50,357 nucleotides of DNA from the NCBI GenBank assembly GCA_937936785.1, contig CALDDQ010000016.1:1-50357 (forward strand), given 5' to 3'. A program made the position numbers and the translations under genes. Source of the DNA: an uncultured Endomicrobiia bacterium (GTDB lineage Bacteria > Elusimicrobiota > Endomicrobiia > DTEH01). Under the pieces are notes generated by a model. The model had not been told where the DNA came from and made no database searches. It was given only the letters and a program-made list of their open reading frames with translations. How positions within the stretch are numbered: the first letter of the stretch is position 1; each line of letters starts with the position of its first letter. Positions 1-50,357 of this stretch are shown here, in pieces.

Positions 1-1
1 A

Positions 2-364
2 CCAAAATCTGTTCCTAAAATTTTTAGAACAGGAATGACCGCAACGATCACCGTAGAAGCAAACAAAAAAGATGATGTTTTATTGTTACCTTCAGATGCA
101 ATAATAAAAAAAGACAGAAAAAGTTTTGTTAACATAAAAACTTCTGGAAAAAATAATTTTTCAAATAAAAACCGTAAAAAAAATGGGACTATTCAATTAC
201 ATGAAGTTGTTACTGGAATAGACACAGGCCAAAAGATAGAAATTGTTTCTGGAATAACGGAAGAAGATATTGTTTTAATCTCTGACACAGGAAAAGTTAG
301 CAGAACACCTGGCGGCAGAATGGCGGCAGGTATTCCAGGAATTTCTTCTACAAGACGAAGATGA
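2..364 (+). CDS. MacA-like periplasmic adaptor subunit, C-terminal part (5'-truncated by window edge)
   Basis: The reading frame is open from base 2, so only the last ~120 residues of the protein are present. The first in-frame ATG, at 35, is internal. The visible part carries the barrel/hairpin-return signature of efflux adaptor proteins: a stretch reading RTGMTATITVEA, then VLLLPSDAI, and later VVTGIDTGQKIEIVSGI. This is the membrane-proximal end of a MacA/HlyD-type adaptor, which links an inner-membrane ABC pump to an outer-membrane channel. The stop codon overlaps the start of macB by 4 bases (ATGA), so the two are translationally coupled, as expected of a MacAB pump. The C-terminus is Gly/Arg-rich. 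The family is confident; the substrate is unknown. Confidence 0.85.
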   Translation, partial: PKSVPKIFRTGMTATITVEANKKDDVLLLPSDAIIKKDRKSFVNIKTSGKNNFSNKNRKKNGTIQLHEVVTGIDTGQKIEIVSGITEEDIVLISDTGKVSRTPGGRMAAGIPGISSTRRR

Positions 365-2313
365 ACATTATAGAACTTAAAAATATAACAAAAAAATATT
401 CTATCGGAAAAATAACAGTTTTAGCATTAGAAAATATAAACTTAACCATACAACAAGGCAATTTTGTTGCAATAATGGGACATTCCGGTAGTGGAAAATC
501 TACATTATTAAACATTCTTGGATTATTAGACAAACCATCTTCCGGTTCATATTTACTTTCGGGAAAAGAAGTTTCAAAACTTTCTGATGACGAGCTGGCT
601 TTTGTAAGAAATGAACTTATGGGTTTTGTTTTTCAAAACTTTAATTTGTTATCCAGAATCTCCGCATTAGAAAATGTTGCTCTACCTAATATATACGCCA
701 CACATAAAACTAAAATTAATCCTTTAGATCTGTTGTCAAAAGTTGGACTCGCAGAAAGGACAAAACATAAACCAAACGAACTTTCCGGAGGACAACAACA
801 ACGGGTTGCAATTGCAAGATCGTTAATAAATAATCCGTTAATAATTTTTGCTGATGAACCTACTGGCAATTTGGATAGCAAATCTGCCCAAGAAATTATT
901 TCATTACTACAAGAACTTAATAATAGTGGAATAACAATTATTATGGTAACTCACGAACCTGACCTTGCTTCGGTTGCAAACCGAACAATTAAACTTCGTG
1001 ATGGCAAAATAATTTCTGATGACCGAGTTTCTTCTATAAAATGTTGTAACGAAAAAAATGGTATTATCAAAAACTTAGAACATCATAGTATCTTAAACTA
1101 TTCTAGAATTAAAGATTATTTTTCACAAGCACTACGTTCTTTGTTGTCTAACAAAACAAGATCTATTTTATCAATCTTAGGTGTTTTGGTAGGAGTAACC
1201 TGTTTAATTGCAATGTTAGCTTTAGGCAAAGGTGCACAGGAAGAAGTTAAGAAAAGTATTAGCAACCTTGGGTCAAACATTTTGGTAGTACGAGCAGGCG
1301 CTTTCCAAAGAGGTGGAATCACACTCGGAACTGGGACAAGAACACGGTTTACCTTGTTTGACGTTATTGAAACAAAAAAAATTCCAGGAGTAACAAATGT
1401 TGTCCCATACCTTTCTGCAAATAGTCAGGTATTGTATGGAAATAAAAATTGGAATACGCGAATTGTTGGAACAAATGTTGAATACCAAGAAATTAAAAAT
1501 TCTTTTCCTGAAACAGGCCGATTTTTTACTGAGACAGAAACCATACAAAGAACAAAAGTTGCTGTTATCGGAAAAACTGTTAAAGACCATCTTTTTGGTG
1601 ACAAAAATCCTATCGGCGAATTTATAAAAATTAGAAAAATTGATTTTCAGGTAATTGGTGTTTTGCCAGAAAAAGGTACTTCCGGATGGCAAAATTTAGA
1701 TGACCAGATACTTATCCCAATAAACACTGCAAAGTATCGTCTCATGGGAAGAGAATATATTGATTATATGGATGTTCAGGTAGAACAGGAACATCTTATG
1801 GAACTTACAGCTGGCCGTATAAAAAAACTTATCACACAACAACACCGTTTACCGCCAAATAAAGAAGATGAAATTGATATTCGTAACATGGCAGAACTTC
1901 AAGCAACAATTTCTTCCACAATGAAAACTTTTTCTTATCTGTTGGGCTCCATCGCATTTGTAAGTTTGTTAGTTGGAGGAATAGGCATAATGAACATTAT
2001 GCTTGTTTCTGTGACAGAACGTACTCGCGAAATCGGACTTAGAAAAGCTATCGGAGCAAACAACAAAGACATTTTGTTTCAGTTTATTATTGAATCTGTC
2101 ACAATATGTATTGTTGGTGGAATTATTGGAATTTTACTTGGAGTAACAATATCTTTTGCACTAGCAAAATTTGCTGGATGGTCAACAATGGTATCTGTTT
2201 CGTCAATAATTTTAGCTTTTACATTTTCTTCTTTAGTGGGATTCATTTTTGGACTTTGGCCTGCAAGAAAAGCTTCATTATTAAATCCTATAGAAGCATT
2301 GCGATACGAATAG
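361..2313 (+). CDS. macB: MacB-type ABC transporter, fused ATPase and permease
   Basis: This 650-residue protein is close to the usual length of MacB (about 650). The N-terminal ~230 residues form an ABC ATPase with Walker [10 protein letters not shown] (residues 40-48), a signature LSGGQQQR and Walker [13 protein letters not shown]. After a linker there is a first membrane helix (around residues 265-285), a large periplasmic MacB_PCD-type domain, and a C-terminal FtsX-like block of three helices that includes [28 protein letters not shown]. MacB is a mechanotransmission ABC protein that, with MacA and a TolC-like channel, exports peptides, lipopeptides or macrolides. It overlaps the adaptor gene by 4 bases. 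No outer-membrane channel gene is visible in the window, so it must lie elsewhere or upstream. Confidence 0.93.
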
Positions 2314-2401
2314 CCTGCGTTTTATTTTTTTAAAAACGAAACTTATAATCATCCATAAGCATCAAAAATTATATAAAAATTTCATATTTAGAGGTAACAA
2401 A

Positions 2402-5008
2402 ATGAATCCGGATAAATTTACAATAAAATCACAAGAAATTTTGTTTAATTCACAACGGTTAGCTGAAAAGATGGCACATGCTGAACTTTTACCAGAACAT
2501 CTGCTTTATACCATATTAACCACACAAGATTCTGTTGCTACTGACATATTAAAAAAAATTGGTGTTAATATTTCAAAAATTATTTCCGAACTTGACTCAC
2601 AACTAAAATCACTTCCACAATTGCAAACAGAACACCATATGGTCTCTTCTTCAAGGTTGCAAAAAGTTTTAAACTTGGCAATAGATATAATGGTGCAACT
2701 TAAAGATGAATATATTTCAGTAGAACATTTGTTTGTAGCAATTTTAGATGAAGGCGGACCAGGAAGTAAAATTTTAAAACAATTCGGTGTTAAGAAAGAA
2801 AATATTTTAGAATCGTTAAAAACTATTCGTGGAAATCAGCGTGTCATAGACCAGAACCCTGAAGATAAATATAAACCATTAGAAAAATTCGGTAGAGATT
2901 TAACTTATCTTGCAAAATCTGGTAAACTTGATCCTGTAATAGGTCGGGATCAAGAAATTCGTCGTGCTATACAGGTTGTATCAAGAAAAACTAAAAACAA
3001 TCCTGTTTTGATTGGCGATCCTGGGGTTGGAAAAACTGCTATTGTAGAAGGTCTTGCTCAACGTATTGTACAAGGAGATGTCCCGGAAGGTTTAAAAAAT
3101 AAACGTATTATACAATTAGACTTATCATCTTTGCTTGCTGGGACAAAGTATAGAGGTGAGTTTGAAGAACGAATAAAAGCTGTGTTAAAAGAAATTACAG
3201 AATCTAATGGCGAAATAATTTTATTTATTGATGAATTGCACACTTTAGTTGGTGCAGGTGCAGCAGAAGGTGCAATTGATGCTTCTAACATTTTAAAACC
3301 TATGCTTGCCCGTGGTGAGTTAAAATGTATCGGTGCAACAACTGTTGATGAATATAGAAAATATATTGAAAAAGACAGGGCACTGGAAAGACGATTTCAA
3401 CCTATCTTGGTAGATGAACCAACTATAGAAGATACAATTTCCATCTTGCGTGGTTTAAAAGAACGATATGAAATTCATCATGGAATAAAAATTAAAGACG
3501 AAGCTATTGTAGCAGCAACAATTTTGTCCAATAGGTATATAACAGACAGATTTTTGCCTGATAAAGCAATTGATCTTATTGATGAAGCTGCAAGTAAACT
3601 TAGGATAGAAATTGATTCTATGCCTACAAATATAGATGATATTAGACGAAAAATTTTACAGTTAGAAATAGAAAAACAAGCAATAAAATCAGGCACTAGC
3701 ACTTTATCCTCTTCAGAAAAAGAAAATAAACAAAAAATTGAGGCTATAGACAAAACCATCTCTGACTTAAAAATAGAATTTGAAAAATTAAATTCTCAAT
3801 GGCAAAAAGAAAAAGAAATTATAACAAAAATTAAACTTGTAAAACAAGAATTAGAATCACTAAAACATAAAAAATTACAATCAGAACGTGAAGGAAACTT
3901 AACCCTGGCGGCAGAAATACAGTATGGCAAATTACCTCAGTTAGAAAAAGAATTAGAAAAATTAAACGCTCAACTTCTTGAAGTACAAAAAGATGGGCAT
4001 ATGTTAAAAGAAGAAGTAAGTGAAACAGATATTGCAGAAGTAATTTCAAAATGGACTGGTATTCCAGTAACAAAATTGGTCCAAACAGAAAAAGAACGGT
4101 TATTAGATATGGATAAATATCTAAAAAAATTTGTTATTGGTCAAGATGCTGCTATAGAAACTATTTCAAACTGTGTTCGCAGAGCAAGATCTGGTCTTTC
4201 AGAACCTAACCGTCCATTGGGCGTATTTTTATTTTTAGGACCAACAGGTGTTGGAAAAACTGAATTAGCAAAACGGTTGAGCGAATTTTTATTCTCTGAC
4301 CAAAAAAATTTAGTCCGTATTGATATGTCAGAATATATGGAAAAACATTCTGTATCACGACTTGTTGGTGCACCACCGGGATATGTAGGTTATGAAGAAG
4401 GCGGACAATTAACCGAAGCGGTTAGAAAAAAACCGTATTGTGTAGTATTGTTTGACGAAATTGAAAAGGCGCACCAGGAAGTTTTTAATATCCTGTTACA
4501 ACTTTTTGATGAAGGACGGTTAACTGATGGTAAAGGTAAAACTGTTGATTTCAAAAATACAGTAATTATTATGACATCAAACATCGCAACTGAAGTTATA
4601 ACTAACTTAGAAAATTCAAAAAATACTCGTTCTGAGCAGTTAAACCAATTTGTGCTTGATGAATTAAAAAAAGTTTTTAAACCAGAATTTTTAAACCGTA
4701 TTGATGAATTTATAATTTTTAACAAATTAACTTTGAAAGATGTAACAAAAATTGTAGATTTAAGATTGAAAGAAATTCAAGATAGACTTTCAACACAAAA
4801 AATTAAGCTAAATATATCTACCGAATTAAAAGAGTTTCTTGCAAAAACAGGTTTTGACCCGATATTTGGTGCAAGACCATTAAAACGTGTCATTGAACAA
4901 AAAATTTTAAATTTAATTTCAAAATCAATCTTGTCTGGCGAAATTGTGGAGAAAGATATTGTCAGTTTAGATATTGATTCAAAAAATCAAATCGTAATAA
5001 AAAAATAA
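2402..5008 (+). CDS. clpB: ATP-dependent disaggregase ClpB
   Basis: The 868-residue product has full-length ClpB architecture. It has an N-terminal Clp repeat domain (about 1-145) and a first AAA+ module with Walker A GDPGVGKT (around residue 205) and Walker [10 protein letters not shown] long charged coiled-coil middle domain follows (about 400-540). The second AAA+ module has Walker A GPTGVGKT (around 613) and [15 protein letters not shown]. The middle domain separates it from ClpA/ClpC. With DnaK it rescues aggregated proteins after stress. A GAGGTAA ribosome site precedes the ATG. I see no clear CIRCE or sigma-32-type element in the 88-base upstream gap, so heat-shock control is not evident. 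Confidence 0.95.
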
Positions 5009-5090
5009 ATTTTTATGTATTATTGAAAATTAAAAAAAGTTATTGTATTATTTAAGAAGTAATATCAAACTTCTAAGGAGGTTAAAAAAT

Positions 5091-5330
5091 ATGGGTGCTT
5101 TAATTGCTGGTGTAATAACATTATTAATCGGTATCGCAGGAATTACACGATGGGGTGTTGCGGTGATAAATTTTTTGAAAGGTTCTGTGCCATTGATGTT
5201 GGTATTTGGTGGACTGTTGGCAGTTATTGCCGGGATAACTTCAATAAAAGATGCTGCTGAAGCAAAAAAGTTGGAAAAAGAAGCTGAAGAAGAAACTGCA
5301 AAAGAAAAAGAACAAGAAGAAAAAAAATAA
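5091..5330 (+). CDS. small two-helix membrane protein with a charged tail
   Basis: The start at 5091 is chosen because a perfect AAGGAGG lies at 5075-5081, nine bases upstream. An in-frame start at 5043 would put the ribosome site inside the gene. The 79-residue product has two hydrophobic segments (about residues 2-20 and 31-48). A strongly charged, probably helical tail rich in Lys and Glu follows and ends in EEKK. It stands alone between clpB and thiL. No family is recognised. The topology suggests an inner-membrane protein with a cytoplasmic coiled tail. The strong ribosome site suggests it is well expressed. Confidence 0.75.
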   Translation: MGALIAGVITLLIGIAGITRWGVAVINFLKGSVPLMLVFGGLLAVIAGITSIKDAAEAKKLEKEAEEETAKEKEQEEKK

Positions 5331-5401
5331 CGTTTTTTGTAAGAAAAAAAAATTTTTTTTCAAAAATCTGTTAGTAACAATATTTGTTGTGAACTGTTTT
5401 T

Positions 5402-6448
5402 ATGTTAAATAAAAGGTCTTTGTTTAATTTTTCAGAGTTTGAGTTAATAGAAATTTTTAGTAAAAAATCTTGCCTAAAAAATAGTCACAAAATAATAGTT
5501 CCTCCTGGAGACGATGCTTTTGTTGGAAAAATTGGTGATACTATGACCGTTGTTACAACAGATACTTTAACAGAAAATACTGATTTTAAGATATCGTGGT
5601 ATAAAAAATTTTTTTATGCTAAACACTTCAATTTAAATTATAAACAACTTGGGATAAAACTTGCCAGAATAAATTTGTCTGATTTGTTTTCAATGGGTGC
5701 AGTAGAACCGTTATGGGCTGTTGGAACCTTTATATTAAACTCGTCCGTTTCAAAAAAAAATGTTTTAGATATTTTTTACTCAATTAAAAATGAATTAAAA
5801 AAATATAACTGTCATATTGTTGGAGGAGATATTTCAAAAAGTAAAGAATTGTCTTTTTCACTAACACTAATCGGTTTGTTAAAAAAATATAAAAAACCGA
5901 TTCAACGTAATACGTTTAATATTGGTGATTATATTTGCGTAACAGGAACACTTGGAGATTCTTTTGCAGGATTAAAAATTTTGCAAAATCCAAAATATAT
6001 GAAATATTCAAAATTAAAAGATATAAAATATTTAGTTAACAGACATCTTTACCCAACAATAAATTATAAAAACATATCTCCAATTATGTCTTATATTACA
6101 AGTTTAACGGATATTTCTGATGGACTATATAAAAACTTAGAACTAATGACAACTTCAAGAAAAGATGTTGTAATAAAAATTGATTTAAATAAAATTCCTG
6201 TATCAAACCAATTAAAAAATTTCTGTATTAAAAATCACTTAAATTATCACCAAATTGCAATTTCCGGTGGAGAAGATTACGAGTTTTTGTTTACCATAAG
6301 TCCTTATTACATAAACAGAATAAAAAATAAAAAAAACGTTTCTGTAATTGGACAAATAACTGCTAATACTAATAAATCAACAAATCAAATCAAAATAGAA
6401 AATTTATGTTCAAATATTTCTTTTAAAAGCTATGATCACTTTATTTAA
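5402..6448 (+). CDS. thiL: thiamine-monophosphate kinase
   Basis: The 348-residue product has the ThiL pattern of the AIR-synthase/PurM-like kinase superfamily. An N-terminal PPGDDAFVG metal-nucleotide motif is followed by TTDTLTENTDF, then LGIKLARINLSDLFSMGAVEP, VGGDISKS, TDISDGL and the C-terminal SGGEDYEFLFT. ThiL phosphorylates thiamine monophosphate to thiamine diphosphate, the active cofactor. The last base of the gene abuts the tsaE start with no gap, so thiL-tsaE-tsaB form one transcription unit. The gene is very Lys/Asn-rich, as are its neighbours. The same window encodes a YjbQ-family protein (49.3 kb), a family linked to thiamine phosphate formation. Confidence 0.92.
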   Translation: MLNKRSLFNFSEFELIEIFSKKSCLKNSHKIIVPPGDDAFVGKIGDTMTVVTTDTLTENTDFKISWYKKFFYAKHFNLNYKQLGIKLARINLSDLFSMGAVEPLWAVGTFILNSSVSKKNVLDIFYSIKNELKKYNCHIVGGDISKSKELSFSLTLIGLLKKYKKPIQRNTFNIGDYICVTGTLGDSFAGLKILQNPKYMKYSKLKDIKYLVNRHLYPTINYKNISPIMSYITSLTDISDGLYKNLELMTTSRKDVVIKIDLNKIPVSNQLKNFCIKNHLNYHQIAISGGEDYEFLFTISPYYINRIKNKKNVSVIGQITANTNKSTNQIKIENLCSNISFKSYDHFI

Positions 6449-6961
6449 ATGAAAAAAAATACTAAAATATATAGTACAATAAGCGTTAATGAGTTACAAA
6501 CCATATTTTTTGGACAAAAATTAACAAAAAAATGTCTCAGTAGCAAAAATAAACATATAATATTTCTTCTAACAGGGCCTCTTGGCGCTGGCAAAACACA
6601 ACTTGTAAAAGGTGTTGCAAAAACTATTGGTATAAACCCTAAAAAAATTAACAGTCCCACTTTCATTTTTATTACACAACATAATGGAAAAAAATGTATT
6701 TTGTACCATATGGACTTTTATCGAATTGAAAAAAAGTTTTTATCTGAAATATTATTAGACCATATTAAAGAAATTCAGTTATATAAAAAAAATAAAACTA
6801 TCACTTGTATAGAGTGGGCAAACAAAATTGATCAAAAAAAATATTATTACTTTTTTAAGACACACACAGATGTTGATTTCTACACAATTGATATTAAAAT
6901 TTTAAATAACAAATCTCGTAAAATTGTAGTAAAAAAGAATGAAAACAAAAAATACTTATAA
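6449..6961 (+). CDS. tsaE: tRNA t6A biosynthesis ATPase TsaE
   Basis: The 170-residue protein carries the TsaE-specific P-loop GPLGAGKT (residues 43-50), then SPTFIF, a central HMDFYRIE and ITCIEWANKI near the end. TsaE is the ATPase that cycles the TsaB-TsaD-TsaE complex, which installs threonylcarbamoyl-adenosine at position 37 of ANN-decoding tRNAs. It follows thiL directly and overlaps tsaB by 23 bases, so translation is coupled with its functional partner. TsaC and TsaD are not in the window. Confidence 0.93.
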   Translation: MKKNTKIYSTISVNELQTIFFGQKLTKKCLSSKNKHIIFLLTGPLGAGKTQLVKGVAKTIGINPKKINSPTFIFITQHNGKKCILYHMDFYRIEKKFLSEILLDHIKEIQLYKKNKTITCIEWANKIDQKKYYYFFKTHTDVDFYTIDIKILNNKSRKIVVKKNENKKYL

Positions 6962-7619
6962 CAACAAAATTATTTTGTCTGTTGACACTTCAGCAAAAAA
7001 TTTATCTTTAGCTTTATTAAAAAATAACAAAATTTTAGAAACACAACTTGTCACAGAAAATCCTGATTATGCAACATATTTAATTCCAAAACTTGATTTT
7101 TTACTAAAAAAAACAAAAACTTCTTTATCAGAAATATCTATTATAGGATGTAACATTGGTCCTGGAAGTTTTACTGGATTGCGGGTTGGGCTTAGTTTTA
7201 TAAGAACACTTGCAACAGAATTAAAAATAAAAATTTTTCAGACAAATTCGTTTTATATCTGTCTTGAAACTTTTTTAAGTTTAAATTTAATTTCAAAAAA
7301 TTTTTGTTCCGTTATAGTTTTGTTGCCTGCAGTAAGGACAGAAGTATACTATAAAAAATTTATTTTGAAAAATAATTATATAATAAAATCTTATAAAGAA
7401 ACTTGTTTAAAAATTCACGAACTAAAATTTTCTAAAAAAGATTTTGTTATAGGAAATATAGAAGACAATAACATTCTAGAAAATTTACAAAAGAAAAATT
7501 TTTTTAAAATTTCTCCTTCAGCAAAAGGTATAATAAAAATTTTTCAGAAAAGCAATTTTTTCAACTTTACCACAGCAAAAAAACTTTCTCCTCTATACAT
7601 TAGACATACTTATTATTAA
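6939..7619 (+). CDS. tsaB: tRNA t6A biosynthesis scaffold TsaB
   Basis: The 226-residue product starts with ILSVDTSAKNLSLALL and has the family hallmark GPGSFTGLRVGLSF near residue 75. This is the ASKHA-fold pattern of TsaB (YeaZ), the inactive paralogue that heterodimerises with TsaD. The start lies inside tsaE in another frame, and no alternative downstream ATG preserves the first beta strand. The C-terminal half is poorly conserved, as usual for the family. Together with tsaE it supplies two of the four bacterial t6A proteins. Confidence 0.9.
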   Translation: MKTKNTYNNKIILSVDTSAKNLSLALLKNNKILETQLVTENPDYATYLIPKLDFLLKKTKTSLSEISIIGCNIGPGSFTGLRVGLSFIRTLATELKIKIFQTNSFYICLETFLSLNLISKNFCSVIVLLPAVRTEVYYKKFILKNNYIIKSYKETCLKIHELKFSKKDFVIGNIEDNNILENLQKKNFFKISPSAKGIIKIFQKSNFFNFTTAKKLSPLYIRHTYY

Positions 7620-7706
7620 ACATTAAATAGTTTAAATTTTATTAACTCATATTTTTTATGCACCTAACAAAAGTCAAAAATAGTAAAAAATAATTTTAAC
7701 AACCTA

Positions 7707-7736
7707 TTGACAAAAGATGGTAAAATATAGTAAATA
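7707..7736 (+). promoter_or_regulatory. putative sigma70-type promoter upstream of the HTH gene
   Basis: A perfect TTGACA (7707-7712) is followed after 18 bases by TAAATA (7731-7736), 40 bases before the ATG at 7777. It sits in the 157-base gap after tsaB. The -10 assignment is the weaker half, as the region is very A+T-rich. Confidence 0.5.
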
Positions 7737-7776
7737 TTAGTTAGAACAAAAACTAAATGGTAATATTTGGAATACA

Positions 7777-8043
7777 ATGGAAAACAAGAACATAGATCAA
7801 CAACCTGATTTAAAACAGAAAGAAATAATGAACGTAAAGGAAGTGTGTAGTTATTTAGGTATAGGTAAATCAAAAATTTATCAGTTAATAAAACAAAAAA
7901 AAATTCCTGCATCTAAAATTGGCAGACAATATAGGTTTTCAAAATCAGTAATTGACTCATGGTTAAAAGAAGCATTGATTACAAAAGAAGAGTTTCAGTA
8001 TTCGTTAGAAAAACTGTTAAAAAAAAATAATTCTGAGAAATAA
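7777..8043 (+). CDS. excisionase-family helix-turn-helix protein
   Basis: The 88-residue protein contains a MerR-like HTH_17 domain of the excisionase type over residues ~18-65: MNVKEVCSYLGIGKSKIYQLI, then IPASKIGRQYRFSKSVIDSWL. Proteins of this size bind DNA as small architectural or regulatory factors. They occur in mobile elements but are also common as chromosomal singletons. No integrase is nearby, so a mobile-element role is unsupported. A second in-frame ATG at 7828 sits exactly at the start of the domain. The ATG at 7777 is preferred because the promoter-to-start spacing is normal. kamA follows 17 bases later and may be co-transcribed. Confidence 0.8.
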   Translation: MENKNIDQQPDLKQKEIMNVKEVCSYLGIGKSKIYQLIKQKKIPASKIGRQYRFSKSVIDSWLKEALITKEEFQYSLEKLLKKNNSEK

Positions 8044-8060
8044 TAAAATTTTTATTGAAA

Positions 8061-9233
8061 ATGAAATCTGAAAACCGAACAGAACATAAACTTACCGATA
8101 ACAACTATAACAGCGCTTCAACAAATTCAAACATTTCTTATGTTCAACAAGAAAAATATAAATTTTTAGAATACCAATATTCGGACTGGCATTGGCAACT
8201 TAGAAATAAAATAAAAAATTTGGAACATCTATCAAAACATCTTAATTTGACCACAGAAGAACAACGTGGAATTGTTCATACTAAATTTAAATTCTCAATC
8301 ACACCATACCTTTTATCAATAATGGACAAAGAAAATGAAAATTGTCCAATAAGAAAACAGTTTATTCCAACAATTGATGAAATAAAAGTTACTCCTGAAG
8401 AAATGTTAGACCCGTGTGCAGAAGATGAAAATATGCCGACTACAGGATTAATTCACCGTTATCCAGATAGGGTTTTGTTAATTTTAACTGATCACTGTGC
8501 ATCATACTGTAGATTTTGTACTAGAAAACGTCTCGTAGGACAACAAGAACATACTATGTCAACAGGAGAATTTTTTCTTGCACTTGATTACATAAAAAAA
8601 CATCCTCAAATACGTGATGTATTATTATCAGGCGGAGATCCACTAACACTTTCTGATGAAAAGTTAGAATTTTATTTAAAAAATATTAGAAAAATAAACC
8701 ATATTGAAATTATCCGAATAGGAACCAGAATACCGGTTTCTTTACCACAACGTATCACACCTAAACTTTGTAATATGTTAAAAAAATATAATCCACTTTT
8801 TATAAATTTGCACATTAATCATCCAAAAGAACTTGCAACACAAACTAAATCTGCCTGTAATCTTCTGGCAGATGCTGGATTTCCTTTAGGATCACAAACT
8901 GTTTTATTAAAAGGAATTAATGATAAACAAAACATTTTAACCTCGCTATTTCACGAAATGTTAAAATTAAGAATACGACCTTATTATTTATACCAGTGTG
9001 ATATTGCAAAAGGTACTTCTCATTTTAGAACTCATGTTTCGTTTGGATTAAAAGTTATAGAAAACTTACGCGGATTTACTTCTGGAATAGCAATTCCAAC
9101 TTTTGTTATTGACACACCTGGGGGTGGTGGAAAAATTCCGTTATCACCTGATTATGTAATATCAAAATCAAGAAATAGTATTATAGTAAAAAACTATGAA
9201 CAAAAAGTTTTTGTGTATCCTGAAATAAAATAA
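8061..9233 (+). CDS. kamA: L-lysine 2,3-aminomutase (radical SAM, PLP)
   Basis: The 390-residue protein has the radical SAM motif CASYCRFC (Cys146, 150, 153), LLSGGDPL, the GTRIPVSLPQRIT block, YLYQCDIAKGTSHFRT and VIDTPGGGGKIPL. The family converts L-lysine to L-beta-lysine. Both aspartates expected to bind the lysine epsilon-amino group (in the QCD and VID motifs) are present, which favours lysine over glutamate as substrate. The length and PLP motifs favour KamA over the shorter EF-P-modifying EpmB. The product could feed lysine fermentation or make beta-lysine osmolyte. No other lysine-fermentation gene is in the window. ATG 8061 is preferred to an in-frame TTG six bases upstream. Confidence 0.9.
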   Translation: MKSENRTEHKLTDNNYNSASTNSNISYVQQEKYKFLEYQYSDWHWQLRNKIKNLEHLSKHLNLTTEEQRGIVHTKFKFSITPYLLSIMDKENENCPIRKQFIPTIDEIKVTPEEMLDPCAEDENMPTTGLIHRYPDRVLLILTDHCASYCRFCTRKRLVGQQEHTMSTGEFFLALDYIKKHPQIRDVLLSGGDPLTLSDEKLEFYLKNIRKINHIEIIRIGTRIPVSLPQRITPKLCNMLKKYNPLFINLHINHPKELATQTKSACNLLADAGFPLGSQTVLLKGINDKQNILTSLFHEMLKLRIRPYYLYQCDIAKGTSHFRTHVSFGLKVIENLRGFTSGIAIPTFVIDTPGGGGKIPLSPDYVISKSRNSIIVKNYEQKVFVYPEIK

Positions 9234-9268
9234 TATTTAAAAAAATCTAATCAAGGAGGATAAAAAAA

Positions 9269-9517
9269 ATGGCAGAAAAAGTTGCAAAAGTAGGAGTAAA
9301 GAAACAAGATGGTTATCTATACTTTGTAGACAAAGCAGGTGATGTTTCTAGAGCAAAAATGGCACGAGCAGGGAAAAAAGGTGGAAAACCAGAAAAAGTT
9401 GCAAAAGTAGGAGTAAAGAAAGAAGAAGGTTACTTATATTTCATAGACAAAGCAGGCGATATTTCCAGAGCAAAAATGGTTCGCAAAGGGAAAAAAACTA
9501 AAAAAGGAAAAAAATAA
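9269..9517 (+). CDS. basic miniprotein made of two tandem repeats
   Basis: The 82-residue protein is two near-identical ~40-residue units. Each reads EKVAKVGVKK, then GYLYF-DKAGD-SRAKM, then a Lys/Gly-rich linker. The second unit ends in a poly-Lys tail (KKGKKTKKGKK). A ~31-base stretch at the start of each unit (around 9274 and 9392) is identical in DNA, so the duplication is recent or under strong constraint. AAGGAGGA stands 7 bases before the ATG, one of the best ribosome sites in the window, implying high expression. The very basic composition suggests binding to nucleic acid, possibly a nucleoid or ribosome-associated protein. That is inference; I do not recognise a characterised family. 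Confidence 0.8.
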   Translation: MAEKVAKVGVKKQDGYLYFVDKAGDVSRAKMARAGKKGGKPEKVAKVGVKKEEGYLYFIDKAGDISRAKMVRKGKKTKKGKK

Positions 9518-9551
9518 GTAATTAAATTTCTTACCCAAACTACTCGGTATT

Positions 9552-9584
9552 TAGCGGGTGACAATATAAAATTGTTGCCCGCTA
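9552..9584 (+). other. 14-bp stem-loop in the gap after the miniprotein gene
   Basis: Two 14-base arms (9552-9565 and 9571-9584) pair fully in RNA, counting two G-U wobbles next to each other, around a 5-base loop. The arms include GCGGG/CCCGC, very G+C-rich for this genome. No U-run follows, so it is not a standard intrinsic terminator. It may be an mRNA 3'-end stabiliser, a small RNA or part of a leader for the next gene 90 bases downstream. Confidence 0.55.
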
Positions 9585-9674
9585 GTAACATCAAAGAAGT
9601 TTCTTTTCCAGATTTTTATAAAGATAAATTTGTTCTTGTAAAACAAGTAATAATTTTCTATAATTTTTCATGCT

Positions 9675-10334
9675 ATGACAAACACATTTAATGAAATTAA
9701 ATTTTTTAACAACCATTATTATAAACTTACAAAATCTAATGGATGGCCTACTTTACAAATTGATGGTATACAAATGCACAGAACTGTTCGATTTAATCCA
9801 GAAACTGATGCTGAAAAAAAAGTTGAATCTTTATGTGTATATCCAAACGATCTTGTGTTAGACATTTGTACAGGGCTTGGATATACATCAATTTTTTTGT
9901 CAAAAAAAAATTGTCGTGTTTGTACCATAGAAAAAGATGAGAATGTTTTATCTATCGCAAAACAAAATTTTTATTCCAAACTATTGTTTGAAAACTCCTA
10001 TCAAACTTTTCCTCCTCCACCAGGGAAAATAAAAATTTTTATTGCTAACGCTGTTGAACTTGTAAAAACATTCGACAATAACATTTTTGATGCAATACTT
10101 CTTGATCCGCCAAGATATAACGTTGCAGAAGAACTTTATTCTAAAAGTTTTTATGAACAACTTTATAGAATTCTAAAACTAAATCATAATATTCTTCATT
10201 ATGTTGGTAATCCACACACAAGACATAATAAATATAAAAATATTATTCCTAACATTATAAAGAAATTAAAAGAGACAGGCTTTAAAAATATAGTTCCAAT
10301 AGAAGATATTGAATGTTTTTTATTAACAAAATAA
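9675..10334 (+). CDS. COG2521-like SAM-dependent methyltransferase
   Basis: The 219-residue protein opens with DGIQMHRT (about residues 30-37) and has the SAM-binding loop LDICTGLGYTSIFL (62-75). VCTIEKDENVLSIAKQN follows, then ILLDPPRYNVAEELYSKSFYEQLYRIL and HYVGNPHTRHNKY. This combination matches the COG2521 'predicted archaeal methyltransferase' family, whose substrate is not established. The DPPR motif resembles catalytic motifs of base-modifying Rossmann methyltransferases. It overlaps no gene but precedes tilS by 5 bases, so it belongs to the following operon of tRNA and purine functions, suggesting an RNA target (inference). Confidence 0.8.
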   Translation: MTNTFNEIKFFNNHYYKLTKSNGWPTLQIDGIQMHRTVRFNPETDAEKKVESLCVYPNDLVLDICTGLGYTSIFLSKKNCRVCTIEKDENVLSIAKQNFYSKLLFENSYQTFPPPPGKIKIFIANAVELVKTFDNNIFDAILLDPPRYNVAEELYSKSFYEQLYRILKLNHNILHYVGNPHTRHNKYKNIIPNIIKKLKETGFKNIVPIEDIECFLLTK

Positions 10335-10339
10335 TTTTT

Positions 10340-11362
10340 ATGGACGAAAAAAATATTAATCCTATCATTTGGGAAAAGTTTACTCAACGTATCTGCCAAA
10401 TAAAAGATTTGTTGTCTAAGAATCCAAAAATATTGGTTGCAGTTTCAGCAGGGCCTGATAGCATTTTTCTTTCATATCTTTTGCACAGATATTGTCTAAT
10501 CCATAACATAAAACTTCTACTTTGTTATGTTAACCATAAATTAAGAACAAAAAAAGAAATAAAATTAGACATATCATTAATAAAAAATTTTTCTTCAAAA
10601 ATTAATACTCCTTTTGTAACTACAGAAATTAAAAATGTTCATAAGTATGACGAAGAAACTTTACGAGAAGCACGATATCAATGTTTGTTTAATGTAGCAA
10701 AAAAATTTGGTTGTTCTATAATTGCACTTGGACATAATCAAGATGATCTTGTAGAAACCTTTTTGTTTAACCTTTTTCGTGGGACAGGAGTTAGAGGTCT
10801 AATAGGAATTCCTGTAATTAGAGAATTTTATGTTAATAAAAAAATATTTTATCTTTTTAGACCACTGATTGATATTCCAAAAAAAAATATTCTGGAATCT
10901 TTAAAACAACTTAATATTAAATTTGCAACAGATTCTACAAACTTAAAAAATTGTTATTCGAGGAATTTTATCCGAAACAAAATCTTACCAAAAATAAAAA
11001 GTTTATTCTCCAACATTGATTCTAATATCATAAATACCTCTTCAATATTAAATGAATTTTATGAATATTTAAAACCTAAAATAGATTCTGCGTTCAACAA
11101 CACAGTAGTTGTTTACAATAAAAAAGCACACCTTGATTTTAAAAAATTTTTAATGTATAACAGACTATTTCAAAAAGAAATTTTGCTCAAAACAATAGAA
11201 ACTTTGTTCAAAAAAAATAAAAAAAAGTTCAGGTCCAGTTATACAAAAATTATAAGTTCCGTATTACATTTTTTTAACACAAAAAATACTATTTTAAAAA
11301 TTAACAAAAACATGATCATAAAAAAACTTGATAAAAAAATTATTTTTAGTGTAAAAAATTAG
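10340..11362 (+). CDS. tilS: tRNA(Ile)-lysidine synthase
   Basis: With the ATG at 10340 the protein has 340 residues. The PP-loop is VSAGPDS (residues 35-41), where the family norm is SGGxDS, so one Gly is Ala. It is followed by NHKLR, REARYQCLFNVAKKFGC, ALGHNQDDLVETFLFNLFRGTG, RPLIDIPK and DSTN-RNFIRNKILP, all TilS hallmarks. TilS converts the wobble C of the AUA-reading tRNA-Ile to lysidine and is essential in most bacteria. The C-terminal part is short compared with long TilS proteins. An upstream in-frame ATG at 10313 lies inside the methyltransferase gene and is less likely. Only 3 bases separate it from hpt, a common tilS-hpt-ftsH order in bacteria. Confidence 0.92.
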   Translation: MDEKNINPIIWEKFTQRICQIKDLLSKNPKILVAVSAGPDSIFLSYLLHRYCLIHNIKLLLCYVNHKLRTKKEIKLDISLIKNFSSKINTPFVTTEIKNVHKYDEETLREARYQCLFNVAKKFGCSIIALGHNQDDLVETFLFNLFRGTGVRGLIGIPVIREFYVNKKIFYLFRPLIDIPKKNILESLKQLNIKFATDSTNLKNCYSRNFIRNKILPKIKSLFSNIDSNIINTSSILNEFYEYLKPKIDSAFNNTVVVYNKKAHLDFKKFLMYNRLFQKEILLKTIETLFKKNKKKFRSSYTKIISSVLHFFNTKNTILKINKNMIIKKLDKKIIFSVKN

Positions 11363-11365
11363 TGT

Positions 11366-11896
11366 ATGAAAAAACAGTTAAAACCAAAAAAGTTTATTTC
11401 ACAACTAAAAATTCAACAAAAGGTTCGTTCTATCGCAAAAAAAATTTCTTCTGATTACAAAAAATCTAAAACAAAAAAACTTTTAGTAGTAGGAATACTC
11501 AAAGGTAGCATAATTTTTTTAAGCGATTTAGTAAGACAAATAACTATACCTTGTGAGATTGATTTTATTGCTTTGAGTTCTTATAGTGGGATAAAAACTA
11601 CCGGAGTGGTTAGACAATTACTTGATTTGCGTGAATCCCCTGTAGGAAAAGATATATTAATTGTAGAAGATATTGTAGATACAGGTTATACTTTAAAATA
11701 TTTGAAAGAAAATCTTTTGACTCGTAAACCAAAATCGGTAAAAATTTGTGTATTATTGGACAAGATTGAGTGTAGAAAAGTTAATATTGATATTGATTAC
11801 AAAGGTTTTGTTATACCAAATAAATTTGTTGTTGGTTATGGATTAGATTGTAACGAAATGTACCGTAATTTGCCTTATGTTGCTGCTTTAAAATAA
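11366..11896 (+). CDS. hpt: hypoxanthine phosphoribosyltransferase
   Basis: The 176-residue product has the PRPP-binding loop VEDIVDTGYTLKYL (around residues 98-111), the substrate-binding region GFVIPNKFVVGYGLD near the C-terminus, and the early VGILKGSIIFLSDL loop. It salvages hypoxanthine (and often guanine) to IMP/GMP using PRPP. It sits between tilS and ftsH, matching the conserved tilS-hpt-ftsH cluster of many bacteria. Hpt and TilS often interact or are co-expressed. Length and motifs are complete. Confidence 0.93.
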   Translation: MKKQLKPKKFISQLKIQQKVRSIAKKISSDYKKSKTKKLLVVGILKGSIIFLSDLVRQITIPCEIDFIALSSYSGIKTTGVVRQLLDLRESPVGKDILIVEDIVDTGYTLKYLKENLLTRKPKSVKICVLLDKIECRKVNIDIDYKGFVIPNKFVVGYGLDCNEMYRNLPYVAALK

Positions 11897-11920
11897 ATTT
11901 TTGGAGATAAAATTAACCTT

Positions 11921-13789
11921 ATGAAAAAAAACGAATTTAAACAGTTGTTATCTTGGATGATTATTATTTTCTTGCTATTTTTATTTGTAAGAAATATGCG
12001 TAATTTCCAAGAAGTAAAAGAAGTCCCGTATTCAGAGTTTAAACAACTTGTAAAATCCGGTACTATACAAGAAGTAAAAATTAGAAATGACATAATTCAA
12101 GGAAAATTTTTTGATGTTTCTGCTAACAAAACAGTTAATTTTAAAACAAATCGTGTTTTGGAAGATATGAAACTTGTGGAAGAATTAGAAGCAAAAAATA
12201 TAAAATTTTCTTCTGAACTTGACAAAGGATGGTTTTGGACTTTGTTATTAAATTTTGGTCCTGTAATTTTAATTTTTTTACTATGGTACTTGTGGACAAA
12301 ACAGTTACAATCTGGTGGAAAACAAGCAATGATGTTTGGTAAATCAAGAGCTAAGATGTATTCTGGAAAAAACAAAAGTGAAACTACATTTAAAGATGTT
12401 GCAGGGTGTGATGAAGTAAAGGAAGAGTTGAAAGAAATTATAGATTTTTTAAAAGATCCAAAAAAGTTTCAACGTTTAGGAGGTAAAATACCAAAAGGTG
12501 TTTTGTTATATGGTCCTCCGGGAACTGGAAAAACTTTGCTTGCAAAAGCTGTTGCAGGTGAAGCAGGTGTACCATTCTTTTCTGTGTCTGGAAGCGAGTT
12601 TGTGGAAATGTTTGTCGGAGTTGGTGCATCTAGAGTCCGTGATTTGTTTGACCAGGGAAGAAGGAATGCTCCTTGTTTACTTTTTATTGACGAACTTGAT
12701 GCTGTAGGTAGACACAGGTTTGCTGGAATCGGTGGTGGACATGATGAACGGGAACAAACGTTAAACCAACTTCTGGTAGAAATGGATGGGTTTGACACTA
12801 AAGAAGGAGTTATATTAATTGCCTCTACAAATAGACCTGATGTTTTAGACCCAGCACTTTTACGACCAGGACGGTTTGATAGACATATAGTTGTCCCTGT
12901 CCCTGATATAAAAGGAAGAGAAGATATTTTAAAAGTGCATTCAAAAAAAGTTAAACTTGACCCAGAAGTAAATTTGTCTTTAATTGCACAACGTACTCCA
13001 GGATTTGTCGGAGCAGACATTGCAAATCTTGTAAACGAAGCTGCTCTCCTTGCTGCAAGAAAAAATAAAGATTTTGTCCAAATGGAAGATTTTGATGAAG
13101 CAATAGAAAAAGTTGTTGCAGGACCTGCTAGAAAATCGCGTGTGATATCTGATAGAGAGAAAAAAATTATTGCTTACCATGAGTCAGGTCATACTCTCGT
13201 TGCAAAATATATTCCTGGTAGTGATCCTGTGCATAAAGTTTCATTAATTCCACGAGGACCTGCTCTCGGGTATACTTTACAAATGCCACAGGAAGATAAA
13301 TATATAACTTCCAAAAATGAACTTTTACAAAAAATTATGGTGTTGTTAGGCGGTAGAGAAACTGAAAAAATTGTTTTTAACGAATTAACTACTGGTGCAC
13401 AAAATGATTTAATGAAAGCAACAGAAATTGCTTCTAAAATGGTTACAGAATTTGGTATGTCAGAAAAAATTGGTCCTTGGTCGTTAAGAAAACGTGAAGA
13501 AGAAATATTTTTAGGACGAGATTATTTAACTAAAGAAAAATTATATTCTGAAAACACAGCAAAAATTATTGATGAAGAAATTAAAAAAATTATAGATTTT
13601 GCATCTGAACAAGCAAGAAAAATTATCTCTGACAACATTGATAAATTACATTCTCTAGCAAAACGACTTATGGAAAAAGAAGTACTTGATGCGTTAGAAA
13701 TTGATAAAGTATTAGGTCTTGCTACAGAAACAAAAGAAGTAAAAGAACAACAAAATAATGAACAACAAAATAAATCTGAAAAAAGCTGA
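11921..13789 (+). CDS. ftsH: membrane AAA+ zinc protease FtsH
   Basis: The 622-residue protein has two N-terminal membrane helices (about residues 10-24 and 102-126) flanking a short periplasmic domain. The AAA+ module has Walker A GPPGTGKT (from 198), Walker [12 protein letters not shown] and the second region of homology up to [10 protein letters not shown]. The M41 protease domain has the zinc motif HESGH (420-424). FtsH forms hexamers in the inner membrane and degrades misassembled membrane proteins and regulators. The C-terminus is Gln/Asn/Lys-rich. The last 32 bases overlap folE in another frame. A GGAGATAA ribosome site precedes the start. Confidence 0.96.
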
Positions 13790-14330
13790 ACTAGCAATAA
13801 AACAATTTTTGATTGCTCTAAATGAAAATCCTAACCGAGAAGGAATAAAAAATACTCCAAAACGTGTTGCACAGTTTTATCAGGAAGTTTTGTCTGGAAA
13901 TTCTGTAAATGCTGAAGATGTCCTTACAGTTTATTATTCTACTGAAGATTATGAAGAATTAGTTTTAGAAAAAAATATACATTTTTATTCTCTGTGCGAA
14001 CATCATTTGCTACCATTCTTTGGAAAAATACATATTGCTTACATTCCTAGAAAAAAACGGTTGTTAGGAATTTCAAAACTTGCCCGAATAGTAGAAGTTT
14101 TTTCTAAAAGATTACAGATACAAGAACGTCTTACAAAACATATTGCAGAAATTATTATGAAAAAAGCTAAACCTTGGGGTGTAATGGTAGTATGTGAAGC
14201 AGAACATTTGTGTTTATCAATGCGTGGAGTGAAAAAACCTGGACATAAAGTTGTTACTTCTTGTATACGCGGAATTTTTGCAAAAGATTTGCGTGCTAGA
14301 ATGGAAGTTTTACAACTTATCAAAGAATAA
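13758..14330 (+). CDS. folE: GTP cyclohydrolase I
   Basis: The 190-residue protein has the zinc and catalytic motif SLCEHHLLPFFGKIHIAYIP (Cys80, His83) and CEAEHLCLSMRGVKKPGHKVVTSCIRG with the second zinc Cys (152). FolE turns GTP into dihydroneopterin triphosphate, the first step of folate synthesis. The start lies 32 bases inside ftsH, so translation is probably coupled. folP follows 15 bases after its stop, giving a folE-folP pair. The intermediate genes (folB, folK) are not here. Confidence 0.95.
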   Translation: MNNKINLKKAELAIKQFLIALNENPNREGIKNTPKRVAQFYQEVLSGNSVNAEDVLTVYYSTEDYEELVLEKNIHFYSLCEHHLLPFFGKIHIAYIPRKKRLLGISKLARIVEVFSKRLQIQERLTKHIAEIIMKKAKPWGVMVVCEAEHLCLSMRGVKKPGHKVVTSCIRGIFAKDLRARMEVLQLIKE

Positions 14331-14345
14331 TAAATTTTCATAAAT

Positions 14346-15182
14346 ATGAATGATGAGAAAACCAAAACTTATATAATTGGAATATTAAATGTTACACCGG
14401 ATTCATTTTTTGATGGAGGAAAATATAATAGAGTTGATCTTGCTATAAAACATGTTGAACAACTTATCTCTAACGGAGCCGATATAATAGATATCGGTGG
14501 AGAATCTTCTCGGCCAGGAAGTGTCCCTATTGATGTAAGCACAGAAATTTTACGAACTATACCTGTGATAAAAGAAATTAAAAAAAAGTTTCCAAAAATT
14601 TCATTGTCAATTGATAGTTATAAATATGAAGTTGTTCAACAAGCTTTAGACAATGGTGTTGAGTATGTCAATGATATATACTCACTTAGATATTCTCCCA
14701 ACATCATCAACCTTCTGCAAAAGTATCCTGCAAGTAAAATAATATTAATGCACATGCAAGGAAAACCAACAAATATGCAAGATAATCCTGTCTATAAAGA
14801 TGTAATTAAAGAAATTAAAAATTTTTTTTCAGAAAGAGTTTCTCTGTTAAAAAACAATAATATTGATGAAAAAAGGATAATTTTAGACCCCGGAATTGGA
14901 TTTGGAAAAACAACACAACATAATTTAACAATTTTAAAAAATATTGAATTGTTCAAAGAAATTAATCAAAAAACTTTCCCTTTAATGATTGGTATTTCAA
15001 GAAAATCTTTTATTGGAAAAATTCTTGGTTCAGAAAAAAATCCTGTTGATGTTGCAGACAGACACGAAGGAACCATAATTTTACACACGTATCTTTTACT
15101 AAAAAAAATAAATTTTGTTCGTTCACATGACGTTAAACATCTTGTGCAAATATTGAAAATATTAAGGTGGTTAACAAATTAA
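14346..15182 (+). CDS. folP: dihydropteroate synthase
   Basis: This 278-residue TIM-barrel enzyme shows all DHPS loops: GILNVTPDSFFDGGKY at the N-terminus, DIGGESSRPGS, LSIDSYK, ILMHMQGKPTNMQ, LDPGIGFGKT, IGISRKSFIG and the final VRSHDV. It condenses p-aminobenzoate with hydroxymethyl-dihydropterin pyrophosphate to dihydropteroate. It is co-oriented with and close to folE. The sequence is of normal length with every catalytic loop intact, so the organism probably makes its own folate. Confidence 0.95.
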   Translation: MNDEKTKTYIIGILNVTPDSFFDGGKYNRVDLAIKHVEQLISNGADIIDIGGESSRPGSVPIDVSTEILRTIPVIKEIKKKFPKISLSIDSYKYEVVQQALDNGVEYVNDIYSLRYSPNIINLLQKYPASKIILMHMQGKPTNMQDNPVYKDVIKEIKNFFSERVSLLKNNNIDEKRIILDPGIGFGKTTQHNLTILKNIELFKEINQKTFPLMIGISRKSFIGKILGSEKNPVDVADRHEGTIILHTYLLLKKINFVRSHDVKHLVQILKILRWLTN

Positions 15183-15270
15183 AATTTTTAGTATTTTATA
15201 ACTTATTGATTTTAAAACAACAATTTAATATTTTTATATCTAATCTTAACAAAAAAATGAGGTAATAATT

Positions 15271-16470
15271 ATGGACATAAAAAAAATAAAAGTGTCTGTT
15301 GAAAAAAATAAAAAAGATATAATCAATTTTGCAAAAGAGATTATTTCTATCCCATCTCAAAGCACAAAAGAAAAAAATTTAGTATTACGTATAGCAAAAG
15401 AAATGAAAAAGGTTGGGTTTGATAAAATCGTTATTGATAAAATGGGTAATATAATTGGACAGATAGGTAAATACAATAATAAACCAAAAATTATGTTTGA
15501 TGCACATATTGATACTGTAGATGTTGGAGACAGAGCTCAATGGAAACAAAATCCGTTCAATCCTGTATTAAAAAATGGTGTGTTATATGGTCGTGGTGCT
15601 ACAGATCAAAAACTTTCTATGGCATCTATGGTTTATGCAGGAAAAGTTATAAAAGAATTAAATCTTGCAAAAAATTTGCTTATCTGGATGGTTGGTTCCT
15701 GTCAGGAAGAAGATTGTGATGGATTACCATTATTACATATTATAAATAAAGAAAAGATGAAACCTGATTATGTTGTTATAACTGAACCAACAAACTTGAA
15801 TGTTTACCGAGGACATCGTGGAAGAATAGAATTGAAGGTTATTGTAAAAGGCAAATCGTGTCATGCATCAGCTCCTGAACGTGGTGAAAACGCAGTTTGG
15901 AAAATGAGTTACATAGTACAAGAAATTACTAATTTAAACAAACGGTTAAAAACAGATAAGTTCTTAGGTAAAGGAAGTGTTGTAGTTTCTTGTATAGAGT
16001 GTAAAACACCATCTTTAAACGCTGTCCCAGATGAAGCTACAATATATTTAGACCGAAGGTTAACTTTTGGAGAGACAAAAGAATCAGTTTTAAAACAAAT
16101 ATATTCATTACCATCGGTTAAAAAATTTAAAGCAAAGATTGAAATATTACAATACAGCGCAGTTAGTTGGTCTGGATTAAAAGTTAGTCAAGAAAAATAT
16201 TTTCCTACTTGGGTTATACCAGAAAAACATAAGTTAATACAAGCAGCAGCAAAATCTGCAACATTGGTTTTAGGAAAAAATGCGGTAATTGACAAATGGA
16301 CTTTCTCTACCAACGGCGTTGCAACTGCAGGTAGATTAGGGATACCTACAGTAGGGTTTGGTCCTGGGAACGAAGTTTATGCTCACACTACAAATGAACA
16401 AATGCCTGTTGACCATTTAGTTAAAGCAACAGAATTTTATGCAACATTACCAGAATTAATTGTAAAATAA
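15271..16470 (+). CDS. YgeY-type M20 family amidohydrolase/peptidase
   Basis: The 399-residue protein has the M20 dinuclear metal site: DAHIDTVDVG, GRGATDQKLSM, GSCQEEDCDG and the late AHTTNEQ. The insert TEPTNLNVYRGHRGRIELKVIVKGKSCHASAPERGENAV marks the dimerisation domain. The pattern is closest to YgeY, a hydrolase named for its association with selenium-dependent purine/hydroxypyrimidine gene clusters, or to acetylornithine-deacetylase-like enzymes. No selenium-metabolism genes are present, so the true substrate is open. A GAGGTAA ribosome site sits 8 bases before the start. It is followed after 5 bases by the MpsC-domain gene. Confidence 0.8.
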   Translation: MDIKKIKVSVEKNKKDIINFAKEIISIPSQSTKEKNLVLRIAKEMKKVGFDKIVIDKMGNIIGQIGKYNNKPKIMFDAHIDTVDVGDRAQWKQNPFNPVLKNGVLYGRGATDQKLSMASMVYAGKVIKELNLAKNLLIWMVGSCQEEDCDGLPLLHIINKEKMKPDYVVITEPTNLNVYRGHRGRIELKVIVKGKSCHASAPERGENAVWKMSYIVQEITNLNKRLKTDKFLGKGSVVVSCIECKTPSLNAVPDEATIYLDRRLTFGETKESVLKQIYSLPSVKKFKAKIEILQYSAVSWSGLKVSQEKYFPTWVIPEKHKLIQAAAKSATLVLGKNAVIDKWTFSTNGVATAGRLGIPTVGFGPGNEVYAHTTNEQMPVDHLVKATEFYATLPELIVK

Positions 16471-16475
16471 TTTTT

Positions 16476-16853
16476 ATGAATTTTTCTAAAACTACCAAAG
16501 GACAAGTAGAATCTGCTATTTCAACTGCTATTACAAAGTTTGAAACTGAATATATGGGCAGAGGACCTCAAGAAACTAAAACTTATATAATCTCTGACTT
16601 AATTTTTGTTAGATTGAAAGGTGTGTTAACTGTTGCAGAAAAAAAGTTGTCAGAAGATATTGAAGGAAAAATGTTAGTAAAACAAACACGAATGCGATTG
16701 TTAGAAAATGCTCGCAATATATTAGAAACTATTATAAAAAATATTACAGGATTAAAAGTTATAAGTTTACATACTGACATTAGTACCGTTACCGGAGAAC
16801 GGATTATTGTTTTTACTCTTAACAAAAATTTAGAAAAATTTTTTAATAGGTAA
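16476..16853 (+). CDS. MpsC-domain (DUF2294) protein
   Basis: The 125-residue product matches the MpsC/DUF2294 pattern. It has an N-terminal GQVESAISTAITKFETEYMGRGPQETKTYI, a central VRLKGVLTVAEKKL and a C-terminal TGLKVISLHTDISTVTGERIIVFTL. The family was named from a proposed sodium-dependent membrane-potential system in Staphylococcus, but most members are uncharacterised. There are no membrane helices, so it is probably cytoplasmic. It is the last gene before a strong terminator and is likely co-transcribed with the M20 hydrolase 5 bases upstream. The family assignment is fairly sure; the function is unknown. Confidence 0.75.
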   Translation: MNFSKTTKGQVESAISTAITKFETEYMGRGPQETKTYIISDLIFVRLKGVLTVAEKKLSEDIEGKMLVKQTRMRLLENARNILETIIKNITGLKVISLHTDISTVTGERIIVFTLNKNLEKFFNR

Positions 16854-16943
16854 ATACTTTACTTTTTAAAAATTTTTTTGTATAAATAAATTGTTTGGAT
16901 GACTGGACAAAAAGTTTTGTATTAACAAAACCAGTTGTAAAGT

Positions 16944-16995
16944 AAGCCAACAAATATTTCTTTTTTTGAAAAAGATTTGTTTGTTGGCTTTTTTT
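16944..16995 (+). terminator. strong intrinsic terminator after the MpsC-domain gene
   Basis: AAGCCAACAAA at 16944 pairs with TTTGTTGGCTT ending at 16990, enclosing an extra A/T helix (TCTTTTT/AAAAAGA), and a T-run follows immediately. It ends the transcription unit before the carbonic anhydrase gene. A second weaker inverted repeat (ACTGG...CCAGT around GTTTTGT/ACAAAAC) lies just upstream at about 16898-16935. Confidence 0.85.
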
Positions 16996-17019
16996 ATTTT
17001 TCAAGATTAATAATATAAA

Positions 17020-17565
17020 ATGAAACAAAAGTTATTACAAAAAATACATTTTTCATCATATATACATCCTAAATCATTAATCATTGGCAATGTTATCATT
17101 GGAAAAAATGTTTTTATAGCGCCAAATGTAGTTCTACGCGCAGATGAACCTAATAGTAAAATCGTTATAGGAAACTTTTGTAATATTCAAGATGGCGTAG
17201 TAATACATTCTTTATCAAACAGTTCCGTTATCATTAATGAAAAAACATCTATAACTCATTTGTGCTTAATACATGGACCATGTAAAATTGGAACTAATTG
17301 TTTTATAGGTTTTAGATCAACTATTTTTGATAGCATAATAGAAAATAATGTAGTGATAAAAAATTGTTGTTTGATAGAACACACAAAAATTGTCAGAAAT
17401 TCTTTGGTTTTTTCTGGGACAACTTTATCAGGAAAAAATTCTATAAATAAGTTTCCTAAAGTAGACAAAAAAACTCTTTCTTTTACAAAAACTGTTTTAG
17501 AAACTAATTTTAATCTTATAAAAAATTATAAAACAGCAACATTTGATATTGATAATAAAAAATAA
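17020..17565 (+). CDS. gamma-class (Cam-type) carbonic anhydrase-like hexapeptide protein
   Basis: The 181-residue left-handed beta-helix protein has repeated hexapeptides such as LIIGNVIIGKNVFIAPNVVL. It keeps the three zinc histidines of Cam: VVIH (His63) and ITHLCLIHGP (His80, His85), with the 5-residue spacing seen in the Methanosarcina enzyme. RADE and NIQDGVVIH also match the Cam catalytic surroundings. A hydrating role (CO2 to bicarbonate) is likely. It precedes PEP carboxykinase, and CO2 supply to that enzyme would be a natural link (inference). It starts 30 bases after the terminator, so it needs its own promoter. Confidence 0.82.
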   Translation: MKQKLLQKIHFSSYIHPKSLIIGNVIIGKNVFIAPNVVLRADEPNSKIVIGNFCNIQDGVVIHSLSNSSVIINEKTSITHLCLIHGPCKIGTNCFIGFRSTIFDSIIENNVVIKNCCLIEHTKIVRNSLVFSGTTLSGKNSINKFPKVDKKTLSFTKTVLETNFNLIKNYKTATFDIDNKK

Positions 17566-17613
17566 AAGTAATATAAGTTAACCTAATTAAAACATACAGG
17601 AGGAACAAAAAAA

Positions 17614-19383
17614 GTGAACCAAGTTGAAAAATGGGTAGATGAAGTTGCACAACTTACTAAACCAGATAAAATTTATTGGTGTGACGGTTCAGAAGAAGAA
17701 GCTCATAAACTTATTGAAATAGGAATTAAAGAAGAAAAAATTAACGGTAATCCTATCTTTAAAGAATTAAATCAAACTTCATGGCCAACTGCATATTATC
17801 ACCGCAGTCATCCAACTGATGTAGCAAGGACAGAACATTTAACTTATGTTTGTCATCCTGATAGAAATCTTGCAGGACCAAACAATAACTGGATGCACCC
17901 TGATGATGCAAAAAGTTTAATGACAAAACTTTCTGATGGATGTATGAAAGGTAAAACTATGTATGTTTTACCTTATATGATGGGACATCCACAATCTCCT
18001 TATGCAAAAGCGTGCGTACAAATAACTGATGTATCTTATGTAGCAGTTAGCATGCGTATAATGACACGAATGAGTAAAACTGTGTTAGATAAAATTTCTA
18101 CTGACAGAGATTTTGTTAAAGGATTACATTCTGTGGGAGATTTTGATCCCAACAAACGATTTATTATGCATTTCCCTGATGAACATTTAGTTTGGAGTGT
18201 TGGATCTGGCTATGGAGGGAACGCCTTGCTTGGAAAAAAATGTTTTTCATTACGAATTGCTTCTTGGCTCGGTCTAAAAGAAGGTTGGTTAGCAGAACAT
18301 ATGGTTATAATTGGAATTGAAGAACTTGAAACAAAAAATGTTTATTATATACTTGCAGCATTTCCTTCTGCTTGTGGAAAAACTAATCTTGCGATGTTAG
18401 AATCTAAACTTCCAGGATACAGAGTATGGACTTTAGGTGACGATATTGCATGGATAAATGTTGGACCAGATGGACAATTGTATGCAATAAATCCTGAAAC
18501 AGGACTGTTTGGTGTTGCACCTGGAACTTCAATGAAAACCAATCCTAATATGATGTATTCATTAAAAGCAGGAAAATTTTTTCCAACTTTGATAACAAAC
18601 TCTGCTATTGATATTGACAAAAACGAGCCTTGGTGGGAAGGGTTAGATGGTGAAATCCCAAAAAATTTAGTTGATTGGCAAGGTAATGCGTGGGACCAAA
18701 CAAAAAATTCTAAAGCTGCACATCCAAATGCACGATTTACAGTTTCAATTTATAACTCACCAACTTTGTCAAAAGAATTTGATAATCCAAAAGGTGTTCC
18801 AATATCTGCAATAATTATTGGTGGAAGACGATCAGACAGAATCCCTCTTATAGTGGAAGGATTTAATTGGTCTCACGGAGTTTTTATGGGTGCAAGGACA
18901 GGGTCTGAAACTACTGCGGCAGCTATCGGACTAAAACCGGGTGTAAGAAGAGATCCGATGGCAATGTTACCTTTTTGTGGGTATAACATGGGCGATTATT
19001 TTAAACATTGGTTAAGTTTCCAAACAAGAACTAACCGTCTTCCAAAAATTTTTACTGCAAACTGGTTCCGCACAGATGAAAATGGAAATTTTATGTGGCC
19101 AGGTTTTGGTGACAATATCCGCATTTTAAAATGGATCATTGACCGAGTAAATAATAAAGTTGGTGCAAAAGAAACTCCATTAGGTTTAATACCTAAATTT
19201 GAAGATTTAAATTTAGAAGGGACAAATGTTACAAAAGATGTTTATGAAAAACTTTTTGCAATAAATAATGATGAATGGAAACAGGAAACTGAAGATATTG
19301 AACAATTTTTGTCACAATTTGATAAACGTTTACCAGAAGAATTTTTTGATGAACTTAATAAATTAAAATTTTCGTTTAAATAA
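17614..19383 (+). CDS. pckG: GTP-dependent phosphoenolpyruvate carboxykinase
   Basis: The 589-residue protein starts at GTG 17614 behind a CAGGAGGA ribosome site. It has the GTP-PEPCK P-loop FPSACGKTNLAML (from residue 250), the kinase-2 region TLGDDIAWI, and the nucleotide-binding NPKGVPISAIIIGGRRSDRIPL and FNWSHGVFMGARTGSETTAAA. These mark the GTP class rather than the ATP class. The enzyme interconverts oxaloacetate + GTP and PEP + CO2 + GDP. In fermenters it often runs toward oxaloacetate. It is next to an aminotransferase that can make oxaloacetate from aspartate, and to a carbonic anhydrase, so the three may form a C4/amino-acid module. Confidence 0.95.
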   Translation: MNQVEKWVDEVAQLTKPDKIYWCDGSEEEAHKLIEIGIKEEKINGNPIFKELNQTSWPTAYYHRSHPTDVARTEHLTYVCHPDRNLAGPNNNWMHPDDAKSLMTKLSDGCMKGKTMYVLPYMMGHPQSPYAKACVQITDVSYVAVSMRIMTRMSKTVLDKISTDRDFVKGLHSVGDFDPNKRFIMHFPDEHLVWSVGSGYGGNALLGKKCFSLRIASWLGLKEGWLAEHMVIIGIEELETKNVYYILAAFPSACGKTNLAMLESKLPGYRVWTLGDDIAWINVGPDGQLYAINPETGLFGVAPGTSMKTNPNMMYSLKAGKFFPTLITNSAIDIDKNEPWWEGLDGEIPKNLVDWQGNAWDQTKNSKAAHPNARFTVSIYNSPTLSKEFDNPKGVPISAIIIGGRRSDRIPLIVEGFNWSHGVFMGARTGSETTAAAIGLKPGVRRDPMAMLPFCGYNMGDYFKHWLSFQTRTNRLPKIFTANWFRTDENGNFMWPGFGDNIRILKWIIDRVNNKVGAKETPLGLIPKFEDLNLEGTNVTKDVYEKLFAINNDEWKQETEDIEQFLSQFDKRLPEEFFDELNKLKFSFK

Positions 19384-19418
19384 AAATTTTTATTTTTAAT
19401 TAGTGGAGGGTTTTTAGT

Positions 19419-20609
19419 ATGACAGTTGCTACGCGTGCAAAAAAAATTAATCCATCACCAACATTAAGTATTACTGCAAAAGCTAAAAAGATGCAATCTG
19501 AAGGAATAAATGTGATAAGTTTTGGTGCAGGAGAACCTGATTTTGATACACCACAAAATATTAAAGACGCAGCAAAAAATGCTTTAGATAACGGTTTTAC
19601 TAAATATACCCCTACAGCAGGAATTTTAGAATTAAAAAAATCTATCTGTGATAAGTTTGAAAAAGAGAATAATTTAAAATATTCCACAGAAGAAATTTTA
19701 GTTTCTTGTGGTGCAAAACATTCAATTTTTAATGCTATAATGATTTTAATAGAAGATGGTGACGAAGTTATTTTACCATCTCCATACTGGGTAAGTTATC
19801 CTGAAATGATAAATTTTGCTGGTGGGAAACCTGTTTTTTTACAAACATCTCAAGAAACCGGGTTTAAAATTACCCCTGAACAACTGAAAAATTCTATTAC
19901 AAAAAAAACTAAACTTTTTATTCTTAACTCTCCATCAAATCCAACCGGGATGGTTTATACAGAAGAAGAATTAAAACAAATTACAGATATTTTAGTTGAA
20001 AATAACATTTATTGTATTTCAGATGAAATCTATGAAAAAATTATTTATGACAATACAAAACATTTTAGTATTGCATCGTTCAACGATAATATTAAACAAT
20101 TAACAATTGTAATTAACGGCGTTTCAAAATCTTATTCAATGACTGGTTGGAGAATAGGTTATGCTGCTGGAAATAAAGAACTTATTTCTGCAATGTCTAA
20201 CTTACAAGACCATTCCACTTCAAACCCAACTTCTATTGCACAATATGCCACTGTTGAAGCACTGGCTAATAATACAGATTTTGTAACGAAGATGGTTAAA
20301 GAATTTAATTCACGACGTGATTTTATGGTAGAAACTGTAAATTCTATAAAAGATCTTTCCACTTTAAAACCTAACGGAGCATTTTATTGTTGGATAAATG
20401 TATCAAAAATTATTGGTAAAAAATTTCATAGTAAAATTATTTCTAATTCATTGGTTTTAGCTGATATATTATTAACTGAAGCAAAAGTTGCAATTGTACC
20501 GGGATGTGTATTTGGAGATGACAATTATATTCGTCTTTCATATGCAACTTCAATGAAAAATATATCGGAAGGACTTGAACGAATAAAAAATTTTGTAAAT
20601 AGCATATAA
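19419..20609 (+). CDS. class I aspartate aminotransferase-like enzyme
   Basis: This 396-residue PLP enzyme begins PSPTLSITAKAKKMQSEGINVISFGAGEPDFDTP. It has the SPSNPTGMVY loop, ISDEIYEKIIYD and the PLP-lysine motif SKSYSMTGWRIGYAAG, with the carboxylate-binding Arg near the C-terminus (NYIRLSYATS). This is the subgroup I-gamma aspartate/prephenate aminotransferase pattern of many bacteria. The reaction is probably aspartate + 2-oxoglutarate to oxaloacetate + glutamate, linking pckG and glutamate metabolism. GGAGGG lies 10 bases upstream. The exact amino-acid preference cannot be read from sequence. Confidence 0.9.
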   Translation: MTVATRAKKINPSPTLSITAKAKKMQSEGINVISFGAGEPDFDTPQNIKDAAKNALDNGFTKYTPTAGILELKKSICDKFEKENNLKYSTEEILVSCGAKHSIFNAIMILIEDGDEVILPSPYWVSYPEMINFAGGKPVFLQTSQETGFKITPEQLKNSITKKTKLFILNSPSNPTGMVYTEEELKQITDILVENNIYCISDEIYEKIIYDNTKHFSIASFNDNIKQLTIVINGVSKSYSMTGWRIGYAAGNKELISAMSNLQDHSTSNPTSIAQYATVEALANNTDFVTKMVKEFNSRRDFMVETVNSIKDLSTLKPNGAFYCWINVSKIIGKKFHSKIISNSLVLADILLTEAKVAIVPGCVFGDDNYIRLSYATSMKNISEGLERIKNFVNSI

Positions 20610-20615
20610 TTTAGT

Positions 20616-20640
20616 AGACAGATTTATTGTCTTATTTTTT
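20616..20640 (+). terminator. weak intrinsic terminator after the aminotransferase gene
   Basis: A 5-bp stem AGACA/TGTCT with a 7-base loop is followed by a T-rich tail. The stem is short, so the call is tentative. Confidence 0.4.
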
Positions 20641-20741
20641 ATTTTTTTATTTTGTTCTTTATAAGTAATTCCAACTTTAAGTACTATGTTAAAATAAAGA
20701 TTTGAAAAAAATTATTTCTGACCATATTTTTCAGTAAATAA

Positions 20742-21632
20742 ATGAAACCATTATTATCAACAACAGATTTAGGACTAAAACCTACAAAAAAAGGTAAAGT
20801 TAGAGATATTTTTGATTTAGGAGACAAACTTTTTATTGTTGCAACAGATAGAATCTCTGCTTTTGATATAATTTTACCAGATCCAATACCAAAAAAAGGT
20901 ATAGTCCTTACACAAATTACTTATTTCTGGGCGGAATTATTAAAAGATATTATCGAAACTCATTTGTTACCACTAAATATTAACTATTTACCAGAAGAAT
21001 TTAAAAAACATTTTGAAATATTAAAATTACGCAGTATGTTGTGTAAAAAAACAACTGTTTTGCCAGTAGAATGTATAGTTCGTGGGTATTTGTCCGGTAG
21101 TGGTTTTAAAGAATATTATAAGACAGGTTCTGTCTGTGGAATAAAATTACCTTCAGGACTTTTAGAATCTCAACAACTGCCAGAACCAATTTTTACACCG
21201 TCTACAAAAGCTGATGTTGGACATGACGAAAATATTTCGTTCAACGAAGTTGTAAAAATTATTGGTAAAGAAAAAGCCAGGTTTATCAAACAAAAATCAA
21301 TTGAACTTTATCAAAAAGCAGCTAAATTTGCTTTAACAAAAGGAATCATTATTGCTGACACAAAGTTTGAGTTTGGTTATGATGAAAAAAATAATAAAAT
21401 AATTTTAATTGACGAATTTTTAACTCCAGATTCTTCTCGATTCTGGCCAACAGATAAGTATGAGATTGGCAACTCTCAACCTTCGTTTGATAAACAGTTT
21501 GTTCGTGATTATCTGGAGACTTTGTCCTGGGACAAAAAATCTCCCGCTCCAAAACTACCTCAAGAAGTTATTGAAACCACATCAAAAAAATATTGTGAGA
21601 TTTATTCTCTTTTGACTGGAAAAGAAATTTAG
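20742..21632 (+). CDS. purC: phosphoribosylaminoimidazole-succinocarboxamide (SAICAR) synthase
   Basis: The 296-residue protein has the SAICAR synthetase signature: KKGKVRDIFDLGDKLFIVATDRISAFD, ECIVRGYLSGSGFKEY and the ADVGHDENISF/IIADTKFEFGYD region. The end LIDEFLTPDSSRFWP completes the active site. It joins aspartate to CAIR in purine synthesis. It belongs to the longer (~300-residue) PurC type with a C-terminal PSFDKQFVRDYLETL extension. The preceding step is encoded by the class II purE at 35.5 kb. It stands alone, followed by a decayed region. Confidence 0.95.
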   Translation: MKPLLSTTDLGLKPTKKGKVRDIFDLGDKLFIVATDRISAFDIILPDPIPKKGIVLTQITYFWAELLKDIIETHLLPLNINYLPEEFKKHFEILKLRSMLCKKTTVLPVECIVRGYLSGSGFKEYYKTGSVCGIKLPSGLLESQQLPEPIFTPSTKADVGHDENISFNEVVKIIGKEKARFIKQKSIELYQKAAKFALTKGIIIADTKFEFGYDEKNNKIILIDEFLTPDSSRFWPTDKYEIGNSQPSFDKQFVRDYLETLSWDKKSPAPKLPQEVIETTSKKYCEIYSLLTGKEI

Positions 21633-21808
21633 GTTTAAAATAATATCTTACTGTTTTAATGATTTACAGCCACGCTATTGTGTTGAGGTTAAATTTATTC
21701 ATAAGTTATCAGCATAATTATAAAATAGTTTTTTTAACTAATATCCAAAATAATAATTGAAATAAACTGAATTAACACTACTAATATCAAGGTTCGTTTA
21801 TTTTATTT
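21633..21808. other. non-coding gap between purC and IS remnant A
   Basis: This A+T-rich spacer shows no convincing reading frame, hairpin terminator or promoter. Confidence 0.5.
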
Positions 21809-22686
21809 GTTATTGCAAAGCCAAATGTCACGTAATCTATATATTTTTTCGGTATTAGAACTGTTACATAAAATCCATCACAAAAGATGCGCAAATATTT
21901 GTCTGGTATAACATGAAGCGTATTTTCCATAGGGATACGAGCGTTTAGGGATGAATTTAGTAAGTTGATATGTTTTATTACCAAACTAAAAGGTGTTATC
22001 ATTTTTAATAGTTCTATGGTATTTGAAACAGAAAACATCGTCTAAGTTAATATCAGCAGGTAGTGGGGTTAACTACTGATGGAAAATGTCTTTCAACAGG
22101 TTTAAATTTAGTGATAGAGTGAATATGGTCAGTTCTCCATTTAGCAAGGAAACGATAAAGGAACTTGTTAGCAAATTTAATAACGCCAAATAAATCATCT
22201 TGAAAAATATCAGCCAAATGACAATTGTTGAAGTCAGAATATTTCTGGTATAACTCAATAATTTTTTTGTGATGAGCAGGTTTTAATTTGTTGCAAGCAA
22301 TTTTTTAGATATAAAAGATGGAATTTTTCTACCATTATCAATAAATCACTTAAATAATTGACGGGTTTTTCTGTAAGAAAGTTTTAGTTTTTTGATGTTT
22401 GTTTGAGAGTGATTCTGAAATTATCATCTAAGGTTAGAATTTTATGTAGAAGGAAAACTCTTTTTGAATATGGTTTGTTCTGTGACATAACTATTTATCC
22501 TATTCTATAAAATTTGTCCTTACATACCAGACCAACAGAGGAATATAGTATAACTAATTTTGCTCACAATATTCATTAAAAGAAACAAAAAAAGTTGTGA
22601 ACAACTCTTACTATCACTATTTTCATATTTCTTCATGTAACATTCTGACTTTGCAGTTAAATGTGATATTTTTGCTTTATAATAAT
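21809..22686 (-). mobile_element. decayed insertion sequence, copy A (internally deleted)
   Basis: The ends are imperfect terminal inverted repeats beginning GTTATTGCAAAGCC at 21809, with the complementary version ending near 22686. Reading the minus strand, scattered frames preserve an ISNCY-like/rve-type transposase. An N-terminal HTH part reads TRQLFKWFIDNGRKIP, then KKIIELYQKYSDFNNCHLADIF. This is joined directly to the C-terminal FANKFLYRFLAKWRTDHIHSI and to DVFCFKYHRTIKNDNT. The catalytic core is therefore deleted. A TAG follows NDNTF, and then FGNKTYQLTKFIPKRSYPYG continues in the same frame. It is non-functional and homologous to the copy at 32.0-33.0 kb. Confidence 0.8.
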
Positions 22687-22846
22687 AGTAATTTAAATAT
22701 TGAAAAACTATTTTAAATATTATTAGTTAGTGATAGAAACTGAAAATATTTTAATTTTATAAAAACTCTTTTATATAAATAATTTTATAAACAAACTTAT
22801 CTTTATTAATTTTCTTCTAATAATAATTCTCAACGATAAAATTTTT
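22687..22846. other. A+T-rich spacer upstream of the beta-barrel gene
   Basis: I see no promoter consensus or ribosome site. From 22763 the frame of the following gene is already open, without a start codon, and encodes a signal-peptide-like segment. Confidence 0.5.
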
Positions 22847-22852
22847 TCTGAA

Positions 22853-23260
22853 GTGTTTAATTATAGATTAGGTTTATCCTTGAACTATCCTGGTGTTGGA
22901 GTTAAGTTTGTTATAAAGAGTAATTTGTTAGAGTTAAGAGAACAAATTATTGGAGATGACACTCAGCAGTCAAATCTTTTAGGGTTAAGATATTATAGAC
23001 AATTTTGTAAAAAGAGTTTATCTTATTATATAGGTTTAGAGACATCATTATTTGAAACCATTATAAAACCTGAAGAATTAAAAAGTTCAGGATATGTTGT
23101 TGGCAGTTTTTTAGGTATAGAAAAGTTTTTGTATAAAAATTTTTCTTTTAATTTAGATTTTGGTCCTTATATTGCACAAGCAAAAATTTATGATACAATT
23201 GCTACAGAATTTGATTTTGTAATTAACATGTCGATTAACTTATATTTTTTAAAAAAATGA
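22853..23260 (+). CDS. outer-membrane beta-barrel-like protein, probably start-damaged
   Basis: The 135 residues from GTG 22853 show alternating hydrophobic/polar strands with aromatic ends (YRLGLSLNYP, LSYYIGLETSLFE, FSFNLDFGPYIAQAKIYD, FDFVINMSINLYFLKK), as in small outer-membrane barrels. The frame stays open upstream. From an ATA at 22787 it reads INKLIFINFLLIIILNDKIFS, a convincing signal peptide that lacks an ATG, GTG or TTG. The true start may have mutated from ATG, or the GTG is used and the export signal lost. Its stop overlaps the next gene by 4 bases (ATGA), so the two formed a coupled pair. It may be a pseudogene. No family is recognised. Confidence 0.6.
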   Translation: MFNYRLGLSLNYPGVGVKFVIKSNLLELREQIIGDDTQQSNLLGLRYYRQFCKKSLSYYIGLETSLFETIIKPEELKSSGYVVGSFLGIEKFLYKNFSFNLDFGPYIAQAKIYDTIATEFDFVINMSINLYFLKK

Positions 23261-24351
23261 AAAAAATTATCTTAATATTTTCATTTTGTAGTTCAATTTT
23301 TGCAGTGCAGTTTGGAACAATTAATTTCAGTAAAGAAACTGCTAAAAAGGCAATTAAAAATTGGCAGGAAAAAAATTACAACACAAAACAACAACAAGAA
23401 GAAATCATTACCCCAATTGATTCACCACAACTTCCATCAAGAGGATTTTTTATGGGTGTCTTGCCAACTCCTGCCTCAGGTCAATTATTGGAAGCTGCAT
23501 ACTCTAAGGCATCTCAACACTCAGAATTTGTTCCTGTCTGGGGTAGACCAACCCCATTCTATAATCTTGCAAGTGACTTAGAAGGAAATTGGGGAAAAAT
23601 CTATGTAAAACAACTTATTCGCGATAAAGGAATGTTTCCAATAATTCATTTATCATTCATGGGAAACAATATGACTCTTGCTACACCACCAGGTATGGAA
23701 AATGCAACTTTAAGCAACTCTGAATGGAGAGCAGAATATAAAAAAGCAGCATTAAATGTGGTTAAAGCATCAAGACCACGGTATCTTTCTCTTGGCAATG
23801 AAGTCAATAAATGGTATGAAAAGTATGGACGGAGTGGTCAAAATGGGTTCGACTATTTTATCAGTTTATATGAAGAAATCTATGACGAAGCAAAGAAACT
23901 TTCTCCAGAAACAAAAGTATTCTGCACCTTCGCTCGTGAGATTGTTGATGAACATAGGGAAGCAAATTTAGAAGTGCTCAAGTTATTCAACGCAGACAAA
24001 ATGGACTTGCTAGTTTTTACCAGTTACCCGTATACGGTTCAGGGGACAGATTCTCCATCAAAGATTCCAGATGATTATTATTCTAAAGCAGCAGATTATA
24101 TGCCGGGAAAATTATTTGCCTTCAGCGAAATTGCCTGGATATCGCACAATACCTTTGGTGGAGAACAAGGGCAGGCGGATTTTCTTACGGAAGCAACCAC
24201 CAGACTTACAAAAGATAGAGGAATAAACTTACACTTATTTGGATGGTTCTTGCTTTGTGATTTAGATGAAAATAATCTGGTCGGATTAATTAAAAAAGAC
24301 GGAACTGAAAAACTTGGTTATTCAACATGGAAAAATATATCCAAAAAATAA
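23257..24351 (+). CDS. secreted clan GH-A-like glycoside hydrolase
   Basis: The 364-residue product has a signal peptide (KKIILIFSFCSSIFA). The region from about residue 60 is TIM-barrel-like: GFFMGVLPTPASG, LASDLEGNWGKIYVKQLIRDKGMFPIIHLSF, RYLSLGNEVNKWYE and LFAFSEIAW. In clan GH-A enzymes an NE motif carries the acid/base Glu (here E182) and a later strand the nucleophile Glu (here E291); the spacing fits. It resembles cellulase- or galactanase-type endo-hydrolases, but I cannot name a GH family. Its base composition looks less A+T-rich than its neighbours, hinting at transfer. It is coupled to the upstream barrel gene and sits in a decayed island. Confidence 0.7.
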   Translation: MKKIILIFSFCSSIFAVQFGTINFSKETAKKAIKNWQEKNYNTKQQQEEIITPIDSPQLPSRGFFMGVLPTPASGQLLEAAYSKASQHSEFVPVWGRPTPFYNLASDLEGNWGKIYVKQLIRDKGMFPIIHLSFMGNNMTLATPPGMENATLSNSEWRAEYKKAALNVVKASRPRYLSLGNEVNKWYEKYGRSGQNGFDYFISLYEEIYDEAKKLSPETKVFCTFAREIVDEHREANLEVLKLFNADKMDLLVFTSYPYTVQGTDSPSKIPDDYYSKAADYMPGKLFAFSEIAWISHNTFGGEQGQADFLTEATTRLTKDRGINLHLFGWFLLCDLDENNLVGLIKKDGTEKLGYSTWKNISKK

Positions 24352-24449
24352 AAAATGTTTAAATTATTTTCAAAACTTGTCGTGCTTTTTAAACCTTCAA
24401 ATTATTATTTTAAAATATTTGTTAATTGTATAATTATAAATTTTTATTG

Positions 24450-24723
24450 ATGAAAAAATTATGATTGTGCAATAATAGGTAGAAGTTTTATAGATTATAT
24501 TGTTTTAACAAAAAAATATCCTGAACTAAATACAAAAAATTTTTTAACAGAATATAAAATTTGTCTTGGCGGACAAGCAGCAAATTCTGCTTATGTATTG
24601 CCATCTTTTGAATTAAAAACTTTGCTTATAACTACAATAGGAACCGATACAAATGGTAAATTAGTAAGAACTTTTCTTTATAAGTCCAAAAATCTTGATG
24701 TCAAAATACAAGTCATTGTTTAA
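24450..24723 (+). pseudogene. truncated, frameshifted PfkB-family sugar kinase
   Basis: The N-terminal third of a ribokinase/PfkB-type kinase can be read: CAIIGRSFIDYIVL, then KICLGGQAANSAYVL and ITTIGTDTNGKLVRTFL. The ATG at 24450 is one base out of frame with it: ATGAAAAAATTATGA stops at once. One lost A in the poly-A would restore MKK-NYDCAIIG. The frame ends at TAA 24721-24723, and the catalytic C-terminal half is absent. It is clearly a dead gene. Confidence 0.8.
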
Positions 24724-24969
24724 TTAATTGTTGCTAATTGTGTAGATTAACCAAGTCTACATTGGTAATGTTGCTGTTAGTTAACTGCAGTTAGTTGTTA
24801 CCATTAAAATATTGGTTTTTTGAATCTGTAAATGCCTTTCGTTTTAGAATATAATGTTTTTGTGCATCATTTTTTTGATTTTATATTATATAAACAATAA
24901 AATTTTTATAAAAAAGTTAACAGAACCAAAAATTTGTCAAGCAAAGAAATATTATAAAAAAAATTATTT
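24724..24969. other. non-coding gap with short inverted repeats
   Basis: Small dyads are visible, for example GTAGA/TCTAC around 24740-24760 and a GTTAACTGCAGTTAG segment. There is no gene or confident regulatory element. Confidence 0.4.
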
Positions 24970-25242
24970 TTAAAATAAAATTGTAAGTATACTTGTTAAC
25001 CACAAAGTAACACTAAGCCTGATAAACCAGATAAATTTGTTTTGTAGAGAACTAAATTTTTGTTTAAATTGGACGAACCTTTGTTCTTGTTGGTTAAACC
25101 GTTCTTTGATGATAATTTCTACATGGTCAATGCGTAATTCTACACGTTCAACAGTTTTTCTAAGCCCGTTTAGTTCGCCTTCTAAGAAAAAGACTCGTTC
25201 TTCTAATAATTGTGCTGGAATAATTTTTTTTTGTTGTAAAGT
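24970..25242 (-). pseudogene. remnant of a coiled-coil protein with a C-terminal membrane anchor
   Basis: On the minus strand a 90-residue frame reads QQKKIIPAQLLEERVFFLEGE, then LNGLRKTVERVELRIDHVEIIIKERF and NQQEQRFVQFKQKF. It ends in a hydrophobic segment (FIWFIRLSVTLWLTSILTILF) and TAA at 24970-24972. Heptad-like Leu/Val/Ile spacing and the anchor look like real coding sequence. The frame is closed by TAA at 25243-25245 just upstream, and no ATG, GTG or TTG start is available. It seems to have lost its start. The + strand frame over the same bases is low-complexity and not a gene. Confidence 0.5.
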
Positions 25243-25429
25243 TTAGTTTTTATTTTAAGTTTTATATTAAATAAAAAATATTTTGTTACTGGTTAGACGA
25301 GAAGTTAGATTATATGCTTTTTTAACAGTTTATTTTATTTCAAAAAAACCAATATTTTTGTTTTTGAACATATTATACCTAACAACTCTATTGAATATAC
25401 AAATATAATATACTATAAATTCAAAATAT

Positions 25430-26773
25430 ATGAAATTTCATCTAATATCTTTAGGATGTCCAAAAAATTTGGTTGATAGTGAAATTATTGCCGGTGAATT
25501 AGTAAACAAAAACTTTTATCCTACTACAAATATTAACGAAGCAGATTTGATTATATTGAACACTTGTGCTTTTATCCCGTCTGCTATCCAAGAAACTAAA
25601 CAACATATAAAAGAAATTTCTGATTTAACAACCAAAAAAACTTGTAAATCAATATTTATAATTACCGGATGTCTTACTCAATTAGAACAAAAAAATTTGT
25701 TATCAGAATTTCCTTCCGTTAACGCGTTCGTTGGAATAGATAATTTAACTAAAATACCTCTTATTACTAAAAACTTATTTTTGAAAAAAAATAAAAAAAT
25801 TATATCTGAAAAACCAATTTTACAAATCAATTCCCAACCTCATTTTATACATTCAAATTTAAATCATAGACTAATCTCAACACCCAAAAGTTATGCTTAC
25901 TTAAAAATCGCAGATGGTTGTGATAACAGATGCTCATATTGTTCAATACCAATAATACGTGGTAATTATCGTGAACGACCTATTGAAGACATTGTTGCAG
26001 AAGCAAAAAAACTTGTCTCTTTTGGAACAAAAGAATTAATTTTAATTTCACAAGACACTACTTTTTATGGAATGCAAATTTATAAAAAACAGATGTTACA
26101 TATTTTGATAAAAAAACTTTCTAAAATTCAAAATTTGCACTGGATACGAATCTTATATACTAACCCAAAACATTTTTATCCTGATCTTATTAAAACTATT
26201 TCAGAATCAGAACTTGTTTGTAAATACATTGATATACCAATACAACATACTGATGATACTATTTTATCTCTTATGGGACGAACTTCTAAAAAACAAATTT
26301 TTAACACTATTGAGTTGATACGCAAATTTATCCCAAAGATCGTTTTAAGAACAACTGTTATGGTAGGTTTTCCTACAGAAACACAAAAAATGTTTGAAAA
26401 TTTATTATATGACATAAAAAAACTACAATTTGACTGGTTAGGATGTTTTAAATATAGCAGACAAAAAAATACATTAGCTTACACAATGTCAAATCAAATT
26501 TCTAACAAAGTAAAAACTGAACGGTATAACATTATAATGTCTGAACAACAAAAAATTACTTTGAAAAAAAATAAATCATATATCAACAAAATCTTTACTA
26601 TATTAAAAGATTCTCACAACAGTGGACATGCAGAATTTCAGTCACCTGAAATTGATGGAAAAATTTTTTTCAGTACAAAAAACAATTTATCTTTAGGACA
26701 GTTGGTTAAAATAAAAGTTCTAAGTTTAAAAAATGTCTATGACCTTAAAAGTTGTGTTATAAAAATAGAGTAA
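25430..26773 (+). CDS. rimO: ribosomal protein S12 methylthiotransferase
   Basis: The 447-residue protein begins HLISLGCPKNLVDSE, the signature that separates RimO from MiaB. The auxiliary cluster cysteines are Cys10, Cys46 (ILNTCAF) and the ITGC Cys near 80. The radical SAM motif is CDNRCSYC (Cys164, 168, 171). RGNYRERPIEDI, PIQHTDD and TVMVGFPTET follow, and a C-terminal TRAM-like domain ends the protein. RimO methylthiolates an aspartate of ribosomal protein S12. It is complete. No ribosome site is obvious before the ATG, which lies after a long A+T-rich gap. Confidence 0.93.
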   Translation: MKFHLISLGCPKNLVDSEIIAGELVNKNFYPTTNINEADLIILNTCAFIPSAIQETKQHIKEISDLTTKKTCKSIFIITGCLTQLEQKNLLSEFPSVNAFVGIDNLTKIPLITKNLFLKKNKKIISEKPILQINSQPHFIHSNLNHRLISTPKSYAYLKIADGCDNRCSYCSIPIIRGNYRERPIEDIVAEAKKLVSFGTKELILISQDTTFYGMQIYKKQMLHILIKKLSKIQNLHWIRILYTNPKHFYPDLIKTISESELVCKYIDIPIQHTDDTILSLMGRTSKKQIFNTIELIRKFIPKIVLRTTVMVGFPTETQKMFENLLYDIKKLQFDWLGCFKYSRQKNTLAYTMSNQISNKVKTERYNIIMSEQQKITLKKNKSYINKIFTILKDSHNSGHAEFQSPEIDGKIFFSTKNNLSLGQLVKIKVLSLKNVYDLKSCVIKIE

Positions 26774-26795
26774 AATATTATTTCATTTTGATAAT

Positions 26796-26817
26796 ATAGT
26801 GTTTCTATTTACACTAT
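26796..26817 (+). terminator. hairpin after rimO, possible terminator
   Basis: ATAGTGT/ACACTAT arms enclose an 8-base loop, and A then T runs follow. It lies 22 bases after the rimO stop. The stem is moderately stable. Confidence 0.5.
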
Positions 26818-26923
26818 TAAAAAAAATTTTTTGTTACCAAAGATTGAAAAAATATTATTAATATTCTAATAAAGTACCGAAAAAAAATTATTTTATTAAA
26901 CAATAATATAACGATCCTATTCA

Positions 26924-26960
26924 CAATAATGTAATGTGTTATTAAACATATACATTATTG
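26924..26960. promoter_or_regulatory. 10-bp inverted repeat between rimO and nfnA
   Basis: CAATAATGTA (26924-26933) and TACATTATTG (26951-26960) are perfect inverted copies with inner ATGT/ACAT pairing. They could be a terminator (CAAATTTTTT follows) or an operator. The rest of the 313-base gap is featureless. Confidence 0.45.
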
Positions 26961-27027
26961 CAAATTTTTTAGATAGAAATATACTTGTTTACAAAAACAT
27001 TCTTTTAAAACCCAACTTCTGTTTAAC

Positions 27028-27047
27028 AAACATATGAACATATGTTT
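27028..27047. promoter_or_regulatory. 20-bp dyad operator candidate upstream of nfnA
   Basis: AAACATATG-AA-CATATGTTT is a perfect 9-2-9 palindrome centred about 50 bases before the nfnA ATG. That position fits a repressor site. The regulator is unknown. Confidence 0.5.
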
Positions 27048-27086
27048 TTGCTAAAATTTGATAAAAAATTTTTTTAACAAAAATTT

Positions 27087-27917
27087 ATGTCTAACTTTAA
27101 AATTTTAGAAAAATATCTTTTAGCACCAAAAATACATTTTGTTTTAGTTCAAGCACCTCTAATTGCCAAAAAAGCGTTACCCGGACAGTTTGTAATGGTT
27201 CGTATAACAGAAAAAGGTGAACGAATACCTTTAACCATTGCAGACTATGACCGCGAAAAAGGAACTATTTCTATCGTTTTCCAAGAACTTGGTAAAACCA
27301 CCTGCGATTTTGCAAAAATGAATCCCGAAGAAGAATTGTTAGATTTGTTAGGTCCGCAAGGAAATCCAACAGAAATAAATCCAAAATTAATAGGTAAAAA
27401 TATTATTATAATTGGAGGTGGTGTTGGAGTTGCCCCTACATTTCCTCTGGTTAGAAGATTAAAAGAAGAAGGAGTAAAAGTTACTTCTATACTAGGCTTT
27501 AGATCAAAAGAATACATTTTTTGGGAAGATAGAATGAAAAATGTTTCTGACAAACTTATAATCACCACTAATGACGGTTCTTATGGCAAACACGGGGTTG
27601 TAACAGATGTTTTAAAAGAATTAATTGAATTAGGAGAAAACATTTCCCATGTATTTGCGATTGGTCCTACAATAATGATGAAATCTGTTTGTGAAACCAC
27701 AAAAATAAATAATATTCCAACAACTGTAAGTTTAAATGCGTTAATGGTTTGTGGAATGGGAATGTGTGGAGCATGCAGAGTTAATGTCAACGAAAAAAAT
27801 CAATTTACATGTATGGACGGACCAGATTTTGATGGGCATAAAGTAAATTTTGATGAACTTATGAAACGATTAGATACTTACAAAAAGGAAGAATGTAGCT
27901 GTAGTAAATATATTTAG
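27087..27917 (+). CDS. nfnA: NfnA-type ferredoxin/NADP oxidoreductase subunit
   Basis: The 276-residue protein is of the sulfide dehydrogenase/dihydroorotate dehydrogenase-electron-transfer type. It has an FAD domain (PGQFVMVRI then ERIPLTIADYD), an NAD domain (IIIGGGVGVAPTFPLVRRL) and a C-terminal [2Fe-2S] site MVCGMGMCGACRV with Cys222, 227, 230 and Cys242 (FTCMDGPDFDGH). NfnA pairs with NfnB to bifurcate electrons from NADPH to ferredoxin and NAD, or the reverse. The same fold serves SudB and PyrK. nfnB follows after 37 bases, supporting the Nfn assignment. A perfect 9-2-9 palindrome lies upstream. Confidence 0.88.
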   Translation: MSNFKILEKYLLAPKIHFVLVQAPLIAKKALPGQFVMVRITEKGERIPLTIADYDREKGTISIVFQELGKTTCDFAKMNPEEELLDLLGPQGNPTEINPKLIGKNIIIIGGGVGVAPTFPLVRRLKEEGVKVTSILGFRSKEYIFWEDRMKNVSDKLIITTNDGSYGKHGVVTDVLKELIELGENISHVFAIGPTIMMKSVCETTKINNIPTTVSLNALMVCGMGMCGACRVNVNEKNQFTCMDGPDFDGHKVNFDELMKRLDTYKKEECSCSKYI

Positions 27918-27954
27918 ACTTATAATTTAAACAAAAAAAATTAAAGATACAAAA

Positions 27955-29343
27955 ATGATAGAAAAAAAAACTGTTCCTATGCGGGAACAACCAGTAGAAC
28001 AAAGAATAAAAAATTTTGACGAAGTTGCACTTGGATATTCTGAAGAGGAAGCTATAAAAGAATCTGAACGGTGCCTTCAATGTAATAAAAAACCTTGTGT
28101 TTCTGGATGTCCTGTAAATATAGAAATTCCGGAATTTATAAAATTTATTAGAGAAAGAAAATTTCAACAAGGAATTGATATAATTCATCAGACAGATTCG
28201 TTACCTGCAGTTACAGGAAGAGTTTGTCCTCAAGAAGATCAGTGTCAAGCAGTTTGTGTGTTAAAAAAATCTGGAGAACCAATTTCTATTGGCCGGTTGG
28301 AACGGTTTTTAGCAGATTGGGAACAAAAAAATAATAAAACAATAAAAAAACAAAATATAACCAAAAATTTGTCATCTAAAATTGCAATTATTGGTTCAGG
28401 ACCAGCAGGACTTGCTTGTGCAACAGATCTGGCTAAAATAGGATATGAAGTTACAGTTTTTGAAGGATATCATAAACTTGGTGGAGTATTGACTTATGGA
28501 ATCCCAGAATTTCGCCTACCAAAAGATATTGTAGAAAAAGAAATAAATCTGTTAAAAAACTTAGGTGTAAAATTTATGACTAACATTTTAATTGGTCGTG
28601 TATTAACTATAAAAGATTTATTTGAATTAGGTTTCAAAGCAATTTTTATTGGCGCTGGAGCTGGACTGCCAAAATTTATGGGTATACCAGGAGAAAATTT
28701 GAACGGGATCTATTCCGCAAACGAATACCTGACCAGAACAAATTTAATGAAAGCATATTTGTTTCCACAATACGATACTCCAATAAAAAAAGCTAAAAAT
28801 GTTTTAGTAATTGGTGGAGGAAATGTTGCAATGGATGCAGCAAGAACTGCTATACGGTTAGGAGCTAAAAATGTTTATTTGGCATACCGCCGTTCTGAAC
28901 AAGAAATGCCTGCTAGAGAAGAAGAAATTGTTCGTGCTAGAGAAGAAGGAGTAAAATTTATGTTGTTGACTGGAATAACAAAATATTTCGGCGATGAGAA
29001 CGGTTTTGTAAAACAAGCACAATGTATAAAAATGGACCTTAAAGAACCAGATTTTTCTGGTAGACGAAGTCCGGTACCAAAACAAGGATCTGAATTTATA
29101 TTAGATATTGACCAAGCGATTGTTGCTATTGGCACTACACCAAACCCAATTTTACAAAAAACCACTCCAGAACTAAAAACAAAACCTACTGGAGAGATTA
29201 TAACAAATGAATTTTGTATGACATCAATACCTGGAGTTTTTGCCGGAGGTGATATTGTAACAGGTTCTGCAACGGTTATAACAGCCATGGGTGCAGGACG
29301 AAAAGCTGCTTATTATATTGACAGATATCTTACAAATTTATAA
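27955..29343 (+). CDS. nfnB: NfnB / glutamate synthase small-subunit-type flavoprotein
   Basis: The 462-residue protein has the N-terminal double [4Fe-4S] region CLQCNKKPCVSGCPV (from Cys40) and GRVCPQEDQCQAVCV. Two Rossmann motifs follow, AIIGSGPAGLACATDLA and VLVIGGGNVAMDAARTAIRLGA, with the late GVFAGGDIVTGSATVITAMGAGR. It binds FAD and NADPH. With nfnA it fits NfnB, the b-FAD bifurcating subunit. GltD of glutamate synthase has the same architecture, and a glutamate-synthase-like gene follows, so it may serve both. The two roles cannot be separated from sequence. Confidence 0.88.
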   Translation: MIEKKTVPMREQPVEQRIKNFDEVALGYSEEEAIKESERCLQCNKKPCVSGCPVNIEIPEFIKFIRERKFQQGIDIIHQTDSLPAVTGRVCPQEDQCQAVCVLKKSGEPISIGRLERFLADWEQKNNKTIKKQNITKNLSSKIAIIGSGPAGLACATDLAKIGYEVTVFEGYHKLGGVLTYGIPEFRLPKDIVEKEINLLKNLGVKFMTNILIGRVLTIKDLFELGFKAIFIGAGAGLPKFMGIPGENLNGIYSANEYLTRTNLMKAYLFPQYDTPIKKAKNVLVIGGGNVAMDAARTAIRLGAKNVYLAYRRSEQEMPAREEEIVRAREEGVKFMLLTGITKYFGDENGFVKQAQCIKMDLKEPDFSGRRSPVPKQGSEFILDIDQAIVAIGTTPNPILQKTTPELKTKPTGEIITNEFCMTSIPGVFAGGDIVTGSATVITAMGAGRKAAYYIDRYLTNL

Positions 29344-29350
29344 AAAAGTT

Positions 29351-29405
29351 AATTCTCAAAGAAGAGAATTTGTGTTTATTTTTAATACAGAACAAAGACG
29401 TTCTG
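29351..29405 (+). promoter_or_regulatory. dual-hairpin ANTAR-type RNA target in the glutamate-synthase-like leader
   Basis: Hairpin P1 has stem AATTCTC/GAGAATT (29351-29357 with 29364-29370) and hexaloop AAAGAA. Hairpin P2 has stem CAGAAC/GTTCTG (29388-29393 with 29400-29405) and hexaloop AAAGAC. Both loops have A at position 1 and G at position 4, the known recognition signature of ANTAR RNA targets, and a 17-base linker separates them. The 3' arm of P2 can instead pair as CT(G)AAAAA (29403-29410) with TTTTTAG (29432-29438), which touches the AGGAGG ribosome site. That gives a plausible alternative OFF structure. The ANTAR protein gene is the next gene downstream. Confidence 0.75.
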
Positions 29406-29448
29406 AAAAAACAATGATGTGCAAAATTAAATTTTTAGGAGGAAAAAT

Positions 29449-31041
29449 ATGAACTTACGTCAACCTAATGCAAACGCTGCCAATGGGACTTTTAACAGGT
29501 CCCGCAATGTAGTACCTAGTTCCGGTATATGTACAACTTGCCTTGACGGTTGTCAAGGTGGGTGTGAACTTTGGCTTGCATCATTTCGTGGAAGAGAAGT
29601 AATATACCCAGGCCCTTTCGGAGAAACAACATCTGGAGCAGATAAAAATTATCCTGTAGACTATTCTCATCTAAACATTCAAGGATATGCTAAAGGAGCG
29701 AAAGGGCTTCCTAAAGGTGTTGAAGGAAATCCTGATACAGCAATGTTTCCAAAAGTTGATACTGAGACAGAATATGGTTGGTCAAAAAAAGTTAAAATGA
29801 AACTACCAATTTTTACCGGCGCACTCGGTTCTACTTATATTGCAAAAAAAAATTGGGAACATTTTGCAACAGGCGCTGCTATTTGTGGTATAACAATTGT
29901 TTGTGGTGAAAATGTTTGTGGTATAGATCCTAATCTTGAACTTAATAAAGATGGTAAAATAAAAAAATCTCCTGAGATGGACCGAAGAATTGAAACTTAC
30001 AAAAAATATCATCAAGATTATGGTGAAATTTTGGTTCAAATGAATGTTGAAGATACGCGGTTAGGTGTTGCAGAATATGTTTTAGAAAAACATAAACTTG
30101 ACACTATAGAACTCAAATGGGGCCAAGGTGCAAAATGTATCGGAGGAGAAATTAAAGTAAAAGATATCAATTATGCTAAAGAACTAAAAAAACGTGGTTA
30201 TATTGTAACCCCAGACCCAACATTGCCAGAAATTGAAGCTGCATATAAAGATGGTTCCATAAAAGAATTTGAGCGACATTCAAGATTAGGTTTCGTGGAC
30301 AAAAAATCTTTTTTGAAAGAAGTTGAACGTTTACGCAAATTAGGTTTTAAACGTATCACACTAAAAACAGGCGCATATTCAATGGTAGAGTTAGCCATGG
30401 CATTACGGTGGGGCGCAGAAGCAAAAATTGATTTGTTAACAATTGATGGTGCACCTGGTGGAACAGGCATGAGCCCATGGCCTATGATGAACGAATGGGG
30501 TATACCCACATTTTATTTAGAAGCATTGACATACGAATTTTGCGAAAAGTTGTCTAAGAAAAAAATCAGAGTTCCAGATATTGCAATCGCAGGAGGATTT
30601 TCTACTGAAGATGGTGTTTTTAAAGCTATTGCAATGGGAGCACCTTATGTAAAAGCTGTTTGTATGGGAAGAGCGTTAATGATACCTGGAATGGTTGGAA
30701 AAAACATTGATCAATGGATTAAAGAAGGTAATTTACCAAAAACTGTATCTAAGTATGGCTCCAAAGTGGAAGAAATTTTTGTTTCTTATGAAGAAGTTAA
30801 AAAAATATACGGTTCAGAAACAGATAAATTACCACTTGGTGCAATTGCAATGTTTACTTTTGCACAAAAGTTTAAAGTAGGGTTACAACAATTAATGGCT
30901 GGAAGCAGGAATTTTTCAATAAAAACCATTTCAAGAAACGATTTAATGAGTTTAACACGTGAAGCTGAAGAAGTTTCTAAAATAAAATATGTAATGGACG
31001 CATACAGAAATGAAGCAAACAAAATTTTAACTGAGAAATAA
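29449..31041 (+). CDS. glutamate synthase-like FMN TIM-barrel protein
   Basis: The 530-residue product matches the central FMN domain of glutamate synthase large subunits: KMKLPIFTGALGSTY, VQMNVEDTRLGVAEYV, ELKWGQGAKCIGGEI, LLTIDGAPGGTGMSP and IAIAGGFSTEDGVFKAIAMGAPYVKAVCMGRA. An N-terminal cysteine cluster CTTCLDGCQGGC may hold a metal or Fe-S centre. There is no glutaminase domain, and the canonical CHxNxCP cysteines of the [3Fe-4S] site are not found. Ammonia use or a related amination is therefore possible, and glutamate synthase activity is inferred. It lies after nfnAB with its own ANTAR-type leader and an AGGAGG ribosome site six bases before the ATG. Confidence 0.82.
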   Translation: MNLRQPNANAANGTFNRSRNVVPSSGICTTCLDGCQGGCELWLASFRGREVIYPGPFGETTSGADKNYPVDYSHLNIQGYAKGAKGLPKGVEGNPDTAMFPKVDTETEYGWSKKVKMKLPIFTGALGSTYIAKKNWEHFATGAAICGITIVCGENVCGIDPNLELNKDGKIKKSPEMDRRIETYKKYHQDYGEILVQMNVEDTRLGVAEYVLEKHKLDTIELKWGQGAKCIGGEIKVKDINYAKELKKRGYIVTPDPTLPEIEAAYKDGSIKEFERHSRLGFVDKKSFLKEVERLRKLGFKRITLKTGAYSMVELAMALRWGAEAKIDLLTIDGAPGGTGMSPWPMMNEWGIPTFYLEALTYEFCEKLSKKKIRVPDIAIAGGFSTEDGVFKAIAMGAPYVKAVCMGRALMIPGMVGKNIDQWIKEGNLPKTVSKYGSKVEEIFVSYEEVKKIYGSETDKLPLGAIAMFTFAQKFKVGLQQLMAGSRNFSIKTISRNDLMSLTREAEEVSKIKYVMDAYRNEANKILTEK

Positions 31042-31059
31042 CAATTTAGGTTTTTAAAC

Positions 31060-31098
31060 GGGGGAAAAAGGACAAATTTTTTTTTGTTTTTTTCCCCC
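31060..31098. terminator. terminator between convergent glutamate-synthase-like and ANTAR genes
   Basis: GGGGGAAAAA (31060-31069) pairs with TTTTTCCCCC (31089-31098), and a T-run follows on the + strand. It stands between two convergent genes and may stop transcription from both sides. Confidence 0.8.
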
Positions 31099-31114
31099 AT
31101 AATTTTTTTAAAAT

Positions 31115-31915
31115 TTATTTTTCTATATCGTAAGCAATAACTATTGCAGAAGCAATTTCTTTTAAAGGTTTTTTCGTGTCCATACTTTTTTTCTGTAAGA
31201 AACGATGAGCATCTTCTTCAGACATACCCTTAATTTTCATTATAATACCTTTTGCTCTTTCTACAAGTTTACGAGTTTCAAGTTCTTCTTTTGTCTTTGT
31301 AATTTCTTTAATCAAACCACTTGTACCAATAGCAACTGCAGACTGGTTTGCCATGGTTTGTAGTATATTTATTTCCAAAGGTGTAAATTCATGTTGTTGT
31401 GAAGTATAAACATTTAATACTCCTATAACTTTGTTTTGAAAAAACATAGGTACCGCTAACATTGACACTAAACCCATTTTTTTTGCAATATCAGGAAATG
31501 CATATTGAGAATCTTTTGTAACATCTAAGACAGATATTGGTCTAAAATCTTTCACTGCAAGACCACTAATACTTTGTCCAATTTTTATATTTGGTTTATT
31601 TTTATATTCTTCATCTAAACTTTGCGTAGCTTTAATTTGTAATTCTTGTTTTTGTTCATCAACAAGCATTATTGAACAAATTTTTGTATTTAACAAATCT
31701 GCAGTAATTTTTACAATTGAGTCTAATATTTCATCAACATTACCAAGTTTTTGTACTACAAATTGTGAAATTGTAGATATTTTATATATTTCATTAATTT
31801 TCTGATTTAACTGGTCTTGAAGATTTGCAATTTCTTTTTCCTTTTGTTCTAAAACTTTTAACAATGAACTTTTACCTTTTTTATTTTTTGTTAAACACTT
31901 ATTTTTTTTCTTCAT
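31115..31915 (-). CDS. GAF-ANTAR RNA-binding antitermination regulator
   Basis: The 266-residue protein has a basic, coiled-coil N-terminus (residues ~15-50). A GAF domain follows (about 55-195; LDSIVKITADLLNTKICSIMLVDE, GQSISGLAVKDFRPISVLDV, MLAVPMFFQNKVIGVLNVYTSQQHEF). The C-terminal ANTAR domain (about 205-262) reads RKLVERAKGIIMKIKGMSEEDAHRFLQKKSMDTKKPLKEIA. ANTAR domains bind paired hexaloop RNA hairpins and prevent transcription termination. GAF domains sense small molecules or partners. The only matching RNA target seen here is in the leader of the convergent glutamate-synthase-like gene. There is no sensor kinase next to it, so control is probably through the GAF ligand. Confidence 0.9.
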   Translation of the reverse strand: MKKKNKCLTKNKKGKSSLLKVLEQKEKEIANLQDQLNQKINEIYKISTISQFVVQKLGNVDEILDSIVKITADLLNTKICSIMLVDEQKQELQIKATQSLDEEYKNKPNIKIGQSISGLAVKDFRPISVLDVTKDSQYAFPDIAKKMGLVSMLAVPMFFQNKVIGVLNVYTSQQHEFTPLEINILQTMANQSAVAIGTSGLIKEITKTKEELETRKLVERAKGIIMKIKGMSEEDAHRFLQKKSMDTKKPLKEIASAIVIAYDIEK

Positions 31916-31996
31916 TCTTTTTTCACCAATAAAAAACTTTTTTTATTGAATACGAAATTTTTTATTTTTTTTCAAGTAGAGTGTTTGTTCTGATAT

Positions 31997-32964
31997 GTTA
32001 TTGTAAAGCCATAATGTCCTCTTAACTGTAAAGCAAAAAGTCATCTTATTTAGATATCTTTGCGATATGGGAATTATTGAACAAACTGGTCATCATAGAA
32101 AATCTGAGAGATTTGTCTGGTATAAGATGGAACATAATTTTTCCATAGGGATACGAACGTTTAGGAACGAATTTAGTTAGTTGATATGTTTTATTATCAA
32201 ACTGAAATTAGTTGTCATTTTTAACAGTTCTTTGCCATTTGAAACATAAAATATCGTATAAGTAGATATCAGCAGGTATTGGTTTAAATACTGATGGAGA
32301 ATGTCTTTAAAGAGGTTTAGATTTAGTAGTGATAGAATGAATATGATCAGTTCTCCATTTAGCGAGGAACTGATAAAGGAGCCTGTTAGCAAATTTAATA
32401 GTGCCAGAAATATCTTTTAGGATTTTGTGTATATGTCTTTTTAGTTCATTGAAAAACCGGTCCTGTAAGAAACCAAAGAATCTCTCAATTTTACCTTTTG
32501 ATTCTGGTTGAAATGGCATATGCCGAATTAAGACAACACCGAGTTGAGATAGTGCTGTTTCAAATTGTGTAGAGACATCTTGCTGGTCTTTATGATAAGT
32601 AACATGCAAAGGTTCATCAGAACAGATATATTCAAAGATAGAATCGTTGTTAGTATAAATTGTCTCAGGCAGGCCATATTTTTCAATTAAATATCTTGTG
32701 GCTTTCATATTGTTCAGGGTTAAGATGTGATGCCGAAAGATAACTTTTTTAGAATATGGCTTGTTCTGTGACATAACCATTTCATCCATGCTATAAGATT
32801 TGTCCCGATTTAACATGACAGAGGAAATAGTATAACTAAAATTACTCATAATATTAACAAAAAGAAAAGTTGTGAACGACTCTTATTATGACTACTACTT
32901 TCATCTTTCTACAGCGGACATCATAGATTTACAGTTACATGGGACATTTTAGCATTACAATAAC
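31997..32964 (-). mobile_element. decayed insertion sequence, copy B
   Basis: Imperfect ~35-base terminal inverted repeats bound it. The left begins GTTATTGTAAAGCC at 31997 and the right ends GGCATTACAATAAC-like at 32964 (AGCATTACAATAAC). The minus strand encodes the core of an ISNCY-like rve transposase from 32849 to 32307: KATRYLIEKYGLPETIYTN, QFETALSQLGVVLIRHMPFQPESKGKIERFFGFLQDRF, ANRLLYQFLAKWRTDHIHS. The expected catalytic Asp after YT is Asn. The N-terminal HTH part is missing. A TAA interrupts the C-terminal region (KNDN*FQFDNKTYQLTKFVPKRSYPYGK). It is dead, in the same orientation as copy A. Confidence 0.85.
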
Positions 32965-33007
32965 ATCAATAACTTTCCTACTTGACAACTGAAAATTATT
33001 TTTATAA

Positions 33008-33045
33008 TAATGATATTCAATATCATTAATGTTGTGTAGTATAAA
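33008..33045 (+). promoter_or_regulatory. Fur-like palindrome overlapping the putative feoAB promoter
   Basis: A perfect 10-1-10 palindrome spans 33008-33028. Its core TGATATT-C-AATATCA differs from the Fur consensus TGATAAT-n-ATTATCA at one base per half. A TATAAA (33040-33045) with TTCAAT 18 bases upstream would place the operator over the -35 region, as expected for iron repression of feoAB about 100 bases downstream. Confidence 0.65.
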
Positions 33046-33130
33046 TGTAAAGTTTTAAAAAGTAACACAAAATTTTTATAACATTAGTGTATAAAACATA
33101 AAACTTTTTAACATCCAACTTTTATAAAAA

Positions 33131-33367
33131 ATGAAATTGTTAACAGATGTTCCTCAATATAAAAAAGTTATAATTAACCATCTTGATACAGGACATGGAA
33201 CGGCAAAAAAATTAGAATCTTTGGGTATTAGAAAAAATGTTCAACTAAAAAAAATTAGTCCTTTGAAATCCAAAGGACCTGTGATTTTGTCTTTTTTAAA
33301 CTCTAACTGTCAAATAGCAATTGGTCATGGGATAGCAAAGAAAATTTTTGTTTCAGAAATATCATAA
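33131..33367 (+). CDS. feoA: ferrous iron transport protein A
   Basis: The 78-residue protein is an SH3-like FeoA: YKKVIINHLDTGHGTAKKLESLGIRKNVQLKKISPLKSKGPVILSF, then IAIGHGIAKKIFV. FeoA is a small cytosolic partner needed for FeoB activity. Its stop overlaps the feoB ATG (TAATG), so translation is coupled. The leader upstream holds a Fur-like palindrome. No strong ribosome site is visible. Confidence 0.88.
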   Translation: MKLLTDVPQYKKVIINHLDTGHGTAKKLESLGIRKNVQLKKISPLKSKGPVILSFLNSNCQIAIGHGIAKKIFVSEIS

Positions 33368-35088
33368 TGAACCGTATTTTATTATTCGGCAATCCAAACG
33401 TAGGTAAAAGCGTTATTTTTTCTAGGTTAACTGGCATTGATGTTTTAATGTCAAATTATCCCGGGACAACAGTTGAACTAAAACAAGGAACAATAAAACT
33501 TAAAAATAAAATATATCAAATAATTGATATTCCTGGAACATATTCTCTTTCTGCGACAAACAAAGCAGAAGAAGTTGCAATAAATATTTTATCTTCAGCA
33601 ACAAAGAATGATATTATTCTAGTAGTTATTGATTCAACAAATCTTGAACGAAACTTGTTTTTAACATTAGAAATTCTGAAAAAAAAACTTCCAACAATCC
33701 TTGTACTAAACAAATGGGATTTAACACAAATATGGGGCACAAAAATTAATATCGACAATCTGTCAAAAATGCTGGATGTTGTTGTTGTGCCAGTCGTTGG
33801 AATAAGTGGTGATGGTATAAAAAATTTGGTTGAAACATTAACACATTTTTCTTTAAACCCTAAAATTTCTTCAGTTAAACTTCCAGAAAAAAATGATAAT
33901 ATATGGAAGTTCATAGGAAAAATAACTTTTTCTGCTCAAACTTTATCACATAAACATCCGTCATCATTTGAAAAACTTCAAGAACTAACAATAACAATGC
34001 CTTATGCATTAATTATTGCACTATCTATTCTTATTTTTTCTTTTATAATAATACGTTTTTTAGGAGAAAATCTTACTAATTATTTTTTAGATCCTATTTT
34101 TAATAAATTTTATATGCCATTTGTTAAAAATTTGGCAGAAACTTTTATAACAAACAAACATATTTTAAAGTTGTTATTAGGAAACGTTCCTGAACCTATG
34201 GAATCTTTTGGAATATTGACCACAGGTTTATATGTACCTTTTGTAATTGTTCTACCATATATTTTTTCATTTTATTTAATATTATCCTTTTTAGAAGATT
34301 CTGGTTATTTGGTAAGAGTTGCGGTCGTTTTAGACAATTTTTTTCATAAATTCGGATTACATGGTTACGCTTCTATACCAATACTTTTGGGATTAGGATG
34401 CAAAGTTCCTGCAGTTTTATCTACACGAATATTAGAAAATGAACGAGAAAAAATTATTTCTGTAGTACTAATTTTAATGTTGACACCTTGTTTACCACAA
34501 AGTGCTATGATCTTCTCAATTTTATCACGATATGGGTTTGTAACTATTTTGTCAGTTTTTTTTATTTTAATTTTTATTGGCCTTGTGGTTGGATTTTTTT
34601 TAAATAAAATTCTTAAAGGAGAAACACCTGAACTTTTTGTAGAGATGCCAAGTTATCAATTACCACCGGTTTTTATTTTGTTAAAAAAGTTATACATTAG
34701 AATGAAATCTTTCTTGTTTGAATCTGTGCCAATGATAATTTTTGGTATCTTTATAGTAAACATTTTTGATCTTATAGGAATAATGCATTTTATAACAAAA
34801 ATTTTAGGTCCAATAATGACAAAAATTTTAGGTTTACCTGATGAAATTTCGATAGTAATGATATCTGGATTTTTAAGGAAAGATGTTTCTATTGCACTTC
34901 TTACTCCATTTGATTTATCATTAAAACAAACAATAATTTCTTGTGTTGTTTTAGTTATATACTTACCTTGTATTGCAACATTTTTTATGTTGTTGAAAGA
35001 ATTCAAACTTAAAAAAAGTTTGATAATTGTAAGTTCTATATTTCTGTTTTCTATGATAATTGGAGCTATGTTAAATATACTTCTATAA
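33367..35088 (+). CDS. feoB: ferrous iron transporter B
   Basis: The 573-residue protein has an N-terminal G domain: GNPNVGKS (residues 8-15), SNYPGTTVE, DIPGTYSL and VLNKWD. The membrane part has the Gate-domain motifs, including LGLGCKVPAVLSTRILENEREKIISVVLILMLTPCLPQSAMIF and ESVPMIIFGIFIVN. FeoB imports Fe2+ under low-oxygen conditions. At 573 residues it is much shorter than enterobacterial FeoB (773); the loss is mostly in the soluble spacer and C-terminal regions. It is coupled to feoA. Confidence 0.93.
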   Translation: MNRILLFGNPNVGKSVIFSRLTGIDVLMSNYPGTTVELKQGTIKLKNKIYQIIDIPGTYSLSATNKAEEVAINILSSATKNDIILVVIDSTNLERNLFLTLEILKKKLPTILVLNKWDLTQIWGTKINIDNLSKMLDVVVVPVVGISGDGIKNLVETLTHFSLNPKISSVKLPEKNDNIWKFIGKITFSAQTLSHKHPSSFEKLQELTITMPYALIIALSILIFSFIIIRFLGENLTNYFLDPIFNKFYMPFVKNLAETFITNKHILKLLLGNVPEPMESFGILTTGLYVPFVIVLPYIFSFYLILSFLEDSGYLVRVAVVLDNFFHKFGLHGYASIPILLGLGCKVPAVLSTRILENEREKIISVVLILMLTPCLPQSAMIFSILSRYGFVTILSVFFILIFIGLVVGFFLNKILKGETPELFVEMPSYQLPPVFILLKKLYIRMKSFLFESVPMIIFGIFIVNIFDLIGIMHFITKILGPIMTKILGLPDEISIVMISGFLRKDVSIALLTPFDLSLKQTIISCVVLVIYLPCIATFFMLLKEFKLKKSLIIVSSIFLFSMIIGAMLNILL

Positions 35089-35178
35089 AAAAATACTTGT
35101 CTTATTGAATAATTAATTTAAAATATGTAAAATAATTTTTAAAGAAATCAAATTTAGAAGTAACACCAAAAAAATTTT

Positions 35179-35532
35179 ATGAAACGTTTTTTAGCATATC
35201 TTCTAAGATGGCAGTTAAGCACTCCTATATTGTGGATAGTAGTTCGCCAACTTGGTTCAGGACTATGGCAAACTGTCATTGCTAACCTTATTGGTGGAAC
35301 AATTTTTTACTGGGTTGACAAGTTCATTTTTACATCAAAATATTTTGAAGTTTGGTATTATAAAGAAAATGGAAAATGTGACAATTGTGGCAAGGAAACA
35401 GAAGTGCGTCGTCTCGTAAAAACACCAAATTATGACAGAATCTCTGCTAAACCAGTATTTTTATGTATAGAATGTTCAAAAAAAAAATTAGATGAACTTA
35501 AAAAAAGAGGCGTTAATGTTATAGGAGTATAA
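35179..35532 (+). CDS. small membrane protein with a C-terminal zinc-ribbon-like motif
   Basis: The 117-residue protein has two hydrophobic stretches (about residues 12-25 and 31-52; LRWQLSTPILWIVVRQLGSGLWQTVIANLIGGTIFYWVDKFIF). A cytosolic tail with paired cysteines follows: CDNCGKE and, 30-odd residues later, CIEC, typical of a treble-clef or zinc ribbon. No named family is recognised. It ends 3 bases before purE and is likely in one transcript with it, but no functional link is known. Confidence 0.75.
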   Translation: MKRFLAYLLRWQLSTPILWIVVRQLGSGLWQTVIANLIGGTIFYWVDKFIFTSKYFEVWYYKENGKCDNCGKETEVRRLVKTPNYDRISAKPVFLCIECSKKKLDELKKRGVNVIGV

Positions 35533-35535
35533 AAT

Positions 35536-35982
35536 ATGGAAAAAGTTATAATAATAATGGGATCAAAATCAGACAAAGAACATTGTGATAAAATTATAGA
35601 GACATTGAGCAAACTAAAAATTAGCACCCAGTCACACGTAGCGTCTGCACACAAAACTCCACTAAAAGTTCTTGAAATTTTAAGGAAAATAAACAAAACC
35701 GCCAACGCCGTTATTATAACCGTAGCAGGAAGATCTAATGCTTTAAGCGGGTTTGTAGATGCAAACACTCATCTTCCAGTTCTTGCTTGTCCACCTTATT
35801 CAGAAAAGTTCGCTGGTCTTGACATTTTGTCAACAATAAGGATGCCCTCGGGTGTTGCTCCTATGCTGGTTTTAGAGCCGGAATCAGTCGCACTTGCTGC
35901 AGCAAAAATTTTAGCTCTAACAAGTGCTTCACTAAAAAAACGAATCATTGATTATCAAAACAAAATAAAAGAAAATATTTAA
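35536..35982 (+). CDS. purE: class II AIR carboxylase PurE
   Basis: The 148-residue protein has IIMGSKSDKEHCDKI, ASAHKTP, ITVAGRSNALSGFVDANTHLPVLACPPYSE and IRMPSGVAPMLVLEPESVALAAAKIL. The AGRSNALSGFVD, ACPP and RMPSG...VLEP blocks match class II PurE (Treponema denticola PurE and the animal PAICS domain). Class I has AGAGGAAHLPGM in the same place. Class II enzymes carboxylate AIR directly with CO2 to CAIR, so PurK is not needed. purC for the next step is at 20.7 kb. The length is normal for class II without extra domains. Confidence 0.92.
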   Translation: MEKVIIIMGSKSDKEHCDKIIETLSKLKISTQSHVASAHKTPLKVLEILRKINKTANAVIITVAGRSNALSGFVDANTHLPVLACPPYSEKFAGLDILSTIRMPSGVAPMLVLEPESVALAAAKILALTSASLKKRIIDYQNKIKENI

Positions 35983-36015
35983 AACCATACCATATTGCAA
36001 AATATATCATTTGAA

Positions 36016-36768
36016 ATGAACTTAAAATCTTTTTGGAAAAATTTGGCAATATTAATAGGTATTTTGACACTACAAATAACTCACGGTTTTTGCGAAGAAA
36101 ATTTTCAACTAAAACTTATTATAAAAGATTTTAGAAACAATTACAAAGGTTGGGTAAAAATTTATTTTTCTTCATGTTCCAAAAATAGCAATTGTTTTTT
36201 TAGTGAAATAGATGGTGTTGACAATTTTTTTGTCAACCCAACAAATGAAACTACAAAATATTGTGCTGCAATATTTTCTGACACAGACCTACCTTTCTGG
36301 TTTTTTTCCGGGAAATCAAAAACTCATGAATTAGAGTTTTTTGATGACAATTTTTTACCACTAAATTCTAAATTCCTGCTATATAGTAACGAAGGAAAAT
36401 ATATTGTTGAAACAAATAACTCAGGAGAAACATTTTATATTACCTGGACATCTCCTAAAATGCTAAAAAAAAATGTCTCTTTGCCAGTTTTGATAGGACA
36501 GGTTCTCACCCCGGGAAATATCAGATACCTGATAAAAAATATGGATTTTAAAACTAAATCAAAAAAGGTTTTTTATCTTTTAGATAAGTTTAAACTTGAA
36601 TACAAAAAAATTACAATTTATACCACCGGAAAAACTTTTTTTAATAACAAAGGATATTACCGGATTAACATTGATCTAAATATTATTGGCAAATTTTATT
36701 TCTTGGTAGATGATGATTTCAATATTGTTTACGGAGAAGGTATGGGGATTAAGGTTTTATCTGAATAA
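36016..36768 (+). CDS. secreted/periplasmic protein of unknown function
   Basis: The ATG at 36016 gives a 250-residue protein with a typical signal peptide (KSFWKNLAILIGILTLQITHGFC). A TTG start at 35995 would lengthen it before the signal and is less likely. The rest is beta-rich with recurring aromatic strands (ELEFFDDNFLPLNSKFLLYSNEGKYIVETN, GYYRINIDLNIIGKFYFLVDDDFNIVYGEG), somewhat like DUF3108-type periplasmic proteins, but I cannot assign a family. It follows purE by 33 bases. It may be the last gene of that transcript. Confidence 0.65.
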   Translation: MNLKSFWKNLAILIGILTLQITHGFCEENFQLKLIIKDFRNNYKGWVKIYFSSCSKNSNCFFSEIDGVDNFFVNPTNETTKYCAAIFSDTDLPFWFFSGKSKTHELEFFDDNFLPLNSKFLLYSNEGKYIVETNNSGETFYITWTSPKMLKKNVSLPVLIGQVLTPGNIRYLIKNMDFKTKSKKVFYLLDKFKLEYKKITIYTTGKTFFNNKGYYRINIDLNIIGKFYFLVDDDFNIVYGEGMGIKVLSE

Positions 36769-36816
36769 GAGAAATTACTAATTGAAAAATTATGAGTATT
36801 ACTATGTGACATTATA

Positions 36817-37102
36817 ATTCCTTTTTGACCTTCTTATTTTATTTAAATGGAGCATATCTTGGATACACCGACTACATAAATGGCACTGCATGGATTGTTG
36901 AAATGGCTGGACATTTTACTTGAAATGGCAGATGATATTTGATAGTGTTATATATAATTCTGCAAGAATAATTTTTTCAGAATCTAACAATCATATATCA
37001 ATAAACCACTTAAACTTTATTGACAAATCAATCGATTTAGATCCAAACTCTGAAAATGATATTGAGATTAGTCAAGCAACAAATCTTGGTTTTTCTGCAT
37101 AG
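36817..37102 (+). pseudogene. decayed coding fragments, possible surface-protein remnant
   Basis: One frame (about 36817-36924) reads FLFYLNGAYLGYTDYINGTAWIVEMAGHFT then a stop. A different frame, 36920-37102, gives 60 residues with Asn/Ser/Ile-rich text (SARIIFSESNNHISINHLNFIDKSIDLD). The composition resembles a repeat-rich surface protein, but nothing is identifiable. Without ribosome site or promoter it is most likely debris beside the parS sites. Confidence 0.35.
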
Positions 37103-37258
37103 AACAAAAAATCATTATACTTTCAGTATTCCTTGTTTATGCATCAAACTATCAAACTGGTCCATGGTTGAGTTTATCAGTTTGGTTATGTGTTCTGATA
37201 TTGCATAAAACTACTCTGTTGAAGTATTAACTCCGGGAAGATCACTTTAGCAAAAAAA

Positions 37259-37274
37259 TGTTTCACGTGAAACA
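37259..37274. promoter_or_regulatory. parS site 1
   Basis: A perfect 16-base palindrome TGTTTCACGTGAAACA, identical to the bacterial parS consensus bound by ParB (Spo0J). It lies about 190 bases from the 3' end of mnmG. Confidence 0.93.
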
Positions 37275-37411
37275 TTAAAACAAAATTCCAGAAACAAGAT
37301 CACAAAAGTTGCATCCCATTGTGAGATAATTGAATATCACTAAAAAAATAATTGGCAATGTCATATACTGTTTAAAAGTCAAACCTGTTTTTATTGATAC
37401 TTCACAAAAAA

Positions 37412-37427
37412 AGTTTCACGTGAAACA
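37412..37427. promoter_or_regulatory. parS site 2
   Basis: AGTTTCACGTGAAACA has the perfect 14-base core GTTTCACGTGAAAC. It is 153 bases from site 1, close to 14.5 helical turns. ParB would load and spread from this pair. Confidence 0.92.
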
Positions 37428-37464
37428 AAAAAAAATTTAATACAACAATTTTTGTAATCATTTA

Positions 37465-39351
37465 CTATTTTGAAGTATTATATTTTTTCAAATAAACCAG
37501 TAGCACTGATATATCTGCAGGTGTGACACCAGAAATTCTTGATGCCTGGCCTATGGTTCTTGGCTTAAACTTGTCCAACTTAATCTGTGCTTCTTTCAAC
37601 AAACCTTTTATTTTGAAGTAGTCAATTGTTTCTGGAATTTTTTTGTTTTCAAGCCTGCGCTGTTTTTCTATTTCAACCATTTGTTTTTTTATATAGCCAG
37701 AATATTTTATCTGCACCCATACTTGTTCCAACAACTTTTCCTTGTTCCAACGACAATTTGTTTTTTCATCAAAATCTAATTTTTCTATAAACTGACACAA
37801 ATCTTTTTCTTTAACAACATCTGTCAATTTTTTCCCTTGCTGAATCATCCCAAATACTTGTTCGTCTTTTTTGTTTTTATTTTTTTTGTTTAAAAAATCA
37901 ATAATATTTTTTATTTGTTCCCTGTAGGTTGAAAAATATTTATACTGTTCTCCTCCTACCAGACCAAACTTGTACCCATAGTCAATCAATCTGAGGTCAG
38001 CGTTGTCTGTTCTTAACATTAACCTATGTTCTGCACGTGAAGTAAACATTCTGTACGGATCCATTACTCCTTTTGTCACCAAATCATCAATTAAAACTCC
38101 AATATATGCTTCATCACGGTTCAATATAAACTCTTCTTTTCCTCTTAATTTTAACACTGCATTAATGCCAGCCATTAAACCCTGTGCTGCAGCTTCTTCG
38201 TAACCTGTAGTACCATTAACTTGTCCTGCAAAATATAATCCTTGAACAATTTTTGTTTCCATTGAAGGATTAATTTGTGTAGGTGGATAGAAATCATATT
38301 CTATAGCATAACCATAACGTAAAATTTCTGCGTTCTCACACCCAACAATTGATCTTACCAGTTGTTCTTGCACATCTTCTGGCAAACTTGTTGATATTCC
38401 ATTGCAATAATACTCATTCGTGTTATATCCTTCAGGTTCCAAAAATATCTGATGTCTGTCTTTGTCTTTGAACCGAACAACTTTATCTTCTATTGAAGGA
38501 CAATATCGTGGACCTATACCTTTTATTATTCCGCAATATAACGGAGACCGATCAAGATTTTGTAAAATAATTTTGTGTGTGTTTTCATTGGTATAAGTAA
38601 TCCAGCACGGAAGCTGGTTTTGTGTAATTTGTGTAGTAAAATGTGAAAACGGAACTGGTGGAAAATCGCCATACTGTGGTTCAAGTTTTGAAAAATTTAT
38701 TGTTCTACCATTAATTCTTGGTGGAGTACCAGTTTTCAACCGTCCAACTTCAAACCCGAGATCTTTTAAACATTTAGAAATTCCTGTAGACGCAAATTCT
38801 CCCATACGACCAGAAGAAAAATTTTTTAGTCCTATATGAACAACTCCGTTTAAGAATGTTCCCGTGGTAAGTATTACTGCTTTTGAAAAAAATCGTAGTC
38901 CTGTTTTTGTTTCAACACCTTCAATTTTATCATTTTTTACTAACAAATTTTCAACCTCTGCTTGAAGCAAGGTTAAGTTATTTTCTTTTTCTAAACTTTG
39001 TTTCATATACATCTTGTAATAAAGTTTATCACACTGTGCTCTGGGAGACCACACTGCAGGACCCTTTGATTTGTTTAACATTCTAAATTGTAATCCTGCC
39101 TTATCTGCAATCTTACCCATTTCGCCTCCTAAGGCATCAATCTCACAAACTAACTGTCCTTTTGCAACTCCGCCTATAGCAGGATTACAAGACATCTGCG
39201 CGATTGTATCCAAATTCATTGTTAACAATAATGTTTTTGCTCCCATACGCGCAGAAACTAACGCAGATTCACACCCGGCATGTCCAGCACCAACTACTAT
39301 TATATCATAAAACTGTTGGTATGAATTTTCTTCTAATTTGTCTTTTTTCAT
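37465..39351 (-). CDS. mnmG: tRNA uridine-5-carboxymethylaminomethyl modification enzyme MnmG
   Basis: The 628-residue protein has an FAD motif IIVVGAGHAGCESALVSARMGAKTLLLT. The MnmG/GidA signatures follow: MSCNPAIGGVAKGQLVCEIDALGGEMG, LRTGTFLNGVVHIG-type (ILTTGTFLNGVVHIGLKNFSSGRMGE), GLKTGTPPRI-type (GRLKTGTPPRING) and SRAEHRLMLRTDNADLRL. The C-terminal helical domain ends ASRISGVTPADISVLLVYLKK. With MnmE it modifies wobble U34 of several tRNAs. It is full length. mnmG commonly lies near oriC with parAB and rsmG; here it neighbours two parS sites, though parA, parB and rsmG are not in the window. Confidence 0.96.
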   Translation of the reverse strand: MKKDKLEENSYQQFYDIIVVGAGHAGCESALVSARMGAKTLLLTMNLDTIAQMSCNPAIGGVAKGQLVCEIDALGGEMGKIADKAGLQFRMLNKSKGPAVWSPRAQCDKLYYKMYMKQSLEKENNLTLLQAEVENLLVKNDKIEGVETKTGLRFFSKAVILTTGTFLNGVVHIGLKNFSSGRMGEFASTGISKCLKDLGFEVGRLKTGTPPRINGRTINFSKLEPQYGDFPPVPFSHFTTQITQNQLPCWITYTNENTHKIILQNLDRSPLYCGIIKGIGPRYCPSIEDKVVRFKDKDRHQIFLEPEGYNTNEYYCNGISTSLPEDVQEQLVRSIVGCENAEILRYGYAIEYDFYPPTQINPSMETKIVQGLYFAGQVNGTTGYEEAAAQGLMAGINAVLKLRGKEEFILNRDEAYIGVLIDDLVTKGVMDPYRMFTSRAEHRLMLRTDNADLRLIDYGYKFGLVGGEQYKYFSTYREQIKNIIDFLNKKNKNKKDEQVFGMIQQGKKLTDVVKEKDLCQFIEKLDFDEKTNCRWNKEKLLEQVWVQIKYSGYIKKQMVEIEKQRRLENKKIPETIDYFKIKGLLKEAQIKLDKFKPRTIGQASRISGVTPADISVLLVYLKKYNTSK

Positions 39352-39575
39352 CTGAAAATTGTTTAAAACAAAAACTTTTTTATTTTAAAACATTTTTATT
39401 ATTGAAAAAGAAATTTTTTTTATATAATTAGTATTTTTAGAACACAATTTTTATTGTAAAATATAAAATCGGTCAAAAAAAAACAACACTATTTTTTTAG
39501 TATACATTATTTAGTTCCAAAATTAAACAGTTTTATTTAATTATTCCTTGATAAAAATTTGTAAGAAATTTTTTA
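39352..39575. other. divergent promoter region between mnmG and the CDF gene
   Basis: An A+T-rich spacer between divergent genes that must hold both promoters. No consensus pair stands out. Confidence 0.4.
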
Positions 39576-40514
39576 ATGAACAAAACAAAAAAACTATTAC
39601 TAATTTTAATTTTTAATTTTGGTTTAATGTTAGCAGAACTTATCGGTGGTGTTCTCAGTAACAGTTTAGCGTTAATTGCTGACGCAGGACATATGTTAAC
39701 AGATTCTTTGGCTATTTTGTTAAGTTATTTCGCAATTATTATATCTCAAAAACCGCCTAATGACAAGAAAACTTTTGGTTATTACAGAGCAGAAATTATT
39801 GTTTCTTTGATAAATGGATTATCTTTGTTGTTGATATCAGGATACATTTTTTACGAAGCTGTTAGTAGATTTTTAAATCCGCTAAAAATAAAAGTGGACA
39901 TACTTTTAACAATTGGTATAATAGGTTTTATTGGTAACTTGATTGGTGTAATTTTACTAAAAAATGAAAGCAAAGAAAATCTAAACATTCGTGGTGCATT
40001 TTTACATCTTCTATCAGATACAATGTCTTCTTTAGGTGTAATTGTTGGTGGAATAATTGTTTATTATACAAAATTTTATATTTTAGATTCTATGATAGGA
40101 ATTTTGATTGCAGGGATAGTATTAAGAGGTGCTATAGGTTTAATTCTTGAATCTGGAGAAATACTTTTAGAATCTACACCAAAAGATGTTTCTTTAGACA
40201 AATTACAATCTGAAGTAAAAAAACTTACTGGTGTAAAGGATATTCACGATATTCATGTTTGGACAATATCATTAAACAAACGTGCTCTAAGTGCTCACAT
40301 ATTATTAAATAATATCTCAGTAAGAGAGAGTCAAGAAATTGTGTTTAAAGTTAAAGATGTTTTATATAAAAAATTTAATATTAGTCATACAACATTAGAA
40401 GTAGAGTGTATAGATTGTAAAGATAGTATTTGTGAATATAAAAATGGTTCTATTAACATTTTTATTTTAGTGTGGGCTTGTTTTTTTTGTTTACAGAATC
40501 TAAATATTTTTTAG
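39576..40514 (+). CDS. CDF-family cation efflux transporter (zinc-type)
   Basis: The 312-residue protein has six membrane helices with the CDF metal motifs LIADAGHMLTDSLA (helix II, HxxxD) and FLHLLSDTMSSLGV (helix V, HxxxD). A cytosolic C-terminal domain follows (VKDIHDIHVWTISLNKRALSAHI), typical of the CzcD/ZitB branch exporting Zn2+ in exchange for protons. The C-terminus has an unusual Cys-containing stretch (CIDCKDSIC) followed by a hydrophobic tail (INIFILVWACFFCLQNLNIF) that ordinary CDFs lack. It may be an extra helix or a readthrough after stop loss. A ZIP transporter gene follows after 16 bases. Confidence 0.9.
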   Translation: MNKTKKLLLILIFNFGLMLAELIGGVLSNSLALIADAGHMLTDSLAILLSYFAIIISQKPPNDKKTFGYYRAEIIVSLINGLSLLLISGYIFYEAVSRFLNPLKIKVDILLTIGIIGFIGNLIGVILLKNESKENLNIRGAFLHLLSDTMSSLGVIVGGIIVYYTKFYILDSMIGILIAGIVLRGAIGLILESGEILLESTPKDVSLDKLQSEVKKLTGVKDIHDIHVWTISLNKRALSAHILLNNISVRESQEIVFKVKDVLYKKFNISHTTLEVECIDCKDSICEYKNGSINIFILVWACFFCLQNLNIF

Positions 40515-40530
40515 GGGTTTAAAAAATTTA

Positions 40531-41250
40531 ATGAATTTTACATCTATATTTTTTTATTCTTTAATTGCTGGTATTTCAACAATATTTGGGACAATAATTG
40601 TTTTTTATAAAGAATCTTGGGCAAAAAAAAATTCTGTGTTTTTAATAAGTTTTGCTGCTGGTGTTATGTTAACAATATCATTTCTATACCTTATACCAGA
40701 AGCAAATGAATTGTTTGATAAAGTATGGTTTTCTACTTTTATTGGATTCTTAATTTTTTATGTATTACAAAATATTTTAATGTTTCATGCATGCAATGAA
40801 GTAGAATGTTCCATACATCACATTGGCACATTATCTGCTATAGGTTTAACAATACATTCCTTGCTTGACGGTGTTGCAATTGTAGCTGGGTTTGAAGCTA
40901 ATTATAATTTAGGAATACTTACAACAATTGCAATTTTGTTACACGAAATTCCTGAAGGACTTTGTATTACTGGCATATTATTTCATTCAAAAGTATCAAA
41001 AACAAAAATATGGTTATTCTCTATCATTGTTGCTATATCAACACCTTTAGGAGCGATTTTTTCTTTCTTTTTTTTAAAAAATATTTCAAAAAACATTTTG
41101 GGGTTCCTGTTATCTTTCACTGCGGGATCGTTTATTTATCTTGCCACGGCAGATCTTATTCCTGAAACACATAAAAAACATCACCTATTAAATACTCTAT
41201 TTTTTTTCTTAGGTATTGTATTAGTAATTTTAGTTAGCAAAATTTTATAA
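40531..41250 (+). CDS. ZIP-family divalent metal transporter
   Basis: The 239-residue protein has about eight hydrophobic helices. It has the ZIP signature in helix IV (TIHSLLDGVAIVAGFEANYNLG) and helix V (LLHEIPEGLCITGILFHSKV), which carry the binuclear metal ligands. ZIP proteins move Zn2+ or Fe2+ into the cytosol. Pairing with a CDF exporter in one unit gives a two-way zinc homeostasis module, although the metal is inferred. No Zur-like site was recognised upstream of the pair. Confidence 0.88.
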   Translation: MNFTSIFFYSLIAGISTIFGTIIVFYKESWAKKNSVFLISFAAGVMLTISFLYLIPEANELFDKVWFSTFIGFLIFYVLQNILMFHACNEVECSIHHIGTLSAIGLTIHSLLDGVAIVAGFEANYNLGILTTIAILLHEIPEGLCITGILFHSKVSKTKIWLFSIIVAISTPLGAIFSFFFLKNISKNILGFLLSFTAGSFIYLATADLIPETHKKHHLLNTLFFFLGIVLVILVSKIL

Positions 41251-41301
41251 ACTGGTAATTCTGTTAATTTTTAATTATTTCATAAATACAAAGAAAATTA
41301 G

Positions 41302-41325
41302 AATTGTTTAAAGTTGTAGTTTTTT
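41302..41325. repeat. direct repeat flanking the FecR/lipoprotein pair, left copy
   Basis: A 24-base sequence starting AATTGTTTAAAGTTG recurs exactly at 42976-42999. The 224-base gap between the ZIP and FecR-domain genes shows nothing else clear. Confidence 0.8.
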
Positions 41326-41473
41326 TCCTGTTTTAGTCAAATATTGTAGAACTGGGCTTTTGTAAAATCAATTTCTACCAAATTGTTTATTTGTTGATTT
41401 TCGAAAACTAATTTTGTATCACAAGGCAAACCTAAAAGAATCTATTTTTTGTTTAAAACACTGAAAAATTTTT

Positions 41474-42427
41474 ATGAAAAAAAGTATTTTTATATTTTTT
41501 ATTATTTTAATTTTCATAATTTCTAAATCTTCTGCAGAAAAAGAGGAAAAAAATTTTAGTAAATTTTTTGAAGGCAAATGGCAGGGTAATCTTAGGGGAT
41601 ACATCTGGAATAAAAATGAAGTAAGTATAAATTTTACAATAGAATATCTTGGAGATTACTTATCAGGTGATGCAATTCTTTATCCTTTTGGATTACAAGG
41701 AACAGGTTCTTTTGTTTTTAAAACTGAGGAAGGATATTACAATACAATTAAAAACAATTCATTTAAAAACACCGACCTCGGATTTAACCTTTTATTTGAT
41801 GTTGGTGAATCACCACATATCACACTACCTGTTGTCAGTTGTTTTTTAACAGAACCACTAAATTGCGAATTTGATTTAGAAAATTCTGTTGTTAATATTA
41901 ACCATATTTATGAACAAATAGATAAAGTTAACGGTGTGGTTTTTAGATTTTCAGTCCAAGGAAAAATTTATAAAATAGAAAAAATTAAAAAATTTTTTCC
42001 ACGAGACATAAAACCTAACGAACTAATCCGCACTAACGAAAAAACTCAATATGAAATTATAATGCCTTCAAAAGATATAATTAAAATTGCTCAAAATACC
42101 AACGCGGTGATCAAATCAGAAAGTTTAATGGAAATAATTAAAGGGAAAATTCATAACATAATTACAAAACTTAAACCAAAAACAAAGTTTGAAGTTCACA
42201 CTCCCACTTCAGTTATTGGTGTTCGTGGAACCAAATATGAAATAGAAGTAGAAGATGATGGCAGCACTACTGTAAAAGTTTTTGATGGTGAGATAGAATT
42301 TTCTGATAAAAAAATGGTAAGAACTGTTTTGGTTAAAAAGAACCATAAGTCTGTCATTAAACCAAATAGTTTACCATCAGAACAATTATCTATTGATGAA
42401 ATAAAGATCTTAAAATGGTGGGAATAA
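41474..42427 (+). CDS. secreted FecR-domain protein
   Basis: The 317-residue product has a signal peptide (KKSIFIFFIILIFIISKSSA). An unassigned beta-rich N-terminal region (about 25-190) follows, including GKWQGNLRGYIWNKNEVSINF. The FecR-like domain at residues ~200-300 reads IKIAQNTNAVIKSESLMEIIKGKI, FEVHTPTSVIGVRGTKYEIEVEDDGSTTVKVFDGEIEF. FecR domains of this periplasmic type occur in envelope or adhesion-linked proteins, and no sigma factor or TonB receptor is nearby, so iron sensing is unlikely. It is followed by the Ig-like lipoprotein gene, and the pair is bracketed by a 24-base direct repeat. Confidence 0.8.
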   Translation: MKKSIFIFFIILIFIISKSSAEKEEKNFSKFFEGKWQGNLRGYIWNKNEVSINFTIEYLGDYLSGDAILYPFGLQGTGSFVFKTEEGYYNTIKNNSFKNTDLGFNLLFDVGESPHITLPVVSCFLTEPLNCEFDLENSVVNINHIYEQIDKVNGVVFRFSVQGKIYKIEKIKKFFPRDIKPNELIRTNEKTQYEIIMPSKDIIKIAQNTNAVIKSESLMEIIKGKIHNIITKLKPKTKFEVHTPTSVIGVRGTKYEIEVEDDGSTTVKVFDGEIEFSDKKMVRTVLVKKNHKSVIKPNSLPSEQLSIDEIKILKWWE

Positions 42428-42428
42428 A

Positions 42429-42441
42429 TTTGGTGCGGGAA
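42429..42441 (+). repeat. left arm of a 13-base inverted repeat bracketing the lipoprotein gene
   Basis: TTTGGTGCGGGAA here and its exact inverse complement TTCCCGCACCAAA at 42945-42957 lie just before and just after the lipoprotein gene. The arms are G+C-rich for this region, so chance is unlikely. Confidence 0.8.
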
Positions 42442-42446
42442 CAAAA

Positions 42447-42457
42447 AAGGAGGTGAT
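42447..42457 (+). promoter_or_regulatory. orphan perfect Shine-Dalgarno sequence
   Basis: AAGGAGGTGAT is fully complementary to the usual 16S rRNA 3' end, but no ATG, GTG or TTG start stands at the normal distance. The lipoprotein gene starts 65 bases further on behind its own AGGGGGA. It may be a ribosome standby site or the remnant of a lost start. Confidence 0.55.
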
Positions 42458-42521
42458 AAAAAATTTAATACAATACCACTTAAACATAATAATTGAATAT
42501 ACACTATTAGGGGGATAAAAC

Positions 42522-42926
42522 ATGAAAAATAAAATTATAATATCAATATTTACTTTATTTATAGTTGCATTACTAGTTAGTTGTTCTGGAATACCAAAAA
42601 TGAATATACCCTCAATCAAAAAATCTACATTAGCAAAAATTCTAGTATATGTTGGTGAAGTACCACTTGGTGAATCTGGACGTTCTGCCGATGGGAAAGA
42701 AATAAATAAAGGTGCCTCAATCGTATTTACTGCGCAAGGACGTGATACAGAAGGTAATCCTATTATAGTAAATCCAACTTGGACGCCCAGTAAACCAGGA
42801 ATTGTTGAGATTACACCTATGACTGGTTCTAAAGTATTCGTTAAAGGATTAAAAGAAGGAACAGTTGATATCCTAGTAGAATATGATGGTGTAAAGAAAA
42901 CAATAGAACTTATTTCTGTAAGATAA
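42522..42926 (+). CDS. lipoprotein with a bacterial Ig-like (Big2) domain
   Basis: The 134-residue protein has a lipoprotein signal (IISIFTLFIVALLVSC with lipobox LVSC at residue ~21). The mature part has an Ig-like Big_2-type pattern: GASIVFTAQGRDTEGNPIIVNPTWTPSKPGIVEITPMTGSKVFVKGLKEGTVDILVEYDGVKKTIEL. Such domains mediate adhesion or surface assembly. AGGGGGA precedes the ATG. Its gene is enclosed by a 13-base inverted repeat. It is likely a partner of the upstream FecR-domain protein (context inference). Confidence 0.82.
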   Translation: MKNKIIISIFTLFIVALLVSCSGIPKMNIPSIKKSTLAKILVYVGEVPLGESGRSADGKEINKGASIVFTAQGRDTEGNPIIVNPTWTPSKPGIVEITPMTGSKVFVKGLKEGTVDILVEYDGVKKTIELISVR

Positions 42927-42944
42927 TAAAAATTATAAAAAATT

Positions 42945-42957
42945 TTCCCGCACCAAA
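42945..42957 (+). repeat. right arm of the 13-base inverted repeat
   Basis: This is the exact inverse complement of 42429-42441. In the lipoprotein mRNA the two arms could pair over a distance of about 500 bases. Confidence 0.8.
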
Positions 42958-42975
42958 AACAATAGAGATGTAAAA

Positions 42976-42999
42976 AATTGTTTAAAGTTGTAGTTTTTT
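42976..42999. repeat. direct repeat flanking the FecR/lipoprotein pair, right copy
   Basis: Identical over 24 bases to 41302-41325. The enclosed segment is about 1.65 kb. Confidence 0.8.
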
Positions 43000-43086
43000 A
43001 TTTTTGGTTAAATAAAATGAATAATATTACAGATGTTCAGATGTTGACCCTTGCTAAAAACAATTTTACCCGTTACAGTTTATTCC

Positions 43087-43159
43087 TGGAGCTGATGGGA
43101 TTTGAACCCACGACCCCCACGTTGCCGACGTGGTGCTCTCCCAACTGAGCTACAGCCCC
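43087..43159 (-). tRNA. tRNA-Ala (anticodon GGC)
   Basis: On the minus strand the 73-base gene folds as a full cloverleaf. It has acceptor GGGGCTG/CAGCTCC, D arm GCTC/GAGC, anticodon stem CCACG/CGTGG with loop TCGGCAA, T arm GTGGG-TTCAAAT-CCCAT and discriminator A. The anticodon GGC reads GCU/GCC alanine codons. CCA is not encoded. Confidence 0.95.
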
Positions 43160-43171
43160 GCTATTTGTTTC

Positions 43172-43189
43172 AAAAACAGATCTGTTTTT
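43172..43189 (-). terminator. palindromic terminator after the HD hydrolase gene
   Basis: AAAAACAGA/TCTGTTTTT is a perfect 18-base palindrome, likely a stem AAAAACA/TGTTTTT with a GATC loop and trailing U-run. It sits between the HD gene and the tRNA gene, both on the minus strand. Confidence 0.6.
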
Positions 43190-43209
43190 ATAAAAACAAT
43201 TATCCAAAC

Positions 43210-44100
43210 TTATCTTATTCTTTTAAGTTTTGCCTTGTACTGTTTTGGATTTGTTTCTAATATTTTTTTAAGATAATTTATTTGTCTTTCAATTGCAATT
43301 TGATATAAATCTTTGTTAATTTTGTACCTTGTTTGAAAATGTACTATAGCAAATCGTTGAACGTTGTGTAGATCTTTTTTTAACCGCACTAAGGTGTTGT
43401 TATAAAAATCTATAGTTTTGGTCAGTAAATCAATTTCAGAATCGTACCCTGTTATATTAGCTTCTTTAAACTCTTTGTGTAAATGAATAAGTTTTTCCAG
43501 ATATGTCCTTGCAGACATTTGTCCAATCAAATCAGAAGTTCCAAGCATAAAACCTAAAATTTTTTCTTCCTCGGAAGAAAACTTTAATTCATCTGTTTTT
43601 AAATCCAATTCTGTGCAATAGATCATTTTTTTCATTGACTCAAAATCTTTTTTTGTAAAATTTAGTTGTGGATAGTATTTTTCTATAAATTTTATGCTAC
43701 GACTTACATGATTTGTTGTATATTTTGCACCTGTACCAACTAAATCGTCTGAAGTTTGGATATAACCTGCATCATGAAATATCGTTGCGACTAAAGAAAG
43801 TTTTGTCAGATGAACATCTAATTTTTTTGTATGTTCTATATTATAACCATCAATTAACCTTGAGATTGCAAGCAAGGCGTCTGTGGTATGTTTTTTATCA
43901 TGAAATTTTGTATTTGCACCACGATATCCCGGAAATTTTCCATCCATTAAATCTATAAAATCGCTAAATGCAAGTCGTACTTGAGCAAAATCGTATATTG
44001 GATAAGAATAAATGAAGTTACATTTTACTTCTTCCAAAACTGCAAATGGGTTGTCCATATCTAACAACTGAGATAATTGAATATCGTCAGATATATACAT
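43210..44100 (-). CDS. HD-domain phosphohydrolase
   Basis: The 296-residue protein has an HD-superfamily metal site: FHDKKHTTDALLA, LVATIFHDAGYI (the HD pair) and the later LGTSDLIGQM Asp. An N-terminal region (1-60) has no known motif, and the C-terminal ~80 residues are helical and basic (QRFAIVHFQTRYKINKDLYQ, then YKAKLKRIR). The core resembles catalytic domains of HD enzymes acting on nucleotides or cyclic nucleotides, such as phosphodiesterases. The substrate cannot be read. It is divergent from gyrA. Confidence 0.78.
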   Translation of the reverse strand: MYISDDIQLSQLLDMDNPFAVLEEVKCNFIYSYPIYDFAQVRLAFSDFIDLMDGKFPGYRGANTKFHDKKHTTDALLAISRLIDGYNIEHTKKLDVHLTKLSLVATIFHDAGYIQTSDDLVGTGAKYTTNHVSRSIKFIEKYYPQLNFTKKDFESMKKMIYCTELDLKTDELKFSSEEEKILGFMLGTSDLIGQMSARTYLEKLIHLHKEFKEANITGYDSEIDLLTKTIDFYNNTLVRLKKDLHNVQRFAIVHFQTRYKINKDLYQIAIERQINYLKKILETNPKQYKAKLKRIR

Positions 44101-44268
44101 AAATTTTAAATAATAACTTTTTTTGTATTATGTTTCTTAATACTCTTAATAATATTACATATATTTGTACTATATTTCAACTGTTTAGTAATTTTTTCCC
44201 AAACCCGTTTTTTGTTAATAAACCACTGTGCCTAATTTTAACCTTATTTAAAAATTAAAACCATATAC

Positions 44269-44298
44269 TTGTTTTTATTGAGAAAATTTTTATATAAT
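44269..44298 (+). promoter_or_regulatory. putative gyrA promoter
   Basis: TTGTTT (44269-44274), an 18-base spacer and a perfect TATAAT (44293-44298) lie 46 bases before the gyrA start. A GAGGGAG ribosome site follows. Confidence 0.6.
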
Positions 44299-44343
44299 AA
44301 CAAACAATTGTAGTATTATTAACTTATTTGAGGGAGTTTTTTT

Positions 44344-46827
44344 ATGACTAAAGAACCAAAAAATACTGATGATATCTTAGAAGATAACCATAGCATTATA
44401 TCACGCGACATTGGCGAAGAAATGCGTACTTCTTACATAGATTATGCTATGAGCGTAATTATTGGTCGTGCATTGCCCGATGTTAGGGACGGACTAAAAC
44501 CTGTCCATAGGCGAATCCTTTATACTATGAAAGAACTTGGACTAAAGCATAACCAACCATATAAAAAGTCCGCACGTGTAGTTGGAGATGTTTTAGGTAA
44601 GTATCATCCTCATGGAGACACTGCAGTGTATGATTCTATGGTTCGTATGGCACAAGATTTTAGTCTACGGTATACTTTAGTAGATGGGCAGGGAAATTTT
44701 GGTTCTATAGACGGTGATCCACCAGCTGCAATGAGATACACTGAAGTACGGCTTGGTCGTGTAGCAGAAGAAATGTTAGAAGATTTGGACAAAGAAACTG
44801 TTTCATTCGTACCTAATTATGATGGCACATTAGAAGAACCTTCCGTATTACCGGGCAAATTTCCTAACATTTTAGTAAACGGTTCAAGCGGTATTGCAGT
44901 TGGTATGGCAACAAACATTCCTACTCATAATTTGACTGAAATATGTGACGGTATAATTGCTACAATTGACAATTCTGACATTACATCTGAAGAATTATTT
45001 CAAATAATAAAAGGTCCTGATTTCCCAACTGCTGGTATAGTGCAAGGTAAAGAAGGTATTAAAGAATATTTAACAACAGGCAGAGGTAGTTTTAAGATCC
45101 GTGCAAAAGCTGATATTGAAGAAATTAAAGGTGGTAAATATTCAATAATTATACGTGAAATTCCGTATCAAGTCAACAAATCAGAGCTTTTAGAACACAT
45201 AGCAGAACTTGTACAAGAAAAAAAGTTGCAGGATATTTCTGATTTAAGGGATGAATCTGACCGAGACGGGGTAAGAATTATAATTGAAGTAAAACGTGAT
45301 GGAAATCCCAATATTGTATTAAACCAATTATACAAACACACCCAGTTAGAAACTTCTTTTGGTGTAATTATGTTAGTTTTAGTCAATGGCAAACCACAGG
45401 TGTTAAACATGCGCGAAATGATACAATGTTACATTGACCATAGAAGAACCATTGTCCGAGCAAGAACTGTTTTTGATTTAAATAAAGCAGAACATAGAGC
45501 TCATATTGTAGAAGCACTAAGAGTAGCAATTGAAAATCTAAACAAAATTATTAAAATTATCCGAGAATCAAAAGATACTGATACCGCAGCTAATAATTTA
45601 ATGGAAGAATTTAAATTTACAAAAGTTCAATCAAATGCTATTCTAGAGATGAAACTTCACCAATTGACCTCTCTGGAACGAAAAAAGTTAGAAAATGAAT
45701 ATCTTGAACTAATTAAAACTATTGAAATGTTAAAATCTATTTTAAGAGACCAGAAAAAAATTGACGGTATTATAAAAGATGAACTTAAAAAATTAAAAGA
45801 ACAGTATGGTGATGCTAGAAAAACAAAAATTATGGCTCGTGTAGAAGATCTTTCAATTGAAGATTTGATCCAGGAAGAAGATGTGGTTGTAAGTTTATCT
45901 CATCAAGGATATGTAAAACGTATTCCGCTAAACATTTATAAATCTCAACGTCGTGGTGGAAAAGGTATAACTGGTGCTACTGTTAAAGAAGAAGATTTTA
46001 TTGAACAAATTTTTATCACAAACACACACTCTTACTTATTACTTTTTACCAATATTGGACGTGTATACTGGACACGTGTATTTGAAATCCCAGAAGGGTC
46101 TCGAATGTCAAAAGGTAAAGCTATAGTAAATTTAATACAATTATCTTCTATTGAAGAAAAAGTTACTGCTTGTGTCGCGGTAGAAAATTTTGAAGATAAA
46201 AATTTATTTTTATTGATGTGTACAAAAAAAGGTGTCATTAAAAGAACATCTCTGCCAGAATACTCTAACCCACGAAAAGGTGGTATTATAGCAATTAATC
46301 TGGATAAAGATGACTGTTTAATAGAAGTTAAAATCTCTGATGGTAAAAAAGAAATTTTAATTGCTACAAATAACGGTTTTGCAATACGGTTTAAAGAAAG
46401 TGATGTAAGGACTATAGGAAGAACAGGGCGTGGAGTTACAGGGATACGTTTTAAATCCAAAGACGATTTTGTTGTTGGAATGGAAGTTTTGGATAAAAAA
46501 GATATTGTTTTAACAGTTTGTGAAAATGGTTATGGGAAAAGAACCGAACTTGATGAATATAGATTACAATCTCGTGGTGGAAAAGGTGTAATAAACATAA
46601 AAACTACAGAAAGAAATGGTAAAGTTGTTGGTATAAAGGTTGCAAACAAAGGTAACGAACTTATGATTATGACAGAACAAGGGATGAGTATTCGTCTCAG
46701 TGTTGATGGAATATCTATTCAAAGTAGAAATACTCAAGGTGTTCGTTTAGTAAAACTTAATGCTGGAGATAAAGTTGCTTCTTTGGCAAACATTATAAAA
46801 GACGATAATAACGAAGATGTTGGATAA
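44344..46827 (+). CDS. gyrA: DNA gyrase subunit A
   Basis: The 827-residue protein opens with the conserved [29 protein letters not shown]. The catalytic tyrosine is in [10 protein letters not shown] (about residue 132). The GyrA-box QRRGGKG is present (residues 535-541), which separates gyrase from topoisomerase IV ParC. The beta-pinwheel repeats of the C-terminal domain follow, with several Y-KR/RGG blocks. With GyrB it introduces negative supercoils. It overlaps the archease gene by 11 bases. gyrB is not in the window. Confidence 0.96.
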
Positions 46828-47266
46828 AAAAAAGTTTGAAGTTATAAACCATACTGCAGACATCGGTCTAAAAGTTTTTGGAAAAAATATTTGCCATCTT
46901 TTAGAAAACGCTGCATATGGAATGTATAGTTTATTATGTGATATAAAAAAGATTAGAAATAAACATTTGTTCAAAATAACCTTTTTAGAAAAAAACGATT
47001 TTGAACTTGTTTTAGTAACATTTTTGAATCGGTTGTTATATCATACTTCAACAAAATTTTTTTTGTTTAAAAAATTTATCGTTAAGATAAACCATCTTAG
47101 TAATAAAAAGGATTTTGTTAAGGTAATAGCTGAATGTTATGGTGAGAAATATTGTTCAAAAAAACACGGTCCGTTGATGGAAATCAAAGCTGTAACTTAT
47201 CATAATTTAAAAATTGTAAAGAAAAATAAAAATAATTTTTCAGGAACTGTTTTTTTTGATATATAA
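46817..47266 (+). CDS. archease-family protein
   Basis: The 149-residue protein has the archease signature: an N-terminal [50 protein letters not shown] in the C-terminal half and a final GTVFFDI. The invariant Asp in the HTADIG motif and the late C-terminal Asp, which bind metal in archeases, are present. Archeases activate the RNA ligase RtcB. rtcB is not in the window. It starts 11 bases inside gyrA, so it is translated from the gyrA transcript. Without RtcB nearby the ligase link is inference. Confidence 0.88.
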
Positions 47267-47284
47267 TAACAATTTTGGTTTTAT

Positions 47285-47458
47285 TGTGGAAAAACATAAT
47301 TTTTTGTGGATAATTTATTTTATAAAATATTTACAGTATAAATTGTGTGTTCATTGGATAACAAAACACTGATAATAAAAAAATCTTAATCATTATTTAT
47401 ATTTGAATTTATAACTATATTTTTTAACAAGAAATTTTTTGTCCACAAGTGTGGAAAT
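47285..47458. promoter_or_regulatory. cluster of DnaA-box-like sites in an A+T-rich gap
   Basis: The 215-base gap contains TGTGGATAA (47305-47313, the perfect box TTATCCACA on the minus strand). It also has TGTGGAAAA (47285-47293), TTGTCCACA (47439-47447) and TGTGGAAAT (47450-47458), each one or two bases from consensus. The rest is almost pure A/T with T-runs that could unwind. It could be an origin or a DnaA-regulated promoter. That most genes on the left are oriented toward it, not away, speaks against an origin here. Confidence 0.45.
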
Positions 47459-47481
47459 TATATTATTAATAAAAACTTAAT

Positions 47482-49332
47482 ATGATATTATTATTACTTT
47501 TATCATTATCTATATTTATCTTTGGCTTTAGTATTTATACAATAATTAAAGCATCCTCTACCAACAATGTTAATAAATTTCAAATAAAAGATAAAAAAAG
47601 TAAACAACACACAGTAGAAAAAATAAACGAAAATTTGACAATAATCTATGCAACAATAAATGAACAAATAAATGACATAAACCAAAAACTGTTACAAATA
47701 TATGATAAAATCTCTGCCAAGACACAAACAGAGATTATTACTGAAATAGATACTTTAAAAAACAAATTACAACAATTAGATACTAACATTACAATATTAA
47801 AATCTGAAGAAACAAACAAAAAAACGCAACTGTGCAGAGAACTTACAACTATATGGAACGTTTTTTCAAATATAAAACAACTTCTGGAAATTGATTACGA
47901 AAGTTTAACAAAACAACGAGACTACTTAAAACGTGAATTACAAAGGCAGGAAATAGAATATTCTAATTTAACTAAAAATTATAACGATGAAATTACAAAA
48001 TTAAATAATTTAATAGCAGACTTAAAAACAAAATATTCTCAAGATATTTTACACAAACTACAACTTGAAGTAATAGAAAAAACTAAAATATTAGAAAATA
48101 TTGATCATAACTATGTAAACCTTAAGACCAAACTTACAGAAAAAGTTAAATTTTTAGATGAAATGCTGTCAAAAAAATCTTCTGAAATAGAGGGGTGGTT
48201 TAATGATATTAAACAAACTAATGAAAAAGAAATTTTGGAACTAAAATCTTCTGTAGAATCAATGAAACCACAAGTAGAACAATTAAATATTGAACTAAAA
48301 AACACAATTTTGTCAATAAAAAAAGAACAAGTTGAAAAAAAAGAATTAATTAACCAGTTAAATAAAGAATTACAAATTATAAAATCACGCCAGTTTGAGA
48401 TAGAATCTTTAAGGTCAAGAAAAGATTTTTTAGCAAACGAAGTTTTACGGTTAGAAAAAGAATATTCTCAATTACAAATGGAATATAAAGAGTTAACAAC
48501 AAAAAAAGCTGCTGAAATTCAAAATTTAAGAAATCAATGTGAGATAAATTTTGCTAACTTATCAGACAGCTGGTCTGCTAAGGAAAAATTTTATAAAGAA
48601 GAGATACAACGGTTAACAAGAAAAAATTTGATTTTATCTCAACGAAAACAACGGCTGTTAAAAATTGAAAAACAAAAAAAAGAAAATTATAGTTCTGAAC
48701 AAAGGATTTTGGAAGAAAAGTTATTTAAGGCAAAAACAGAGTTTGAAAAACAAAAATTAGGTTTGGAAACTAACATTAGATCAAGTTTAAATAAATTAGA
48801 ATTTTCTGAAAAAGAGTTTAAGAAAAAAATTGAACAATTGAAAACAGATATAAAACATAGGTTGCAAGATTATAATGACAAGATTGTCGAGTTAAAAAAA
48901 CGTAGTGAAATTAGAGAACAAAGAATTAAACGAAGTTTGTTCGAATCTATGAAAAAAAATGATGCTAATATGCAAGAATTAATTTTTCAGATAGAACAGA
49001 AAAATGTCGAGGTAAAAAAACAGTTGAATGAGACAAAATCTTTTGTTTTATCTGAAGAAACAAAGTTGTTATCAAACAAAGAACGGTTAGAATTTTATAA
49101 TCATAGTTTAGATGAGATTATAAAAAATTTTGAAATTACAAAAAATGATATTATGAGTTTAGAAATAGAAATTTCTAAGATTGAAAATAATGTATATGAA
49201 AAGTTCGATGACATATTAAGAAATATTTCTTTTAAAAAACAACTTTTAGCAGAGAAACTGTCTAAACTTTTATCTATGCAGGAAAAATTAATTATAAAAC
49301 AACCAGAAATAAAAACAAGACAAAAAGGGTAA
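47482..49332 (+). CDS. long coiled-coil membrane-anchored protein
   Basis: The 616-residue protein has one N-terminal membrane helix ([23 protein letters not shown]). Nearly 580 residues of Lys/Glu/Leu/Ile-rich heptads follow, a continuous coiled coil with few prolines or glycines. The family is not recognised. Proteins of this shape act as structural rods, chromosome or division-linked tethers, or cytoskeletal elements. It starts 24 bases after the DnaA-box cluster and is followed by yjbQ after 8 bases. Composition alone is a weak guide to function. Confidence 0.75.
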
Positions 49333-49340
49333 TAAAAATT

Positions 49341-49757
49341 ATGAAATCGTCAACACACTATTTAATTTTTAACACAAAAAATGAAATTGAGTTTATTAAC
49401 ATAACAGATAAAATAGAATCTTTAATAATAGAAAGTTGTATTAAAGAAGGTCTGTGTTTAGTTAACGCAATGCATATAACAGCATCAGTTTTTGTAAACG
49501 ATGAAGAGAATGGGTTAAAACAAGATTTCAAAGATTGGTTAGAAAAACTTGTACCAAAAGATCCTTCAAGATATAAACACAATCTTACGGGAGAAGATAA
49601 TGCGCACGCACATCTAAAAAGAACAATTATGGGCCGAGAAGTTGTTTTAGCAATTACAAAAGGTAGGTTAGATTTAGGTCCATGGGAACAAATTTTTTAT
49701 GGCGAGTTTGATGGTAAAAGACCAAAACGTGTTCTGGTAAAAATTATCGGTGAATAA
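49341..49757 (+). CDS. yjbQ: YjbQ (UPF0047) family protein, putative thiamine-phosphate synthase
   Basis: The 138-residue protein has the UPF0047 pattern: [83 protein letters not shown]. The His and Asp/Glu residues that line the putative active site (MHITAS, DNAHAHL, GPWEQ) are all present. Some members have weak thiamine-phosphate synthase activity, which would agree with ThiL elsewhere in the window. It follows the coiled-coil gene by 8 bases. Confidence 0.87.
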
Positions 49758-50108
49758 AAAAAATATTTGTATTTGAAACTTGATGATTTAGAAAAAGAAA
49801 TTATTGTTAAAACTGATGAATTTAAAATAGAACAAATGTTAGTGATAATACTGTAAAAATAAAAGTTAAAGATACACAGGAATAATAATTGCAAAAGAAT
49901 ATTTGAAAATAATTTTTGAAAGGTTTTATGTGGTTGAAAATTTATGTCAAGAAGCTATGGTTAGATAGGTCTTAGACTTCCAATTGTTAAATATATAGTG
50001 TATTGCACAATGGAAAATAGAGGTAGAAAGTGTTTTACATGAAGTGTCTGAAGTTTATTGTTAAATCACCAATGTAATATTTTTCTACTAAACTTTCTTA
50101 ACAAACAC
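49758..50108. other. gap with a possible degraded coding fragment
   Basis: After the YjbQ stop a short frame (49767-49856) reads LYLKLDDLEKEIIVKTDEFKIEQMLVIIL, plausible coding debris without start or ribosome site. Nothing else is seen before the promoter at 50109. Confidence 0.35.
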
Positions 50109-50137
50109 TTGACAAAAAGTTTAAAGTTTATTAAAAT
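50109..50137 (+). promoter_or_regulatory. near-consensus sigma70-type promoter at the right edge
   Basis: TTGACA (50109-50114), a 17-base spacer and TAAAAT (50132-50137). It is the best promoter match in the window and drives the leader that follows. Confidence 0.8.
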
Positions 50138-50357
50138 TTAATCTTTGAAATGTAGAATAAAAAAATGATATGGTGAGAAAGTGAAAAAGATTGTTTATAA
50201 AAACATCCACTTTAGAAATAGGTGGCAGGTAGGTGTGTATATAAACACCTTCCTTAATTCCTACTTGATAGTAGGAAATTAAAACAAGAAGTTTTTTAAT
50301 AGCAGAGAAATTAAAATAAGAAAGTTAACAAAAATTATTAAAAAGGAGGACAAAAAA
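50138..50357 (+). promoter_or_regulatory. structured ~220-base leader of a gene beginning just outside the window
   Basis: The leader has a hairpin AGGTGT/ACACCT (50231-50236 with 50245-50250), extended by GG/CC below a mismatch. A second hairpin is TTCCTAC/GTAGGAA (50258-50264 with 50271-50277) with loop TTGATA. Near 50209-50224 a CCAC/GTGG pairing is possible. A 19-20-base near-direct repeat starting GAAATTAAAA occurs at 50275 and 50307. It ends in AAGGAGG at 50342-50348, so a start codon should lie within about ten bases beyond the end. Riboswitch or protein-binding leader is possible; I recognise no known class. Confidence 0.55.

Follow-up and report, generated by a model that had tools for sequence, protein, structure and literature searches.

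A candidate ANTAR target RNA before a glutamate-synthase-like gene, and an adjacent GAF-ANTAR gene, in an Endomicrobiia bacterium

The glutamate-synthase-like locus and its leader

The window, i.e. the whole stretch of DNA analyzed, comprises 50,357 nt of contig CALDDQ010000016.1 from an uncultured Endomicrobiia bacterium. Within it, a gene for a glutamate-synthase-like protein of the FMN-binding type (29449-31041, + strand, ATG at 29449, 530 aa; Pfam Glu_synthase, 1.7e-19) follows two genes on the same strand, which encode an nfnA-like FAD/NAD-binding subunit (27087-27917; NF004862, 9.3e-111) and an nfnB/gltA-like NADPH-dependent glutamate synthase subunit (27955-29343; TIGR01316 gltA, 597.6 bits, above the cut-off). 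Convergent with the glutamate-synthase-like gene, which we presume to be the target, and outside its operon lies the gene for a GAF-ANTAR protein (31115-31915, - strand, 266 aa; Pfam ANTAR, 3.8e-20; GAF, 1.9e-19), the presumed RNA-binding regulator. A palindrome, GGGGGAAAAA...TTTTTCCCCC (31060-31098), between these convergent genes is probably their shared terminator. Further along, an open frame at 32307-32849 (- strand) resembles part of an IS transposase/integrase core and has no Pfam match at 0.001.

Two hairpins occupy the + strand ahead of the glutamate-synthase-like gene. P1 (29351-29370, AATTCTC/AAAGAA/GAGAATT) starts 7 nt 3' of the nfnB/gltA-like stop codon and has a 7-bp stem; it is joined through a 17-nt linker (29371-29387) to P2 (29388-29405, CAGAAC/AAAGAC/GTTCTG), which has a 6-bp stem. 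Both hexaloops begin with A and have G as their fourth base (A1/G4) above a C-G closing pair, and the Shine-Dalgarno (SD) site AGGAGG (29437-29442) lies 31 nt past P2. Since ANTAR target RNAs are recognized by a pair of neighboring hairpins (each stem 3 bp or longer) that have A1/G4 hexaloops and are separated by a linker of variable length, the window element has the structure of an ANTAR target. A scan of both strands of the window gave P1/P2 as the sole strong pair of A1/G4 hexaloop hairpins (score 18, runner-up 12). When the whole window was shuffled 200 times with its dinucleotides preserved and both strands were scanned again, one shuffle reached 18. Both hairpins are present in the predicted fold of a 151-nt stretch, whose overall stability is unremarkable (z = -1.0). 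The window scan, the shuffles and the fold thus bear out the dual hairpin with A1/G4 hexaloops that the initial annotation had proposed.

A short upstream reading frame, MMCKIKFLGGKI (29413-29452), covers the SD site and lacks an SD of its own; its stop codon overlaps the ATG of the glutamate-synthase-like gene.

A promoter-like site (29318-29346, + strand) was found inside the end of the nfnB/gltA-like gene. It consists of a perfect TTGACA (29318-29323), 33 nt 5' of P1, followed by TATAAA (29339-29344, 15-nt spacer) or TAAAAA (29341-29346, 17-nt spacer), and would place the transcript start close to the 5' end of P1. Promoters scoring at least 10/12 at 2-15 nt ahead of a point occur at 1.4% of random window positions, and a perfect TTGACA is present 36-64 nt 5' of P1 in 7 of 11 other elements (G001, G002, G003, the gltB1 leader of the same genome, G034 C147, L141 and G021); a stricter promoter scan did not list the window TTGACA site. 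The glutamate-synthase-like mRNA probably begins with this element. Hence, because the promoter-like site puts the start at P1, the gene would have a leader of its own, apart from nfnAB. The element had been taken for part of a control unit for nfnAB; lying 3' of nfnAB and behind its own promoter-like site, it would act on the glutamate-synthase-like gene only.

The GAF-ANTAR protein and the related leaders

The GAF-ANTAR protein has the only ANTAR domain detected in the whole genome (1.56 Mb, 25 contigs, 96% complete). The Pfam profiles uphold the placing of a GAF-ANTAR gene beside the target. The RNA-contact residues of EutV are known from its structure (PMC8934654), and we found by ungapped alignment to EutV that the C-terminal ANTAR domain retains such residues: 5 of the 11 contact positions are identical (R142, K143, K149, E160 and M172) and two are conservatively replaced (K147 by R and R175 by K). 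The other four (Y164H, R168Q, N173D and R177P) are non-conservative or match residues of some ANTAR proteins only, the His at the Y164 position being shared with AmiR and the Asp at N173 with Rv1626 and NasR.

Conservation of both loops in related genomes had been suggested as a check. Orthologues of the glutamate-synthase-like gene in related genomes are 81-54% identical, and the orthologous genes of G001, G002, G003 and G011 (three genera) are likewise preceded by dual A1/G4 hexaloops at the corresponding position. In these four genomes, an ANTAR gene is directly upstream, and the hexaloops lie between it and the orthologue. With the window included, dual-hexaloop leaders of this gene are found in five Endomicrobiia genomes from four genera, as well as in an Omnitrophota MAG, in which the orthologue (L141) is preceded by a dual hexaloop plus a terminator; across these leaders, the stems are retained although their bases differ. 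Among the 80 named relatives retained, an ANTAR gene is directly upstream in 9 Omnitrophota and one Syntrophaceae MAG. The orthologue in G021 has no recognizable dual hexaloop, and the ANTAR gene of that genome is elsewhere. Hence, given the G021 exception, the linkage of gene and regulator is frequent, not universal.

An Rfam search of the window returned nothing at gathering scores, only local sub-threshold chance matches; hence, Rfam neither supports nor excludes an ANTAR target. Because variable linkers misaligned the hairpins, the linkers in our covariance alignments were set to a fixed length and padded with N, which penalizes other linker lengths. With the model trained without the window sequence (R3), the element came out as the top site of the window, but its score was weak (19.5 bits, E = 0.064) and P1 was misplaced, and its genome-wide E-value was 1.96; models R1 and R2 score it higher, with the window sequence in their training set. 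Stem pair counts were 94-96%, a partly circular measure since the aligned sequences were selected for possessing such stems. The models also found elements on which they had not been trained, before a type III glutamine synthetase gene (G021) and after glnK (G034), with gene names read from the sequences. Weak matches in the same genome (C4, C12 and C18) and in others (G001 C42, G021 C30, G038 and G028) lie mostly inside coding sequence, and we rejected them as chance.

Further elements in the genome and across the class

The genome of the window (G000) has glnA and two glutamate synthase systems, and no P-II (PF00543) or ammonium transporter (PF00909) gene was found in it (96% complete). On the - strand of L210 (G000:C13:22000-40000), a leader at L210:11884-11765 precedes the operon gltB1-gltB2-FeS-oxidoreductase-gltB3-glnA. 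It contains, in order, TTGACA-17-TAAAAT, P1 (ACAACAA AGAGTA TTGTTGT), P2 (AAAAC AAAGGC GTTTT) and a 20-bp terminator, with the 3' half of P2 forming part of the terminator's 5' strand. Its predicted free fold, with the terminator, is at -42.0 kcal/mol vs -24.7 kcal/mol with P1 and P2 enforced. Judged from its sequence, the gltB1 leader is a textbook ANTAR antitermination switch. The nitrogen link made in the initial annotation is thus supported by the comparative data and by this antiterminator in the same genome.

A second dual hexaloop, with no terminator, lies in the gltB3-glnA gap (L210:6401-6350, - strand). A promoter-like site, TTGTCA-16-TATAAT, overlaps the end of its P2. Between groL and nadE, a single hexaloop sits on a terminator (G000:C3:15906-15959); it is perhaps a further ANTAR target, or simply the groL terminator. 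The nadE gene also adjoins ANTAR genes in G011, G002 and G003.

Across the window, L210 and 40 further stretches, we searched for hairpins that carry a hexaloop and lend their 3' half to a terminator as its 5' strand, and did so for each of the 16 possible combinations of bases at loop positions 1 and 4. Loops with A1 and G4 gave 21 matches, 16 of them with C-G closing, and the other 15 classes gave 0-1 each with C-G closing. With gene names read from translated sequences, without profile searches, these 16 elements precede gltB1 (the same genome, G081 and G084), gdhA (G005), glnA (G092, two in tandem), amtB (G014, G093 and G047), a ferredoxin-like gene (G018) and the apparent REC-ANTAR gene itself (G056, G092, G016 and G093). 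In G014, three tandem hexaloop-plus-terminator units stand before the amtB-like gene (L097:18600-18900).

The window regulator and its target do not look like an isolated unit but like members of a broader regulon for nitrogen assimilation; of the complete control unit that had been proposed, the target beside a likely regulator stands. ANTAR genes were absent from all searched genomes of one genus with small genomes (g5), which looks like the endosymbiont genus Endomicrobiellum. Endomicrobiellum is reported to be without glutamine synthetase (PMC11257099), and the two absences would fit a joint loss of regulator and target.

Action of the leader and relation to known systems

From these sequence features, we consider it very probable that the window RNA serves as an ANTAR target for the adjacent GAF-ANTAR protein. 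A chance pair of hairpins in A+T-rich DNA, unrelated to ANTAR, would fit a motif that is short and low in information and that scored weakly with the covariance model from which it was left out; this explanation is highly improbable in view of the shuffle test, the position of the element, its recurrence before orthologues, the adjacency of the sole ANTAR gene and the antiterminator in the same genome. As an ANTAR target, the element would work as follows. Transcription would start near P1, from the promoter in the end of the preceding nfnB/gltA-like gene. The GAF-ANTAR protein, probably dimeric and active once its GAF domain senses nitrogen status, would bind the A1/G4 hexaloops of the leader; both the binding and the signal are inferred. 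It would thereby set expression of the glutamate-synthase-like gene together with that of the gltB1-glnA operon, acting by antitermination at gltB1. By analogy with that operon, the effect at the window gene would be activation.

Transcriptional control had also been suggested for the window element. By direct scan and by folding of the leader, we found no intrinsic terminator between P2 and the start codon, so the usual terminator switch is unsupported; the related leaders of the orthologous gene in four other Endomicrobiia genomes also gave none in the same scan, and this conserved terminator-less form indicates retention, not role. Hence, as the leader lacks a terminator, the effect would most likely be on translation initiation or mRNA fate, a reading to which we give about an even chance, and translation or mRNA-level effects are favored over antitermination at this leader. 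A classical switch as at gltB1, its terminator masked by A+T-rich DNA, is improbable: antitermination is the mode of other elements in the same genome and class, but the gap from P2 to the SD site is only 31 nt and holds no hairpin followed by a T run, the window leader folds at -15.9 kcal/mol against the -42.0 kcal/mol of the gltB1 leader, and the gltB1 terminator in the same genome is plainly visible.

In a more specific form of translational control, the P1 5' arm or the P2 3' arm would pair with the AGGAGG region, and ANTAR binding would free the SD site; the P2 pairing was part of the initial annotation. For certain lengths of folded transcript, pairing between the P1 5' arm and the SD region reaches a probability of 0.87; when P2 is blocked, the first three SD bases become less accessible (0.3 instead of about 0.7); and ANTAR RNAs acting on translation are reported for actinobacteria (PMC8164766). 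However, the arm-SD effect is gone once more coding or upstream sequence is folded. The P2 pairing is possible (-3.8 kcal/mol in a stretch without the P2 5' arm) but far weaker than P2 itself, and the duplex energies are at chance level, being equaled in 341 of 1000 shuffles for P1 and 371 of 1000 for P2. Translational elements are recognized by a motif that overlaps or sequesters the ribosome-binding site or start codon, which is not seen here, and we regard such a switch as doubtful. Listeria and Enterococcus have RNAs that sponge ANTAR proteins, and at this leader the bound protein might affect mRNA stability or Rho-dependent termination, or the leader might mainly sponge the protein from its other targets. 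These outcomes, somewhat unlikely when taken together, fit the finding that, in 5/5 Endomicrobiia genomes with hexaloop leaders at this gene, the dual hexaloop has no terminator, although the leader is C-poor, which is unfavorable for Rho loading.

ANTAR targets at glutamate synthase genes are described for Desulfotomaculum reducens, and at six nitrogen units for D. acetoxidans (Ramesh et al. 2012, PMC3369931). The Desulfotomaculum systems resemble the present one in having dual A1/G4 hexaloops before glutamate synthase and other ammonium-assimilation genes, encoded ANTAR proteins and a multi-target regulon; they differ in belonging to Firmicutes, whereas here the host is of the Endomicrobiia (Elusimicrobiota), the window leader has no terminator and the regulator is a GAF-ANTAR protein. 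The Enterococcus faecalis eut leaders likewise have dual A1/G4 hexaloops and the key ANTAR residues of EutV match (PMC3369931; structure, PMC8934654); in contrast, EutV is a REC-ANTAR response regulator, serves ethanolamine use and acts on leaders in which P2 excludes the terminator. The actinobacterial ANTAR RNAs acting on translation (Mehta and Ramesh 2021, PMC8164766) also have leaders that are mostly without a terminator, but about 37% of those motifs overlap the ribosome-binding site or AUG, unlike P2 of the window, which ends short of the SD site. The NasR/nasF leader of Klebsiella and the AmiR/amiE leader of Pseudomonas share the nitrogen genes and the ANTAR output domain, AmiR also the His noted above, and they differ in having other sensor domains and single-locus control.

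ANTAR control of nitrogen genes is known, and in Elusimicrobiota it is apparently unreported; our search of the open-access literature, which did not extend to the supplementary tables of PMC3369931, found no report of ANTAR RNAs in this phylum. We tentatively propose, as a speculative model, that in an Endomicrobiia lineage without detectable P-II/Amt genes one GAF-ANTAR protein may mainly control ammonium assimilation in two ways, by antitermination at gltB1-glnA and, at the glutamate-synthase-like leader (perhaps at glnA too), by a mode undescribed for ANTAR proteins that needs no terminator. Within one genome, a single regulator would face leaders with and without a terminator, which offers a natural comparison. 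The elements would extend ANTAR RNA regulons to Elusimicrobiota, with a coherent gene set of gltB, glnA, gdhA, amtB, perhaps nadE, and the ANTAR gene itself.
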